A stretch of DNA of 64,000 nt from Fluviicola sp. (GTDB lineage: Bacteria; Bacteroidota; Bacteroidia; Flavobacteriales_D; Crocinitomicaceae). Position 1 is the stretch's first letter, and the number at the start of each line of letters is the position of its first letter. The translations under genes and the position numbers were made by a program. Where the stretch lies: the NCBI GenBank assembly GCA_020849495.1, contig JADLGD010000111.1:1-64000 (forward strand). The letters are read 5' to 3'. Under the pieces are notes generated by a model. It was not told where the DNA came from. It searched no databases and saw only the letters and a list, made by a program, of their open reading frames with translations. Below, piece after piece: positions 1-64,000 of this stretch.

Positions 1-340
1 GGTAAATTCTGCCAATTACTACCCAATCTAGGAAAACGAGAAATTACCTAAAAAACAATTTAACAATATTATTAAGAAGCCAGTATTTTTGAGAGATTGA
101 AGGGGATTCCATCGGGTAAATTCAAACAACTGCGACCAAATATTGGAAAACGAGAAATTCCCTAAAAAACAATTTAACAATATTATTAAGAAGTCAGTGT
201 TTTTGGGAGGTTGGAGGGGGTTCCATTGAGTAAATTCAACCAACTACTGCCTAATCTTGGAAAACGAGAAATTCTCTAAAAAACAATTTAATAATATTAT
301 TAAGAAGTCAGTGTTTTTGGGAGATTGGGAAGAATTTTGA
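1..340. repeat. Tandem direct repeat, about 3 copies of a 114-bp unit (may continue left of the window)
   Basis: GGTAAATTC at 1, GGTAAATTC at 115 and AGTAAATTC at 229 give a 114-bp period; shared core 'ggaaaacgagaaatt..ctaaaaaacaatttaa.aatattattaagaag.cagt.tttt'. Confidence 0.9.
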
Positions 341-412
341 TATAAAAAATCGTGTTATCCCCTATCTTTCGATTTAGACAAGAGCAGAAAAAACTAAGAA
401 CAAACCAACAAG

Positions 413-1327
413 TTAATTTTGCTTCGGTCTATCCCAAAATTCAGGTTCTTCAAAACGGATGATAGAGATAAAATTAGAACTCACTTCACGAATTAATATT
501 GAAGAAAGCAATCCAGTAAGTCCACTGTAAATGACTTGATATTCAGTGGTGAATACACCATTTTTATATTCCTTTTTGGATTGTAAATTTCCAAACTCAT
601 CGTAAGCAAAAATAACTTCAGATAAAGGAATTGAATCCAAATTTCGAACCGTCGTCATGCGTTCAATTAAGCCTTTATCAGAATACGTAAAATGAGTGGT
701 TAGTTTGTTCCTTGTAATGGTAAACAGTTCCTCAATTCTATTCAACAATCCAATGGAATCGTAATAGCGGGTGATTTCTAAATACTGATTCCCATAACTA
801 TTGAACACTTTCTTGCGGAATTGCCCTTCGTATTCTTCATACTGCATGGTTTCAGTATTCCACAGCAATGAACGTTCAATAACAGGATCTAGAATGGAAT
901 GCATCGTGTCAATGTCGCGATAAACCTCTTCTTTGATCACTCTTCCTTTTTCATCGTGCGTGTAATACGTTGAAAGAAATCCTTTTTTCTGAGAAATTCT
1001 GGAGCGTACCATCCATCCTTTATTGGTGTAATCATACAAACGAACAGTTGTATCGGTAACCAAATCTCCTTTCGCCGTTTCGTAGTGTTGCAATAAATTG
1101 CCCAAGGTATCAAAGGAAAAAACATAGACATATTTTGATTCTCTCAAAACATCTCCTTGTTTTTTAAAAGTGTACTCTCCTTTAATGGATTTGATTTTAC
1201 TCGCTTTAACAAATTGCGTATTGAAAAATGGAGCATCTGTAAAGGCCAAACCTTGAGAATTGTCCAATAATTGAGCGCTTAATGCAAACGGAAATAAGAG
1301 CAAAATAAAAAGGCTACACTTTGTCAT
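413..1327 (-). CDS. Secreted hypothetical protein with YD/MORN-like 'YD..GN/KG' repeats
   Basis: ORF 413..1366; signal peptide begins at the internal Met (MTKCSLFILLLFPFALSAQ); motifs such as YDEFGNLQSKKEYKNG. Confidence 0.6.
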   Translation of the reverse strand: MTKCSLFILLLFPFALSAQLLDNSQGLAFTDAPFFNTQFVKASKIKSIKGEYTFKKQGDVLRESKYVYVFSFDTLGNLLQHYETAKGDLVTDTTVRLYDYTNKGWMVRSRISQKKGFLSTYYTHDEKGRVIKEEVYRDIDTMHSILDPVIERSLLWNTETMQYEEYEGQFRKKVFNSYGNQYLEITRYYDSIGLLNRIEELFTITRNKLTTHFTYSDKGLIERMTTVRNLDSIPLSEVIFAYDEFGNLQSKKEYKNGVFTTEYQVIYSGLTGLLSSILIREVSSNFISIIRFEEPEFWDRPKQN

Positions 1328-1395
1328 ACTTCTACAAATGTAAAAGTCGCGACCAGTGTAGCCCAATTTCTTATGAGTTTTTAGGAAAATAATTC

Positions 1396-2766
1396 CTAGA
1401 TGATAAACGGAGTAACGATTGCTAATCCAAGCATTCCAACCAAAGACACTAAAAGTGCTATCGTTGTTAACGGGCTCAATTTGATTTTTTCTTGCGGTGT
1501 TTCTGATTTTGAAACCATGACGCCCAATACTTTCAAATAGTAATAAATACTGATTGCAGAGTTAATCAATGCAATGATCACAACCCACCAGTAAGATGAC
1601 CATGCAGCAGAAAACACCATGTATTTACCGAAGAAACCTGCTGTTGGTGGAATACCAGCCAAAGACAAGATGGAAACAACCGCAACAACTGTCAATAACG
1701 GATTTCTTTGACCCAATCCTCTCAAGGATTCGATTTTGTCTTCCTGATCATTTACTGCAATACCTACCGCAATGATTCCGACCATTGAGAATCCATAAGC
1801 TGTCATGTAGAACCACATGTCATACAAAGAAGTCAATCCAGAAGTAAGGATCACCAACAAAGTATAACCTCCATGTGAAATCGAAGAATAAGCCAATAAG
1901 CGTTTCAAGGTAACTTGTCGCAATGCAGAAAGGTTACCCACAAATAAAGTCACGATGATTAAAACCGCTAAAGCTGGCGACCAAAATGCTTTTAATTCAG
2001 GATTTCCAAATGCCCACAAGAACATTTTCAAGAATGCTCCAAAAGCAGCTAATTTCACTACTGAAGCCATGAAACCTGTTACAGAATGCGGTGCTCCTTC
2101 ATAAACGTCAGGTGACCAAAAATGGAAAGGTGCAGCACCAACTTTGAATAAAAAGGCTCCTAAAATCATCAAGATTCCTACCAACATCAATGAATTGTCA
2201 GCATTGCTCATCGCAGCACTTCCAATTTCTGCTAATTTGAATGATCCAGTTGCACCATAAATCCAAGCAATACCGAATAAGATAATTCCTGTTGCAAAAG
2301 ATCCTGTCAAGAAGTATTTCAATGCGGACTCGTTTGAACGAATGTCTTTCTTATTACTACCGGCCATTACGTAAATTGGTAAAGACAAAATCACTAAGCC
2401 TAAGAAGAACATGAACATGTCTGTAAATGCAAACATGATGAAAGCACCTGTAGACGAAATGATTAATAAACCAATGTATTCACCTGTGTGTTCCGGATGT
2501 TCTTTGAAACGCTCATAACCAATTGAAATCATCAATAAAGTAAGAACCGTAGTAGCCAAAGCATACATCAAAGAAATGTAGTCAAACTGTAAACCTTCGT
2601 AATTCAAAGTCAACAAAGCTTTTCCAGTTGCCAATTGATTTATGATCAATGCAATTGTAAGCAACAACCCACCAACTGCAGTAGCCATTACAAGCCAAGG
2701 TTTCTTTGCAAATGCTGCAAAAAGGGAAATCAATCCACTAGCAAAAAGTACAATTAATGCTTCCAT
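1396..2766 (-). CDS. nuoN: NADH-quinone oxidoreductase subunit N
   Basis: 456 aa polytopic antiporter-like protein, last gene of the nuo operon. Confidence 0.95.
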   Translation of the reverse strand: MEALIVLFASGLISLFAAFAKKPWLVMATAVGGLLLTIALIINQLATGKALLTLNYEGLQFDYISLMYALATTVLTLLMISIGYERFKEHPEHTGEYIGLLIISSTGAFIMFAFTDMFMFFLGLVILSLPIYVMAGSNKKDIRSNESALKYFLTGSFATGIILFGIAWIYGATGSFKLAEIGSAAMSNADNSLMLVGILMILGAFLFKVGAAPFHFWSPDVYEGAPHSVTGFMASVVKLAAFGAFLKMFLWAFGNPELKAFWSPALAVLIIVTLFVGNLSALRQVTLKRLLAYSSISHGGYTLLVILTSGLTSLYDMWFYMTAYGFSMVGIIAVGIAVNDQEDKIESLRGLGQRNPLLTVVAVVSILSLAGIPPTAGFFGKYMVFSAAWSSYWWVVIIALINSAISIYYYLKVLGVMVSKSETPQEKIKLSPLTTIALLVSLVGMLGLAIVTPFII

Positions 2767-2767
2767 A

Positions 2768-4219
2768 TTATAAACCTGAAGGTGTTGAAGTTGTTACTAA
2801 TTCTAAAATCGACTTGACACTTGGTTCAACAAAATCAATTACTGCTGCTGGATAAACACCCAAAACAACAACGGTGATAATGATGATCGCAAAGACCAAT
2901 AATTCGCTCCAATGTAAATCGCTAAATCCTTCGAATTTTACTGGTCCGTACATACTCAATTGGTAAGCGCGGAATGTGTAAACTGCACCCAAAATCAAAG
3001 TGGTACCTGCTACAACTCCGATGATCCAATCATACGAATACAAACCTTTCAACAACATGAACTCACCAATGAATCCACTTGAGAAAGGAACTGAAACAGA
3101 AACAAATGCTAATGCAGCAAACCAGAAAGCAAATTTAGGTGCTTGTTTTGCCAAACCTCCTAAGTCAGACAATTGGCGTGTGTTCAAACGACGTTCAATC
3201 ACATCTACAGCAAGGAATAAACCTACAGCAACCAAACCGTGATTCAACATTTGAAGTACACTTCCCGTGATTGCATCCACACTTGCCGTCATGATACCCG
3301 CTGCAATTAAACCAACGTGTGACATTGAAGCAAATGCAAACAAGCGTTTCATATCACCTTGCTTGATAGCGATGATTGCACCATAAACAACTCCAATCGT
3401 TGCCAAAACAATAATTGGTGTAGTAGCACAATCCAAAGCTTCAGGGAACAATGGCAACATCCAACGGATCATTCCGTACAATGCCATTTTCAACATGATT
3501 CCTGAAAGCAACATCGTTCCAGCCATAGGAGCTTTCGTGTACGTATCAGGTTGCCATGTATGGAATGGGAAAATTGGAACTTTAATAGCAAATGCTAAGA
3601 AGAAACCGGCCATTAACCAAAATGCTACTTCTTTACTTTCAAACGTTGCAGCGATCAAGTCACCATAAGCAAATGAAGGAGCAAAGGCTTTGATTCCGAT
3701 AATGGAAGCCAACATTGCTAAAGATCCTACAAAGGTATAAATGAAGAACTTCACCAAAGCAGCTTTGCGCTCAGGAGCTCCAAACCACCATGCGATCAAG
3801 TAAATTGGAATCAAGGTAATCTCCCAGAAAATGTAGAACCAAATACCATCCAATGCTACAAACACACCAATCAAGCCCAATTGCATGAAGAAAACCATAC
3901 TCGTGAACAAGCGATTGGATGCCAATTCATTTTTATAGTTACTCAACAAAATCAATGGAACCAAACCAGAAGTCAAGACTAACATCATCAAGGAAACGGC
4001 ATCGTAACCAAAATTCAAGGTCAATCCGTATTGAGGAATCCAATTTTTAGAAATAAAGAGGTGCATTCCTCCTTCTACATTATAGGTGCAAATCAACCCG
4101 ATTGTAACAACAAGGGTTGCTAATCCACCTAACAATCCGTACACACGTACGAAACTTTGCGGCATCACTAATACCGACAACGCAAAGAAAACCGGCAATA
4201 TAAATAATAACAGTTCCAC
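2768..4219 (-). CDS. nuoM: NADH-quinone oxidoreductase subunit M
   Basis: 483 aa, typical NuoM motifs (FWEITLIPIYLI, FPFHTWQPDTYTKAPMAGTMLLSG). Confidence 0.95.
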   Translation of the reverse strand: MELLLFILPVFFALSVLVMPQSFVRVYGLLGGLATLVVTIGLICTYNVEGGMHLFISKNWIPQYGLTLNFGYDAVSLMMLVLTSGLVPLILLSNYKNELASNRLFTSMVFFMQLGLIGVFVALDGIWFYIFWEITLIPIYLIAWWFGAPERKAALVKFFIYTFVGSLAMLASIIGIKAFAPSFAYGDLIAATFESKEVAFWLMAGFFLAFAIKVPIFPFHTWQPDTYTKAPMAGTMLLSGIMLKMALYGMIRWMLPLFPEALDCATTPIIVLATIGVVYGAIIAIKQGDMKRLFAFASMSHVGLIAAGIMTASVDAITGSVLQMLNHGLVAVGLFLAVDVIERRLNTRQLSDLGGLAKQAPKFAFWFAALAFVSVSVPFSSGFIGEFMLLKGLYSYDWIIGVVAGTTLILGAVYTFRAYQLSMYGPVKFEGFSDLHWSELLVFAIIIITVVVLGVYPAAVIDFVEPSVKSILELVTTSTPSGL

Positions 4220-4222
4220 GTA

Positions 4223-6145
4223 CTAGTTTTTATAAATGAGGTAATACACCACTAATCCAACAATTCCAAAGACCATCCACAAGATATAGCTGTCTGTTCT
4301 ACCAGTTTGCCATTTTCTCACTAAATCTCCAGTTTTTCCTATTGCTTGACCTAAGCCAACCACTCCACGGTGTAAGAAAGCACCTTCAAAGTAACGCGAA
4401 CCTTTATCCGACATCCAAGCTACTGGACGAACAAACAAGACATCGTAAATTTCATCGAAGTACAATTTCTTAGCGGATAATTTCTCCCATCCTTTCAATT
4501 GTTCGTCAGCAACAGGAAGACTTCCTTTTTTACCGTAAACAACGTAAGTAACGATCATAATCAAAATGGCCATAGCGCCTGCTACAATCATCAACATCAA
4601 GGCTAAATTACTATCACCTTCATGTTTTGGAAGAGCATTCATTCCAGCAACATTGCGCTCAAATAACTGCGTCATCCAATGTGCTTGACCGTGTAACCAA
4701 ATTCCTGGTAAGTTTAACAAACCTCCAAAAACGGAAAGAATTGCTAAAACGATCAAAGGAAGCGTCATGGAAGCTGGTCCTTCGTGAACGTGATGCTCTT
4801 GTTCGTGAGTACCGCGGAAAGTTCCGAAGAAAGTCACGAAATACAAACGGAACATATAGATAGCTGTCAAAGCAGCACTGAACATCAAAGCTCCGTACAA
4901 CCACGTTCCATGTGTAAATGCATGTGCGATGATTTCATCTTTTGAATAGAAACCGGACAATAAAGGGAATCCAGAAATTGCTAATGTTCCAATCAAGAAC
5001 GTAAAGTGCGTTACAGGAATCTTTTTACGCAAACCACCCATTTTACGAATGTCTTGTTCATCAGACATGGCGTGGATGACCGAACCAGAACCTAAGAATA
5101 ACAATGCTTTGAAGAATGCGTGTGTTGTAACGTGGAACATAGCAGCTGTGTAAGCTCCCATTCCCAATGCTACAAACAACATCCCCAATTGAGAAACCGT
5201 TGAGTAAGCCAATACTTTTTTGATATCGTTCTGACGCATTGCAATGAATGCAGCCACAATAGACGTTGCTAAACCGATGTACAACATGATGTCCTGAGTA
5301 ATATCAGCTCCAGGTAATTCAAACAAGTAGTTGGAACGAACGGTTAAGAAAATACCTGCTGTTACCATCGTAGCTGCGTGGATCAAAGCCGAAACAGGAG
5401 TTGGACCCGCCATCGCATCTGGTAACCAAGTAAACAAAGGAATTTGAGCTGATTTACCAGTAGCACCAATGAATAAACAGATTGTGATTCCAAAAATCAT
5501 CCATTCACTAATAGAGATTTTGTCAACCAAAACTGCATTTGCTAATTCACCGTATTCCAATGTACCAAACTTCGCTAAGATTAAGAACAAACCAATCAAT
5601 AACCCAAGGTCACCGATACGGTTCATGATGAATGCTTTACGAGCAGCCAAGGTGTTTTTGAAATCTTGGTACCAGAAACCGATCAATAAATACGAGCAAA
5701 TACCTACACCTTCCCATCCGAAGAACAACATGAAGTAGTTGCTTCCAAGAACAAGGATCAACATCGCGAAGATGAAGAGGTTCAAGTAAACGAAGAATTT
5801 GTAGTAACCTGCATCGTGTTTCATGTAACCCATGGAGAACAAGTGAATGAGCGTACCCACACCTGTTACAATCAAGGTCATCCACATCGACAAGTTATCT
5901 GCAAGCAAACCTGCATTCAAAGAGAAACTATCTGTTTTCAACATCGTGAACAATTTCACAGTAACCGCGTTACCGTGTTGAACACTGAAGAAAGCAGTCA
6001 ATGCTAAACCAAAAGCAGCAGCCATTACCGTTGTTGCGATTGCACCTACAACCATTTTAGATAATTTTTTACCGATGGTTCCATTGATAAATGCACCCAA
6101 TAATGGCAATGCAATAATAATTGGAAGAAGTTGAGCTACCGACAT
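4223..6145 (-). CDS. nuoL: NADH-quinone oxidoreductase subunit L
   Basis: 640 aa, NuoL motifs (GWEGVGICSYLLIGFW, PVSALIHAATMVTAG). Confidence 0.97.
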   Translation of the reverse strand: MSVAQLLPIIIALPLLGAFINGTIGKKLSKMVVGAIATTVMAAAFGLALTAFFSVQHGNAVTVKLFTMLKTDSFSLNAGLLADNLSMWMTLIVTGVGTLIHLFSMGYMKHDAGYYKFFVYLNLFIFAMLILVLGSNYFMLFFGWEGVGICSYLLIGFWYQDFKNTLAARKAFIMNRIGDLGLLIGLFLILAKFGTLEYGELANAVLVDKISISEWMIFGITICLFIGATGKSAQIPLFTWLPDAMAGPTPVSALIHAATMVTAGIFLTVRSNYLFELPGADITQDIMLYIGLATSIVAAFIAMRQNDIKKVLAYSTVSQLGMLFVALGMGAYTAAMFHVTTHAFFKALLFLGSGSVIHAMSDEQDIRKMGGLRKKIPVTHFTFLIGTLAISGFPLLSGFYSKDEIIAHAFTHGTWLYGALMFSAALTAIYMFRLYFVTFFGTFRGTHEQEHHVHEGPASMTLPLIVLAILSVFGGLLNLPGIWLHGQAHWMTQLFERNVAGMNALPKHEGDSNLALMLMIVAGAMAILIMIVTYVVYGKKGSLPVADEQLKGWEKLSAKKLYFDEIYDVLFVRPVAWMSDKGSRYFEGAFLHRGVVGLGQAIGKTGDLVRKWQTGRTDSYILWMVFGIVGLVVYYLIYKN

Positions 6146-6147
6146 GT

Positions 6148-6477
6148 TTAATTTTTTAATTTGTTAAACAATCGGATATCGGTTGTACGCAAGTTACGGT
6201 AAACCAACACGAGGATGGATAAACCGACCGTTGCTTCAGCCGCCGCTACTACCATGATGAAGAATACGAATAACTGTCCGTCTGCCTGTCCAAAATAAGT
6301 GGAGAAAGCAACCAATAACAAGTTTACTGCATTCAACATTAACTCAATGCACATCAATAAAATGATGGCATTTTTGCGGTACAACACACCAAATACACCA
6401 ATCACGAACAAAGCTGTTGCTAAGATCATGTAGTGTTTGATGTCTACACCAGATTCGAATAAAGTCGCTAATAACAT
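6148..6477 (-). CDS. nuoK: NADH-quinone oxidoreductase subunit K (start may be an internal Met)
   Basis: [10 protein letters not shown] and [14 protein letters not shown] motifs. Confidence 0.95.
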
Positions 6478-6478
6478 C

Positions 6479-6991
6479 TTATTCTTGTGTTTGTTTGTCG
6501 CGTTTCGCTAAAAGAACTGCACCTACCATTGCTGCGATGAACAAGATAGAAGACACTTCAAAAGGAAGCACGTATTTGGTAAAGAGTAATTCTCCTAAGT
6601 TTTCCACCAATCCTGCATTTTCAGAATTTGCGTCAATCATTGTAGGAGCTAAAACAGCATCACGAATTGCTGCAACTAAAACAGTCAACAAACCACCGGC
6701 TGCAATCACAGCACCGAAAGTCATTAAAATAGAGCCCTTCGGTTCGTTGGTTTTGTTTAAGTTGAGTAACATCAATACGAAAAGGAACAATACCATGATG
6801 GCACCGGCATAAACGATAATGTTTACAATTGCGATAAACTGTGCGTTCATCAACACGTAGTTCGCTGTGATCATAAAGAATGTCAACACAAGGAACAATA
6901 CGCTTCTCACAGGGTGTTTACTCAATACAACCATCAAAGCTGTACCGATTGTTAAACCACCAAGGAGCCAAAAAATCATTTCTAAACTCAT
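6479..6991 (-). CDS. nuoJ: NADH-quinone oxidoreductase subunit J
   Basis: [18 protein letters not shown] motif; operon position. Confidence 0.93.
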
Positions 6992-7530
6992 TATGCAGGG
7001 CGTTTTCCGGTTAATTGTCGTTTGGTAATATCTACGCGTTGATCCACTGGCTCTACCAATTTTTCTTTTCCGTAGATAAAGTCTTCACGCTCGAAGTAAG
7101 TAGGAACGATGCGATCTGTCAAGAAAATAGCCTCTTTCGGGCAAGCTTCTTCACACAAACCACAGAAGATGCAACGCAACATATTGATTTCATACATCGA
7201 TGCGTATTTCTCTTCGCGGTACAAGTTCTCTTCTCCTTTTTTGCGCTCAGCAGAAGTCATGGTAATTGCTTCAGCAGGACATGCTACTGCACACAATCCG
7301 CAAGCCGTACAGTTTTCTCTTCCTTGCTCATCACGTTTTAATACATGTTGACCACGGTAAACCGTTGCAAACTCGCGTTTTACTTCTGGGTATTTTGTGG
7401 TATTGTGTTTTCTGAATAAGTGTTTGAAGGTAATCCACATACCGCCAATGATAGCAGGTAAGTAGAGTTTTTCCATGAAACTCATTTTCTTATTCGAAAC
7501 AACTTTTTTGCGATTTGATAAACTTTCCAT
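6991..7530 (-). CDS. nuoI: NADH-quinone oxidoreductase subunit I
   Basis: Two 4Fe-4S motifs (CTACGLCAVACP, CIFCGLCEEACP). Confidence 0.96.
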   Translation of the reverse strand: MESLSNRKKVVSNKKMSFMEKLYLPAIIGGMWITFKHLFRKHNTTKYPEVKREFATVYRGQHVLKRDEQGRENCTACGLCAVACPAEAITMTSAERKKGEENLYREEKYASMYEINMLRCIFCGLCEEACPKEAIFLTDRIVPTYFEREDFIYGKEKLVEPVDQRVDITKRQLTGKRPA

Positions 7531-7541
7531 TTCTCGTTCGT

Positions 7542-8672
7542 TTATTGCTCGTGTTTCGCGTTATACATAGACAATTGCTTTGGTTCTCTCACCACTTCTT
7601 TCTTAGCAGCCGGAACTGTTTCAATAGATTTTGGCGATTTAGTAAACCATCCTGATGTGAGAGCAATCACCACTCCTGTCACCAATAAATTGATCATAGA
7701 AATTGGGATTAACTTTTTCCATCCTAAGTGCATCAATTGATCGTAGCGGAAACGTGGTAATGTCCAACGGATCCACATGAACACAAAGATGAAGAAGAAG
7801 GTTTTTCCGAAGAAAACCAATGTTCCTAAAATTGCTAAAGTATTGCCAGAGAAAGCATCCATTCCAGGGAAGTTGTAACCTCCGAAGAACAATGCTGAAA
7901 TGACAGCAGATGAGATGAACATGTTGACATACTCAGCAAATAGATAGAAACCTAATTTCATGGAACCGTATTCGGTGTGGTAACCACCAATCAACTCTGA
8001 TTCACATTCTGGTAAATCGAAAGGAGCACGGTTACATTCAGCCAATGCGGTAACTAAGAAAATCAAAAACGCCAATGGTTGTTTGAATACATTCCAAGAA
8101 AACCATCCATCTTGCCAGAAACCGTGTTGTTGGTCAACGATATCGCGTATGCTTAAGCTACCAGTCATCATAACAATGGTAATCACCGAGATACCCATAG
8201 CTAATTCGTAAGAAATCATTTGCGAACTTGCACGGATAGCTCCATATAGCGAGTATTTGTTGTTGGAAGCCCAACCACCAATCATGATTCCGTAAACTCC
8301 GATGGATACAATTCCCATAATGAACAAGATTCCGATGTTGACATCAGCTACTTGTAAGGGAATTTTTGTTCCGAATAACTCTAAATCTGGCCCCCAAGGA
8401 ATGACCGAACCGGTCAACAATGCCGTAAACATGGCAATTCCTGGTCCGAGGATGAACAACCATTTATCCGCATTTGTAGGAATAAAATCTTCTTTAAAGA
8501 ACATTTTTCCAGCATCTGCCAAAGGTTGTAAAATTCCCCATGGTCCTGCACGATCTGGTCCGATACGGTCTTGCAACCATGCCGCAACCTTACGTTCAAC
8601 CAAAGTCAAGTACGCTGCAATTCCCAAAGTAATGGCGAACAATACAACGATTAAAATAATTTTACTCAACAT
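7542..8672 (-). CDS. nuoH: NADH-quinone oxidoreductase subunit H
   Basis: ERKVAAWLQDRIGPDRAGPWG and NRAPFDLPECESELIGGYHTEY motifs. Confidence 0.97.
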   Translation of the reverse strand: MLSKIILIVVLFAITLGIAAYLTLVERKVAAWLQDRIGPDRAGPWGILQPLADAGKMFFKEDFIPTNADKWLFILGPGIAMFTALLTGSVIPWGPDLELFGTKIPLQVADVNIGILFIMGIVSIGVYGIMIGGWASNNKYSLYGAIRASSQMISYELAMGISVITIVMMTGSLSIRDIVDQQHGFWQDGWFSWNVFKQPLAFLIFLVTALAECNRAPFDLPECESELIGGYHTEYGSMKLGFYLFAEYVNMFISSAVISALFFGGYNFPGMDAFSGNTLAILGTLVFFGKTFFFIFVFMWIRWTLPRFRYDQLMHLGWKKLIPISMINLLVTGVVIALTSGWFTKSPKSIETVPAAKKEVVREPKQLSMYNAKHEQ

Positions 8673-8673
8673 C

Positions 8674-9645
8674 TTACTTACCCGTTAATTTTTTAGCATC
8701 ACGTTTTGGATCATTTGTCAAGTAATGACCTTGAGAAATCACCGAATGACGATTGATCACACGTGGACCTTCAATGTTCCATTTGCTTTTATCTTTCTTA
8801 TCGAAACGACATTCGTTGCAAATCCAACCTGTTTTCCCGTCAACGTCTTCGATTTCACCGTATTGATCTTTACGACCAGTAACTCGAGCGATTTCGTCAC
8901 CAAACATCCAAACAACCGCTTTACCAGCACATTTCGTACACTCGCAAGAAGCGTTCATCGGTTTCAAGAACCAAACACGGCTTTTGAAACGGAAAGTTTT
9001 ATCTGTTAATGCTCCAACTGGACAAACGTCAATCACGTTTCCAGAAAAATCATTATCGATTGCTTTCTCAATGTAAGTGCTGATTTCTGCATGATCACCA
9101 CGGTGCATCACACCGTGAACACGATTGTCTGTAATTTGGTTAGCCGTATAGACACAACGGTAACACAAAATACAACGATTCATGTGCAATTTGATCTTGT
9201 CGCCAATATCAATTGGATCGTAGGTACGACGTTTTTCTTCGTAACGCGTTCCTGCTTTTCCGTGCTCAAAACCTAAATCTTGCAAATGGCATTCACCTGC
9301 TTGGTCACAAATTGGACAATCCAGTGGGTGGTTGATCAGCAAAAATTCTGTCACAGCTGCACGTCCTTCTCTTACACGTTCAGATGTTTTGTTTTTGATG
9401 ACCATCCCGTCTTGTACTGGAGTGGAACATGAAGCAACCAATTTTGGCATCGGACGTGGATCAGCTGCTGAACCTGCGGCAACTTCTACCAAACACGTTC
9501 TACATTTCCCTCCACTTCCTTCTAATTTACTGTAGTAGCACATTGCAGGTGGCACCACTTCTCCGCCAATCTTGCGAGCAGCATTCAAAATGGTTGTTCC
9601 CGGTTCTACTTCTACTTCAATATCGTCTACGATAACTTTTACCAT
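8674..9645 (-). CDS. nuoG: NADH-quinone oxidoreductase subunit G, short form (2Fe-2S/4Fe-4S part only)
   Basis: CRTCLVEV, HPLDCPICDQAGECHLQD, CILCYRC and VCPVGALT; only 323 aa. Confidence 0.93.
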   Translation of the reverse strand: MVKVIVDDIEVEVEPGTTILNAARKIGGEVVPPAMCYYSKLEGSGGKCRTCLVEVAAGSAADPRPMPKLVASCSTPVQDGMVIKNKTSERVREGRAAVTEFLLINHPLDCPICDQAGECHLQDLGFEHGKAGTRYEEKRRTYDPIDIGDKIKLHMNRCILCYRCVYTANQITDNRVHGVMHRGDHAEISTYIEKAIDNDFSGNVIDVCPVGALTDKTFRFKSRVWFLKPMNASCECTKCAGKAVVWMFGDEIARVTGRKDQYGEIEDVDGKTGWICNECRFDKKDKSKWNIEGPRVINRHSVISQGHYLTNDPKRDAKKLTGK

Positions 9646-9657
9646 AACTGATGGTTT

Positions 9658-11001
9658 TTATACTAAAGGCATGTGATTCGAAGCAATCCCGAAGTTGCGT
9701 TTTTGCGCTTCATCCGGATTGGTTACGTGCCATTCAAACTCTTCTCTAAAGTGACGAATCGCCGCTGCAACTGGCCATGCTGCTGCATCACCCAACGGAC
9801 AAATCGTATTTCCTTCAATTTTCTTATTGATTTCTTCTAGCAAATCGATATCGCGCAAGTTTCCTTGACCGTATTCCAAGCGACGCAATACTTTTTCCAT
9901 CCAGCCAGTTCCTTCACGACAAGGTGAACATTGACCACATGATTCGTGAGCGTAGAAACGTGCAAAATTCCAAGTGTTGCGAACGATACACTGATCTTCG
10001 TCGAAAACGATGAAACCACCTGATCCCAACATGGAACCAGAAGCAAAACCACCTTCAGCCAAACTTTCATAAGTCATCAAACGATCCGTTCCTTCAGCTG
10101 TTTTGCAAATTAAATTAGCTGGTAAAATGGGAACTGAAGATCCTCCAGGCACACATGCTTTGATTTTCTTTCCGTTGGCAATACCTCCACACCACTCATC
10201 TGAGTAGATGAATTCTTCCACTGAAAGACCTAAATCAATTTCGTACACTCCCGGTTTCACCAAATTTCCACTAGCAGAAATCAATTTTGTACCTGTACTT
10301 TTTCCAATACCGATTTTCGCATATTCTGCTCCACCGTCATTTACGATAGGAACAACTGCGGCAATCGATTCAACATTGTTTACCACTGTTGGGCAACCCC
10401 ACAAACCTTTTACAGCTGGAAATGGTGGTTTGATACGCGGATTACCACGTTTTCCTTCCAATGATTCAATCAATGCCGTTTCTTCTCCACAAATGTAAGC
10501 TCCACCACCTGGACAAATTGCTAAATCCAAATCGTAGCCAGAACCCATGATGTTTTTTCCTAACCAACCGTTTGCATACGCTTCAGCAATTGCTTTTTCC
10601 ACAATTTCCAACACAAACATGTATTCTCCACGAATGTAGATATACGATTGGTTTGCACCCAAAGCATACGAAGAAACAATCATTCCTTCTACCAATAGGT
10701 GTGGTAATTTTTCCATCAAGTAACGGTCTTTGAAGGTACCCGGCTCCGATTCATCCGCATTACACAACAAGTAACGCGGAACACCTTCCGGTTTCGCTAA
10801 AAACGACCATTTCATACCTGTAGGGAAACCAGCTCCACCACGGCCACGAAGACCAGAAGCTTGTACTTCTTCCACTACATTTTGTGGCGACATTGTTTTC
10901 AATGCCTTTTCTACTGAGCGGTAACCACCGTTTTTGCGGTATACCTCGTAGGTTTCAATTCCAGGAACATTAACGTGTTCCAATAACAGCTTTCTTCCCA
11001 T
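9658..11001 (-). CDS. nuoF: NADH-quinone oxidoreductase subunit F
   Basis: SGLRGRGGAGFPTGMKW and ESCGQCSPCREGTGW motifs. Confidence 0.97.
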   Translation of the reverse strand: MGRKLLLEHVNVPGIETYEVYRKNGGYRSVEKALKTMSPQNVVEEVQASGLRGRGGAGFPTGMKWSFLAKPEGVPRYLLCNADESEPGTFKDRYLMEKLPHLLVEGMIVSSYALGANQSYIYIRGEYMFVLEIVEKAIAEAYANGWLGKNIMGSGYDLDLAICPGGGAYICGEETALIESLEGKRGNPRIKPPFPAVKGLWGCPTVVNNVESIAAVVPIVNDGGAEYAKIGIGKSTGTKLISASGNLVKPGVYEIDLGLSVEEFIYSDEWCGGIANGKKIKACVPGGSSVPILPANLICKTAEGTDRLMTYESLAEGGFASGSMLGSGGFIVFDEDQCIVRNTWNFARFYAHESCGQCSPCREGTGWMEKVLRRLEYGQGNLRDIDLLEEINKKIEGNTICPLGDAAAWPVAAAIRHFREEFEWHVTNPDEAQKRNFGIASNHMPLV

Positions 11002-11003
11002 CT

Positions 11004-11546
11004 TTATGAATTCGATGAAGTTGAATGTTCTTTACGTAAGGTATCGAGTAATTCGTCTACTTTTTCGGTAGTCAAATGCTCGTGGTAGGTTTTTCCACAT
11101 TGTAACATGGGTCCGTAACCACAAGCGCCTAAACACTCTGCAGTTTTCAGTGTAAACATACCGTCTGCAGTTGTTTCGCCCACTTTTACGTTCAATTTGT
11201 TTTCAATGTGTTCGATGATATTGTCTGAACCAACCAACATACATGGTCCTGTTCTACACACTTCCAACACCACTTTTCCTGGTTTGTCAATGTTAAACAT
11301 CGTATAAAAGGTTGCTACCTCATACACCTCAATTGGTTGGATGTTTAGGATTTCTGCAACATAGTTCATTGTTGGGACGCTTAACCATCCTCCAAATTCC
11401 TCTTCTGCGATATGCAAAATGCGTATCAAGGCACTTTTCTGTTTTCCTTCTGGAAACAATCCGATGACACGTTTTACCTCAGCCATTGTTGTTTCGCTGA
11501 ACTGCGGTTTTTCGTTTTCGTCGTAAGTTTTAACTCCTGTATTCAT
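11004..11546 (-). CDS. nuoE: NADH-quinone oxidoreductase subunit E
   Basis: Thioredoxin-like 2Fe-2S pattern (CRTGPCMLVGS, CLGACGYGPMLQ). Confidence 0.96.
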   Translation of the reverse strand: MNTGVKTYDENEKPQFSETTMAEVKRVIGLFPEGKQKSALIRILHIAEEEFGGWLSVPTMNYVAEILNIQPIEVYEVATFYTMFNIDKPGKVVLEVCRTGPCMLVGSDNIIEHIENKLNVKVGETTADGMFTLKTAECLGACGYGPMLQCGKTYHEHLTTEKVDELLDTLRKEHSTSSNS

Positions 11547-11548
11547 CG

Positions 11549-12766
11549 TTAAGCATCTAATTCACCAGCAATCACATTCAAGGAACTCAAAGTCAAAACG
11601 GCATCAGAGATCGTTTGACCAGTAATCATTTCAGGATATGCTTGGTAATAAATAAAACAAGGTCTGCGGAATTGCAAACGGTAAGGTGTGCGACCACCAT
11701 CGGAAATCAAGTGGAAACCTAATTCACCATTTCCTCCTTCTACACTGTGATACACTTCTCCAACTGGAACAGGTGTTTCACCCATTACAATTTTAAAGTG
11801 GTAAATCAATGCTTCCATTTTCGTGTACACATCTTCTTTGCGTGGCAAATAGAATTCGTGGATGTTTTCAGCAAAGTAATTTCCTTCTGGCATTTTATCA
11901 ATAGCCTGACGGATGATGCTCAAACTTTGGCGAATTTCTTCTTGACGTACACAAAAACGGTCGTAAGTATCTCCTTGTGTTCCAACAGGAACAATAAAAT
12001 CAAAATCTTGGTAAGAAGAATACGGATTCATCACACGCACATCGTAATCAACTCCAGCTGCACGTAGGTTTGGACCAGTAAAACCATAATCCAAAGCACG
12101 CTCACCAGAAATACCTCCTGCACCGATGGTACGATCCATGAAAATACGGTTACGTGTTAATAAGTCGTCGAATTCTTTGAAATGCTTTGGAAATTCTTTC
12201 AAGAACTTCTCTAATTTTTCGTAAAAACGAGGAGAGAAATCGCGTTCAAAGCCACCGATACGTCCCATGTTTGTTGTCAAACGCGCACCGCTCACTTCTT
12301 CTAAAATTTCGTAAATCGCTTCACGTTGTTGGAACATGTAGGTAAACCCTGTCAATGCTCCTGTATCTACACCAATAACCGAGTTACACACCAAGTGGTC
12401 AGCAATACGCGACAACTCCATGATGATCACACGCATGTATTCCACACGTTTTGGTATCTCAGCACCGATTAATTTTTCTACTGTCATTTCCCATCCCATG
12501 TTGTTGATCGGAGATGAACAATAGTTCAAACGGTCTGTAATTGGTGTAATTTGATTGTAAGGTCTACGTTCTGCTAACTTTTCAAAAGCGCGGTGAATGT
12601 AACCTACTGTTTGCTCTGAAGCCAAGATTTTCTCACCGTCAACTGTCAGGATATTTTGAAAAATACCATGTGTTGCAGGGTGCGTAGGCCCAAGGTTCAA
12701 TGTAGCAATTTCCCCGTCGATGGTTTCGTCGGAAAATAAACTTTTATTATTTGGAGTATCGCTCAT
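11549..12766 (-). CDS. nuoD: NADH-quinone oxidoreductase subunit D
   Basis: LNLGPTHPATHGIFQ and GEVYHSVEGGNGELGFHLISDGG motifs. Confidence 0.97.
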   Translation of the reverse strand: MSDTPNNKSLFSDETIDGEIATLNLGPTHPATHGIFQNILTVDGEKILASEQTVGYIHRAFEKLAERRPYNQITPITDRLNYCSSPINNMGWEMTVEKLIGAEIPKRVEYMRVIIMELSRIADHLVCNSVIGVDTGALTGFTYMFQQREAIYEILEEVSGARLTTNMGRIGGFERDFSPRFYEKLEKFLKEFPKHFKEFDDLLTRNRIFMDRTIGAGGISGERALDYGFTGPNLRAAGVDYDVRVMNPYSSYQDFDFIVPVGTQGDTYDRFCVRQEEIRQSLSIIRQAIDKMPEGNYFAENIHEFYLPRKEDVYTKMEALIYHFKIVMGETPVPVGEVYHSVEGGNGELGFHLISDGGRTPYRLQFRRPCFIYYQAYPEMITGQTISDAVLTLSSLNVIAGELDA

Positions 12767-12811
12767 AACGTTTGCTTTCTAACGTTTGCTTCTAACTTAT
12801 AACCTGTTGTA

Positions 12812-13318
12812 TCAACGACCGAAATAACGATCGTCTTTGTCTTCACGTGTTGCATCTTCCAGATGGTATTCCTTACGCATAGGGAAATAATCCATTGAAT
12901 CTTCATTGAGGATACGTCTTAAATCTGGATGACCTACGAAGTTTACTCCGAAGAAGTCATACGTTTCACGCTCCAACCAATCTGCACCAACATAGATGTC
13001 TGTAATGGTAGCAATGTTTGGTTCCTCGATTGGTAAAAATGCTCTCAAACGCAAACGTACATTGTGTACCAAGGAGTGAACATGGTAATTGATACAGATT
13101 TCTCTTCCTTTGTCGTTTGGAAAGTGAACTGCTCCAATCAAGGTTAAAAACGACATGCGCAACTGCCCATCTGTTTTCAACCAAGCGATGATATCGTGTG
13201 CTTTATCAGCAGTTACTTCAACTGACAACAAATCATATGGCGTTTCGCTCGAAATGATTGCCGCACCAAATTGTTCTTGCAAGCGAGCAAGTACGGTTTC
13301 GTTGCTTAAATTACTCAT
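12812..13318 (-). CDS. nuoC: NADH-quinone oxidoreductase subunit C
   Basis: [27 protein letters not shown] motif. Confidence 0.96.
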
Positions 13319-13862
13319 CTTCGTTCAAATGGTATTTGTTCAACAAATGTTTGTACTCATCTGAGTAGCGACGGCGCAATGATTCGTTTTTCACCATGCG
13401 GTGAATGTTCATCATCCCTTCAATGATTTGTTCCGGACGTGGCGGACAACCTGGTACGTAAACATCAACAGGAATGACACGGTCGATTCCTTGAAGCACT
13501 GAATACGTATCAAAAATACCTCCTGAGCAAGCGCAAGCACCAACCGACAAGACCCATTTAGGTTCAGCCATTTGTTCATACACTTGTTTCAATACTGGAG
13601 CTAATTTTTTAGAAATTGTTCCTGCTACAATCAACAAATCTGCTTGACGTGGAGAGAAGGACATACGTTCCATACCGAAACGTGCCACATCGTAATTAGA
13701 ACCCATGGTAGCCATGTATTCAATTCCACAACAAGAAGTTGCAAACGGTAGAGGCCACATGGAATTGGCACGTGCAGCACCAATTACTTTGTCCAAGACT
13801 GTGAGCTGGAAACCTTCACCATTGATGGTTTCAACACCGTGAATTTTTTCTACTTTTCCCAT
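13311..13862 (-). CDS. nuoB: NADH-quinone oxidoreductase subunit B
   Basis: [12 protein letters not shown] and [20 protein letters not shown]...[11 protein letters not shown] motifs. Confidence 0.97.
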
Positions 13863-14215
13863 TCTAAAGCGCCTTTTTTAAGTACATAGAAAAATCCTGT
13901 AAGGAAGAAGGCAACGAAGACAATTACCGCAATCAATCCATCAGCTTGTAGCGCTTTAAAGTTCACTGCATACGGGTAGAAGAAAATCACCTCTACGTCG
14001 AAAAGCATGAACAAAATTGCTGTTAGCAAATAACGGATTGAAATAGGGAAACGGGCATTTCCTACTTCTTCAATACCACATTCCCAATTGGAATTCTTCT
14101 TCTTTCCTTTCAAGTTGGGTCCAAGAAAGTGAGTGACTACTAATACTGTAACCACAAAACCCAGAGCCACAGCGGCTTGGATCAAAATCGGAACGTAATC
14201 TACTGGTGTAGACAT
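13850..14215 (-). CDS. nuoA: NADH-quinone oxidoreductase subunit A
   Basis: [35 protein letters not shown] motif. Confidence 0.96.
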
Positions 14216-14236
14216 AATCTCAAATTTTAAGACCCG

Positions 14237-14271
14237 CGAATTTAAGGGATTTTAACGTTTTATGCGCCAAA
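14237..14271 (-). promoter_or_regulatory. Candidate nuo operon promoter
   Basis: On the minus strand TTTG-N23-TAAATTCG, close to the Bacteroidota TTTG/TAnnTTTG consensus, ahead of nuoA. Confidence 0.45.
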
Positions 14272-14358
14272 TAACGTTATTTAAAATGATTCTAAATAAC
14301 TATTAGATGTGTTTATTCACCGAACAAAACGGCTTTCCCTTAAAAAATTGCTTCGTTG

Positions 14359-14389
14359 TTTGTAAATGAACAAAGAATGATTAATTTTG
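14359..14389 (+). promoter_or_regulatory. Bacteroidota-type promoter for a candidate small RNA
   Basis: TTTG (14359-14362)-N19-TAATTTTG (14382-14389), an exact TAnnTTTG match; no + strand ORF follows. Confidence 0.6.
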
Positions 14390-14394
14390 TTCCA

Positions 14395-14482
14395 GTTAGT
14401 AGCAGTAGCGCTTCGTTTGATAAAGCCCCAAGCTTTATGACACGAAGTAAAAAAGCCCTGATTGAAAAGTCAGGGTTTTTTG
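14395..14482 (+). ncRNA. Candidate structured small RNA, about 85-90 nt
   Basis: Promoter, then hairpin CTTCGTTTGATAAAGC-cccaa-GCTTTATGACACGAAG (14 of 16 positions paired), then hairpin CCCTGA/TCAGGG and T6. Confidence 0.5.
14450..14482. terminator. Bidirectional intrinsic terminator
   Basis: aaaaaagCCCTGAttgaaaagTCAGGGtttttt; U-tracts on both strands; lies 3' of the minus-strand lipoprotein array. Confidence 0.8.
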
Positions 14483-14573
14483 TTGGGATGAATTAAGATA
14501 GGCAAAGTAATCTACACTTTATACGCTAAAATCAAAAACTAAATTCATTTCACCTAAAATTGGTTTTATCTGT

Positions 14574-15221
14574 TTAATAGTCTATATTAAATTCAGCTTG
14601 ACCATTGCCTGGAACATTCAAAATATTTGAAAATGAATTGCTTACCCCATTTCGTATAACAGTCCATTCAATAGAGTAACTTCCACTTGGAACTTTTGCA
14701 TAAGCACCATCATTATCATAACACCCTGTAAATGTAAAAGGTTGAAATACAGAAATCCCATTAAATGAAGTATAATTTCTTTTATAAATTAAAGAATCAT
14801 TTGAACCTTGACAATTTACATTATGTAGACTAATTTTTAATTCTCCATACGGCACTGCATAAAAATCTGCATGAAGTGTTTTTCCCATTTTTAATTTATA
14901 ATCTGTAGCAGCAGTTGAAATTTGCTGACCATTTTCAAACCACCCCAATTCATAATAATCAGCACTTGTGTTGCATTGTAAATAATACACATTAAGACCT
15001 GATTTTGAAATTTCAAAAAATCCGTCAGAATTACTTGTAGTTTCTTTCACACTTTTCTTACCTCCAGGCAAACCCAAAGTTGATTTTAACAATTTCATCT
15101 CCACATCTGGAATTCCTTCTCCTGTAATCGGGTTCATTACTCGACCTTTTGCAGTATGCGTGCGCCCAAATTTGGTACAGGATGTTAAAATTATAATCCC
15201 TGCAATTAAAATTACTCTCAT
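14574..15221 (-). CDS. Lipoprotein array member A (carboxypeptidase-regulatory-like N-module plus variable C-module)
   Basis: Lipobox ILTSC then TKFGRTHTAKGRVMNPITGEGIPDVEM...; tandem paralog. Confidence 0.8.
   Translation of the reverse strand: MRVILIAGIIILTSCTKFGRTHTAKGRVMNPITGEGIPDVEMKLLKSTLGLPGGKKSVKETTSNSDGFFEISKSGLNVYYLQCNTSADYYELGWFENGQQISTAATDYKLKMGKTLHADFYAVPYGELKISLHNVNCQGSNDSLIYKRNYTSFNGISVFQPFTFTGCYDNDGAYAKVPSGSYSIEWTVIRNGVSNSFSNILNVPGNGQAEFNIDY
14847..15181 (-). repeat. Homogenised N-module block, copy A
   Basis: About 335 bp with about 8 mismatches to copy B by eye. Confidence 0.85.
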
Positions 15222-15875
15222 CTAATAAAGCAGATCAAAGTTAGTTACTCCATTTTCGTTAACAAAAACGGTGTCATACTTATAAATAGTACCTGATGGT
15301 CTTTTTATTTTCATATAAATAATATGGTTACCCATTTCCATTTTGTCTGACCCATTTCCTATTATGTCTGCACACCCATCAATTGGAAATGACCAGAGGC
15401 TTAAAAAATCGCTGTCATACTGATACTTTATTTTATACCACATAGTATCTGTTGATCCTTCACAATTTACATTCTGAATATGCCAATGCAATTGGCCATA
15501 CGGCACTGCATAAAAATCTGCATGAAGTGTTTTTCCCATTTTTAATTTAAAATCTGTAGCAGCAGTTGAAATTTGCTGACCATTTTCAAACCACCCCAAT
15601 TCATAATAATCAGCACTTGTGTTGCATTGTAAATAATACACGTTAAGTCCTGATTTTGAAATTTCAAAAAATCCGTCAGAATTGCTTGTAGCTTCTTTCA
15701 CACTTTTCTTACCTCCAGGTAAACCCAATGTTGATTTTAACAATTTCATCTCCACATCTGGAATTCCTTCTCCTGTAATCGGGTTCATTACTCGACCTTT
15801 TGCAGTATGCGTGCGCCCAAATTTGGTGCAGGAAAGAAATGTTAAATGGATAAAAAATAGTATTATAAATTTCAT
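15222..15875 (-). CDS. Lipoprotein array member B
   Basis: Lipobox TFLSC; N-module almost identical to A and C; TAG immediately followed by ATG of A. Confidence 0.8.
   Translation of the reverse strand: MKFIILFFIHLTFLSCTKFGRTHTAKGRVMNPITGEGIPDVEMKLLKSTLGLPGGKKSVKEATSNSDGFFEISKSGLNVYYLQCNTSADYYELGWFENGQQISTAATDFKLKMGKTLHADFYAVPYGQLHWHIQNVNCEGSTDTMWYKIKYQYDSDFLSLWSFPIDGCADIIGNGSDKMEMGNHIIYMKIKRPSGTIYKYDTVFVNENGVTNFDLLY
15498..15832 (-). repeat. Homogenised N-module block, copy B
   Basis: About 335 bp, about 97% identical to A and to C by eye. Confidence 0.85.
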
Positions 15876-16573
15876 TAATAATTAATTGTTTGGATATTGT
15901 CTTGATTTGGTAAAACATCAAATGCGACATCAAATTCATTTGTGATTCCATTTCTAACTACCTTATAATGTGTGAAAATTGTTCCCATTGGGCATTTAGT
16001 AAAAGAAGAGTTAAAACCAGAACATCCAATTTGGATCCAATCTACTCCTAATAGTGAATTGACTTGATTTGTTTGATTAATTATAATCGAATCGTTTGGT
16101 CCTTGACAATTGATGTTGTTGAGTACAATTTTATAATTTCCATATGGCACTGCATAAAAATCTGCATGAAGTGTTTTTCCCATTTTTAGTTTATAATCTG
16201 TAGCAGCTGTTGAAATTTGATGACCATTTTCAAACCACCCCAATTCATAATAATCCGCACTTGTGTTGCATTGTAAATAATACACGTTAAGCCCTGATTT
16301 TGAAATTTCAAAAAATCCGTCAGAATTGCTTGTAGCTTCTTTCACACTTTTCTTACCTCCAGGTAAACCCAATGTTGATTTTAACAATTTCATTTCTACA
16401 TCTGGAATTCCTTCTCCTGTAATCGGGTTCATTACTCTACCTTTTGCAGTGTGCGTGCGCCCAAATTTGGTGCAGGAGAAAAGGAATGCTATAAAAAACA
16501 GGAAGAAGATTGGTTTCGTAACCGATGATGTATTAGAAACAATTGCAACATTTTCACTTTCAGCTGTAACCAT
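15875..16573 (-). CDS. Lipoprotein array member C (start codon uncertain)
   Basis: Lipobox FLFSC; N-module almost identical to A and B; the position matching the start of D is ACG. Confidence 0.7.
   Translation of the reverse strand: MVTAESENVAIVSNTSSVTKPIFFLFFIAFLFSCTKFGRTHTAKGRVMNPITGEGIPDVEMKLLKSTLGLPGGKKSVKEATSNSDGFFEISKSGLNVYYLQCNTSADYYELGWFENGHQISTAATDYKLKMGKTLHADFYAVPYGNYKIVLNNINCQGPNDSIIINQTNQVNSLLGVDWIQIGCSGFNSSFTKCPMGTIFTHYKVVRNGITNEFDVAFDVLPNQDNIQTINY
16142..16476 (-). repeat. Homogenised N-module block, copy C
   Basis: About 335 bp with about 11 mismatches to copy B by eye. Confidence 0.85.
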
Positions 16574-16586
16574 ATTTCAATTGAAT

Positions 16587-17207
16587 TTAGTAGTTGATGT
16601 TTATTTCACCGTATTCACCAGGCGACAAATCAATACTATCTATACCACTTGTAACTCCAGAACTTCTTGATACTGTCCATTGAAAATAACGTTTACCTGC
16701 AGGCACTTGAAAATAATCTCCGCCAATATTTGAAAAACAACCCATTATATCAAATGACCAACCTGTCCAATCACTATAGGTAAAACGATCTCTAACATTA
16801 AAAACATCATTAGGACCTTCACAATTTATATTCACAATATTTTGACGTAAAAACGCACACTCTGCAAACTCAAAAGTAAAAGTGCCATCATTATCGAATG
16901 GGCTATCAAAGGTTTGAACCAACATGTTGGTATAGCAATTATTTTCTGGTCCTTGAACGGCTACACTGTAGGTTCTTCCCGAACGTTGTTTAATAGCAAC
17001 CAAAACCTCTCCATTTGCATTCAAAGTTCCAGAAGCCTCTGTACGGTATTTTTCACCATCCCAACCTGTTTTAGATGATACAATGGAATACTCCAAACCA
17101 CTATAAGGCTGACCAGTTGCCGCATTTTTAGCAATGATTTTGATTTCTCTTTTTTTTCCGCAGGAGAAAAGGAATGCTATAAAAAACAGGAAGACGATTG
17201 GTTTCAT
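16587..17207 (-). CDS. Lipoprotein array member D (second N-module type, shared C-module)
   Basis: MKPIVFLFFIAFLFSCGKK; C-terminal NINCEGPND...GC...VPAG...NINY. Confidence 0.8.
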   Translation of the reverse strand: MKPIVFLFFIAFLFSCGKKREIKIIAKNAATGQPYSGLEYSIVSSKTGWDGEKYRTEASGTLNANGEVLVAIKQRSGRTYSVAVQGPENNCYTNMLVQTFDSPFDNDGTFTFEFAECAFLRQNIVNINCEGPNDVFNVRDRFTYSDWTGWSFDIMGCFSNIGGDYFQVPAGKRYFQWTVSRSSGVTSGIDSIDLSPGEYGEININY

Positions 17208-17825
17208 TTAATAATTCATCGTTATGGTTCCATTTGTTCCAGGTTGAAGAAATATACTATCCTTAAAATTTGTAACAACACCATTTCTATCTACAACCCA
17301 ATTGTAAATTCGCCAACCAGCGGGAACTTGAAAAAAATCTGGTGATAAATAGTTGTAGCAGCCAACTCTGTAGCTAGAAAAACTCTGCCATTCAGTGTAA
17401 GATTGTTTTGAACGAAAATGCATAGAATCACTTGGACCCTGACAATTGACATTATTGATGTTTAACTTCAAATAAGCACACTCTGCAAATTCGAAAGGGC
17501 ATTCAAATTTATCTTCAGTTCCAAGATAAAAAGTAATTTGTTTGTTGTAACAAGTATTTCCAGGCGGTTCAACTCGAACTGCATACGTTGAAGAGCGTGA
17601 TAAACGTTCAGTTAAAACGATTTCACCATTTTCATTCAAAGTGCCAGTAGCAATGGTCTTCGTTTTTTCACCACTACCCCCACTCGTAGAACGTACCAAG
17701 TAATAAGTTAAACCTGAATAGGGCACACCAGTAACCGCATTTTTTGCAGTGATATGAATAGTCGCTTTTTTTCCGCAGGAAGATAAGAGCAATACTATAA
17801 AAAACAGGACGACGATTGGTTTCAT
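17208..17825 (-). CDS. Lipoprotein array member E (second N-module type, shared C-module)
   Basis: MKPIVVLFFIVLLLSSCGKK; C-terminal NVNCQGPSD...GC...VPAG...TMNY. Confidence 0.8.
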   Translation of the reverse strand: MKPIVVLFFIVLLLSSCGKKATIHITAKNAVTGVPYSGLTYYLVRSTSGGSGEKTKTIATGTLNENGEIVLTERLSRSSTYAVRVEPPGNTCYNKQITFYLGTEDKFECPFEFAECAYLKLNINNVNCQGPSDSMHFRSKQSYTEWQSFSSYRVGCYNYLSPDFFQVPAGWRIYNWVVDRNGVVTNFKDSIFLQPGTNGTITMNY

Positions 17826-17932
17826 TAGTAGTTGAATAGGTTTTTAAGGATGAATGAATTTTCTTATAAAGGACGATTTAGAACCTCAATCTACTAAGAA
17901 TGATTGAACTATGCAAATTTTGAAGTGGTTTT

Positions 17933-19762
17933 CTACAACTCCTCCTCACTCCCAGCATCGCCTCGAAGCGCTCTGAATCGCTTGCGTGCTTCAACCGTGA
18001 GTAAGCTGCCTTTATAGTCGAATAGAATTTTTTTGTAGAACTCTGCTGCCTTTTCTTTATCGTTCAAGTGCTTTTCATAAATCTCTGCCATTTGAAAAAC
18101 AGCATCGTCTGCAAGAATGTCTTCTTTGTGATCCACGGTGATTTTCTCTAAAAACACCAAGGCCTCGTTCCATTTACCTTGGTACTGCATGGCCAAGGCT
18201 CTGCGCAACAAAATTTCATCCGCTAAACCATGAAAAGGAAATGCGGCATTGATGGAATCAAACAAGCGAAAAGCGGCATCAAAACGGTGTTGCTCCAACA
18301 ACAAATCGGCCTGAGCAAACTGATACATCGCCGTATAATTGCTGTCCAAACCAAGATTATCCGTAATCAAGACAGAAAGCTTCATCGCGTCGTTTGCAAT
18401 CAATTTCGAAGTGGATTCTTTCAAGACATCCAATTGCGATTGCGCAAACTTAAAATCGCCATCGTAGTAAAAAATGCGGGCGTTTTTGTATTTCGCCTCC
18501 GAACCAATGGCTTCAAACTTGAAATCCGTATCCACTTGCATGTAATACAAGGAAGCTTGCCAAATGTCGTCTTGCAACACCAACACATCGGCTAATGTCA
18601 TTTTGATCTCAGCACGTTGCATATCGGTTAAACCGGGCATTTTCAAACAACTGTCCAACAATTGTCCCGCTTCTAATGCATCATTGCCATAATACGCCTG
18701 AATGGTTGCTAATTCTTTGGCAATTCCAACAGTATTTCGGTTCAAGCCTACATCGTTTAAAGCTTGTTTATATTCACTGATAGCAGCAGAAACGTCCGAC
18801 TCTTGGTATTTTTTCTCCAGTACTATTTCTCGGTAGCGCACATTCAACAAATCGGTATAAGCTCGGTAATACAAAGGAGCATCTTTCCCATAAGCCATCA
18901 CGTAATTGTAGGCCGCTCTAGCAGTAACGTAGTCTTGATTTTCGACAAATGTTTCCGCTAAATCCATTACACGTTGACCGTTTCCTTTTTCACGTTTATC
19001 CAATGCTTGCGCCTGATTCAATGCACTTTTGAATTCTTTTTTCTGAACAAACAACCAAATCAACATTTCAGCATAAACAGTTTCACCCGGTTTTTTCTGA
19101 ATGCGTGTAAGGAGTTTATCTTTCAATTTTTGGTAAACGCCGTTGTTGTCCTCTTGAAAATCGATTTGCTGCGACAAGGCTGTTTGGACCTGCGGGGCGT
19201 AATTCGGGAATTGATCAATGACATCAAAGTATTCGTCAATCATTTCATCTGTTCGACCCAATAAACTATACACTTCTGCAAATTGCAATTGCAAAGGGTA
19301 ATCTTTTTTCAATTCTTTGCGAGTGGCTTCCAAGGTTTTCAATCCCCAATCTACTTTGCCTCTTCGAATGAAATTGGAATACAATTCCACCGCTTGGTAG
19401 CCATTACTAGAAGTAGATTTAATCAAATCGCCAAATAATTTATTCGCTTGATCTTGCTTTTGATTGCGTTCGTAAAAATCGCCCAACAAGATGATGTATT
19501 CCAAATCACCTTCGTTGCTACTCACCTGTTTCTTGAGGACTTTTTCCGCTTCTTTGAGTTGGTTGGTTTTCTCCAAACATTCCACATAGCGCAAGACTTC
19601 AAACTTCGGACTTTGCTTGTTGATGATTTTCTCAAAATAGGTCAAGGCTTTATCAAACTCGCCATTGGTGTAGTACAAATTCGCCAATTGCTGATCGGTG
19701 CTTGTTTGAGCAAACATTCCTTGAGCAACAAATAGAAAAAAAATGACTAAAATACCTTTCAT
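17933..19762 (-). CDS. Secreted tetratricopeptide repeat protein
   Basis: 609 aa; signal peptide; repeated TPR-like helices (LANLYYTNGEFDKALTYFEKII, AVFQMAEIYEKHLNDKEKAAEFYKKIL). Confidence 0.85.
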   Translation of the reverse strand: MKGILVIFFLFVAQGMFAQTSTDQQLANLYYTNGEFDKALTYFEKIINKQSPKFEVLRYVECLEKTNQLKEAEKVLKKQVSSNEGDLEYIILLGDFYERNQKQDQANKLFGDLIKSTSSNGYQAVELYSNFIRRGKVDWGLKTLEATRKELKKDYPLQLQFAEVYSLLGRTDEMIDEYFDVIDQFPNYAPQVQTALSQQIDFQEDNNGVYQKLKDKLLTRIQKKPGETVYAEMLIWLFVQKKEFKSALNQAQALDKREKGNGQRVMDLAETFVENQDYVTARAAYNYVMAYGKDAPLYYRAYTDLLNVRYREIVLEKKYQESDVSAAISEYKQALNDVGLNRNTVGIAKELATIQAYYGNDALEAGQLLDSCLKMPGLTDMQRAEIKMTLADVLVLQDDIWQASLYYMQVDTDFKFEAIGSEAKYKNARIFYYDGDFKFAQSQLDVLKESTSKLIANDAMKLSVLITDNLGLDSNYTAMYQFAQADLLLEQHRFDAAFRLFDSINAAFPFHGLADEILLRRALAMQYQGKWNEALVFLEKITVDHKEDILADDAVFQMAEIYEKHLNDKEKAAEFYKKILFDYKGSLLTVEARKRFRALRGDAGSEEEL

Positions 19763-20298
19763 ACCCCTTTTTGGTAAACTTGAAACACGGGTTCAAAATC
19801 CGCTTTTGCCGCTTTCAATTCATCGAATCTAAGGCGAATATCCTTACAATGGTTCTGAATTTTTGTTAATTCTCCTTTTTCGCGGGTTACATAAGCGCAA
19901 TACTCCGCACGGTCACCGTTGGTGTTCTCAATGTCCGACTTGAGTTGTTTCAATCGATCCGTTAGTTCTGCTGCTGCATGTTTACAATGCGTGTATTCAC
20001 TTTCAAGCGTTAATGCATTGCGGTAGGCAGTTGAAAATTGATCCAATTGTTGTCCAAATTCCACATCCAAGGTGTCATCTGAAACAGCAGCTTTGACTTC
20101 TTGAAAAAGGATGCGTGAATCCACCAAAAGGGATTTCAATTCATCTGCTGCAATCGTTTCATTGAGAATAGCAGTCGTAGAATCTGCCGATTTGATACAA
20201 GCTTCCAAATCAAGCGACCATTTTTCGGTTTTACTTGAGCAAGCCAGCAATAAGACGCTAGTGAAGAATGAGAGATAGAACCTTTTTTTCATATTCAA
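19759..20298 (-). CDS. Hypothetical lipoprotein
   Basis: MKKRFYLSFFTSVLLLACSSK lipobox; ATGA-type overlap with the TPR gene. Confidence 0.7.
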   Translation of the reverse strand: MNMKKRFYLSFFTSVLLLACSSKTEKWSLDLEACIKSADSTTAILNETIAADELKSLLVDSRILFQEVKAAVSDDTLDVEFGQQLDQFSTAYRNALTLESEYTHCKHAAAELTDRLKQLKSDIENTNGDRAEYCAYVTREKGELTKIQNHCKDIRLRFDELKAAKADFEPVFQVYQKGV

Positions 20299-20372
20299 AG
20301 ATACACGAAGATAGGAAATTAGTGGATTGGATGATAATCAGAATGCGATTGATTGTACAAAGGATTTTTTTG

Positions 20373-20456
20373 CGCCCTTTTCTTGCTTTTTCCAAAAGCA
20401 AGAAAACCAGGCTATCCGTGCTACATGGTAGCTCACTGCTATCCTTGGTCGGGGCG
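20373..20456. repeat. Candidate REP-like multi-hairpin intergenic element
   Basis: Outer CGCCC/GGGCG pair; TCTTGCTTTT-tcc-AAAAGCAAGA (20381-20403); GCTAC-atg-GTAGC; two GCTATCC motifs. Confidence 0.5.
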
Positions 20457-20552
20457 TTTTTAAAGGTGGGAATTGGGGTGCAAAATGCAATTTAGGGATT
20501 TAATAATATTATTTAATTGCTAGGTTTTATGAGGGCTGCAGCGTATTTCCTT

Positions 20553-20691
20553 TTGCTGACTGAGGTTCTCGAAGTCAGCAATCGGATTTTCTGGATTTCT
20601 GGATTTCGTTACTTCGCAATATTGCGAAATTCCTAATTTCAGAATAAGCGAAATCCTGCTACCCGAACGCATCGAACTAGCAGGATTTCGC
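20553..20691. repeat. Cluster of three perfect inverted repeats
   Basis: TTGCTGACT..AGTCAGCAA (20553-20581); TTCGCAATATTGCGAA (20613-20628); GCGAAATCCTGCTA-N16-TAGCAGGATTTCGC (20648-20691). Confidence 0.8.
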
Positions 20692-20707
20692 AATTTTCAA
20701 CTAAATC

Positions 20708-21979
20708 TTAGTCAATTTTGGTAAAGCCCAAGTATTTGTGCAACACTTCTGGAATCTCAATTCCATCTGCTGTTTGGTAATTTTCCATCAAGGCAGCCAT
20801 GATTCTAGGCAATGCCAAAGCACTTCCATTCAAGGTATGCGCCAAATAGTTTTTCTTGTCTGCTCCTTTAAAACGCAATTTCAAACGATTCGCTTGGAAG
20901 GTGTCAAAACGAGAACAAGAACTCACTTCTAACCATTTTTCCTGAGCAGCTGAATACACTTCAAAATCGTAAGTCATAGCAGAAGCAAATCCTGTGTCGC
21001 CTCCACACAAACGCAAAATACGGTAATGTAGACCCAATTTGCTCAACAATCCCTTCACGTGATCGATCATTTCTTCCAAAGCTTTTGCTGTATTGGAAGG
21101 ATGTTCGATACGAACAATTTCTACTTTGTCGAATTGGTGCAAACGATTCAAACCACGCACGTGCGCTCCATAACTTCCTGCCTCGCGACGGAAACATGGA
21201 GTGTAACCCGTCATTTTGATTGAAAAGTTCTCATCTGGAAGAATCACATCACGGTAAATATTTGTCAATGGAACTTCTGCCGTTGGAATCAAATACAAAT
21301 CATCCGTTGGACAGTAATACATTTGACCTTCTTTATCGGGTAATTGACCTGTTCCGTATCCACTAGCTTCGTTTACAACGTGTGGAGCAATGAATTCTTC
21401 GTAACCTGCTTTTTCAGCTTCATCCAAGAAAAATTGAATCAAAGCGCGTTGTAATTTCGCCCCTTTACCGCGGTAAACTGGGAAACCAGCACCCGTAATT
21501 TTTACACCTAATTCAAAATCAATCAAATTGTATTTTTTGGTCAATTCCCAATGCGGAACTGCATCAGCATGCAATTTAGCTGGTTCACCAACCACCAAAA
21601 CGGTCTCGTTGTCTTCCTCATTTTTTCCCGCAACAACCAATTCATTCGGCACATTTGGGATTTGGTACAACAACTGTGTGATTTCAGCATCCAATGTTTC
21701 AACTTCTGATTTCAAGCGAGCTTCCTCTAGCTTCAATTCAGCAGTTTTAGCTTTAGCAGCTTCTGCTTCTTGTGCTTTACCGGATTTGAAGAAGTCACCA
21801 ATTTCTTTGGCCATTTTATTCAAGTCAGCAGCAATGCTTTCCATAGCAGTTTTAGCAGTGCGCCACTGTTGATCTTTTGTAAGAATCGCATCGATTGTTT
21901 CTGTCACATCGATGTTGCGCTTTTTCAGTGCGGTGATGATTTCGTCACGCTCCGCGCGGATTTTGGTCATTTCTAACAT
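20708..21979 (-). CDS. serS: Seryl-tRNA synthetase
   Basis: ORF 20708..22024; likely start MLEMTKIRAERDEI; motifs YGTGQLPDK, CFRREAGSYG, GSALALPRIMAALMENYQ. Confidence 0.95.
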   Translation of the reverse strand: MLEMTKIRAERDEIITALKKRNIDVTETIDAILTKDQQWRTAKTAMESIAADLNKMAKEIGDFFKSGKAQEAEAAKAKTAELKLEEARLKSEVETLDAEITQLLYQIPNVPNELVVAGKNEEDNETVLVVGEPAKLHADAVPHWELTKKYNLIDFELGVKITGAGFPVYRGKGAKLQRALIQFFLDEAEKAGYEEFIAPHVVNEASGYGTGQLPDKEGQMYYCPTDDLYLIPTAEVPLTNIYRDVILPDENFSIKMTGYTPCFRREAGSYGAHVRGLNRLHQFDKVEIVRIEHPSNTAKALEEMIDHVKGLLSKLGLHYRILRLCGGDTGFASAMTYDFEVYSAAQEKWLEVSSCSRFDTFQANRLKLRFKGADKKNYLAHTLNGSALALPRIMAALMENYQTADGIEIPEVLHKYLGFTKID

Positions 21980-22011
21980 AACACGAATGTTTGCTATTAT
22001 CTGTAAAATAA

Positions 22012-22044
22012 AAAAGGCGTGCAACTACTGCTGCTCGCCTTTTT
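22012..22044 (-). terminator. Intrinsic terminator after rpmA
   Basis: Minus strand AAAAAGGCGaGCA..TGCaCGCCTTTTTT hairpin with U-tract. Confidence 0.8.
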
Positions 22045-22064
22045 GAAGAATTGTATGAATTCGA

Positions 22065-22334
22065 TTAAGCTTCAGCAGTCTCAAAAGGAACTACCGAAAC
22101 AAACGAACGATTATCTTTTTTCTTGCGGAATTCAACCAAACCGTCAGTCAATGCAAATAACGTATGGTCTTTACCAATACCTACATTGTTACCTGGGTGG
22201 TGTTGAGTACCACGTTGGCGAACGATGATGTTACCTGCAATTGCAGCTTGTCCACCGAAAATTTTTACTCCTAAACGCTTGCTTTCTGATTCACGACCGT
22301 TTTTGGAACTACCGACTCCTTTTTTATGTGCCAT
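22065..22334 (-). CDS. rpmA: 50S ribosomal protein L27
   Basis: [29 protein letters not shown]. Confidence 0.97.
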
Positions 22335-22372
22335 TGTTCTAAAATTTTATAGCGACGTTATCGTCAGCTGAG

Positions 22373-22684
22373 TTACGCTTTAATATCTGTAATTGTAATT
22401 TGCGTGAAAGATTGACGGTGTCCGTTTCTTTTCACATATCCTTTTCTGCGTTTTTTGCGGAAAATGATAACTGTATCACCTTTAATGTGATCATTCACTT
22501 GAGCAGTCACTTTTGCTCCTGCTATAGCTGGGGCGCCAACGTTCACTTTTCCTCCGTTTTCTACCAATAATACACGATCAAATTCTACTTTTGATCCTGC
22601 TTCAGCGTCCAAACGGTGTACAAAGATTTTTTGGTCTTTTTGCACTTTAAATTGCTGCCCTGCTATCTCTACGATTGCGTACAT
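22373..22684 (-). CDS. rplU: 50S ribosomal protein L21
   Basis: [15 protein letters not shown]...; [22 protein letters not shown]. Confidence 0.97.
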
Positions 22685-22713
22685 AACAGATTGTTTAAAT
22701 TAATTTTGGAGGA

Positions 22714-22721
22714 CAAAGATA
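22714..22721 (-). promoter_or_regulatory. Candidate rplU-rpmA promoter -7 element
   Basis: Minus strand TATCTTTG, exact TAnnTTTG, about 30 nt from the rplU ATG. Confidence 0.5.
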
Positions 22722-22776
22722 GCAAACTTTTTCAACAATGAATGTTGATAACACATTTTTTTGCTGAAAAATCAAC

Positions 22777-23346
22777 TTATTTCCTTAATTCCAGCCAAGC
22801 TTCACGTGTTATTCTAAAAATATGCACCGGATCACCTTTTGAAATAGTGGTTGCAGAAATTTCCATTCCGTTAGCTCTGGCAACTTTCATCGATGCTGGA
22901 TTTTCAACATGAATGACAGAAATAAGCGATTTTGCTAAGTCTTGTTCAAAAGCATGGTCCCTGCATTTTTGTGCTGCTTCCAACGCAAAACCAAATCCTC
23001 TAAATGTAGGCATCAACGAATACCCCACTTCCAATTCTTCTACCCCATCAATCTCTTGAATGAGTAAACCGCATTGTCCCACTAATTTTCCAGACGCTTT
23101 TTCAATCAAGGCGTTCATTCCTCCCAAGAAGTTATCATATCTGAAATTGACGCGATCAAACCAAGCTTGACATTTTGCTTCAGGAGTTTCGTGTTCGTGC
23201 AAACCAATATAATCCAACGATCCTGGGAAAGCGCAAAACTCCATCCATTCGTCATTGTAGCGCTCATCTATTTTCTTGTAGTATAAACGCTCTGATTCTT
23301 CACCAAAGAGTAAGTGCTTTTGTTGTTCTTCTAATGTTTTTATCAT
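22777..23346 (-). CDS. GNAT family N-acetyltransferase (RimJ-like)
   Basis: VGYSLMPTFRGFGFALEAAQKCRDHAF; likely start MIKTLEE overlaps the upstream stop as ATGA. Confidence 0.85.
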   Translation of the reverse strand: MIKTLEEQQKHLLFGEESERLYYKKIDERYNDEWMEFCAFPGSLDYIGLHEHETPEAKCQAWFDRVNFRYDNFLGGMNALIEKASGKLVGQCGLLIQEIDGVEELEVGYSLMPTFRGFGFALEAAQKCRDHAFEQDLAKSLISVIHVENPASMKVARANGMEISATTISKGDPVHIFRITREAWLELRK

Positions 23347-25409
23347 TCTCTTACAATCATTTTCTGACTCCAAGTGGTGCCATTCCCGTGAAACAACACA
23401 AAATACATTCCTGCAGCTAAAGCATCAACTGATAATTGCAACGAATACTGATTCGCAGACACAGCTGTTTGTTGCATCATTTTATTCGAAACATCTACAA
23501 TTTCTATGTGCTGAATATTTGCCAATGGTGACCAGGAAAGCTGCACCTCCGAAACTGTAGGATTTGGTTGAATATGAAATCTCAGCGATTCATCTTCGTT
23601 CACAGCAAGTGTATTCACATCTCCCAAACGGATATTATCGATGTAAAAATTGTTTCCTCCTTCTCCTTCAAAACGGAATTTGACCATGGTATGATCCGTT
23701 AAAACAGAAGCTGTATTGACAAACACTGTATCGCTGTTCCAATCAGAACTCAATGCTGGAACAAAAGTAGTAGCCAACGTATCATCAATGGAATTCAACG
23801 AACTGTTTCCAATGTATGTTTTTCTAGTGGACCATGTTGTTCCGCAATCAGTAGAAACCTGCACTCGCAACAAGCAATTATCGGAAGGATTGACTTGACC
23901 ATACGCCCAATCAAAAGCAATTGCAAGCGAAGACAAACTGCTAAAACCCATCGGTTCGGTGTACAATTCCACCACTTGATTGGCTCCAGCATCCAAATTA
24001 TTGTACATCAATGAATGATTGCTATTGAAACCAACGTTTGCCATTTCCCAATTGTAAATTTGACCTACATTGCGCAGCAACCAACGATCCAATACAGCTG
24101 GCATCCCATCTTCAAATCCTTCTGTCAATCCAATTTCCTGACCAGTTGCAGGAAGTACAGTGATGTAATCAGGAATGATCAATTCAACCGTATCTGTTCC
24201 ATTGCTTGCTTTTAAATACACATCATAGGTTCCTGGAGTTGTATACACTACACTCGTTAATTGATTGCTAAGCGAAGAAGCCGTTCCATTTTCAAAATTC
24301 CACAAACGTGAAGTTATACCGTGATATGAATCATCTGAAAAATGAACGGAATCACCCACACAGACTACTTTTTTATCCGAACTAAAATTCGCTGCGCACA
24401 GAATTTGATTGCCATCATTGGTTCCCGTTGCAATTAGATTCGCGGCTTGCCACAAGTTATTTCTATTCGCTACAGTTGAATTCAGCGCTGCATGCATCCG
24501 CAATTTTTGTCCTTCGGTAAACATCCGTGCGCAATAGGCATAATCCATGTAATTCTGAACATTGTCCAAGCTACTACAAGAAGTTGCATTCAAATTACAA
24601 ATCGACCAACCAATCGTGTTTGGTGTATCGCTTACATCATCATCAAACGCACAATTTCCAGCATCACCAACTGGTAAATAGTAATATCCAGGAACATTGT
24701 TTCCTCCCCAAATGTGTTGCAAATTCAAAAAATGCCCTACTTCATGCGAAAGCACTGTTCTTCTGAAATAATCAGAGGTGCCAATGGTTCCAATGTAATC
24801 GTGTTGCATCACAATTCCATCCCATTCTGGAATTGTATCAGCCGCACTTGGCAACAAAGCATGTCCGGCTAAACCTGCTGCTTCCACACACACATAAACA
24901 TTCAAGTATTTTTCTGGTGGCCAATGCACCAACGATTTCACTTGATGATCGCCAATATAGGTCAATGTTGAAACGGTACGTGTAATTCCGGAAGTGCAAT
25001 TGCCATTTGGATCCAACTGCGCTAAACGAAATTCGATTTGTGGATCGGCAGCAATTCCTTGAAAAGCGGCTACAATTTCATTCGTATCAGGATTCAACTT
25101 ACGGTATTGCAAATTGAGTTGAACCATTGCATCTTTGATTTGAGCATCCGAGATATTCTCAACTCCATTGTTGTGAATGACGTGAAAAACAACTGGAATC
25201 ACATACAAAGCAGCTGATTTTGGAGGATTTGCCACATATTGCTGGGTAAATGTCTGCAAACGTTGATGTGCGCGAACAATTCCCGGATTTAAATCTGGTC
25301 TCGTCTCAAATAAATGCTGATGCATCTCGTCTGTTCCACAATGTTTCAATTCCTGCGCATTAGTCAGTAAGCTGAAACACGTAATAAGTAGTAGTATTTG
25401 TGTTTTCAT
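23343..25409 (-). CDS. M43-family (pappalysin-like) zinc metalloprotease with PKD-like and T9SS C-terminal sorting domains
   Basis: VLSHEVGHFLNLQHIWGG zinc motif; C-terminus IQPNPTVSEVQLSW...GMYFVLFHGNGTTWSQKMIVRE. Confidence 0.9.
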   Translation of the reverse strand: MKTQILLLITCFSLLTNAQELKHCGTDEMHQHLFETRPDLNPGIVRAHQRLQTFTQQYVANPPKSAALYVIPVVFHVIHNNGVENISDAQIKDAMVQLNLQYRKLNPDTNEIVAAFQGIAADPQIEFRLAQLDPNGNCTSGITRTVSTLTYIGDHQVKSLVHWPPEKYLNVYVCVEAAGLAGHALLPSAADTIPEWDGIVMQHDYIGTIGTSDYFRRTVLSHEVGHFLNLQHIWGGNNVPGYYYLPVGDAGNCAFDDDVSDTPNTIGWSICNLNATSCSSLDNVQNYMDYAYCARMFTEGQKLRMHAALNSTVANRNNLWQAANLIATGTNDGNQILCAANFSSDKKVVCVGDSVHFSDDSYHGITSRLWNFENGTASSLSNQLTSVVYTTPGTYDVYLKASNGTDTVELIIPDYITVLPATGQEIGLTEGFEDGMPAVLDRWLLRNVGQIYNWEMANVGFNSNHSLMYNNLDAGANQVVELYTEPMGFSSLSSLAIAFDWAYGQVNPSDNCLLRVQVSTDCGTTWSTRKTYIGNSSLNSIDDTLATTFVPALSSDWNSDTVFVNTASVLTDHTMVKFRFEGEGGNNFYIDNIRLGDVNTLAVNEDESLRFHIQPNPTVSEVQLSWSPLANIQHIEIVDVSNKMMQQTAVSANQYSLQLSVDALAAGMYFVLFHGNGTTWSQKMIVRE

Positions 25410-25473
25410 AGTTTCAAATTTAAAGCATTGTGAGCAAGCTTTTTATCCGTTCATCATTTTAGAAAAAAAGGGC

Positions 25474-25506
25474 ATAAAAAAAGCACCGTACGAACATACG
25501 GTGCTT
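25474..25506 (-). terminator. Intrinsic terminator
   Basis: AAGCACCGTA-cgaaca-TACGGTGCTT with an A/T run on the minus 3' side; follows the 72-aa gene. Confidence 0.8.
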
Positions 25507-25524
25507 CCAATATTATAAAGGAAT

Positions 25525-25743
25525 TTATTTCGCTTCTTCTTCAGTTTCTTTTTCAAAAACGCGTTTCGGGCGCATTTGCTGACCAATTCCAAGTGAAATC
25601 CAGAAAGGAACAACAAATCCTAGTAAGAACAACAACATCCAAAATGCCATCCCACCAATCAAAAGAAATAATACTATACCGAATACACTCATGACGATCT
25701 TTTTTTGTAGATTTTCGTGTGGTAAAAGTAGTAAAAAAATCAA
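25525..25743 (-). CDS. Small hypothetical membrane protein
   Basis: 72 aa, hydrophobic; terminator directly after it. Confidence 0.5.
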   Translation of the reverse strand: MIFLLLLPHENLQKKIVMSVFGIVLFLLIGGMAFWMLLFLLGFVVPFWISLGIGQQMRPKRVFEKETEEEAK

Positions 25744-25847
25744 TTTCGCAACTATTTGAAGCGATTTAATGCGGTTTTTTCAACAATTTAGAATCGGTCT
25801 AATGGCAAAGTTTCGAAAGAATGGAAAAAAAAGCGGGTGCATTTTGA

Positions 25848-27599
25848 TTAATTCAAACTATGAATCAATGAATTAGCCTCTTCAAAAAGCGCTGTTGTAT
25901 CGATTGTGTTTGCACCAAAGCCATAACGAAACAAGTCGCATTCATCAATAATCGCTCTCAAACGCTGAGCAATCTCAGGTTGATTTTCTTGAATTTTTTC
26001 AAAGGCTTTTTCTCTACTTGCACACGTAAAACACCATTTGGCTTCCAATTTTTGAATGATTGCTTTGGGCAAATAAACAGCAAACTGGTTGCTATCCTCC
26101 AAAGAAGCAGCAGCTTCTTTCCAATAATCAACCTTGTCCGCTAACAATGGAGTTGTTGCACAAGACAATCGATTTGGAGTTGTTAAAATGTTCGTTTCTT
26201 CAGTCGGTTTGACTTGTTTTTTCTTGCGTAAGAAAAGGAACAAAAACAATAAACTCAATGCTCCAACAGGCGTTCCAACACCAATAGCCCAATTGAATGC
26301 GTTATCGGTTTTCGTTGATTTTTGAGGTTTAGTTGCTCCTGTTGCAATTTGATCGGTATGACCTTTTGTAGGTGTAATATTGGTAGTAAGCGGTTGGAAA
26401 TTTTTATCTGCTTTTACTTCCAATTCGAAAGCTTCTCCGCGTTGAATGATGTATTTTTCTTTGATTGGGTCAAAAAATGCAATGCTAGGTGCTTCAAACT
26501 GAATAGTACCTTCTTTGGTCACTTGAATGTTATACAAAAAGGTGATTTCACCCGTCACACCATCTTCTGTAAATTGAACATCTTCTGCTCGTTCAGGATC
26601 GCCGTACACACTACATCCTGCAGGTAAATCCAAAATTGGAGCATTGATGTTATGCAAATTACCAAGACCTTTCACCGTTAATTTCAAGGTAAAAACATCA
26701 CCTTGTTTCAAGGATTTTGTGGCGTCTAATTCTTGAGTCAGGTCAAATGTTCCAACACCTCCAATGAATTGTTTTGGAGCACCATTTGGAAGTGGTTTGA
26801 CAGTCAAAACAAGTCCAGTAGAACGAAAACGTATGGTTCTGCTAAAAATGGAACCTTGACACGTCAATGCCATTTCAAAAGGTTGGATTTTGCATTTTCC
26901 TGTAGCAACCGGAATCAACAATTGTTTTCCGTAATCAAACATCTGGGCATATTTCCCATTGATACGTGTTTCTTCAACGTATTCGCGTTGATTTGGGAAC
27001 ACGTGTTCTTCTGCATTTTTATCGGGCTTGAATGGCGCATATCCTTCCAAGTTTTCGATAGGGAAACGGGAAAAGACTTTCGCTTTCACTAAAACCGGTT
27101 CACCTTCGTAAATAGTTGTTTTTTTAGCCTGAATGACACCAAAAACTGGGTCATCTGATTTTATTTTTGTCAACTCATCGTCATCTGAATCGCTGACTTT
27201 AATGGTGATTTTATTGGATTTGTATTTATTTCCTTTGTAAGTGATGTATGCATAAAAACTGTAATTCCCTTCTTTTTGGAAAGCACCACTTTGTTGCATA
27301 AAAAAGTAAGAAACCAAACGGCCAGTTGGATCCATTTTTTGGTTCATGCCATGCATGATGTTCATATCCACTTCAAATTCAGTAGGGAAATCGACTTTTA
27401 CAGAACCTTCAATGTTATAAGTAACAGTAATTGTCACCAACTCGCCAATTGACACATTTTTATCATCAGCAGTGAGGGCAACCATTGGTTTTTGGGCAAG
27501 CAGAACAGGACTCACAAAAGTGAGCGCAAGCAACAGCAGCATCCAATTGTTACCAATCTTTGCTTGCTTTACCACCTCCTTTTTTACCTTTTGAGCCAT
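25848..27599 (-). CDS. batD: BatD-like protein (exact start uncertain)
   Basis: BatD-like N-terminus (VALTADDKNVSIGELVTITVTYN); bat operon context. Confidence 0.85.
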   Translation of the reverse strand: MAQKVKKEVVKQAKIGNNWMLLLLALTFVSPVLLAQKPMVALTADDKNVSIGELVTITVTYNIEGSVKVDFPTEFEVDMNIMHGMNQKMDPTGRLVSYFFMQQSGAFQKEGNYSFYAYITYKGNKYKSNKITIKVSDSDDDELTKIKSDDPVFGVIQAKKTTIYEGEPVLVKAKVFSRFPIENLEGYAPFKPDKNAEEHVFPNQREYVEETRINGKYAQMFDYGKQLLIPVATGKCKIQPFEMALTCQGSIFSRTIRFRSTGLVLTVKPLPNGAPKQFIGGVGTFDLTQELDATKSLKQGDVFTLKLTVKGLGNLHNINAPILDLPAGCSVYGDPERAEDVQFTEDGVTGEITFLYNIQVTKEGTIQFEAPSIAFFDPIKEKYIIQRGEAFELEVKADKNFQPLTTNITPTKGHTDQIATGATKPQKSTKTDNAFNWAIGVGTPVGALSLLFLFLFLRKKKQVKPTEETNILTTPNRLSCATTPLLADKVDYWKEAAASLEDSNQFAVYLPKAIIQKLEAKWCFTCASREKAFEKIQENQPEIAQRLRAIIDECDLFRYGFGANTIDTTALFEEANSLIHSLN

Positions 27600-28248
27600 T
27601 TAATCGCTTTTTTGTCATCATTTCCTGACGCTGCAAATCATCCAATTTGCGATCTGTTTGTTTGTCTTGTAACTGTCCGTTTTGTTGGTCACTTTTTTGG
27701 GACTGACTTTGCTGATTTTGTTGGTTTTGGTTGGATTGACCGGATTGTTTTTGTTGTTGTTGTTCTTTGTTTTCTTGTTGTTGCTCTTGTTGTTTCTTTT
27801 TCGCTTCCTCTTCTTGCTTTTTCTTTAGCCGTTGAGCTTCAGCAAGCAATTGTCGGGCTTTTTCATTCGAAGGATCATTTCGCAATGCTTCTTTCAGTGA
27901 TTCAACCGCACTCCCATAATCTTGGTTTTTGAGTTGAGCATTCCCTAAATTGGTGTTTGCATTCACCTTCTGAGTTTTCGTCTTTGCCCTTTGAACAGCT
28001 GTCTTATAACTCTCAACGGCAGTTTCAAAATCACCAGCTTTGAAAGCAGACTGACCCTTTTCAGAAGACAAATCTACATCATTTGGTGCTAATCTATCGG
28101 CGCTTTTATAATACTTTAACGCTTCTTTGTAATGTCCAGCATTGTATGCTTTTCGAGCAGCATTTAAAGTGTCTTTCCAATTTTGAGAAAAACCAAGGCT
28201 AGGCGTCAAGATTATGACTACAACAAACCAATTTTTAAGTGCTTTCAT
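27550..28248 (-). CDS. batC: BatC-like TPR protein with Gln/Lys-rich tail
   Basis: TPR helices followed by KKKQQEQQQENKEQQQQKQSGQSNQNQQNQQ. Confidence 0.85.
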   Translation of the reverse strand: MKALKNWFVVVIILTPSLGFSQNWKDTLNAARKAYNAGHYKEALKYYKSADRLAPNDVDLSSEKGQSAFKAGDFETAVESYKTAVQRAKTKTQKVNANTNLGNAQLKNQDYGSAVESLKEALRNDPSNEKARQLLAEAQRLKKKQEEEAKKKQQEQQQENKEQQQQKQSGQSNQNQQNQQSQSQKSDQQNGQLQDKQTDRKLDDLQRQEMMTKKRLNGSKGKKGGGKASKDW

Positions 28249-29369
28249 GAATGCTTACGATTTACGATGAATGGTAAAAAAAGATACGCTATGAAACAAG
28301 CTATCGCAATAAAAACAGGAAAGTGATAATAGTTTTTATCCACTTTAAATTCCATGGATTTAATGGTTTTATTTTTAGCATTGGAAAACGATTGTGCTAA
28401 ACTGGTGACATCTGGAAAAGCGCTTGAAGAAACCACCAACTGACTGTTTGAAGCACTCGCCATTGCTTTCAATCCTCCAACATCTAATTTTGAAACAACC
28501 GGTTTTCCGTTTTCACGTTTGAAACCCATTCCTGGTTCATAGGGATCATTTGGTATCAATCCTCCAGCTTTAGTTCCTAAACCTAAATAAGCCAATAACA
28601 CATTCTTTTTTTCCAATTCTTTTAATTGTTCTTGCCACAATTGTTCGTGGTCTTCCCCATCTGTTATCACCAAAATGGCCCTCCCCGATTCCTCGTCTTT
28701 GAATTGTTCTTGCGCTTCTAGCAATGCATTGCCAATATTGGTTCCTTGATCCGAAATCATGGAGGATTCCACATCGGGAATGAACAACTTGGCCGCACCA
28801 TAATCCATTGTTAAAGGCAATTGCGTAAAGGCATCGTTAGCAAAAATGATGACAGCGATGCGCTCTCCTTTTAATTGATTCAACAACTGAACGATTGCAT
28901 TTTTAGCTGATTTTAAACGTGAGTTTTTACCCGACATGTCTTGCACGTTCATGGAATTGGAAACATCTAAACAGATCACTAAATCCAAAACGCGTTTCGA
29001 TCCTTTGACTGTTTTAGATCCCAAGACCGGTTGAGCCATAGCCAGAACAACAAAAAATAGAACTGATCGCAGTAAGAAATAATGTAAAAACGCTTTCACA
29101 GGTTCAAAGGTCACCCATAACATGCGGGTTCGTCCTTTTCCTGCGTACGTGTCATACAATTTGCTTTTCCAGTACCAATGATACCAAGAAACCGTTAAGA
29201 AAACAGGAATGACCAACCAAAACCAGAGGTAGTTTTTGTGCAATAAACGCAGTGATCCTGCATCAAAATCACGTAAAAGGAAAACCACCAAAACAGACAG
29301 CCACCAAAGCAATTCGGTTGCAAGAACCAATTGTAACAAGCGTTGATATGTTTGTTTTCCGTTAGTCAT
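28245..29369 (-). CDS. batB: BatB, membrane von Willebrand factor A domain protein
   Basis: DLVICLDVSNSMNVQDM and VITDGEDHEQ MIDAS-type motifs. Confidence 0.88.
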   Translation of the reverse strand: MTNGKQTYQRLLQLVLATELLWWLSVLVVFLLRDFDAGSLRLLHKNYLWFWLVIPVFLTVSWYHWYWKSKLYDTYAGKGRTRMLWVTFEPVKAFLHYFLLRSVLFFVVLAMAQPVLGSKTVKGSKRVLDLVICLDVSNSMNVQDMSGKNSRLKSAKNAIVQLLNQLKGERIAVIIFANDAFTQLPLTMDYGAAKLFIPDVESSMISDQGTNIGNALLEAQEQFKDEESGRAILVITDGEDHEQLWQEQLKELEKKNVLLAYLGLGTKAGGLIPNDPYEPGMGFKRENGKPVVSKLDVGGLKAMASASNSQLVVSSSAFPDVTSLAQSFSNAKNKTIKSMEFKVDKNYYHFPVFIAIACFIAYLFLPFIVNRKHS

Positions 29370-30390
29370 CTAATTTGAATTTCAATCGTTGAAGGATCCA
29401 AGCGCCAAAAGCAAAAATGATGGTCCAGACAAAAAATGGCATTAAGGTCAATGGTGGTTCAGCTGCAATATGTTGATCCTCCATTTTTCGTTTTTCCAAT
29501 TGATCGATCTCTTTGTAAATATTTTTTAATCCTGTTTCATCTTTCGCTCGAAAGTATTTACCACCTGTTTCGTTGGCAATGGCTTTCAAGGTGTTTTCAT
29601 CAATTTCAACGGGTAAGTTTTCGTAAACAATTCCGAATGGCGTTTCAATAGGCGTTGGAGCCAATCCGCTAGTACCCACTCCGATGGTATAAACCCTGCA
29701 ATTTTTGGCTTTTGCCAAACGTGCTGCATCCAAAGGCTCAATACTACCAGCATTGTTGCTTCCATCTGTCAATAAAATAATGACTTTCGATTTTAGACTA
29801 TCGCTTCTCAAACGCGTAACGGCCACACCTAAACCATTTCCAATCGCTGTTCCTGGTTCTACTTGATCCGGTGCAATCTGTTCGATTTGTTCTTTCAACA
29901 ATTTATAATCGAGCGTTGCAGGACATGCCGTGTAAGCTTCTCCTTCATATACCACCAATCCAATGCGATCGCCTTTTCTCGAATCCACAAATTGCTGTGC
30001 CACATCTTTCGCCGCTTCCAAACGATTGGGTTGAAAATCTTGAGCCAACATGGATCCTGAAGCATCGATGGCTAGAATGATATCAATCCCGTTTTTGTAA
30101 TCAATTTTAGGCGGATCGTAATTCACATTGTAAGGCTCAGCCAATGTGATAACTAACATGGACAATGAAAGCGCATACAACCCGCTAACTGCCCAACGGA
30201 TGTAGCGAACCCAGCCCGTTTTGATTTGTTGCTGTTCACTTTCACTGCGTGTAAACTTCAATTGACCACTTCCTTTTCGTTGCAACCAATCCCACAAAAA
30301 GAATAAAACAGGAATGCCCAACAAAGCCCACAACCATTGTGCTTGATAGAAATTGTATTCCCAAATGAATATGTTGAAAAATCTACTCAT
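29362..30390 (-). CDS. batA: BatA, membrane von Willebrand factor A domain protein
   Basis: DIILAIDASGSMLAQDF and LLTDGSNNAG motifs. Confidence 0.88.
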   Translation of the reverse strand: MSRFFNIFIWEYNFYQAQWLWALLGIPVLFFLWDWLQRKGSGQLKFTRSESEQQQIKTGWVRYIRWAVSGLYALSLSMLVITLAEPYNVNYDPPKIDYKNGIDIILAIDASGSMLAQDFQPNRLEAAKDVAQQFVDSRKGDRIGLVVYEGEAYTACPATLDYKLLKEQIEQIAPDQVEPGTAIGNGLGVAVTRLRSDSLKSKVIILLTDGSNNAGSIEPLDAARLAKAKNCRVYTIGVGTSGLAPTPIETPFGIVYENLPVEIDENTLKAIANETGGKYFRAKDETGLKNIYKEIDQLEKRKMEDQHIAAEPPLTLMPFFVWTIIFAFGAWILQRLKFKLDD

Positions 30391-31301
30391 TCAATGACTT
30401 CTAGTGGACTTAAAGCAATCACGACTTCTTCTAAACGGTTCATGGAAGATATAATCGTGAATTCATCTGCATTCATCTTTCCAAATTTGATCAAATCGGA
30501 TTCGTTGAGTAAATCTTGAATTACTGAGATGATTTCAGGTTCAATATTTTGTGTTTTTAAAAGAAGTACTGTTTCATACGTTGTTCGTTCCATGAGGTAC
30601 AAACCATAACGTTCGGATAAAAACCTTCTCAAAATGGTAGAAAATTCGATGTAATGTTTTGCCGTTTTATCTTGTTTCCAATAGCCTTTCGCTTTTAAAG
30701 CAGCGATTGCTTGATTGGTTCGCATTTTTAAAGAAAGCTTGGGTTTGGCTTGCAATCGTTTTTGTTTGTTCCAAAAATACAGTCCAACAATAACCACCAG
30801 AAGTGGGATAATGAACCACCAAACTGAATTGAACCAAGTGCTATCATCTACCGCAACAACTTTTACTTCATCGATTGAGTCGTCAAATTTGCGTTTGATA
30901 AATCCCACAAATAATGGTGCAGCTTGTTTTTGCAAAGAACTATCAGTGGAAGAAAAATGGATCATTGGAAATTGATAGCTTGCACTATCCCATGCGGTCA
31001 ACGTATAAGTTCCCTTCCAAATGGTTTGTCCTTTCAGAACATAAGTGGTGTCCTTGAAAGAAAGGATTTCCAAAACACCTTCGTTTTTCCAAAGCTGTTC
31101 GCCTTTGTGTTTTATTCCACAGCTTATTTCACCAGATGTTGGATCGAATTTAAAATTGCTAGGAACCGATTTTAGCAACATTACTAAATTGGTTTGCTCA
31201 CCAATCTGGATACTGTCATTGGTCCAAAACACTTTGATTTCTTGCGCTTTCACACCAGAAAAAATCACTAAAAACAACGCTATGAGGATCCTGATTTTCA
31301 T
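30387..31301 (-). CDS. Bat-operon hypothetical membrane protein
   Basis: Signal peptide, one TM segment, cytoplasmic tail; 4-nt overlaps with neighbours. Confidence 0.75.
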   Translation of the reverse strand: MKIRILIALFLVIFSGVKAQEIKVFWTNDSIQIGEQTNLVMLLKSVPSNFKFDPTSGEISCGIKHKGEQLWKNEGVLEILSFKDTTYVLKGQTIWKGTYTLTAWDSASYQFPMIHFSSTDSSLQKQAAPLFVGFIKRKFDDSIDEVKVVAVDDSTWFNSVWWFIIPLLVVIVGLYFWNKQKRLQAKPKLSLKMRTNQAIAALKAKGYWKQDKTAKHYIEFSTILRRFLSERYGLYLMERTTYETVLLLKTQNIEPEIISVIQDLLNESDLIKFGKMNADEFTIISSMNRLEEVVIALSPLEVIE

Positions 31302-32167
31302 TTGCGATGTTTGAATAATTGAAGTAAAGGATGAAAAGTTGCTTGTCCGGTTTCCAGCACAACGGTATCGATGTTTAATTGATTTAAGATGAACTCGTTT
31401 TTTTTCAAACGCTCTTCTTGTTTGCTTTTGTATTGTGAACGTACTGCAGCTGAAGAGGTATCAACCCATGAAACCTTACCCGTTTCGGCATTTTTCCAAC
31501 GAACAAAGCCCAAATTTGGAAGTTCTTCTTCACCTGCATCAGCAATTTGAATGGCTAATAAATCGTGTTTCGTAGCTGTATTTGCAAAAGCATCCCTGCA
31601 ACTTTCGAGCTCATTGAAATCACTGATTACAAAACAAATGCTTCTGCGTTTATGAATATTGCGGACGTATTTTAATCCTTCTGTCAAATTAGTACCAGCA
31701 TGATCAGGTTTCAAAGCGATCATTTTGCGCAACAGAAAATGCACGTGTCCAAATCCTTTTTTGGGAGGAATGTACAACTCTACTTTATCGGAAACGAAAA
31801 TTGCTCCTACTTTATCATTCTTTTTAGCTGCTGAAAATCCAAGTGTGGCTGCCACTTCCAAGGCCAAAGAAAATTTCGAATCCGTTCCTTTTCCAAAATA
31901 CATGGATCCTGAAACATCGATGACTAGCATGACAGATAATTCGCGTTCTTCTTCAAAAACTTTCACAAATGGTTCTCGAAAACGAGCGGTCACGTTCCAA
32001 TCAATGGCACGCACATCATCGCCAATTTGGTAATTGCGTACTTCACTAAACGACATACCTCTTCCTTTAAAAGCAGATTGGTACTGCCCCGAAAAGACAT
32101 GTTGTGTCATACCACGAGTTTGCAACTCAATGGTTCGAATACGTTTTAGAAGTTCGCTGGTTTCCAT
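31298..32167 (-). CDS. DUF58 domain protein
   Basis: DDVRAIDWNVTARFREPFVKVFEEERELSVMLVIDVSGSM. Confidence 0.92.
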   Translation of the reverse strand: METSELLKRIRTIELQTRGMTQHVFSGQYQSAFKGRGMSFSEVRNYQIGDDVRAIDWNVTARFREPFVKVFEEERELSVMLVIDVSGSMYFGKGTDSKFSLALEVAATLGFSAAKKNDKVGAIFVSDKVELYIPPKKGFGHVHFLLRKMIALKPDHAGTNLTEGLKYVRNIHKRRSICFVISDFNELESCRDAFANTATKHDLLAIQIADAGEEELPNLGFVRWKNAETGKVSWVDTSSAAVRSQYKSKQEERLKKNEFILNQLNIDTVVLETGQATFHPLLQLFKHRK

Positions 32168-32175
32168 GAATGGGT

Positions 32176-33192
32176 TTATGGTACTTCTACACGTTGAAGG
32201 ATCAATTCGATGATTTTTTCTGGTTGCACTTCATCGGCTTCCGCTTCGTAATTCAAGCCAATACGGTGACGCAAGACATCCATTGCTACAGCTCTTACAT
32301 CATCTGGAATCACAAAAGCTCTTCGCTCTAGAAATGCCTGTGCTTTTGCTGCTAAAGCTAAATTGATGGAAGCTCTCGGTGATGCTCCGTAAGCGATGTA
32401 TTTTGCCACTTGAGAAATACCTGCCTCAGAAGGGTATCGACTTGCATTAACGATGTCAACAATGTAACGCTCCACTTTTTCATCCAAGTAAATGGAACGC
32501 GTGAGGTGTTTAGCTTGAACGATGTCTTCAGGTTTGATGACCTGTTGCACTTTTGTCAAACCTTCTGGTCGAGTATTGGATCTCAAAATGAGTTGTTCTT
32601 CTTGTTTGGAAGGGTATTTCAAAGCCACTTTTAGCATGAAACGGTCCACTTGAGCTTCTGGCAAAGGATAAGTTCCTTCTTGTTCAATTGGATTTTGTGT
32701 TGCCAAGACCAAAAACGGAACAGGTAAAGGATGGGTTGTATCACCGATTGTTACTTGACGTTCTTGCATGGCTTCTAGTAAAGCACTTTGCACTTTTGCT
32801 GGAGCACGATTGATCTCATCAGCTAAGATAAAATTAGCGAAGATGGGACCTTTTTTCACGGCAAATTGTTCTGATTTTTGCTGATAAATCAAGGTTCCAG
32901 TAACATCGGCTGGTAATAAATCCGGTGTAAACTGAATGCGTGAAAAATCTGCAGCCACTGCTTCAGAAAGTGTTTTGATTGCAAGCGTTTTCGCAAGTCC
33001 GGGAACACCTTCCAATAAAACATGTCCGTCAGCTAATAAAGCGATCAATAAATTGCGCACCATGGCATCTTGTCCAACAATGACTTTTCCAATTTCAGTT
33101 CGCAATAATTCAAACTTAATTCCTTCTTCTTTGATTTTAGCACCAAGTTGTTGCAATTGTTCGGAAGGAGTCAAACCCGTAGTTTCTATCAT
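32176..33192 (-). CDS. MoxR-family AAA ATPase
   Basis: LLEGVPGLAKT, ADEINRAPAKVQSALLEAMQERQVT; likely start MIETTGL. Confidence 0.95.
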   Translation of the reverse strand: MIETTGLTPSEQLQQLGAKIKEEGIKFELLRTEIGKVIVGQDAMVRNLLIALLADGHVLLEGVPGLAKTLAIKTLSEAVAADFSRIQFTPDLLPADVTGTLIYQQKSEQFAVKKGPIFANFILADEINRAPAKVQSALLEAMQERQVTIGDTTHPLPVPFLVLATQNPIEQEGTYPLPEAQVDRFMLKVALKYPSKQEEQLILRSNTRPEGLTKVQQVIKPEDIVQAKHLTRSIYLDEKVERYIVDIVNASRYPSEAGISQVAKYIAYGASPRASINLALAAKAQAFLERRAFVIPDDVRAVAMDVLRHRIGLNYEAEADEVQPEKIIELILQRVEVP

Positions 33193-33291
33193 AGCTTTAG
33201 CGTAAACACACAAAGTTGAAAAAGAAAGCGCTCAAGCCCTTGCACTTGCTGTTAATTTATGTTAACATTGTGTAGACTGAAATCACACATC

Positions 33292-33654
33292 ATGGAATTG
33301 AGAACCTGTCAGGAATGTGGTCAAAAGCTCTCAGGAAGAAAAGATCAGAAATTCTGTTCGGATTATTGCCGCAATACCTTCAATAACAAATTGAATGTTG
33401 ATTCAACGAATTACATGCGTAGAGTCAATAACATTTTACGCAAAAACAGAAGGGTGTTAGCAAGTTTGAATACAACTGGAAAAAGAACAGTAGATGCAAT
33501 AACCTTAGCTGAAGAGGGATTTAATTTCCACTACTACACCAATATTTACACCACTCAAAAGGGAACCAACTATTACTTTTGTTACGATCAAGGATATGCC
33601 AAAGTAGATGGCGATCAGTATGTATTAGTATGGAAACAGGATTATGTGAAATGA
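33292..33654 (+). CDS. Small zinc-ribbon-like protein of unknown function
   Basis: ORF 33259..33654; likely start MELRTCQECGQKLSGRKDQKFCSDYC with a CxxC...CxxxC pattern. Confidence 0.65.
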   Translation: MELRTCQECGQKLSGRKDQKFCSDYCRNTFNNKLNVDSTNYMRRVNNILRKNRRVLASLNTTGKRTVDAITLAEEGFNFHYYTNIYTTQKGTNYYFCYDQGYAKVDGDQYVLVWKQDYVK

Positions 33655-33655
33655 C

Positions 33656-34036
33656 TTAGAAGTCCCACTTTTCCTTGAACACTTCTAATTTCGGATGGTC
33701 TTTCAAGTTTTCAGAACCTAAGAACAAGACGTTTTTACATTTTGTACGGTCAAAAAACAAAGACAAATGTGAAAGTGCCACATTCATGGTACCAGTGATA
33801 TCAATTTTGTGCATCGCTACTTGCATTTTATCAAAATGATCACGCAACTCAGCTACACGCTTGTCAAAATTGTGGTTTTCATGGAATAAAACAACTGCAT
33901 CAATGATCTCATTTTGTTCATTTGACTCATCATAAGCAATCACATCAAAACCTTTGGAAACAAGCCAAGCGGAAATGTTGTGAGCAAATGCGGTTTTTTC
34001 TTCGAGATAAATTGTTTGTATGTGCAGTGCCATCAC
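33656..34036 (-). CDS. Hypothetical protein
   Basis: 126 aa with its own promoter-like -7 element at 34099-34106 (minus TAAATTTG). Confidence 0.6.
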   Translation of the reverse strand: MMALHIQTIYLEEKTAFAHNISAWLVSKGFDVIAYDESNEQNEIIDAVVLFHENHNFDKRVAELRDHFDKMQVAMHKIDITGTMNVALSHLSLFFDRTKCKNVLFLGSENLKDHPKLEVFKEKWDF

Positions 34037-34073
34037 TGAATTTTAATAATTGTTATTATACTTTAATAAAACA

Positions 34074-34089
34074 AATGAAACGTTTCATT
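34074..34089. promoter_or_regulatory. 16-nt perfect palindrome, candidate operator
   Basis: AATGAAACGTTTCATT just downstream of minus-strand TAAATTTG (34099-34106). Confidence 0.5.
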
Positions 34090-34165
34090 AAGGGATTGCA
34101 AATTTACTGTAATCTTTTTGGTAAATGGTCAACTTTCAAAAAAGAATTGTCATTTTTCTTAAAAT

Positions 34166-35563
34166 TTACTGATATCCAAGTATTCTTAGGAAATCTGCAG
34201 CTGTTTGTTCTTCCGAAAATAGTTCATTGACAATTTTACCTTGTTCGTCTCTTTTAATCAAAACGTGTTTCGGTTCTGGAATCAAACAATGTTTTAATCC
34301 TCCAAATCCACCTATGGTTTCTTGATAAGCTCCCGTATTGAAAAAGCCAATGTAGAGTGGTTTATTCTTATCAAACTTTGGAAGATAAATGGCGTTTGAA
34401 TGTTGTTCAGAATTGTAATAATCATCGCTATCACACGTTAAACCTCCCAATAAAACGCGCTCATAGTCATCGTTCCAGCGATTGATTGGCAACATGATGA
34501 ACCGTTGGTTGATCGCCCAAGTATCCGGTAAATTGGTCATAAATGAACTATCAATCATGTTCCACTTTTCACGGTCATTTTGTTGCTTTTGGTGCAATAC
34601 ATTGAAAATGGCACCACCACTTTCACCTACGGTAAACGAACCGAATTCAGTGAAAATATTTGGTTCTTCAATTTCATTATCCGAACAAACACGTTTTACT
34701 TGCATCAAGATTTCACGAACCATGTAGGCATAATCAAAATCAAAGGCCAAAGATTTTTTAATTGGGAAACCACCTCCAATGTTCAAAGAATCCAAAGTTG
34801 GACATACTTTTTTCAAATCGGAGTAGATACGCAAACACTTTGTTAACTCATTCCAATAGTAAGACGTATCGTTGATACCTGTATTGATGAAAAAGTGTAG
34901 CATTTTGATCTCTACACGCGGATTGTCTTGAATAAACGCTTTATAGAAAGGAACAATCTCACGGTAACGAATGCCTAAACGCGAGGTATAAAACTCAAAT
35001 TTTGGTTCTTCCTCAGATGCAATACGAATTCCAATTTTCACTTGATTATCGCCTGCTGCAGCTAAAATATCATGAATTTCAGTTGTGTTGTCTACCACTG
35101 GAATCACATTCAAGCGCTTCGTATTGATTAAATCAGCAATATTTTGGATATAAGCTTTTGGTTTGTAACCGTTGCAAATGACATAGCTACCATCTTTCAG
35201 CTTTCCGCAGTCCATCAGGTTTTTTACAATGTCAATGTCAAAAGCAGAAGACGTTTCAATGTGTACATCGTTTTTCAACACTTCATCTAAGACAAAGGAG
35301 AAATGCGAACTTTTTGTACAGTAGGAATAATAGTAATTTCCGGTATAACCTAAGTTATTCATGGCTTCACGGAACCAACCTTTGGCTCGTTGAATGTTAT
35401 TCGATATCTGCGGAAGGTAATTGAATTTCAATGGCGTACCATATTCTTCAATTAAACGCATCAAATCAATCCCATGAAACATCAAACGGTCTTCGCGCAA
35501 ATTGAATTCATTTTGCGGAAAATCAAAAGTTTGATCAATTAGGTCTATATACTTTGTTCTCAT
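34166..35563 (-). CDS. speA: Arginine decarboxylase-like fold-III PLP enzyme
   Basis: YYYSYCTKSSHFSFVLDEVLKNDVHIETSSAFDIDIV and SLNIGGGFPIKKS; 465 aa. Confidence 0.8.
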   Translation of the reverse strand: MRTKYIDLIDQTFDFPQNEFNLREDRLMFHGIDLMRLIEEYGTPLKFNYLPQISNNIQRAKGWFREAMNNLGYTGNYYYSYCTKSSHFSFVLDEVLKNDVHIETSSAFDIDIVKNLMDCGKLKDGSYVICNGYKPKAYIQNIADLINTKRLNVIPVVDNTTEIHDILAAAGDNQVKIGIRIASEEEPKFEFYTSRLGIRYREIVPFYKAFIQDNPRVEIKMLHFFINTGINDTSYYWNELTKCLRIYSDLKKVCPTLDSLNIGGGFPIKKSLAFDFDYAYMVREILMQVKRVCSDNEIEEPNIFTEFGSFTVGESGGAIFNVLHQKQQNDREKWNMIDSSFMTNLPDTWAINQRFIMLPINRWNDDYERVLLGGLTCDSDDYYNSEQHSNAIYLPKFDKNKPLYIGFFNTGAYQETIGGFGGLKHCLIPEPKHVLIKRDEQGKIVNELFSEEQTAADFLRILGYQ

Positions 35564-35642
35564 CAGCTATACCAAACGTGGTATCTTACGACATACCAAT
35601 CAAAAAGTTCCATAAAAACAATCCTACTAATTGCAGGGGGCG

Positions 35643-35650
35643 CAAAGTTA
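35643..35650 (-). promoter_or_regulatory. Candidate -7 element for the decarboxylase gene
   Basis: Minus strand TAACTTTG, exact TAnnTTTG. Confidence 0.4.
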
Positions 35651-35754
35651 CGTGAAACTCTCAGAAGTTAGTGGGAAAAAACCTAAAAAATGGTACTCTT
35701 TTTCTAAGAAGCTTCAAAAAAAAGAAAAATCCTCTGCGATTCAGCCGCTTTTTC

Positions 35755-37011
35755 TTAGTCCAAGTTAATTTTCGACATCCAAATTTTTCGAATTTCTCCA
35801 ACGGTTACTCTCCCAACTGCGATGAGTTGCTTATTGTGTACAATTAAAGCTCGAGGCTGACAGTATTTCTGCGTTTTGTATCGTTTTTCTTTTACGAAAC
35901 CTTGCAGATTAAAAAAGCTAATCACAAATTTATCGGTTTCACTTACATTCAAAACAGCCCAATTGGTTTCATCAATTTGTGCAACTACTGGTGTTTCGCC
36001 GTAATCCCCATTAAACCCTTTTTTATACAAAGTGTCACCCTTGGTATTGAACAGAAATACAAAGCTTTCTGGTTCTATATGTAAATCCTGACCTACAACG
36101 AAAACGTATTTTTCAGATGCAACCAAATCATTGACATAGGCTCCAATCTTATAGGAAAATTTCTCTCTGTGCGTAAATACTTGGGTGGTCATGCTGTAAA
36201 ATTCTTGGTCGAATTGTATCAACGCCATGGGATTCGTGTTTCTGTAGGTGCTATCTCTTCCAGACACCTCTCCACAAAGCCAAAAAGAACCAGCGGCACC
36301 TTTGGCCAATGCTAATCCATCAAAAGTTCTGGCGTCGAAATTAGATTTCAAGAACCAAGCTGGTCGTAAATAAGTTGAATCGAATAAAGTGGCACCCGTA
36401 GCATCTGTGTGAATGAAACGCAATGAAAACTCGTCTTTTAGTCCCATTTCTGGGTCGGGTTTCGTGAATGAAGATGCAGCGATGATTAATCCGTTTTGCG
36501 CATCGCAGGTCATCCCAAATGGCGTCGAATTGTAAAAAGAAGGATACACTCGGTAGGCCTGAGTTTTGAGTGTTGTATCTAAAAATAGTGCGAAAACACC
36601 TTGACCTCGATCTCTATCGTAATTTTTTTCACGGTAATCGTTCATGAACCCGCTCACAGCGATTCGATGATCTGCTAACAATACAATGTGTTGTGCTTCA
36701 ATTCCTGGAAGAAAAGCGCTGCGAAGAAGTTTCCCAGTTGGACTAAATTTTTGAATAAACGGATGAGTTCCATAAGGCAAAGTTGTATCTGCATACACTG
36801 TTTTTCCATTCACCTCTTTAAAAAATTCGAGTCCAGTTTCATAGCGTCCAACAACATAGGTATTCCCTTGCGTATCCGTCACTGCATTCATTGGATCAAA
36901 ATTAGCGAACTTGCTCCCTTCAATTTTTTCCCATACCGTGGATTGCGAAAACAAAATGTTTCCTGACAAGCAAAGCCATATAAAATAGACCCATTTATTC
37001 ATAATGTTCAA
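35755..37011 (-). CDS. Secreted hypothetical protein, beta-propeller/SBBP-like
   Basis: Signal peptide; AVTDTQGNTYVVGRYETGL-type repeats. Confidence 0.6.
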   Translation of the reverse strand: MNIMNKWVYFIWLCLSGNILFSQSTVWEKIEGSKFANFDPMNAVTDTQGNTYVVGRYETGLEFFKEVNGKTVYADTTLPYGTHPFIQKFSPTGKLLRSAFLPGIEAQHIVLLADHRIAVSGFMNDYREKNYDRDRGQGVFALFLDTTLKTQAYRVYPSFYNSTPFGMTCDAQNGLIIAASSFTKPDPEMGLKDEFSLRFIHTDATGATLFDSTYLRPAWFLKSNFDARTFDGLALAKGAAGSFWLCGEVSGRDSTYRNTNPMALIQFDQEFYSMTTQVFTHREKFSYKIGAYVNDLVASEKYVFVVGQDLHIEPESFVFLFNTKGDTLYKKGFNGDYGETPVVAQIDETNWAVLNVSETDKFVISFFNLQGFVKEKRYKTQKYCQPRALIVHNKQLIAVGRVTVGEIRKIWMSKINLD

Positions 37012-37032
37012 AATCGAGGGAATATTTCGCCA

Positions 37033-37491
37033 TTATTTTTCCTCTTCTTTTTTCTGTTGGTACATTTTGGTTTTACGGACCACAAAACGTTCGAAATTAC
37101 TCAACAACAAAGTGATGATCAAAAACCCAACGGTCAATAATCCAGCTGAAATTAAGTAACCCAAACCACACAAAACGCCAATGGATGCGATGAACCAAAT
37201 AAAGGCAGCGCTGGTTACTCCAGTTACTTTATCGTGTTCCTTAAAAATAACACCACCTCCAAGAAAACCAATCCCTGTAATGATTTGACCGATTACTCGT
37301 GTTGGATCTGCAGTTCCTCCAAAACTAATTCCTACCAAGGTAAAAATGGTCACTCCAACACAAATCAACACGTGTGTGCGAATACCAGCTACTTTGTTTT
37401 TCATTTCACGTTCGATGCCTACTACACCTCCGCAAACGGTAGCTACTCCAATTTCAGGCAACATTTTCAATAAAAAATCCAGTTCTTGCAT
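37033..37491 (-). CDS. MgtC/SapB family membrane protein
   Basis: GGVVGIEREMKNKVAGIRTHVLICVGVTIFTL...IITGIGFLGGGVIFKE. Confidence 0.92.
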   Translation of the reverse strand: MQELDFLLKMLPEIGVATVCGGVVGIEREMKNKVAGIRTHVLICVGVTIFTLVGISFGGTADPTRVIGQIITGIGFLGGGVIFKEHDKVTGVTSAAFIWFIASIGVLCGLGYLISAGLLTVGFLIITLLLSNFERFVVRKTKMYQQKKEEEK

Positions 37492-37525
37492 GCTTCGATT
37501 TTTGAATTACTGTTCAACAAATAGA

Positions 37526-37879
37526 TTATAAAATGGTCGTTACCAATACTGGTGGACGACCTATCACAGCTTTATTTCCGTTAATTACAATCGGTCGTTC
37601 GATCAAAACAGGATGCTCTACCATCGCTTGAATCCATTGGTCAGCAGAAAGTGTTTTTCCTTTGTAGTTTTCTTTGAAAACGGTTTCACCTGTTCGCAAC
37701 AAAGCTTGCGGCTCGATACCCAATTTTGCAATCAGTGCTTTCAGGGAATCAAAGCTTGGAGCGTCTTTTAAATATTCGACCACTTCAATCTCACAATTTA
37801 CCTCATTGAGTAAACCCAGTGCTTCTCTACTTTTTGAACAACGAGGGTTATGGAAAATAATGATTTTATCTGCTGCCAT
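37526..37879 (-). CDS. arsC: ArsC/Spx-family protein (arsenate reductase, glutaredoxin type)
   Basis: IIFHNPRCSKSREAL...; ERPIVINGNKAVIGRPP. Confidence 0.9.
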   Translation of the reverse strand: MAADKIIIFHNPRCSKSREALGLLNEVNCEIEVVEYLKDAPSFDSLKALIAKLGIEPQALLRTGETVFKENYKGKTLSADQWIQAMVEHPVLIERPIVINGNKAVIGRPPVLVTTIL

Positions 37880-37902
37880 GTTTTGTGTTTTGACAAATAT
37901 AC

Positions 37903-39144
37903 TTAACCAATCAATTGATTGAACAAGGTAAAATTGTCATTCAGGTATTCAAATTGAAATCCTTGTTGGTGCAAACGTTCTTTTAATCCTTCCAATTTAT
38001 CAGCTGCTGGTAATTCGATACCTACCACCGCAGGGCCACTTTCCCGATTGTTTTTTTGTGAAAATTGGAAATGCGTGATGTCATCTTCCGCTTGCAACAC
38101 ATCCGAAACGAAAGCTTTCAAAGCCCCTGGTCGTTGCGGAAATTCAATCAAGAAATAATGTTTTTTTCCGAGGTATAACAAGGCTCTTTCTTGAATTTCA
38201 GGCATTCTGAAAATGTCGTTGTTGCTTCCACTCACCACACAAACAAGCGTTTTTCCTTGAAATTGTTCCGCATACAGTTCTGCAGCTGCGATGGTCAAAG
38301 CTCCTGCTGGTTCTACAACCAAAGCCTCTTCATTGTACAAACGCAAAATTGTAGCACACACTTTCCCTTCTGGAACGGTCAACACCTCATCCAATCCGCT
38401 TTTACAAATGGAAAAAGTTGTTGACCCAACTTGTTGAACAGCTGCCCCATCAACAAATTTATCGATCTGTTCCAAGCGGGTAACTTTACCGTTTTCAATT
38501 GATTTTTTCATGGTAGGTGCTCCAGCAGGTTCAACGCCTATGATTGTTGTTTCAGGATACAATTGTTTGAAATAAGAAATGACTCCTGCAGCTAAACCAC
38601 CTCCGCCAATAGGCACTAAAATAACATCCGGCACGGCTTCCATTTGTTGGGCAATTTCTAAACCCACAGTAGCTTGTCCTGCAATGATTCGTTCATCATC
38701 GAAGGGATGAACAAAACAACAATTTGTTTCATTTTCATACTTTTTGGCCGCTAAAAAAGCAGCGTCAAAAGTTTCTCCAGCTAGGCGAATTTCAACCCAT
38801 GATTGACCAAAGCGTTTTACAGCAGCAATCTTTTGCTTCGGTGTTGTTTCAGGCATAAAGATTACACCTTTCACCTGCATGAGTGCACAGGCAAATGCTA
38901 CGCCTTGCGCATGATTTCCCGCACTTGCACAAACAACTCCAGCCGTTTTTTCAGCTTCGCTTAATCCTGACATCAAGTTGTAAGCACCGCGGATTTTATA
39001 AGAACGAACTACTTGGGTATCTTCACGCTTCAACCACACCGATCCTTTGGTCAAATTAGAAAGCGTTTCATTGTAAACAAGCGGGGTAACTGGTATTACC
39101 CCTTCTCGCTGTTGATGTGCCGCTTCAATTTTATCTATTCCGAC
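37903..39144 (-). CDS. ilvA: Threonine ammonia-lyase
   Basis: VWLKREDTQVVRSYKIRGAYN, PIGGGGLAAGV; likely start MVGIDKIEAAH. Confidence 0.93.
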   Translation of the reverse strand, partial: VGIDKIEAAHQQREGVIPVTPLVYNETLSNLTKGSVWLKREDTQVVRSYKIRGAYNLMSGLSEAEKTAGVVCASAGNHAQGVAFACALMQVKGVIFMPETTPKQKIAAVKRFGQSWVEIRLAGETFDAAFLAAKKYENETNCCFVHPFDDERIIAGQATVGLEIAQQMEAVPDVILVPIGGGGLAAGVISYFKQLYPETTIIGVEPAGAPTMKKSIENGKVTRLEQIDKFVDGAAVQQVGSTTFSICKSGLDEVLTVPEGKVCATILRLYNEEALVVEPAGALTIAAAELYAEQFQGKTLVCVVSGSNNDIFRMPEIQERALLYLGKKHYFLIEFPQRPGALKAFVSDVLQAEDDITHFQFSQKNNRESGPAVVGIELPAADKLEGLKERLHQQGFQFEYLNDNFTLFNQLIG

Positions 39145-40196
39145 CATACAGTAGTTGTTGTTGGACGCAATTGTCTGACAGCTCTTCCTGTTTGCCACAA
39201 TTCAGATTCGCGGATTTCAGTCAATTCTTTATCCAAAGTATCACGATAATCAGCCTTACTTCCTTCTTCGATCACTCGTTTTGCTTCTCTTCCTGATTTC
39301 ACCTCATCGTACAACGATTCAAACACTGGAAGGGCTGCATCACGGAATTTACCTTTCCAGTCCAAGGCACCGCGTTGAGCAGTTACAGAAGTGTTGGCAT
39401 ACATCCAATCCATTCCTTTTTCTGCCACTAAAGGCATTAAACTTTGGGTCAATTCTTCCACTGTTTCATTGAAAGCTTCAGAAGGAGAATGTCCGTTTTT
39501 TCGCAACACTTGGTACTGTGCTTCAAACATTCCTGCCAAAGCACCCATTAAGATCCCACGCTCTCCTGTCAAATCAGAATACACTTCTTTTTTGAAATCC
39601 GTTTCGAACAAGTAACCCGAACCTACTCCAATTCCTAAAGCGATAGCCGTTTGCATGGCATTTCCAGAAACATCTTGGTAAACAGCCACACTGGAATTGA
39701 TTCCTTGTCCTTGTAGAAATAAACGGCGTAAAGAAGTACCGGAACCTTTAGGAGCTACTAAAACCACATCAATATCTGCAGGTGGAACAATACCTGTTTG
39801 CTCATGAAAAGTGATGCCGAAACCGTGAGAAAAATAAAGCGTTTTTCCTTTTGTTAAAAATGGTTTTACGTGTTTCCAAGCATCAATTTGTCCAGCATCC
39901 GATAGTAAATAACATACGATTGAAGCTTGTTGACATGCTTCTTCAATTGAAAACAAGTTTTCACCTGGAACCCAACCATCTTCAACTGCTTTTGCCCAAC
40001 TTTTTCCCCCTTCACGTTGACCAACGATCACGTTAAATCCATTGTCTTTTAAATTAAGCGATTGACCCGGACCTTGTACGCCATAACCAATCACCGCGAT
40101 TGTGTCGTTTTTTAATGTTGAAAGTGCTTTTTCTAAAGGAAATTCATCGCGGGTTACAACGGTTTCGTTTACTCCGCCAAAATTGATTGTTGCCAT
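39135..40196 (-). CDS. ilvC: Ketol-acid reductoisomerase, resembling fungal Ilv5
   Basis: IAVIGYGVQGPGQSLNLKDNGFNVIVGQR; NGHSPSEAFNETVEELTQSL. Confidence 0.94.
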   Translation of the reverse strand: MATINFGGVNETVVTRDEFPLEKALSTLKNDTIAVIGYGVQGPGQSLNLKDNGFNVIVGQREGGKSWAKAVEDGWVPGENLFSIEEACQQASIVCYLLSDAGQIDAWKHVKPFLTKGKTLYFSHGFGITFHEQTGIVPPADIDVVLVAPKGSGTSLRRLFLQGQGINSSVAVYQDVSGNAMQTAIALGIGVGSGYLFETDFKKEVYSDLTGERGILMGALAGMFEAQYQVLRKNGHSPSEAFNETVEELTQSLMPLVAEKGMDWMYANTSVTAQRGALDWKGKFRDAALPVFESLYDEVKSGREAKRVIEEGSKADYRDTLDKELTEIRESELWQTGRAVRQLRPTTTTVWSE

Positions 40197-40207
40197 AATT
40201 TTATTTT

Positions 40208-40735
40208 TTAAAAGGTTGTGTTTAATTCGTGTAAATAACTCTCTAATGTTTTCATCGGTTTAGTAACCGCTACTCTACCTGAACGCGAAAATTCAAGTAC
40301 TTTGAAAGCTCGTAAATCTTTCACCAATTGTTGAATTGCCTGTTCGTGACCTGTTAATTCAAAAACCACGTATTCACTAGAAACAGCTAGCATTCGTGCA
40401 TTGTGTTTTCGAATTAACTGTTCCAGTTCAGGCATTTTCGCATCATCCATTGCTGTTTTCACCAAAGCCAATTCTTGGTAAACAATGTCTGCATCTGCAT
40501 GGTAAAAGGCTTTTAGGACCTCCACTTGTTTTTCCAATTGAGCGACTACTTTTTTCACCAAATCTTCTGATTCTCTCACCACAATGGTGTAGCGGTAAAC
40601 ATCCTCTACTTCCGTTTCTGATGCGGTGATGCTATCAATGTTGATGTGTCTTCTAGTAAAAATGATGGTCAATCGGTTCAAGATACCGATCGTGTTTTCT
40701 GTAAAAACAGAAATGTTGTATCGTTGCTTTTCCAT
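40208..40735 (-). CDS. ilvN: Acetolactate synthase small subunit
   Basis: ACT domain NISVFTENTIGILNRLTIIFTRRHINIDSITAS. Confidence 0.93.
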   Translation of the reverse strand: MEKQRYNISVFTENTIGILNRLTIIFTRRHINIDSITASETEVEDVYRYTIVVRESEDLVKKVVAQLEKQVEVLKAFYHADADIVYQELALVKTAMDDAKMPELEQLIRKHNARMLAVSSEYVVFELTGHEQAIQQLVKDLRAFKVLEFSRSGRVAVTKPMKTLESYLHELNTTF

Positions 40736-40736
40736 G

Positions 40737-42437
40737 TTAATTCAAACGTATTTCGGCAACAGATGCGCCAGTTTCTACCATTGGGAATACATTGTCTTCT
40801 TGCTTCACCACACATTCGAGTAAATAACTATCAGGAGAAGAAAGAAAATCGTTCAGGACACTTTCCAGGGCTTCTCTTTCATGAACTTGTTTTGCTTCCA
40901 CCCCATAAGCTGCGGCAATTGCACAAAAATTGGGGTTGACAATTTCAGTAAACGAATAGCGACGATCAAAAAACAATTGTTGCCATTGACGCACCATCCC
41001 CAAAAAGTTGTTGTTCAGAATCAAGATTTTTACTTTTAGTTGGAACTGTAAAATGGTTCCCAATTCTTGCAGAGTCATTTGAAAACCACCATCTCCAATG
41101 ATTGCGACAACCGTTTTTTCAGGAGCTCCTAAACTTGCACCGATTGCTGCTGGCAAACCAAATCCCATGGTACCCAAGCCACCTGAAGTGACATTCGTTC
41201 TTGGATCTTGGTAATGAAAATAGCGTGCTGTAACCATTTGGTGTTGACCCACATCCGTCACTACAATCAAATCATTTCGTTTTTTATTCAATTCAGACAA
41301 GCGGTGAACCACCTCTGCCATGCGCAAACTTTCTTCTTCAGGATGTATCGCCGCAGAAATGATTTCATCTTGTTCTACTTGCTCCAAATCTCGGAATTGT
41401 TGTAACCATTGACCGTGATTGCGATTTTCAACACGCTTTGTCAATTCAACCAGTGCTGTTTTAGCATCTGCATGAATGGCTACATCAGCTGGGATGATTT
41501 TATTCAACTCCGCAGCATCAATGTCAACATGAATCACTTTTGCTTGTTTGGCATAACGAGCAACATCACCTGTTACCCGATCATCGAAGCGCATTCCAAT
41601 TGCCAACAACACATCGCACTCATTCGTAAGTACATTAGGTGCATAATTCCCATGCATTCCTAAATAACCAACATACTGCGGATGGTCCGCTGGAAAAGCA
41701 CCCAAGCCAAGTAAGGTAGATGCTACAGGAATTCCAGTTTTATCTGCAAAATCCATTAATGCATCTTCCGCTTCACTCAATAAAATTCCTTGACCGATGA
41801 GTAAATAAGGTTTATGAGCAGCGTTCAATAGTTCAGCCGCCGATTGGATAGCATCCATTGACATTTTTGGCTGTGGAACATAGCTGCGAATACTCGTACA
41901 AGCTTGATAAGTAAAATCGCATTTACCGAATTGAGCATCTTTGGTAATATCCACTAAAACTGGACCTGGTCGACCAGTACGAGCTATGTAAAATGCTTTT
42001 GCCAATGCGGGTGCAATGTCTTCTGCTCTTGTTACTTGAACATTCCATTTGGTCACAGGCATTGAAATTCCAATCACATCCGTTTCTTGAAATGCATCCG
42101 TTCCTAATAGATGAGAAGCAACTTGTCCGGTGATACAAACAACTGGTGTAGAATCAATCATTGCATCAGCCAAACCTGTTATGAGATTCGTAGCTCCAGG
42201 GCCAGAAGTTGCGAAGACAACCCCTGTTTGTTTACTCACTCTTGCAAACCCTTGAGCAGCATGGATGGCACCTTGTTCATGACGGACTAAAATGTGTTTG
42301 ATTTCATCTTTGAAATCGTACAATGCATCGTAAATGGGCATGATTGCACCACCTGGGTAACCAAAAATTGTTTGAACTTTTTCTTCGCGCAAACAGTGCA
42401 TGACTGCTTCTGCGCCTGTAAGTTGTTTTGTTTTCAT
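40737..42437 (-). CDS. ilvB: Acetolactate synthase large subunit
   Basis: ThDP enzyme: [42 protein letters not shown]. Confidence 0.96.
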
Positions 42438-42438
42438 A

Positions 42439-44118
42439 TTATAAATCTGTTACACAACCTTCTGAAGCACTTGAAACTGTTTTCAAGTATTTGTAAAGCA
42501 CGCCTTGTTTTACTTTGGGTTCAGGTTGCAGCCAAGATGCTTTTCGTTGTTCCAGTTCTGATTGACTCACATTGAGATGCAAGGTATTTGTACGAGCATC
42601 AATTGAAATAACATCGCCATCTTGAACCAATGCAATGGGTCCACCATCAAACGCTTCAGGAGTGATATGACCAACCACAAAACCGTGTGAGCCTCCAGAA
42701 AATCTTCCATCGGTAATCAATGCCACTTTATCTCCCAAACCTGCTCCCATGATGGCAGAAGTTGGTTTGAGCATTTCCGGCATTCCAGGTCCACCTTTTG
42801 GTCCACAATTTCGAATGACGACAACTGTTCCAGGAACAATTTTAGCACTTCTTACAGCAGTTATCACATCAGCTTCATCTTCAAAAACCATTGCTTTCCC
42901 TGAAAAAGTATGACCTTCTTTCCCAGATATTTTTGCTACTGCCCCTTTTGGAGCAAGATTTCCAAACAACATTTGTAAATGTCCATTTGCAGCAATTGGG
43001 TCTTCAATTTTTCGGATCACATCTTGATCTAAGGGTAAATCAGGAACTTCTGCTAAATTTTCAGCAAGCGTTTTTCCTGTAACGGTTAAACATTTACCAT
43101 CCAATAAGCCTTGATGCCACAAGTATTTCATCAGAGCTGGTACACCGCCAATTCGGTGCACATCTTCCATCAAATATTTTCCACTTGGTTTTAAATCTGC
43201 CAATACAGGAATACGATCTGAAACAGCCTGAAAATCTTTCAAGGTCAAAGTAATTCCTACTGAATGAGCCATTGCTATTAGATGCAAGACTGCATTCGTA
43301 GATCCACCCAAAACTGTCACCACAATCATCGCATTTTCAAAGGCTCTTCGCGTCATGATATCACGAGGTTTGATGTCTTTTTCCAATAAAAGTCGCATTG
43401 CTCTACCAGCATCTAAACATTCCTGTTGTTTTTCAGGGCTCAAAGCAGGATTGGAAGAGGAATAAGGCAAACTCATACCTAAAGCTTCTACAGAAGCAGC
43501 CATCGTATTTGCCGTGTACATTCCACCACAAGCACCTGCACCTGGACAAGCATTTTTAATGATTCCTTTGAAATCCTCTGGTGTCATTTTTCCATCCAAA
43601 CGTTGACCTAAAGCTTCGAAAGCAGAGACAATGTTGAGTGATTGACCTTTGTATTTTCCTGAATGGATCGTTCCTCCATAAAGCATGATTGCAGGTCTGT
43701 TTAGTCGACCCATCGCAATGACAGAACCGGGCATGTTTTTATCACAACCAACAACTGCTATCATTCCGTCATACCATTGAGCACCCATGACCGTTTCAAT
43801 GGAATCCGCTATCACATCTCTGGATACCAAAGAATAACGCATACCAGAAGTCCCGTTCGAAATACCATCACTCACACCAATGGAATGAAAAATCAAGCCC
43901 ACCATGTTTTTTTGTTGTACTCCTTCTTTGGCCACTTTTGCCAAATCATTCAAATGCATGTTACAGGTATTACCTTCGTAGCCAGTACTAACAATTCCTA
44001 CTTGCGCTTTCGTAAAATCGGCATCTGAAAAACCGATTCCGTACAACATGGCTTGAGCAGCAGGTTGAGTTTCATCTTGAGTGATGGTTTTACTGTATTT
44101 ATTTAGTTCCATGATCAA
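42439..44118 (-). CDS. ilvD: Dihydroxy-acid dehydratase
   Basis: [43 protein letters not shown]. Confidence 0.97.
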
Positions 44119-45005
44119 ACGTGTAATTGATGGTATTCATTCACAGAAACGCGCATGCGGTAGCGCAATTGGATCAAATGGCTCACGCTGTCTTCCCAAT
44201 TGAAAGGAAAGGTGTAATCATCTAACGATTTTAGTCCAGCTACTTCAGCAGCCGTTCCACAGAAAAATGCAGCATCGGCAGTTTTTACCTCATCTGCAGT
44301 GAAAAAGCGTTCTTCTACAGGTATTTCGAGTTCTTTTGCCAATTCAAAAACAGTAGCACGAGTAATTCCTGAGAGGATGTTACCAAGAGGAGCTGTGACT
44401 AATTTTCCGTCTTTTTCAAAAAAGAAATTTGCGCCAGGACCTTCAGCAATGTTTCCATTCATGTCTGTCAAAAGTGCTTCATCAAACCCTCTTTGTTTTG
44501 CTTCTGTTGTAGCCAAAATACTATTGGTGTAATGTCCAACAACTTTTGCTTCCACATGACAAGCTTTCGGATTCGGTCTTTGATAAGGAGAAAGGCTTAC
44601 TCGTAGTAACTGATCACCTAAATAATTGGCCCATTCCCAAGCCATGATGACAACATGTACCTCATCTGTTGGAGAAAGTGACATATTGTTTCCTAAATAC
44701 ACCAATGGTCGGATATACGCATCTGTCAAATTATTTCTTCGTAACAATTCATAGGTAATTGCTTCTAATTCAGCAGATGAATAAGGCAAATTGATGTGCA
44801 TCATTTTAGCTGAATAGTGCAAACGATCAAAATGCTCTTTGGCTTTAAAAATACGTGTCCCGTCTTCCGTGTCGTAAGAGCGAATCCCCTCAAACACACC
44901 GTTTCCATAATGCATGGTTTGGTTATACAAAGATGCAGTAGCATCTGAAGCTTTGACAAATTTTCCATTGAGGAAAAGCACCGTGTTGTTGTTAAAATAA
45001 CTCAT
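44115..45005 (-). CDS. ilvE: Branched-chain amino acid aminotransferase
   Basis: [37 protein letters not shown]. Confidence 0.95.
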
Positions 45006-45023
45006 GTTGAAAATTGATTAAAT

Positions 45024-45053
45024 AAAAAAACCATCCCCCTTGCGAGGAATGGT
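45024..45053 (-). terminator. Attenuator terminator of the ilv operon
   Basis: Minus strand ACCATTCCT-cgcaag-GGGGATGGT then TTTTTT; ends 19 nt before the ilvE ATG. Confidence 0.85.
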
Positions 45054-45099
45054 GTACCTAAAACTGCTTTATGTTTTATTCTATACCAACCTCATTCAG

Positions 45100-45162
45100 T
45101 CATGTTCCAATAATGGAAATGACGCTAATAATGTTGTTGATATGGAATGCGTTGAATTTCAT
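45100..45162 (-). CDS. ilv leader peptide MKFNAFHINNIISVISIIGT
   Basis: ATG AAA TTC AAC GCA TTC CAT ATC AAC AAC ATT ATT AGC GTC ATT TCC ATT ATT GGA ACA TGA; 6 Ile and 1 Val in 20 codons; purine-rich upstream region. Confidence 0.85.
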   Translation of the reverse strand: MKFNAFHINNIISVISIIGT

Positions 45163-45181
45163 TTTTTCTCTTTTTGAAAGT

Positions 45182-45216
45182 CAGACATACACTGTCTCTT
45201 CACCAGTATATGTCTG
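45182..45216. other. 13-bp inverted repeat upstream of the ilv leader
   Basis: CAGACATACACTG-tctcttcac-CAGTATATGTCTG, one mismatch. Confidence 0.7.
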
Positions 45217-45258
45217 AACTTTACATTTAATGTAGCTTCGTAGTTGTGTGTGACAAGA

Positions 45259-46789
45259 TTATTTGAAGAGTTTAGTAGTATAATTTGTTTCTTGATTATC
45301 AAATGAAATCAAATAGATACCTGAATTCAATGATTGATTGATGGGAACCTTCACAGAATATTCGCTCGGTTTCAAATCCAACTCAAGTTCTTGGATCACT
45401 TGTCCAAGGACATTGACCAATGTTAATTTCACTGTTTTCTGACGGTTTACATCGTAATTGACAGTCAAGGTATTTGTTTCATTGTTGAATCCAAGTTGGA
45501 AACCGTAAGGATTATCGAACTGACATGCACTATTTACAGCAATTGTTTCAAGGTGTGTTATCTTTCCGTCTTCATCCACTTGAGACAATTTATAATAATT
45601 GATTCCCAAATCAGCTCCAGTATCGATGTACTTGTACACATGACTAGATGTTGTACTACCAGCGCCTTTGATGGAATCAAGGAAAACAAAATCGGGGTGC
45701 TCTTCAGATGCTCTTTCAAGGATGAAGTATTCGTTTTTGCGTTCTGATTCTGTTTTGAAATTCAACACAACTCCTTCTTCTTTTTTACAAATTGCAGTAA
45801 AGTTGGAAAGCTCAACAGGTAATGGACTTGGTTCTGTAGTAAAACTACTTGCTTCCAAATAAACTACACTTTCGTATGCACCGTCTGAAAGATCCATGAT
45901 GATCATTCGAATGTGATACGTTTGACCAGGGGTTAATCCACTTTGACTAGCCGTCAAAATACGTGTGTTTCCATTCATTTGTGTACCATCAATAGTTCCC
46001 AAAAAATCTACTGTAGGACTTCCATTAACCCAAGAAGGATTCGCTGCTGTACATTTTGCTGCGCTTGGTCCTCCACCAGAAGAACCTACCACACCATTGT
46101 TTACTGAATTGATGGAAACAATTGAACCATTACTTAAACGAGCAATGTTTTTTTGCATCATTGGTATAACCTTGACCACCTGTAACTCCAGGACCACTCA
46201 ATAAAAATCCGAATCGATCACTGTAATCAGAACATTGATAATTGATCAAACCGCTGTTATCTGAATATTCTTCAGATCCAAAAATATAGCGGAAAGAAGC
46301 ATTCGATGAAACAGGAACAAAATCAAATTCAAGAATAGCAGTGTTATAATAGGTGCCACCACCAGCTAGCACATTCAAGTCGTTTTGTACTGTTGGACAT
46401 GTTCCACCTTTACGTATTTCGTTAGCAGTACAGCTAACATAATTTCTTGTGTATTGTGTTGCTTTCGGGTTAGCTCCAAGAGTTAAAGGAAGTTCACTTG
46501 TGTGTCCTGTTGTGAGTACAACTCCTGAACTGATTCCCATTTGTGTAGCTGTGGTAGTAGCTGTTGTAAAATAGCCTACTTGATAACGAGAGGTTTGATT
46601 GTACACTCCACTGAAAGTAACATTGGAAATCACGGTTCCACTTGTTGATGGAACTAAGACTCCATCGACTAATTGTGTAGGTGTATATAAAGTATTGTTG
46701 ATTGTTAGTTGACCGTAGCAAACTGAAATCAAAGTCAACAAACTAGTTGTAATGATTGACAATAAAACGAAGGTAAAATACTTTTTCAT
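45259..46789 (-). pseudogene. Choice-of-anchor-L / T9SS adhesin-like gene interrupted by a frameshift (ORFs 46130..46789 and 45259..46197)
   Basis: Upstream ORF carries FRYIFGSEEYSD...FGFLLSGPGVTGGQGYTNDAK; the continuation NIARLSNGSIVSINSVNNG lies in another frame after an A7 run; C-terminal T9SS domain NSGIYLISFDNQETNYTTKLFK. Confidence 0.75.
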
Positions 46790-46903
46790 GTTAGCGCAGT
46801 TTTAAGTCTCTGTTACCAGATGACGAAACGAAACTACATGGAAGATGAACACAAAAAAAATCTTTGTTGTCTGTTGCTAGAATACGCCGTGAACCGCCTG
46901 TTT

Positions 46904-46934
46904 TAGGGGTGAATGGTTGTTTTCTAGGGGTGAA
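46904..46934. promoter_or_regulatory. 10-bp direct repeat with 21-bp period, candidate LytTR site
   Basis: TAGGGGTGAA at 46904-46913 and 46925-46934. Confidence 0.55.
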
Positions 46935-46937
46935 GTG

Positions 46938-47708
46938 TTAGTTCAAATAATCGTTTATTTGCAATCTTCTTGATACTGGAATCTCAAAATCAAGCTGTTC
47001 CATTTGAATGCGATAAGCTTGAGATTTACCTTTCACTTCCTTCACAAAAAGCTTATTGATGACGTAGGATTTATGAACCCTCAAGAAAGAATTATTGGCT
47101 TGTGAAACGAGTTCTTCTACTTTTCGCATAGAGATTCTTTCAAGACGTTTTTGAACTTGTTCCTTTTGATCAATGAAATAAATATTGATGTAATTATCAT
47201 TTGCTTCGAAACAAATTAATGATTCAAAAGGAAGGTCAAATATTGCTTTTCCTTTGGTATTCTCTAGAACGAAATGTTGCGGTTTTTCAAATGAATCATT
47301 TGTGTTTTCTTGAGTAGAGATGGTACCAACTAGTTGAATGTCTTGCATTAAATTCACCAAATAATGAAAAGCTGCTAAGACAAATCCTACAATGAAAAAT
47401 CCTGCAAAAAATGCGATGTAATAAACGCTAGCTATGCTAAATAGTACAGCTACAAGTAGTGAAGTGAGGCTTGTTGCAATAAGAAATGTGAATGATTCAC
47501 TGAGGAGTGAATTCCAAGCACGTTTTACGCGAATCCATTCAATCACATAATAAACCAATCCAGAAATGGAAGCAATGATGAGTAATTCCAACCAATCAGA
47601 TTGCAAAGCAGTTGAAAAAGCATGAAAGCCAAAAAACCATGCAACCAATGCTATCGCAAGTGTAAAAACAAGCGCTCGAAACCATCTATTTGTAAAGTAT
47701 TGGATCAT
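46938..47708 (-). CDS. Membrane-anchored LytTR-domain transcriptional regulator
   Basis: Four hydrophobic segments then LytTR domain (FEANDNYINIYFIDQKEQVQKRLERISMRKVEEL...FLRVHKSYVIN). Confidence 0.88.
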   Translation of the reverse strand: MIQYFTNRWFRALVFTLAIALVAWFFGFHAFSTALQSDWLELLIIASISGLVYYVIEWIRVKRAWNSLLSESFTFLIATSLTSLLVAVLFSIASVYYIAFFAGFFIVGFVLAAFHYLVNLMQDIQLVGTISTQENTNDSFEKPQHFVLENTKGKAIFDLPFESLICFEANDNYINIYFIDQKEQVQKRLERISMRKVEELVSQANNSFLRVHKSYVINKLFVKEVKGKSQAYRIQMEQLDFEIPVSRRLQINDYLN

Positions 47709-48832
47709 GCTTTTGGACTTACTAAGCGTTTAACGCCAATGATTACAACTGTTATCAAAGCAAACATGGCAACAAGACTAAAGATAGCAATCCGCCAATC
47801 AAATTTGCGTAAATCTTTCATTGCTTGCGCATTTTTTTCAGCCAGTTCTTTTTGTTCTTTCAAGAATTTTATTTCCAATTGTTTTTGTTGAAGCGCATTT
47901 TGATAGGTCAAATCTTCCAACTGATTTTTCACTAAATTACTTTGCAATTGCTTGTTCAATTCAATGTATTGCAATAAATAACGATTCGCTAAATGGTCAT
48001 CGCCTGAAAGCTGATAAGCTTCAGATAAAAACAAGTAGTTTTCTAGTAATTCACTCTTGAATTGGTATTTTTTCGCTAATTGTTCCGCTTGTTTTAAAAT
48101 GTCAATCGCTGCTGTTGTTTGTTTTTGTTCTAAAGCAGCTTGACCTTTTAATTTAGTAAAAATCACTTCAGCCTCCTGATCCATTTCTTTGGATTCCAAA
48201 TCAGCAAATAAACTAGTTGCATCAGAAAAGCGTTTGGTTTTGACATAGACTTCAGCTAAACCTAATTGTGCATAGACAACACCAATTTCATTTTTATTCT
48301 TTTTTTCCAACAGCAAGGAAGATGTATAAAAGCTCAAGGCTTCATCAAATTGATTCAATGCCGAATAACAATCACCTAAATTGAACAAGCGAATGGATTT
48401 TTGCAAAGGTTGATTCAATTCTTCTTCAATCTTCAAACTTCGATTAAAATAGTCAATGGCTTTGGTGTAATTTTCCTGTAAAACATACAATATCCCAATA
48501 TTATTCAAACAAGCGGAGATTCTTCCTTTATCTTTTAACGTTTCAGCTACACTCAAGGCTTTAAGATTGTAACTCAAAGCAGAAACATAATACCCTCTGT
48601 TTTTATTGACAATTCCAGCAACAGTAAATGCGTTGATGAGATAAATACTGGGTTTAACTTGGGATTGTTCGATGATGATTTGGGCAATTTCTAGTGGATC
48701 ACCTTTTCCTGTTTCTAAGCGTTTGAATTGTTCTTGATCAAGTTGTTGTAAACTTGCATGCGACCATTCTTTTTGTTGTCCGAAAGAAAACAAAACAGTA
48801 TGTAAAAACAGCATAAAAAGCACTACACGCAT
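47705..48832 (-). CDS. Secreted/membrane TPR protein paired with the LytTR regulator
   Basis: Signal peptide, TPRs, coiled coil, C-terminal TM; 4-nt overlap with the LytTR gene. Confidence 0.85.
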   Translation of the reverse strand: MRVVLFMLFLHTVLFSFGQQKEWSHASLQQLDQEQFKRLETGKGDPLEIAQIIIEQSQVKPSIYLINAFTVAGIVNKNRGYYVSALSYNLKALSVAETLKDKGRISACLNNIGILYVLQENYTKAIDYFNRSLKIEEELNQPLQKSIRLFNLGDCYSALNQFDEALSFYTSSLLLEKKNKNEIGVVYAQLGLAEVYVKTKRFSDATSLFADLESKEMDQEAEVIFTKLKGQAALEQKQTTAAIDILKQAEQLAKKYQFKSELLENYLFLSEAYQLSGDDHLANRYLLQYIELNKQLQSNLVKNQLEDLTYQNALQQKQLEIKFLKEQKELAEKNAQAMKDLRKFDWRIAIFSLVAMFALITVVIIGVKRLVSPKA

Positions 48833-48893
48833 GGCTTAAAAATACAATTTATCTCGTGATTGGAAACGAAAACAATTGCAGATTACCGAAAAA

Positions 48894-50276
48894 TCAATCA
48901 AAACGAAAGGCTAAAACGCACAAATCATCCACTTGATCCAAAGAACCTTTCCAATCTAAAAATGTTTGTTCAATGATAACTTGTTGATCTTTTAAAGAAA
49001 GATGACTGATCGACTTTAACAATTCTTGAAAAGGTTTGTATTTGAATTTCTTGCCTTTTAAGCCTCCAAACTGATCCGCAAAACCATCCGTAAACAAATA
49101 CAACACATCTCCTTTTTGAATATCGATTGAGTGAGTTGTAAACGGTTCTGGGTGTTCGGTATAGCCAATTGCTTGACGATTTCCTTTGATTTCAATTAAC
49201 TCAAAACCTTCAGCAGCTTCGTTTTTACGTATGATCCAAATGGGGTTGTTTGCTCCAGCCCAAAACAATTGATTGTTCTTGATACTCAGCATGGAAATAT
49301 CCATCCCGTCTTTGATTTGTTCGCCTTTTTTGGAAAATGATTCCAACACCAACGTGCGTGTTTTATCTAAAATTGCACCTGGCTCTGAGAGTTTAAATTC
49401 TTTCACACTTGTATTCAAGGCATTGCAACAAACCACCGAAACCAATGCGCCTGGTACACCATGACCCGTACAATCTGCAACAGCAATCAAAAAGGTGTCA
49501 TCTATTTTTTCAGCCCAATAAAAATCTCCCGCAACAATATCTTTAGGTCGGTACAAAACAAAATTGTTTGGCAATACATTGGTTATGAATTCGACAGAAG
49601 GAAAAATGGCTTCTTGCAAACGTTTTGCATAATTGATACTATCCGTGATCTCTTTGTTTTTCTCTTCAACTTGTTTCAATGTAATCTTTAATTGTTCCTC
49701 TGCAAGGTGTCTGAGTTTCACTTCTCTTCGAAAAGAAATATTCCATAAAACAAAAGCTATTAAAAGCAAGATAATTCCTGTAAAAATCATGTAGGTACTT
49801 CCGTACCAATGCATCAAACGAGCAAGCAATCCGAAACAAATCAACAAAATGGAAACTAAATCCAACATGTTTAAGAGCAGACTTCTTCCACTAACAATTC
49901 CCTTGCGTTTTTCGTAACGATTTTTAATAATCAAAGGCAATGCTGCTCCTGTGAATAGAAAAACCGCAAAAATAATTTCAACAGAAGCGCCTATCCAATG
50001 ACTGAGTTTACTAACGATACCCAATAACAACAAAGTAGATGAAATGATACTAAAAATGGTGATGATTCGATTTCTTTTCTGAATGTTCGAATGGTAATAA
50101 ATAAACGAAACACTCCAAGTCATTCCTGTTATCGATACAATCAATAGCAAAAAGGCCAAATATGCTGGTTCAACTATTCCTTGGCTTACAATGATCCATG
50201 CAATCAACCCTAAAAAGATGAAGCATGAGAAAAGTAGAATGTATTTTCCAATTGTATTTGTCCGATGTTTAGTCAT
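48894..50276 (-). CDS. Membrane PP2C/SpoIIE-type serine phosphatase
   Basis: DIVAGDFYWAEKIDDTFLIAVADCTGHGVPGALVS; DGFADQFGG; N-terminal TM segments. Confidence 0.92.
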   Translation of the reverse strand: MTKHRTNTIGKYILLFSCFIFLGLIAWIIVSQGIVEPAYLAFLLLIVSITGMTWSVSFIYYHSNIQKRNRIITIFSIISSTLLLLGIVSKLSHWIGASVEIIFAVFLFTGAALPLIIKNRYEKRKGIVSGRSLLLNMLDLVSILLICFGLLARLMHWYGSTYMIFTGIILLLIAFVLWNISFRREVKLRHLAEEQLKITLKQVEEKNKEITDSINYAKRLQEAIFPSVEFITNVLPNNFVLYRPKDIVAGDFYWAEKIDDTFLIAVADCTGHGVPGALVSVVCCNALNTSVKEFKLSEPGAILDKTRTLVLESFSKKGEQIKDGMDISMLSIKNNQLFWAGANNPIWIIRKNEAAEGFELIEIKGNRQAIGYTEHPEPFTTHSIDIQKGDVLYLFTDGFADQFGGLKGKKFKYKPFQELLKSISHLSLKDQQVIIEQTFLDWKGSLDQVDDLCVLAFRFD

Positions 50277-50370
50277 TAACAGAAAGAATGTGGTTCAAAA
50301 ATAATGGAAATCAACCAGTATCAAACAACAACTGATTGATTACAAGGTTTTTTAAGTAGTAAATATTCAA

Positions 50371-50405
50371 AAACAAAAAAGTTGTACCCAAAAGAATACA
50401 ACTTT
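50371..50405 (-). terminator. Intrinsic terminator after prfB
   Basis: Minus strand AAAGTTGTA-ttcttttggg-TACAACTTTTTTG. Confidence 0.75.
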
Positions 50406-50427
50406 AAATCTTTCAATTGGAAAGCTC

Positions 50428-51510
50428 TTAGTTTCCGTACATCATTAAATACGATTTCAAAAAAGGCGTCAATTCACCATTCAATACTTTATCCGGATCG
50501 TTGACCATGAAGTCCGTGCGGTGATCTTTCACACGTCTGTCATCCAAAACATAACTGCGGATTTGAGATCCCCATTCAATTTTCTTTTTACCTGCCTCAA
50601 TTTGATCACGCGATTCTGCACGTTTGCGCAATTCGATTTCGTATAATTGAGAGCGTAACAATTGCATGGCTTTCTCTTTGTTGGCTAATTGCGAACGCGA
50701 TTCCGAGTTTTCAATGATGATTCCTGAAGGAGCATGTCGTAAACGAACCGCTGTTTCAACCTTGTTGACATTTTGTCCACCAGCACCACCCGAACGGAAG
50801 GTTTCAAATGAAATATCAGCAGGATTGATGTAAATTTCAATCGTGTCATCCACTGAAGGATACACATAAACTGAAGCAAACGAAGTCATGCGTTTTCCTT
50901 GCGCATTGTAAGGACTCACACGCACCAAGCGATGAATACCGTTTTCACCTTTCAAATATCCGAAGGCAAATTCACCTTCCACTTCTAATGTAACGGTTTT
51001 GATACCAGCCACATCGCCTTCTTGGAAGTTCAATTCTTTTACTTTGTAACCGCTTTTCTCTGCCCACATCAAGTACATGCGCATGAGCATTCCTGCCCAA
51101 TCACAAGCTTCTGTACCACCAGCACCAGCAGTGATTTGGATCACAGCGCTCAACGCATCTTCTTCACCAGAGAGCATGTTTTTCAATTCTACTTCTTCTA
51201 CTTCTAAAAGCAAGGCTTGATATGCATCGTCGCATTCTGATTCTTCTGCAGCACCTTCACGTACAAAATCCATCAACACTTCCAGGTCATCACCTTGTGC
51301 TTTCAGATGTTTGTATGATTCGATCCAGAATTTCAATCCGCGGATATTTTTCATCATGACCTCCGCTTTTTTAGGGTCGTCCCAAAAGCCTGGATCTTGT
51401 GTTTTCAATTCCTGTTCTCTCAATTCCATTTCTTTTTCTGGAATCTTCAAATAACTCGCAATTGCATCGATGCGTTGTTGTACTTCTTTGAGTTGGTCAC
51501 TGTTTACCAT
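50428..51510 (-). CDS. prfB: Peptide chain release factor 2, continuous ORF
   Basis: [43 protein letters not shown]. Confidence 0.94.
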
Positions 51511-51616
51511 GCGGCAAAGGTAATTGAAAGATAGAGAAAATGAAAATGGTGAAATTTAAGTTCTCAAAATAAGGTTGTATTTCATCCTTCTGTAACTAAG
51601 ATTTCATTCCTAGGGG

Positions 51617-51646
51617 TTTGAAACGATGAGAAAAAAACTACATTTG
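51617..51646 (+). promoter_or_regulatory. gcvH promoter
   Basis: TTTG-N18-TACATTTG, exact TAnnTTTG. Confidence 0.6.
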
Positions 51647-51710
51647 TTGTCGAAAAGTTCAAGTTTGTTTTAGCGGACTTGATTTCACTAACGAAAAAAA
51701 CAATAAAAGA

Positions 51711-52088
51711 ATGAATACTCCAGCTAATTTGAAGTACACAAAAGATCACGAGTGGGTAAGTGTAGAAGGCGACATCGCTACAATTGGAATTACTGATTTT
51801 GCACAAAGCGAATTAGGTGATATCGTTTATGTAGAGATTGAAACAGAAGGTGAAACATTGGATCAAGAAGAAGTGTTTGGATCTGTTGAGGCAGTAAAAA
51901 CGGTTTCTGATTTGTTCATGCCAGTTTCTGGAGAAATCATTGAATTCAACGCAGGATTGGAGTCTGATCCTGAAGCTGTAAACAAAGATGCTTACGGAAA
52001 AGGTTGGATGATTAAAGTAAAAATGACGAATCCTTCAGAAGTAGATAGCTTATTGGATGCTGCTGCTTACGAAGCGTTGATTGGATAA
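51711..52088 (+). CDS. gcvH: Glycine cleavage system H protein
   Basis: [47 protein letters not shown] lipoyl-Lys motif. Confidence 0.97.
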
Positions 52089-52107
52089 TACCAGTTCATA
52101 CATATTG

Positions 52108-52142
52108 AAAAACCCTGTCATCGAAAGATAACAGGGTTTTTT
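52108..52142. terminator. Bidirectional terminator between gcvH and the convergent gene
   Basis: AAAAACCCTGT...ACAGGGTTTTTT. Confidence 0.85.
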
Positions 52143-52173
52143 CTTGCATTGATTTTTTTGAACAACTGTTTAC

Positions 52174-53355
52174 TTAACGTTCGTAGTTGTAGTAAGCTTT
52201 TTTAGCATCAAAATTCGTCATCTCTGTGATCCAAACACCTTTCATGTAATTGATTTGATCATAAGCACGTTCAGCTGGAGTTCTTTTCAATGTTTTCAAA
52301 TTCGCAATAGCAGCAGCTTTCTCATTCTTAGCATCACCTTGTGCTTCATTTTCAGCTTTGATTTGTTCGATATTTGCGTTTGCAATTTCTTCAAAAAGAA
52401 CCGTTGCTTTGTCGTATTTGTTTGACATTACATACAATGAAAACAAACTGGCTTTAACGCCCCATCTATGAATTTCGCGGTCTTCTTCTTCCTCGATTTT
52501 ATTCGTGTACTCATCTTGCGCATATTTTTCAAAAACAGGTAACAATGCTGTAACTTTATCTGAAAAAACAGCGGAATGGAAATTCGTTAACGGTTTTGCT
52601 TTTCTATATTCTTTTATTGCTGCATCTAACTGTTCAATTGCTAAATTCAATTCTTCGTACGCAGGATCTTTCGTTTTGAAAGTGTAAATAGATAAAGCAA
52701 TCATTTCAGGTTTAACACCCAATTTTTCAGTTAATTTCTCCTTCATCTGACCCGTGAATGCATTTTTAATGTTTACATCATCTAATTTATCAATGAACTT
52801 CACTTGTGTGTTCTCCAAATCTTTTTGATACTGACGATTCAATAACGATTCATTAGCTGGAGCTGTTCCACCAAAATCTTGTGGATATTTTGAGTAACCA
52901 TTCGCTGTGAAAGTTGAATCTAAAACAACCGTATTTGTGGTCAAATCCATCACCGATACAGTATAAGAAATTGCGTATGGCATTCTATACCAAGAAGAAC
53001 CTGGAGACGTAACTGCTCCATTTAAATCTCTTGTTTCTTTCACCGATTCAACAATTGGGGAATTGTTTGTAATTGATTTTACTACAATTGAAATGGCTAG
53101 TTCTTTTGAATTTGGGGAGTAATTTTTACCAGCAATAATATCAATAAAACCAACTGCTTTTTGAATGTCAACCTTTTGAGCTCGTGTATTTGTTAGTTCC
53201 AAACTATAAGTTTTATGCTTGTCTGCACCAATGATAGCTGGTAAATGATTGTAATTCAACTGGAAGGTACTCTTGTCTGATTTATAAGACATTTTCTTTT
53301 GTGAAATGGAGGAAAACGCTACAAAAGAAAGCGCAATAGATGTTATAATTTTCAT
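52174..53355 (-). CDS. Secreted hypothetical protein
   Basis: ORF 52174..53445; signal peptide at MKIITSIALSFVAFSSISQ. Confidence 0.65.
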   Translation of the reverse strand: MKIITSIALSFVAFSSISQKKMSYKSDKSTFQLNYNHLPAIIGADKHKTYSLELTNTRAQKVDIQKAVGFIDIIAGKNYSPNSKELAISIVVKSITNNSPIVESVKETRDLNGAVTSPGSSWYRMPYAISYTVSVMDLTTNTVVLDSTFTANGYSKYPQDFGGTAPANESLLNRQYQKDLENTQVKFIDKLDDVNIKNAFTGQMKEKLTEKLGVKPEMIALSIYTFKTKDPAYEELNLAIEQLDAAIKEYRKAKPLTNFHSAVFSDKVTALLPVFEKYAQDEYTNKIEEEEDREIHRWGVKASLFSLYVMSNKYDKATVLFEEIANANIEQIKAENEAQGDAKNEKAAAIANLKTLKRTPAERAYDQINYMKGVWITEMTNFDAKKAYYNYER

Positions 53356-53516
53356 AGTTTCGTTTATTTGGTGCAAAATTAATAACATGAAGCAATCTTG
53401 AGAAACTATTTTTTCTACAACACAATTCGATTTTTTAAATACCAAAAATCATTACTAAAAACATTTTAACACCTATGAATTGAATAGAATCATTAATTTC
53501 ACCTAAAACAAATTTC

Positions 53517-54068
53517 ATGAAAATCCTTTCTTACATCGCAGGTTTGCTAATAGTACTTAGTTCTTGCACCATGGTAACAAGTAAAAATCTGCCTGGAAAG
53601 AAAATAGCAACTTTTCCTAAAAACATGCAAGGCTCTTATTCTTTTCAATATCCTGAATCCTTTGCAGCTATGATGGAAGGAGTAAGTTCTGATGTGGTGA
53701 TCAATGCCAATCAAATCCTGATGACAACGGATGGGAAAGAGAATGTTATGCAATTGAACGACAGTTTATTTTTGAGTAAAATCAAAAAAGACTTGTATCT
53801 ATCCATAGGCGCTGTGCCTTCGTTAACCGTTTTTAAATTGGTGCCAAATGGAACAAATTGGGATTTATATCCAATGTTTACTGAAAACGCTTCCGTTGAA
53901 GACATGAAACCCTATTTCAAATCAGTTGAAGCAACTCAAATGCCCAGTGAAGACGGAGAAGCTGCAGGCGATATGATCTATGAAGTGACCATTAATGACA
54001 AAAAATTGGCTGCTTACTTCAAATCTGATTTACCGAGTAAAGATCCCTTCAAATTGATCCGTAAATAA
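53517..54068 (+). CDS. Hypothetical lipoprotein
   Basis: MKILSYIAGLLIVLSSCTMV lipobox. Confidence 0.7.
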   Translation: MKILSYIAGLLIVLSSCTMVTSKNLPGKKIATFPKNMQGSYSFQYPESFAAMMEGVSSDVVINANQILMTTDGKENVMQLNDSLFLSKIKKDLYLSIGAVPSLTVFKLVPNGTNWDLYPMFTENASVEDMKPYFKSVEATQMPSEDGEAAGDMIYEVTINDKKLAAYFKSDLPSKDPFKLIRK

Positions 54069-54322
54069 TGCGCTTCCTGATTTTTGTTTTCATTGGTATT
54101 GGTGCATTGACTGCTTGTGGTGAAGCGCCAAATCAAAAAACGGTTGAAACTTCAGAAAAAACAACGGAGACGCCAATAGACAATTCTTCGAGTAACGATT
54201 CCATTGAAGTCATCATAAAAGACAGTAAAACAGGTGAAGAACAACATCAAACGATCTCGAAAGACATCATAACGAGCCCTTCAACAATCAAACACCCAGA
54301 ACAGCCAATTATTGAAAAGTAA
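54068..54322 (+). CDS. Small hypothetical lipoprotein
   Basis: MRFLIFVFIGIGALTACGEA; TAATG overlap with the previous gene. Confidence 0.6.
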   Translation: MRFLIFVFIGIGALTACGEAPNQKTVETSEKTTETPIDNSSSNDSIEVIIKDSKTGEEQHQTISKDIITSPSTIKHPEQPIIEK

Positions 54323-54326
54323 TACG

Positions 54327-55046
54327 ATGAAACTGCCCTTTATCTTACTTGTCGTTTTATCATCTTTGAGTGTTTCTGCTCAGAAATACGGCATGTTACA
54401 AGTTCAATTGGATCATTTTCCTGAAGCATGTAAAATCCCGTTTGAGCTATACTTGAATGAAGAATTAATCGGAACAACTGGTACTGATGGTTTTTTCTAT
54501 CCAACTAAAAAACTTAAAGGAGAACTTGTTGTAACGAATCCAAATGTTGGAAGCACAAAACAAGAAGTGAACTTAAGCAATAAAAAGGATTATCAAACCA
54601 TCTATTTCCCCACCACAAAAGCGTTTCAAGATTCCATGTTTAAACAAATCATCAAAGCTGATCCACATCTTTCTGAATTGATGGAATGTAATGTGATTGG
54701 AGGTGCGCATCCTCCTCAATCCGTAATTGATAGTTTACAAGATTTTCAACCAGCTGTTTTTCCTGGTGGAACCGCTGCATTGAGTAAATTTGTTGCTCAA
54801 AATATCAGATATCCAGAAATAGCTCGAGAGCTTGGTCTACAAGGGAAATTACAAGTCATTTTTAGAGTTGATGCTGAAGGCATGATTTCCTGCATCAAAT
54901 TAGTAAAAGGCGTTCCAGATTGCCCCGAATGTGATCTCGAAGGCTTGAGAGTGATCTCGAAATTGCCTCGATTTATCCCAGGAACTATCAACGGTAAAAA
55001 GGAAGCAACATTCTTCACTTTACCGATTCATTTCAAGTTGGGTTAA
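54327..55046 (+). CDS. TonB-family C-terminal domain protein
   Basis: ORF 54312..55046; IRYPEIARELGLQGKLQVIFRVDAEGMISCIKLVKGV...DLEGLRVISKLPRFIPG. Confidence 0.85.
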   Translation: MKLPFILLVVLSSLSVSAQKYGMLQVQLDHFPEACKIPFELYLNEELIGTTGTDGFFYPTKKLKGELVVTNPNVGSTKQEVNLSNKKDYQTIYFPTTKAFQDSMFKQIIKADPHLSELMECNVIGGAHPPQSVIDSLQDFQPAVFPGGTAALSKFVAQNIRYPEIARELGLQGKLQVIFRVDAEGMISCIKLVKGVPDCPECDLEGLRVISKLPRFIPGTINGKKEATFFTLPIHFKLG

Positions 55047-55059
55047 ATCCTTTTAACTC

Positions 55060-55956
55060 TTAATAACTACTCGTAGCTCCTCCAACGTGTTCAATCGGAT
55101 GCCAAGTGGTTTTCACTTCTTGGAAGTCATTGATGTAGTAAGGGCTTTCATCCGTTGTCTTCGTCAAACCACCCACGTAACGAATGATGCGTTTTACATT
55201 ACAATCAGCACCTTCTTCTAGTTTTCTTGCATGTTCATCGTTTTCGCCAGCATACAATACAGCGTTGATGTCCATGTGTGCGTGAAATGCATCAATTAAT
55301 TCTTTTTCAGAACCTGTCAAGATGTTGACTACACCTCCTGGTAAATCTGAAGTCGCTAATACTTCTGCAAAAGTGATGGCACACAAAGGCAATTGTTCAG
55401 CAGCCAAAACCACACAGCTATTTCCGCCAGCAATCACTGGTAAAATCGTTGAAACCAAACCAATCAAGCTATTCGTTTGTGGCGCAATGATTCCAACCAC
55501 ACCCATTGGTTCTAAAGCTGAGAAATTGAAATGTGAAGAAGCAACGGGATTCACTGAACTAAACACTTGTTGGTATTTATCGCACCAACCTGCGTAATAC
55601 ACACAGCGATCAATTGCCAAGTCTACTTCAGCGGTAGCTTTTGGAGCTGTAGCGCCTTGTTTCACCAATTCTTCAACAAATTGTGATTTTCTTCCTTCCA
55701 ACATTTCTGCAATGCGATACAAGATTTGACCGCGGTTAAAAGCAGTTCTTTCCGACCAAGAACCAAAAGCTTTTCGTGCAGCAACAACCGCATTTCGGTG
55801 ATCTTTTTTCGACGACAAACACATGTTCGCCAAGGCCTCACCCTTTTTATTCATTGGTGAATAGTATCTTCCAGATTCCGTTCTCGGAAATTGCCCTCCG
55901 ATGAAGATTTTGTATGTTTTTAGTATTTCCAATCTTTCCATTTTCGTAAAAATCAA
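55060..55956 (-). CDS. Truncated aldehyde dehydrogenase-family protein lacking the catalytic Cys region
   Basis: 298 aa; N-terminal ALDH/NAD-binding half (GVVGIIAPQTNSLIGLVSTILPVIAGGNS), no N..GQ.C motif. Confidence 0.85.
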   Translation of the reverse strand: MIFTKMERLEILKTYKIFIGGQFPRTESGRYYSPMNKKGEALANMCLSSKKDHRNAVVAARKAFGSWSERTAFNRGQILYRIAEMLEGRKSQFVEELVKQGATAPKATAEVDLAIDRCVYYAGWCDKYQQVFSSVNPVASSHFNFSALEPMGVVGIIAPQTNSLIGLVSTILPVIAGGNSCVVLAAEQLPLCAITFAEVLATSDLPGGVVNILTGSEKELIDAFHAHMDINAVLYAGENDEHARKLEEGADCNVKRIIRYVGGLTKTTDESPYYINDFQEVKTTWHPIEHVGGATSSY

Positions 55957-55961
55957 GCTTT

Positions 55962-56037
55962 TCCTCCCTCTTTATCTCCCTCCAAAGGGAGAGACCTAAA
56001 TCCTCTTCCCCCTTTGGAGGGGGACCGAGGGGGAGGA
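55962..56037. repeat. Intergenic inverted-repeat element between the two ALDH genes
   Basis: CTCCCTCCAAAGGGAG (55976-55991) and CCCCCTTTGGAGGGGG (56008-56023), also mutually complementary. Confidence 0.7.
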
Positions 56038-56067
56038 TCACTAATAATTGATAATTATCTATTTCTA

Positions 56068-57585
56068 TTATCTCTCAAACTTCAAATAAGCCCCCAATCC
56101 ATGCATGCCGCCTTCTCTTCCGAAACCACTTTCTTTGTAGCCACCAAATGGTGAAGTTGGATCGAATTTGTTGTACGTATTTGCCCAAACGACTCCTGCA
56201 CGCAGTTTTGTAGTCAAATTAAATATACGTGAGCCTTTATCTGTCCAAACACCAGCTGCTAAACCAAAAGGTGTATTGTTTGCTTTTTGAATGACCTCAT
56301 CAATGGTACGGAACGTTTGAACGGAAAGAACTGGTCCAAAAATTTCTTCTTGAGCAATTCTACTCGATTGTGCCACATCAGTAAACAAGGTTGGTCGGAT
56401 GAAGTTTCCTTTTTTCGGAATCGAACACTTGCTCTCATAGATATCAGCACCTTCGTTTTTACCAATTTCAATGTACTTTAAAATGGTTTCCATTTGCGCT
56501 TTCGAGTTGATGGCACCGATATCTGTGTTTTTATCCAAAGGATTTCCAACATACAAGGTATCCAAACGATCTTTCAATTTTTGAATGACCATATCAGCAA
56601 CCGATTCTTGAACAAACAAGCGCGATCCTGCACAACAAACATGTCCTTGATTGAAGAAAATTCCATTAACAACACCTTCAACTGCCTGATCAATCGGTGC
56701 ATCTTCAAAAATGATATTTGCCGATTTTCCGCCCAATTCCAAGGTCAGTTTCTTCCCTGTTCCAGCAACTGCTTTTTGAATGATCTTTCCAACATTGGTA
56801 GAACCAGTGAAAGCCACTTTATTCACATCTGGGTGATTGACAATTGCAGCTCCAGTGTCACCGTATCCAGTTACAATATTTACTACACCTGCAGGCAAAC
56901 CAGATTCGTGTATGATCTCAGCTAATAACATGGCTGTGAGAGGTGTTGTTTCTGCTGGTTTCAAAACAACCGTATTTCCTGCTGCTAAAGCTGGAGCAAT
57001 CTTCCATGCCGCCATCAATAAAGGGAAATTCCAAGGAATGATTTGTCCTGCTACACCCAAAGCTTGTGTTTTTCGATTTGGGAAAGCATATTCCAATTTA
57101 TCCGCCCAACCAGCGTAATAGAAAAAGTGATTGCAAGCCAAAGGCACATCCACATCACGTGATTCACGAATGGTTTTTCCAGCATCTAAGGTTTCAACTA
57201 CTGCCAATTCGCGCGCTTTCTCTTGCATCAATCGCGCAATACGGAAAATGTATTTCCCACGTTCTTTAGCTGACAATTTAGACCAAACAGTTTCATAAGC
57301 AACACGAGCAGCTTTCACCGCTTTATCTACATCTTGCTCATTTCCATAAGCTACTTCTGCTAACTCTTCATCAGTTGCAGGATTCACCGTTTTGAAATAC
57401 TTACCTGAACTTGGCGCTACAAATTTTCCATCGATGTACAAATCATAGCGTTCCTTTAATTTCACATGACTTGTTCCTTCAGGACTTGGAGCGTAATCCC
57501 AAACACCATTGAAGTCGAACAGTTCATTTGATTGTTCGATCACCGTCTTTTTGTCAACAGTTTCGCTTTTTTTATTTTTTGCCAT
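56068..57585 (-). CDS. Aldehyde dehydrogenase, full length
   Basis: IIPWNFPLLMAAWKIAPALAAGNTVVLKPAE; LELGGKSANIIFEDA; FFNQGHVCCAGSR. Confidence 0.94.
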   Translation of the reverse strand: MAKNKKSETVDKKTVIEQSNELFDFNGVWDYAPSPEGTSHVKLKERYDLYIDGKFVAPSSGKYFKTVNPATDEELAEVAYGNEQDVDKAVKAARVAYETVWSKLSAKERGKYIFRIARLMQEKARELAVVETLDAGKTIRESRDVDVPLACNHFFYYAGWADKLEYAFPNRKTQALGVAGQIIPWNFPLLMAAWKIAPALAAGNTVVLKPAETTPLTAMLLAEIIHESGLPAGVVNIVTGYGDTGAAIVNHPDVNKVAFTGSTNVGKIIQKAVAGTGKKLTLELGGKSANIIFEDAPIDQAVEGVVNGIFFNQGHVCCAGSRLFVQESVADMVIQKLKDRLDTLYVGNPLDKNTDIGAINSKAQMETILKYIEIGKNEGADIYESKCSIPKKGNFIRPTLFTDVAQSSRIAQEEIFGPVLSVQTFRTIDEVIQKANNTPFGLAAGVWTDKGSRIFNLTTKLRAGVVWANTYNKFDPTSPFGGYKESGFGREGGMHGLGAYLKFER

Positions 57586-57587
57586 GT

Positions 57588-58508
57588 TTAATCAATTGAA
57601 AAATAATCTGCACTTTGATAGTGACCTGTTGTTTGTTTCATGATTTGCATCAACACATCATTTGCTAAAGAACTTGCTCCAAAACGGAACCATTCGTTGT
57701 TTAGCCAACCAGCTCCCAGGGTTTCTTTTACCATGACCAAATTGTGCAAGGCTAATTTTGAATTGGAGATACCACCAGCTGGTTTCATCCCAACTTTTAC
57801 TCCTGTTTTTAAATAAAAATCTTTGATGGCACACAACATGGTGTAAGTGACTTGCATCGTAGCTGCTGGCTGAATTTTACCTGTAGAAGTTTTGATAAAA
57901 TCGGCACCTGCATACATGGCAATATCACTTGCTCTGCGCACTTGATCCAAAGAAGCCAATTCTCCCGTTTCCAAAATTACTTTCAAGCGAGCTGAACCAC
58001 AGGCCTCTTTAATGGCTGCAATTTCATCAAACACAAAATTGTATTCTCCAGCTAAAAACTTACCTCTTGAAATCACCATATCGATTTCATCAGCACCATT
58101 TTCAACCGCAAAACGGGTATCCATGATTTTAATTTCATGAGGTGCTTGTCCGCTTGGAAATGCTGTAGAAACAGACGCTACTTTGATGCCTGAATTTCCA
58201 AGCGCTTTTTTTGCTTCAGCGACCATCGATGGGTACACGCAAATAGCTGCCACTGTTGGCAAATCGGGCTGAACATCATGTAAATGTTGCGCTTTGTAAC
58301 ACAACTGACGGACTTTTCCTGGAGTATCTTTTCCTTCCAAAGTGGTCAAATCAATCATGTTCAACACCATTTTCAGGCCTTGCATTTTTGATTCGTTCTT
58401 AATGGAACGCGTTTGAAAACGCGCCACACGTTCTTCCACTCCTACTTTATCAACGGTAGGACTTAAACGAAAATCAGGGACTTTCTTATGAATTTTATTT
58501 GTACTCAT
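57588..58508 (-). CDS. deoC: Deoxyribose-phosphate aldolase
   Basis: DLTTLEGKDTPGKVRQLC; GADFIKTSTGK; KPAGGIS. Confidence 0.93.
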   Translation of the reverse strand: MSTNKIHKKVPDFRLSPTVDKVGVEERVARFQTRSIKNESKMQGLKMVLNMIDLTTLEGKDTPGKVRQLCYKAQHLHDVQPDLPTVAAICVYPSMVAEAKKALGNSGIKVASVSTAFPSGQAPHEIKIMDTRFAVENGADEIDMVISRGKFLAGEYNFVFDEIAAIKEACGSARLKVILETGELASLDQVRRASDIAMYAGADFIKTSTGKIQPAATMQVTYTMLCAIKDFYLKTGVKVGMKPAGGISNSKLALHNLVMVKETLGAGWLNNEWFRFGASSLANDVLMQIMKQTTGHYQSADYFSID

Positions 58509-58534
58509 GCAAATTGCATTGGTTTTAAGTAGTT

Positions 58535-58542
58535 CAAATATA
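58535..58542 (-). promoter_or_regulatory. Candidate deoC promoter -7 element
   Basis: Minus strand TATATTTG, exact TAnnTTTG. Confidence 0.45.
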
Positions 58543-58651
58543 AAAAAGTGTGTGGTAGCTTCGCGGTTTTGTGAATAAGTTTCATAGCTAAAAGGAATTA
58601 GCTGATGGATTCTTTTTCAAATTCTGAAGATTCTACTTATTTTTAGCTCCA

Positions 58652-59470
58652 ATGAATCAGGAAAAATCGTTTGAATTATTGCAAACCGCTTTGCAAGGTG
58701 CTGTTGAAGCAGCTCAAGCCATTATGCAAATTTACAGCAGTGATTTTTCTACCACCATGAAAGACGACGGCAGTCCTGTTACGATTGCAGACCATGCTTC
58801 AAACGATGTGTTGGTTGCTCATCTAAGTAAAACAGGGATTCCTTTGATCAGTGAAGAGTCATTGAAAGCTCCTTTTGAAGAACGCAAAAACTGGGACTAT
58901 GTTTGGTGCATTGATCCCTTGGACGGCACAAAAGAATTCATTAAAAAAAATGATGAGTTTGCGATCTGTGTGGCCTTGGTTCATCAACAACAACCAATTT
59001 TAGGAATCATTGTCTCACCTATTCAAGAAACGATTTTAGTTGGTGGAAAAGTTATTCCGCCTGCAATCATAAGATTTGAGGACATTGACCAACCAAGTGC
59101 ATGGAACTATATTGAACAAAAACAACAAATCAATCAACCCTTGGTCATTGCTGTTAGTCGCTCACAAGGTTCGGGAACAGATCTAAAATTCAATCAAAGC
59201 ATCAAAGAGCAATTTGGCGAAGTGGTTTTTTTGAAAAAAGGAAGTGCATTGAAATTTTTTGACCTAGCTATGGGTCATGCAGATATTTATGCAAGATACG
59301 CTCCAACCATGGAATGGGACATTGCCGCTGGACAAGCCATTATTGAAGCCTTAGGAGGAAAAGTAATTCACGCAGAAAGTGGCGAACCCTTGTATTACAA
59401 CAAAGCCAATTTATACAATCCTTATTTCATTGTTCACACCAGTAGTGTGATTAAACATTTAGGCGAATGA
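58652..59470 (+). CDS. cysQ: 3'(2'),5'-bisphosphate nucleotidase
   Basis: Inositol-monophosphatase fold: WCIDPLDGTKEFIKKNDEFAICVALV; MEWDIAAGQAII. Confidence 0.92.
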   Translation: MNQEKSFELLQTALQGAVEAAQAIMQIYSSDFSTTMKDDGSPVTIADHASNDVLVAHLSKTGIPLISEESLKAPFEERKNWDYVWCIDPLDGTKEFIKKNDEFAICVALVHQQQPILGIIVSPIQETILVGGKVIPPAIIRFEDIDQPSAWNYIEQKQQINQPLVIAVSRSQGSGTDLKFNQSIKEQFGEVVFLKKGSALKFFDLAMGHADIYARYAPTMEWDIAAGQAIIEALGGKVIHAESGEPLYYNKANLYNPYFIVHTSSVIKHLGE

Positions 59471-61005
59471 TGAAAAAAGTTGGTCTACTCTGTTGTCTAA
59501 TTATCGCCCATTTTTCAATGGCGCAAAACCGTGTTTTACCAATTGCGTCCTACTTTAAAGATCAAGTTTTTCGAATGGGAACAGATGTATCACCCGTTTT
59601 TCCTGTTGAAAATCAAGTGAGCAACTATTACAAATACACCAAAGATTCTACAAAACGCTATTCCAACTTTGGCTATGCTTTGTACAACAAAGAATTGATT
59701 GAATTACACAAGAAGGAAGGTTCACTTTGGATCACACCATTATTAGATATCAGCTTAGGGAAAGGATTGGCTGATACTTTAGCCCGAAGATCTCAAAATA
59801 CAAGAGGAGCAAGAATTGAAGGCGCTTTGGGTAAAAAAGTGTTTTTTTCCACGGCTATTTTCGAAAACCAAGCTGTTTTTGCACCATACATTGGACAATA
59901 TGTTTCCCAACGGGGTGAGTTTTATCCCAATGCTGCAGATTCAAGTTATGTACTACAAAATGCGGTAATCCCAGGTGCGGCCCGCACAAAGCCATTCAAA
60001 ACAGAAGGCTACGATTATGCTTATGCGGTAGGAATGGTTCGATGGACCGTTTTACCTAAACTCAATGTTTATTGGGGAAATCAATCGGTTTTTGTGGGAA
60101 GTGGTCACCGTTCGATGTTATGGTCAGACAATAGTGTGCCAGCCATGAATCTTCGTGTTCAATACCAATTGGGTGAAAAATGGGATTTTCAATTTTCCAA
60201 AATGCGAGGCTTTAATTTGTTGCGTTTGCCTGTTGCCACTAACGGGGAAGCTTATTACGAGCCAAAATCCTTGAGCATTGCTGTGATTTACTTTAAACCA
60301 ACCAAACACACTTCTATCGGTTTATTTGAAGGAGGCATTTGGTCGAGAGGCGATTCACTTCAAAAAACACCAATTCAGGCTGCTTATTTTATTCCGATTC
60401 CTGGTGGTGCGTTATTGCAAGAAGCAATCAATCAAAAAGCCTATTCGTTAGTAGGAATTGATGCCAATCACCGTTTCAAAAATTGGATGATTTATGGTCA
60501 ATTTGGTTTGAACGTGAATCAAGCACAAAGTTTTGTAGGACAGTTAGGAACACGTATCTTCCTCAAAAAAGCGAGTTATTCTTTTGTACAAGTAGAATTC
60601 AACCATGCTGATAAAATGGCCTATACAGCTCAAAATCCACGGATCCATTATGCGAATTATCAATTACCACTCGCACATCCAATGGGAGGTAATTTAGATG
60701 AACTGTTATTGCGTTTCAATTTTGAATGGAAGCACTGGTTCGTGTCTGGACAAACGAGTTATTATTTCAACCAATCCATCAATTACAAACAGCTTTTACC
60801 CATTTATCAAGTACAAAATTCGGCAACGCAACAATCCTTTTATCAATCGCTTGAATTGGGTTACCGATTTAATCGCAGTTACGGATTCGATGTATTTGCA
60901 TCCTTTGTTTACCGAAACGCTTGGACTTCTTCTTCACGTTCAGAAGGTTCTTGGATCAACTTCGGTTTACGCACCGCTATCAATAATCATTATTACGACT
61001 TTTGA
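59467..61005 (+). CDS. Outer-membrane beta-barrel-like hypothetical protein
   Basis: Signal peptide (ends SMAQ); alternating aromatic strands; F/Y C-terminus. Confidence 0.6.
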   Translation: MMKKVGLLCCLIIAHFSMAQNRVLPIASYFKDQVFRMGTDVSPVFPVENQVSNYYKYTKDSTKRYSNFGYALYNKELIELHKKEGSLWITPLLDISLGKGLADTLARRSQNTRGARIEGALGKKVFFSTAIFENQAVFAPYIGQYVSQRGEFYPNAADSSYVLQNAVIPGAARTKPFKTEGYDYAYAVGMVRWTVLPKLNVYWGNQSVFVGSGHRSMLWSDNSVPAMNLRVQYQLGEKWDFQFSKMRGFNLLRLPVATNGEAYYEPKSLSIAVIYFKPTKHTSIGLFEGGIWSRGDSLQKTPIQAAYFIPIPGGALLQEAINQKAYSLVGIDANHRFKNWMIYGQFGLNVNQAQSFVGQLGTRIFLKKASYSFVQVEFNHADKMAYTAQNPRIHYANYQLPLAHPMGGNLDELLLRFNFEWKHWFVSGQTSYYFNQSINYKQLLPIYQVQNSATQQSFYQSLELGYRFNRSYGFDVFASFVYRNAWTSSSRSEGSWINFGLRTAINNHYYDF

Positions 61006-62441
61006 TGAGAGTACTTCTTTACATAGCTATGTTCTTGTTGCCTGAAATTGTTTTCGGTCAGGCAGGTATTGCAGCACTTACAGATAGTACTTGGTCTAAT
61101 TTACCATCCAACGAACGCTTTCATTCAGCCATTCAACCTGCTGTTAGACAAGCGTATAATTGGATCAAAACCGACAGTTCATCCAAAGGAAAAAGCAGAA
61201 GGTTTTCAATTGGCTTAATTCCGGAAGCATTTGCAAGTTATGATACCAGTTTCAATTACCGCGCTGCAATCGGATTTACTGCCGAATACGAAGGTGAAAA
61301 ATGGTACAATCGGACTTCCTTTGCAAGTGGTTGGTCAACAAGGGAACGAAGCAATCAAACCCATCCAGCTTACCTGCCAACACATCAACACGCTGGTTAT
61401 TTGTACAATGATATCCGTACGCGATTTGGATACACACCCAATGAAATGTTGCATGTAAGTTTTGGAATCGACAACCAATTTTTTGGAGAAGGTTATCGCT
61501 CGTTGATCCAAGGAGATCAGGTTGCACCCAATCCATTTGCTCAAATGCGCGTTAATTTCTGGCGCTTGGAATACGGCTTGATGTATCAGTTTCTCAATGA
61601 ACTGGATAGCACCGATCGCATTTGGAAATTCAATGCCAGTCATTATTTGAGTTGGAACGCCACAAAAAATTGGAATATCAGTTTCTATGAAACAGTGTTG
61701 TTTCAGCCATCAGATGGAACTTACAAAAGAGGGTTTGAAGTAGAATACTTGAATCCGATTGTGTTTTTTAGACCACAAGAATACAGTGTAGGTTCATCAG
61801 ACAATGTTTTATTGGCGTTTCATTCGAGTTACAAGATTCGCCAACACAAAGTGTATTTTCAACTATCCTTGGATGAGTTTTTCTTACAAGAAATCCGCAA
61901 TCGCACGAAGTGGTGGGCGAATAAATACGGTGCACAGTTGGGAGTAAAAGGACATTTTAAACGCTTTAATTACAGAGTTGAAGGAAATGTTGTTCGTCCG
62001 TATACTTATTCCCACATTAATTATGGACAGAATGTAGGAAATGTTGGTCAACCAATGGGTCACACTTTGGGGAGCAATTTCGCAGAGTTAATAGCGATGG
62101 TCGATTTCAACATCAAAAAATTCCATGTAAAAACCTATGCTGTTTTTCAGCTAAAAGGATTTGATGATACTTCAGATAGTTTGAATTTGAGTTGGGGAGG
62201 CAACATTTATAGTAATTATCTCAACCGTCCGAAAGAATACGGTAATACGATTGGTCAAGGTATTACACAGCGTTTTTTACAGGTGGGTGGTGAACTTTCT
62301 TATACCATTGAAGCATTGCGTTTGCAGACTTATTTACAAGCTGGCATCAATTATTCTTGGGGGGAAATGGCAACTCGATTCGACCCGATGCTCTGTATTG
62401 GTTTCCGAACCACGCTCTTTGTTCCAAGAAGGTTGTTTTGA
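61002..62441 (+). CDS. Outer-membrane beta-barrel-like hypothetical protein (capsule Wzi/RemB-like by impression)
   Basis: Signal peptide; FGIDNQFFGEGYRSLIQGDQVAPNPFAQMRVNFWRLEYGLMYQ. Confidence 0.5.
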   Translation: MMRVLLYIAMFLLPEIVFGQAGIAALTDSTWSNLPSNERFHSAIQPAVRQAYNWIKTDSSSKGKSRRFSIGLIPEAFASYDTSFNYRAAIGFTAEYEGEKWYNRTSFASGWSTRERSNQTHPAYLPTHQHAGYLYNDIRTRFGYTPNEMLHVSFGIDNQFFGEGYRSLIQGDQVAPNPFAQMRVNFWRLEYGLMYQFLNELDSTDRIWKFNASHYLSWNATKNWNISFYETVLFQPSDGTYKRGFEVEYLNPIVFFRPQEYSVGSSDNVLLAFHSSYKIRQHKVYFQLSLDEFFLQEIRNRTKWWANKYGAQLGVKGHFKRFNYRVEGNVVRPYTYSHINYGQNVGNVGQPMGHTLGSNFAELIAMVDFNIKKFHVKTYAVFQLKGFDDTSDSLNLSWGGNIYSNYLNRPKEYGNTIGQGITQRFLQVGGELSYTIEALRLQTYLQAGINYSWGEMATRFDPMLCIGFRTTLFVPRRLF

Positions 62442-62537
62442 TCCCTTGAAGGTGTACAACTGTTTCTTTTGGTAACAAAAATCACATGCAATCAAATAAA
62501 ATGCTGCAAGGAGAATCATTTTTCCAACCTTAAACAG

Positions 62538-62545
62538 TAAATTTG
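62538..62545 (+). promoter_or_regulatory. Candidate ctaB promoter -7 element
   Basis: TAAATTTG, exact TAnnTTTG, about 22 nt before the ATG at 62568. Confidence 0.5.
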
Positions 62546-62567
62546 CGGCACAAAAATACGCAGACAC

Positions 62568-63467
62568 ATGAATTTCGGTAAAAAGGTCAAAATGTACATG
62601 AGTTTCACGAAATTTCGTTTGTCTGCTCTCGTCATCATTTCTGCGCTTTCTGGTTACTTATTCGTTGGAGGAAACGACGGTTTAGAAATCACCTATTTAT
62701 TAGTTGGGGGTTTGTTGGTGACAGCTGCATCAAATGGTTCCAATCAAATCTGGGAGCGTGAATTAGACATTTTAATGAACCGCACAGAAAAGCGTCCTTT
62801 GCCCATGGGTGAAATGTCTGTTTCTGAAGGAATGATTGTGGTGACCATCTGCTTATTGCCTGGATTATGGATGTTGTATCAATTGAATCTAGGTTCCATG
62901 TTATTGGGATTAGCAGCATTTATCTCGTATGTTTTCATTTACACGCCCATGAAGCGAATTTCTACTTGGGCTGTTTTTGTCGGAGCATTCCCAGGGGCAA
63001 TTCCACCTATGTTAGGTGCTGTAGCAGGTTCTGATAGTTTTGGTTTGGTTCCAGGTGTTTTATTCTTCATTCAATTTGTGTGGCAATTCCCTCATTTTTG
63101 GGCTATTGCTTGGGTGGCATACGATGATTATCAACAAGCTGGATTTTCCTTATTGCCTTCAAAAAAAGGACGCACAAAAGGTTCAGCTTATCAAATTGCT
63201 GCCTATTCATTGGCATTGATCCCGTTTACTTTATTACCATGGCTAATGGGTTGGTGTGGAACTTGGACTTTAATTATTGGTGGAGTAATCGGTGTATTGT
63301 TCTTCCTTTTATCTTATAGATTATTGATTTCACTAGAAATCGCAGATGCTAAAAAACTTATGTTTGCCTCATTTGTTTATTTACCAATCGTTCAATTCCT
63401 GTATGTGTTTGATCGTATTGATCTAAAAATCATCGAGGCATTGATAGAGCATGGAACAGGCATTTAA
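62568..63467 (+). CDS. ctaB: Protoheme IX farnesyltransferase
   Basis: ASNGSNQIWERELDILMNRTEKRPLP; VWQFPHFWAIAWVAYDDYQQAGFSLLP. Confidence 0.95.
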   Translation: MNFGKKVKMYMSFTKFRLSALVIISALSGYLFVGGNDGLEITYLLVGGLLVTAASNGSNQIWERELDILMNRTEKRPLPMGEMSVSEGMIVVTICLLPGLWMLYQLNLGSMLLGLAAFISYVFIYTPMKRISTWAVFVGAFPGAIPPMLGAVAGSDSFGLVPGVLFFIQFVWQFPHFWAIAWVAYDDYQQAGFSLLPSKKGRTKGSAYQIAAYSLALIPFTLLPWLMGWCGTWTLIIGGVIGVLFFLLSYRLLISLEIADAKKLMFASFVYLPIVQFLYVFDRIDLKIIEALIEHGTGI

Positions 63468-63477
63468 ATTTTGAATT

Positions 63478-64000
63478 ATGCAACAGAATTACGACAAAGA
63501 GCTGAGTCCTGAAGTGAGGGAGAAAATGAAGAAAAACCTGGTTTACATAGGTATCTTCAGTGTGGTGATGATTTTTGCGGGGTTAACTTCTGCTTACATT
63601 GTAAGTATGGGTGATTCATTTTGGGTAAAATACAATTTCCCTCCTGCATTTTACATTTCGACTGTCATTATTGTTTTAAGCAGTATTGTACTTCAAGTTG
63701 GAATTTCATTAGCTAAAAAAGGAAATCAAAGCATTTTAAAAACAGTTTTACCACTTACCTTACTTCTTGGAATTGGTTTTGCTTATTTTCAATGGAAAGG
63801 CTACGGTCAATTGATTGATAATGGTGCGTATTTAAGTTCTAAAATCACCGTTTCTGATGGCCGTTATGGCAGTTATTTCCAGATGAAAATCAACGGAAAA
63901 TACATGGAAGTGGATGGAAATGATTACTTATTGGCAGGAAAAGAAATCAGTCCAGCATTAAAAAAAGAAGTCAGTGCATTTGCCGCTCAGTTTTCCACGA
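63478..64000 (+). CDS. Heme-copper oxidase subunit III-like protein, truncated by the window edge
   Basis: Own translation MQQNYDKELSPEVREKMKKNLVYIGIFSVVMIFAGLTSAYIVSMGDSFWVKYNFPPAFYISTVIIVLSSIVLQVG; follows ctaB. Confidence 0.75.
   Translation, partial: MQQNYDKELSPEVREKMKKNLVYIGIFSVVMIFAGLTSAYIVSMGDSFWVKYNFPPAFYISTVIIVLSSIVLQVGISLAKKGNQSILKTVLPLTLLLGIGFAYFQWKGYGQLIDNGAYLSSKITVSDGRYGSYFQMKINGKYMEVDGNDYLLAGKEISPALKKEVSAFAAQFST

Follow-up and report, generated by a model that had tools for sequence, protein, structure and literature searches.

In the clustered protocadherins of vertebrates, gene conversion homogenises one part of each tandem gene and leaves another part diverse; these are eukaryotic cell-adhesion proteins, and they serve here as an analogy only. 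Among bacteria, the closest known kinds to the locus described below are recombining tandem arrays of lipoprotein or immunity genes. TipC arrays of Streptococcus, which belong with the TelC toxin of the T7SS, consist of tandem, copy-variable, membrane-anchored paralogues (predicted lipoproteins) behind an exported envelope-acting enzyme, and their copies recombine via conserved blocks, a likeness to the present array that is drawn from description (PMC9484751; PMC6193138). Tandem recombining immunity genes are also known from the EsaG strings of Staphylococcus aureus, in which non-identical copies recombine via conserved blocks, and the lpl lipoprotein genes of the S. aureus nuSa-alpha island are likewise in tandem with a conserved segment that drives recombination (PMC9484751). 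Here, we describe a lipoprotein array of Fluviicola sp. in a window of 64,000 nucleotides, by which we mean the whole stretch of DNA analysed (assembly GCA_020849495.1, contig JADLGD010000111.1).

Layout of the array

Five lipoprotein genes, A to E, are found among the open reading frames of the window at 14574-17825, all on the minus strand. The features of the site are as follows:

13850..14215, minus strand: nuoA, the downstream border of the array site, likewise in L026, L034 and L040
14574..15221, minus strand: gene A, a 215-aa lipoprotein; N-module 14844-15179, C-module of alpha type 14577-14843
15222..15875, minus strand: gene B, 217 aa; N-module 15495-15830, C-module of QLHW type 15225-15494
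15875..16573, minus strand: gene C, 232 aa as called; N-module 16139-16474, C-module of NYK type 15878-16138
16459..16520, minus strand: signal-peptide segment of gene C, a near copy of 17147-17208 of gene D (repeat family D2)
16587..17207, minus strand: gene D, 206 aa; N-module (CGKKREI..., unlike A-C) 16854-17162, C-module 16590-16853
17208..17825, minus strand: gene E, 205 aa; N-module (CGKKATI...) 17475-17777, C-module 17211-17474
17933..19762, minus strand: TPR gene, the upstream border of the array site, likewise in L026, L034 and L040

A preliminary description made from the sequence had recognised an array of three genes; A, B and C are indeed minus-strand open reading frames where it had placed them, and D and E had escaped it. 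All five copies are complete and intact, lie in one orientation and are tightly packed. The C-modules of D and E belong to the same family as those of A-C (N-[VI]-N-C-x-G-x-x-D ... G-C ... G ... Y), and it is the N-module that differs. The alpha C-type of gene A is shared with L021, L022, L024, L025 and L026, and the QLHW type of gene B with L024 and L031 (genome G005).

In all of these genes the signal peptide is closed by the lipobox cysteine, which is of the LFSC, LVSC or ATSC kind across 109 homologues. The signal peptides of A-C had been described as different from one another, to which it must be added that the signal peptide of C is 81% identical over 62 nt to that of D (16459-16520 vs 17147-17208). 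Since this D-like signal peptide precedes an N-module of the A/B type, gene C is a three-piece mosaic. It carries ACG where D has its start codon ATG (window 16510-16573), and its sole in-frame ATG, about 18 codons upstream, places an unusual polar stretch of N-terminal sequence ahead of the signal peptide; the start codon may have shifted, or C may be a weakly expressed copy. Elsewhere in the window, an overlapping 30-nt palindrome, 80% complementary, is located in intergenic DNA at 20597-20644.

Two modules with two histories

The near-identical block that had been noticed in A, B and C, with about 8 (A/B) and 11 (B/C) mismatches by eye, corresponds to the N-module, over the 336 nt of which we counted 9 mismatches for A/B, 12 for B/C and 16 for A/C (97.3, 96.4 and 95.2% identity). 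The differences are nearly all synonymous (dN 0.008, dS 0.10-0.23, omega 0.03-0.07). The C-modules of the same three genes share 22-34% amino acid identity, in keeping with the strong divergence of the C-termini that had been reported. The block had been said to run from the lipobox cysteine to VPYG with abrupt ends, and sliding-window identity bears this out: it falls from 93-100% to about 45-50% within about 30 nt of the lipobox cysteine, and within about 30-90 nt of VPYG at the other edge, the slower drop there being due to conservation of the first C-module residues, NxNCxGxxD. The N-modules of D and E have near relatives elsewhere in the genome, in an array on a different contig: that of E is 94% identical in nucleotides to L028:2342-2953 and that of D is 91% identical to L028:1657-2274, and in both cases the likeness is confined to the N-module.

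Close homologues were found in Fluviicola and Brumimicrobium, and the genome that holds the window belongs to one genus with the Fluviicola genomes compared. A profile search with the C-module detected the lipoprotein family in 44 of 200 Crocinitomicaceae genomes, and in a phylum-wide sample of 297 Bacteroidota genomes it detected none except in the genome of the window itself; the C-module is nearly always the C-terminal half of a protein of 200-260 aa. Over a comparison set of 109 homologues in 38 arrays, mean within-array identity is 71% for N-modules and 41% for C-modules, and the N-modules are the more alike in 28 of the 30 arrays holding at least two genes. Trees were made for the Fluviicola-type subset (26 genes, 8 arrays, 6 C-types). 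In the N tree the genes group almost without exception by array, with 7 array-label changes for 8 arrays, which is the minimum, and 19 C-type changes; the C tree sorts perfectly by type, with 5 type changes for 6 C-types, again the minimum, and 17 array changes. Forcing the six alpha-type genes together is rejected by the N data in an AU test (p-AU 3e-6), and forcing A-C of the window together is rejected by the C data (p-AU 1e-76). Discrete C-types are common to different species, and N-modules are alike inside one array: alpha C-modules are 74-93% identical in amino acids across species, the N-modules of those same pairs 36-88%, and the median pN/pS of C-types across species is 0.20. From the incongruence of the two trees, the cross-species identity of C-modules and their pN/pS, it can be read at the sequence level that the C-types are old, conserved and reassorted, and that the N-modules are levelled within arrays by local gene conversion.

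Local conversion of the N-module, one of two alternatives raised in the preliminary description, is thus upheld by the trees and the AU tests. The other, replacement or diversification of the C-module, holds in so far as C-modules reassort among genes and arrays; the types themselves are old and conserved across species, so a recently diversified, hypervariable tip is ruled out. Collapse of copies during assembly was also considered and rejected, as the identical pattern appears in a single-contig genome (G013) and several others, and so was carriage by phage, no relatives having been found among the viral contigs searched.

Mosaics can be followed at the DNA level in relatives. In the array of Fluviicola chungangensis (G012; L024/L041), genes L024:7579 and 10231 have different N-modules, but from where these end, across the C-module and well beyond the stop codon, their identity is 96-100%; genes 8251 and 10906 are near identical upstream and as far as the N-module reaches, and have unrelated C-types; and 11519 resembles 12168 only upstream, in the signal peptide and in the initial portion of the N-module. 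Tracts about 335 nt long that match the extent of the N-module recur in G013, and breakpoints of nucleotide mosaics lie at module borders, including the N/C junction, in several genomes. Truncated copies consisting of an N-module only, possibly leftovers of recombination, occur at the downstream end of arrays (L021:8080-8430 and, in G006, C2:449676-449909), one of them with stop codons. A lipoprotein at L030/L045:1086-1616 has a C-module that breaks into a short tandem repeat (QISNIKYQISNIKY...).

Fold and localisation

A model of gene A (pLDDT 87) has two beta-sandwich domains, in which C137 and C167, invariant across the family alignment, may pair. Among solved structures, the nearest folds are stalk domains of Ig-like or prealbumin-like type from pilins and adhesins, together with DUF3823 lipoproteins (4eiu, 4yok). 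The N-domain has a weak profile match to CarboxypepD_reg/SpaA-type prealbumin-like domains (PF13620, PF17802) that stays below the Pfam cut-offs, and the C-domain has no Pfam match exceeding its cut-off; searches of PADLOC, NCBIfam and PDB sequences gave nothing useful for the lipoproteins. The modelled fold would imply an envelope stalk or binding domain, and nothing further.

Surface export of Bacteroidota lipoproteins depends on a signal (LES) of acidic residues just after the cysteine, K-(D/E)2 or SDD-like (PMC5080379). At least two acidic residues at +2 to +6 are present in one of the 109 homologues. The acidic LES rule may not apply here, because a SusD homologue of the genus (CKKQLNL) lacks them likewise.

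The unit of fibre, BIG and lipoproteins

The neighbourhood of the arrays in relatives, with linked exported esterase-like and fibre-like genes, was missed by the preliminary description. Most relatives' arrays show the order of a fibre-like gene, a gene for a protein of about 950 aa, here called BIG, and the lipoprotein genes directly after it; BIG overlaps the first lipoprotein gene by at least 4 nt in nearly all BIG units. A C-terminal Por_Secre_tail was found in BIG (PF18962 above its cut-off in 4 of 5 scanned, TIGR04183 in 3 of 3), a sorting domain by which BIG of the relatives is predicted to be type A cargo of the type IX secretion system (T9SS). Its core has the motifs KP[FYV]I..., ENIIxGxSxG and GANxP, in this order. 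The nucleophile serine is kept in all 20 units and GxSxG in most; glycines flanking the serine are changed in four (GSSMS/ASSMS/AASMS). One BIG matched PF05057, a putative serine esterase family, with 22.9 bits against a cut-off of 20.3, and PGAP1 came just below threshold. The core is therefore assigned as a putative alpha/beta serine hydrolase, esterase-like, on profile and motif, the structure prediction from four sequences having a pLDDT of 34.

Presence of BIG and of the lipoprotein family is associated over 200 genomes of the bacterial family (both in 26, BIG only in 4, lipoproteins only in 18, neither in 152; Fisher p 6e-17). As for the four BIG-only genomes, a divergent family gene lies behind BIG in L069 and L084, L083 is at a contig edge, and L082 is a real exception, a fibre-BIG unit with its serine retained and no family gene behind. 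Among the poorest-scoring matches to the BIG core, L085, L087 and L088 represent other hydrolases and have no fibre gene. The site between the TPR gene and nuoA is occupied by a fibre-BIG-lipoprotein unit in G006 (L026) and G007 (L034), and has no unit in G012 (L040). The array of the window is without BIG, and the only BIG of its genome is on a different contig, beside an array of its own. Such orphan arrays are common (the window, L028, L035, L038 and others), so BIG is not essential to them. BIG genes are split or fragmented in L039 (211+722 aa), L061 (523+430 aa), L052 and contigs of G005, where they adjoin lipoprotein genes that are wholly or partly intact. A second family of small lipoproteins (MKxLFxLL...ACTITKRHFGxGYHVEW) was seen downstream of several arrays and, in L066, between genes:

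L041:13457-14113, second-family lipoprotein
L023:8809-9498, second-family lipoprotein
L061:4594-5277, second-family lipoprotein
L066:5337-6011 and 6823-7518, second-family lipoproteins

Which module follows BIG? In CTKFG-type units, similarity of the N-module of the first gene tracks that of BIG (rho 0.64, p 0.005), and for its C-module no such relation is seen (rho -0.11, p 0.61). When all 20 units are taken together, rho is 0.56 for N and 0.39 for C, and the bootstrap interval of the difference between them includes zero. The fibre was tried as a partner of the N-module and rejected, fibre similarity not tracking the N-modules (Mantel rho 0.006).

Possible functions of the array

We tentatively favour the view, over that of a TipC-like immunity array, that the array encodes lipid-anchored adaptors with interchangeable heads, grouped around the exported esterase-like BIG. 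The products would be small envelope proteins held by a lipid anchor, each of two beta-sandwich domains. The membrane-proximal N-domain is kept uniform by gene conversion within an array, and in this genome between loci too. Each gene carries a head, a C-domain drawn from a limited and ancient set whose members are conserved from species to species and have been reassorted through recombination at two points, the lipobox and the N/C junction. Selection would maintain the differences between heads, since conversion would otherwise have levelled these too. The N-domain would fit a shared partner, for which the type IX-exported BIG, with its gene immediately upstream in most relatives, is the likeliest candidate, and each head would bind a ligand, substrate or competitor protein of its own. 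The array of the window would have lost its own fibre-BIG pair, or never had one, and would represent an orphan repertoire. Our preference stays tentative because co-inheritance alone could produce the identical correlation of N-module and BIG, once conversion has made the N-module a trait of a single locus. The wider picture of an envelope system of Crocinitomicaceae with one enzyme and many heads, in which a recombining repertoire of adaptors, with a shared enzyme-docking domain and interchangeable, species-crossing recognition domains, serves a T9SS esterase-like protein, is possible, and we put it forward with more reserve.

An immunity array is rather unlikely. In this model BIG would be exported to act as an esterase against other bacteria, and the lipoproteins would confer immunity, one protecting against self and the others against the variants of neighbours. 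The overlapping order of BIG followed by a lipoprotein gene agrees with it, as do a family gene behind nearly every fibre-BIG unit, the 18 of 44 family-positive genomes that have no BIG, the existence of orphan arrays and the precedent of recombining immunity genes in tandem (PMC9484751). However, the variable part of the BIG-adjacent gene does not match the type of BIG in CTKFG-type units; it is the N-module, not the C-type, that tracks BIG there, which disfavours the simplest form of the model. Moreover, BIG diverges gradually, unlike a polymorphic toxin module, the L082 unit retains the serine in spite of having no family gene, no toxicity is known for BIG and a PADLOC search gave no match.

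Ordinary concerted evolution without any special function, conversion acting where copies are still alike and C-modules drifting beyond the limit of homology, is improbable. Conversion requires homology, which makes N-only tracts self-reinforcing, and the block edges coincide with the loss of homology; tract ends alone do not prove selection, as edges mark the end of homology as well. Nevertheless, the C-types are discrete, conserved across species and move among arrays with different N-modules, and the C-module recombines too, as in the identical C-modules of L024:7579 and 10231, which are joined to different N-modules.

An antigenic role had been entertained in the preliminary description. 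A surface coat, antigenic or phase-variable, that draws on a single expressed cassette and several silent ones is suggested by the tandem arrangement, the variable outer half of the lipoproteins and the recombination among copies. It is scarcely credible, because the five complete, co-oriented and tightly packed open reading frames of the window do not form a vls-like layout of an expression site with silent promoterless cassettes, and the C-types, far from being hypervariable, are stable from one species to the next. A role in recognition or competition, proposed at the same time, is possible.

Comparison with known arrays

In TipC, conserved blocks flank a variable middle, whereas the present array has two whole domains, one homogenised and one in discrete cross-species types; the exported gene linked to such arrays in relatives encodes a T9SS esterase-like protein, and immunity is putative. 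EsaG strings consist of nuclease immunity genes that recombine by way of three short blocks, and no such two-domain architecture is described for them in PMC9484751. The lpl genes differ in having a conserved central block of about 130 nt, and PMC9484751 describes neither an exported enzyme nor a fibre gene linked to them. Our searches turned up no earlier description of the family, of its two-domain logic or of its connection with an esterase-like type IX protein. This lipoprotein family of Crocinitomicaceae, linked to type IX cargo, bears on the question whether the T9SS has a part in recognition or competition between bacteria. Because the C-types are finite and common to several species, ligand specificity can be tested head by head. 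Set beside these recombining arrays, the locus offers a clear bacterial case of the halves of one small protein under opposite rules in one array, the N-module homogenised and old C-types maintained.

Follow-up and report, generated by a model that had tools for sequence, protein, structure and literature searches.

The region that precedes ilvE in this Fluviicola genome is, in all likelihood, a ribosome-mediated transcription attenuator of the ilvEDBNCA operon, and judging by its sequence it very probably works as a switch that leaves the ilv genes off unless isoleucine is scarce. Much of the class Bacteroidia has the same predicted device ahead of ilvE, in some cases as two in a row. Comparison of genomes establishes how the element is built, that it is conserved, that its pairings are compensated between loci and that leader codons fit the operon genes; from these features we infer that the leader is translated, that transcription terminates in vivo and that the operon responds to starvation.

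In the proposed mechanism, a ribosome would translate a 20-codon peptide while RNA polymerase transcribes the leader. With ample Ile-tRNA (and Val-tRNA), the ribosome would arrive at the stop codon and cover or disrupt a segment termed region 2, and the terminator would form before ilvE. With charged Ile-tRNA scarce, it would instead stall in the Ile/Val run and block region 1, leaving region 2 free to pair with the terminator 5' arm, which would permit read-through. Without translation, the 1:2 hairpin would form and termination would be the likely default in the window, i.e., the whole 64,000-nucleotide stretch of DNA that was analysed.

Anatomy of the ilvE leader region

The gene order of the original prediction, ilvE-ilvD-ilvB-ilvN-ilvC-ilvA, is confirmed with NCBIfam models:

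44115..45005, minus strand: ilvE, branched-chain aminotransferase, first gene of the operon (TIGR01122 and NF005146 above cut-off)
42439..44118, minus strand: ilvD (TIGR00110 above cut-off)
40737..42437, minus strand: ilvB (TIGR00118 above cut-off)
40208..40735, minus strand: ilvN (TIGR00119 above cut-off)
39135..40196, minus strand: ilvC (TIGR00465 above cut-off)
37903..39198, minus strand: ilvA, threonine ammonia-lyase, Ile-specific step (NF006390 and TIGR02079 above cut-off)

These ORFs overlap or nearly abut, and the true start of ilvA is probably near 39147. An Ile-heavy leader would fit an operon that includes ilvA and hence the isoleucine-specific step. The operon is patchy within the genus, as a close IlvE is found in only 2 of its 14 genomes. 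The gene upstream, co-directional with ilvE and ending at 45259, is a choice-of-anchor-L/T9SS sorting-domain gene appearing as two overlapping ORFs (46130-46789 and 45259-46197; 45259-46789 in all), a split possibly due to a frameshift or a sequencing error. Between this gene and ilvE lie the following elements:

45229..45256, minus strand: candidate promoter TTG-N19-TACATTAA, a weak and uncertain 9-of-12 sigma-70-like match
45100..45162, minus strand: predicted leader peptide ORF MKFNAFHINNIISVISIIGT and stop (ATG 45162-45160, TGA 45102-45100), from the sequence and the I/V-rich leaders in relatives
45136..45150, minus strand: region 1, leader segment (ATTCCATATCAAC core) pairing with region 2, from the duplex and the minimum-energy fold
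45078..45093, minus strand: region 2, GAGGTTGGTATAGAAT, whose partner is region 1 or the terminator 5' arm
45044..45053, minus strand: region 3, terminator 5' arm ACCATTCCTC
45024..45053, minus strand: predicted intrinsic terminator, with a 10-bp stem, a GCAA loop and a U7 tract

The leader ORF is as first described, its letters and coordinates agreeing: 20 codons with six Ile, one Val and no Leu, the control codons being Ile 8, 11, 12, 15, 17 and 18 together with Val 14 (GTC-ATT). The terminator, made up of a stem-loop at 45053-45030 and a run of seven T at 45030-45024, folds at -14.6 kcal/mol (z -4.5) and is a slightly better hairpin than had been claimed; its position stands, while the distance from its end to the ilvE ATG (45005) is 18 nt and not 19. 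The leader stop lies 94 nt from the ilvE start, with the terminator in between, and 46 nt from the terminator, compared with the usual 17-30 nt in relatives' loci. From start codon to U tract, the whole leader (148 nt) has a folding energy of -41.2 kcal/mol (z -5.43), a value that none of 200 shuffles reached, and its minimum-energy structure includes both the 1:2 hairpin and the terminator.

Regions 1 (45136-45143) and 2 (45083-45093) are located where the original prediction had put them, and region 2 does begin 6 nt past the leader stop. Their 1:2 pairing is strong (-20.9 kcal/mol, z -2.4) and extends over some 12 bp interrupted by a single mismatch, within a longer hairpin. The 2:3 antiterminator that had been proposed also exists in the window, but its strength is moderate and below average (-9.0 kcal/mol; z -0.7 relative to shuffled versions of region 2).

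The candidate promoter is not significant, since shuffles average 2.6. Between the upstream gene and the leader, a 5' hairpin at 45178-45223 folds at -23.9 kcal/mol (z -5.9) and lacks a U tract; being single copy in the genome, it is ruled out as a repeated element. The window holds a single attenuator unit, with no second one. At the gathering threshold, neither the window nor its relatives gave any Rfam match, the Bacteroid-trp motif (RF01692) included, and a permissive search returned chance-level matches only (best sub-threshold E-values 0.31-1.9).

Leaders of the same kind are predicted elsewhere in the genome. At hisG (L150, G000:C21) a His leader, MKMTQLHHHHHNMHS, is followed by a terminator, as is a Trp leader, MQMIATMNLWWWQLSDWVIS, at trpE (L151, G000:C212); at both loci a TAnnTTTG box stands a few nt 5' of the leader ATG. 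Together with the ilv leader, these suggest that the organism uses leader-peptide control for at least three pathways.

Recurrence, covariation and codon content across the Bacteroidia

Loci were compared via IlvE in 64 usable relatives from named genomes and in 47 genomes from an even draw of the class. The original prediction held that an Ile-rich leader should recur upstream of ilvE in relatives, and so it does, together with a terminator. Under a strict rule (an ATG ORF of 12-42 codons with at least 35% I, L or V and a stop no more than 50 nt from the terminator), the unit is found on the coding side in 49/64 relatives and 35/47 class-level genomes, and on the opposite strand in 1/64 and 0/47; with a 30% I/L/V threshold, the coding-side counts rise to 54/64 and 40/47. 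These strict-rule counts are unselected, an earlier tally of 65/79 having taken in loci preselected for the element. Three rounds of dinucleotide shuffles yielded no unit at all, and flanking tiles 7 in 756.

Carriers include Flavobacteriales, Fulvivirga and Cyclobacteriaceae, Pedobacter and Flavihumibacter. In the closest relative with ilvE, L080, which belongs to the same genus (IlvE 81% identity), leaders and hairpins are largely unlike those of the window in sequence; the architecture is thus conserved while the sequence changes. The search came up without a leader-terminator unit ahead of ilvE in L034, L035, L106 and the Flavobacterium loci L042, L045 and L048-L050; in these five Flavobacterium loci (L042, L045, L048, L049, L050) ilvE comes directly after other coding sequence. 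Another group of Flavobacterium loci (L016, L021, L024, L029, L046) has an extra I/V/L-rich ORF, such as MKTSPNIWNKIVIVINTIISIGLLVLIIKCS, just 5' of the leader, with one terminator only.

Covariation in both alternative structures, which the original prediction had singled out as a check, was assessed in 39 dereplicated loci by permuting partners among loci 2000 times; automatic choice of the leader was wrong in a few loci (tandem units, non-ATG starts), and L080 and L107 were set by hand. The post-stop region pairs with its own terminator 5' arm (2:3) at a mean of -12.0 kcal/mol against -8.8 kcal/mol for permuted partners, and the leader with the post-stop region (1:2) at -14.6 against -12.4 kcal/mol, with 0/2000 permutations as good in either case; as the loci are related, these counts are not strict probabilities. 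The 1:3 control, leader against terminator arm, fails, 122/2000 permutations being as good. Pairing 1:2 is less consistent across loci than 2:3, with z below -1 in only 44% of loci. Sequences differ as the pairing is kept, for example TGAGAAA/TTTCTCA, GACGAGA/TCTCGTC and GGCGC/GCGCC for 2:3, and AAGCAGACAAT/ATTGTCTGCTT (L006), TATCA/TGATA (L037, L044) and AACATC/GATGTT (L065) for 1:2.

The geometry that had been claimed, in which a ribosome stalled at the Ile codons frees region 2 and one at the stop masks it, agrees with a model in which the transcript was ended before the terminator 3' arm and a ribosome-sized block was put at each codon. The expected number of antiterminator pairs averages 7.3 with the block at I/V/L codons, 5.5 at other codons and 0.63 at the stop, and in 39/39 loci the I/V/L value exceeds the stop value. 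For the window, the model gives about 7.6 pairs with a stalled ribosome, 2.8 with one at the stop and 3.6 without a ribosome. The density of I/L/V codons peaks 9-12 codons before the stop, where modelled antitermination also peaks. Stalling yields more modelled antitermination than no ribosome in only 23/39 loci, so that termination is a less certain default for part of the members when the leader is not translated.

The leaders are enriched in Ile (4.5-fold) and Val (1.6-fold) and depleted in F, A, G and M. Their Leu content tracks the leu genes of the operon: Leu makes up 0.46 of I+L+V in the ten genomes that have leuD co-directional and within 16 kb downstream, 0.20 in the 19 with leuD at another place and 0.09 in the 20 that lack it (p 2e-5), phylogeny being a partial confounder because the ten leuD-downstream genomes come from few families. 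Searches found neither leuA nor leuD in the genome under study, and its ilv leader is also without Leu. In the 39 loci, leader Val codons are GTC in 57/112 cases (51%) against 54/683 (8%) in the ilvE genes; the leader GTC codons include codon 14 of the window (45123-45121), and 37/57 leader GTC codons are followed by an in-frame ATT. tRNA searches bearing on this GTC bias returned zero Val tRNA, from a tRNA list that is incomplete. The comparative predictions of attenuation that could be put to the genomes, namely architecture without sequence conservation, both 1:2 and 2:3 pairing, codon position and codon specificity, have all held, and this supports the attenuation interpretation.

Tandem units in relatives

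Two complete Ile/Val leader-terminator units in series precede ilvE in 14 loci from at least six families; the same-genus relative is of this tandem form and the window of the single-unit form.

Upstream of ilvE: tandem loci L080 (-305..-27), L047, L107, L108, L013, L115-L117, L121, L124-L126, L132 and L145

Antiterminators are matched within units, with means of -12.6 and -14.9 compared with -9.1 and -8.9 across units (p 1e-4). In L108 and L013 the first of the two units is weak (z -1.2). TAnnTTTG, a promoter element described for Bacteroidota whose consensus is quoted in PMC9723704, occurs as a promoter-like box directly before the first leader in 10/14 tandem loci and between the first terminator and the second leader in 1/14. 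It is somewhat probable that ilv control in the Bacteroidia repeatedly lines up two attenuators for the same signal after a single promoter, both having their own matched antiterminator, which would give a steeper or tighter Ile/Val switch, with leader codons tuned to the genes of the operon and Val sensed mostly via GTC.

Alternative readings and comparison with known systems

The terminator could instead end transcription of the co-directional T9SS gene, the ORF and pairings being coincidental and ilvE having its own promoter downstream, for which the 87-142 nt between terminator and ilvE in some relatives would leave room. However, the 18-nt gap of the window leaves little, the unit recurs before ilvE and is rare in flanking tiles, codon content and pairings covary across loci, and in tandem loci the promoter-like box stands before the first leader and hardly ever between units, which together render this reading very improbable. 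The chances are slimmer still that the operon is controlled by another route, either translational reinitiation at ilvE, a mechanism put forward for leader genes in general (PMC4833913), or a riboswitch binding a small molecule or protein. The leader is long and structured, as either would suggest; yet the distance from its stop to ilvE falls outside the peak at 11-14 nt given for Bacteroidetes (PMC4833913) and spans a terminator, and for a riboswitch no Rfam family matched and no conserved aptamer-like sequence was seen. That the ORF makes a small hydrophobic membrane protein with a function of its own and not a sensor is as improbable as a terminator serving the T9SS gene: the leaders abound in I, V and L and some, e.g., MNLISTALIIVIINVILLLILQRDKAL (L052), resemble a transmembrane helix, but the peptide is unconserved even inside the genus, the depletion of F, A, M and G speaks against a membrane location, Leu is high mainly with leu genes in the operon, and a stable peptide would leave the covarying hairpins unexplained.

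Ribosome-mediated attenuation, the preferred reading, is a textbook mechanism, and the leaders of the enterobacterial ilvGMEDA and ilvBN operons are its proteobacterial ilv representatives. The window element shares with them a leader rich in the amino acids of the pathway, alternative 1:2, 2:3 and 3:4 pairings and a terminator before the first gene; it differs in phylum and in operon order, and Bacteroidia leaders carry mostly Ile and some Val, with Leu mainly where the operon has leu genes.

The original prediction had suggested that a Bacteroidota case would be rare. This was overstated, as such units abound in the class and Flavobacterium psychrophilum is already reported to show strong clues to attenuation by leader peptides upstream of amino-acid operons, with pheA and hisG among the conserved structured 5' elements (PMC9723704). 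Phylum, class and the presence of leader peptides upstream of amino-acid biosynthesis operons are shared with that work, whose main text mentions no ilv operon and contains no analysis of alternative structures or covariation. The window element thus adds a well-supported member to a known class. In the literature searched, no description of ilv attenuation in this phylum was found, and Lopatovskaya et al. 2010 (Mol Biol 44:128) may predict some. Bacteroid-trp (Rfam RF01692) is likewise a predicted cis-regulatory RNA of Bacteroidetes (PMC2864571), and its name points to an amino-acid (Trp) operon; it concerns Trp and not Ile/Val, and matches neither the window nor the Trp leader of the genome. 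Outside Proteobacteria, uORF-dependent attenuation of a branched-chain operon has been examined experimentally for Corynebacterium ilvBNC (PMC11857589, PMC10272879), compared with prediction here; that system is actinobacterial, has another first gene and follows a three-hairpin model.

With its clear limits, the locus set provides a comparative example of ribosome-mediated attenuation in Bacteroidota, earlier proposals having been made in passing and little analysed. It makes specificity testable, since Leu codons follow leu genes, and it concerns attenuators for which no Rfam family is available for annotation. The tandem form in relatives, if confirmed, would be a new variant. The only other tandem leader-peptide attenuator in the literature searched is Salmonella mgtCBR, whose leader ORFs answer different signals (ATP and proline) and which has been termed a singular example (PMC3641672). 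Both systems place two leader ORFs with attenuators in series; by comparison with mgtCBR, the tandem ilv units both carry Ile/Val leaders, each with its own terminator, and this raises the question as to what a second, like sensor placed behind the first contributes.
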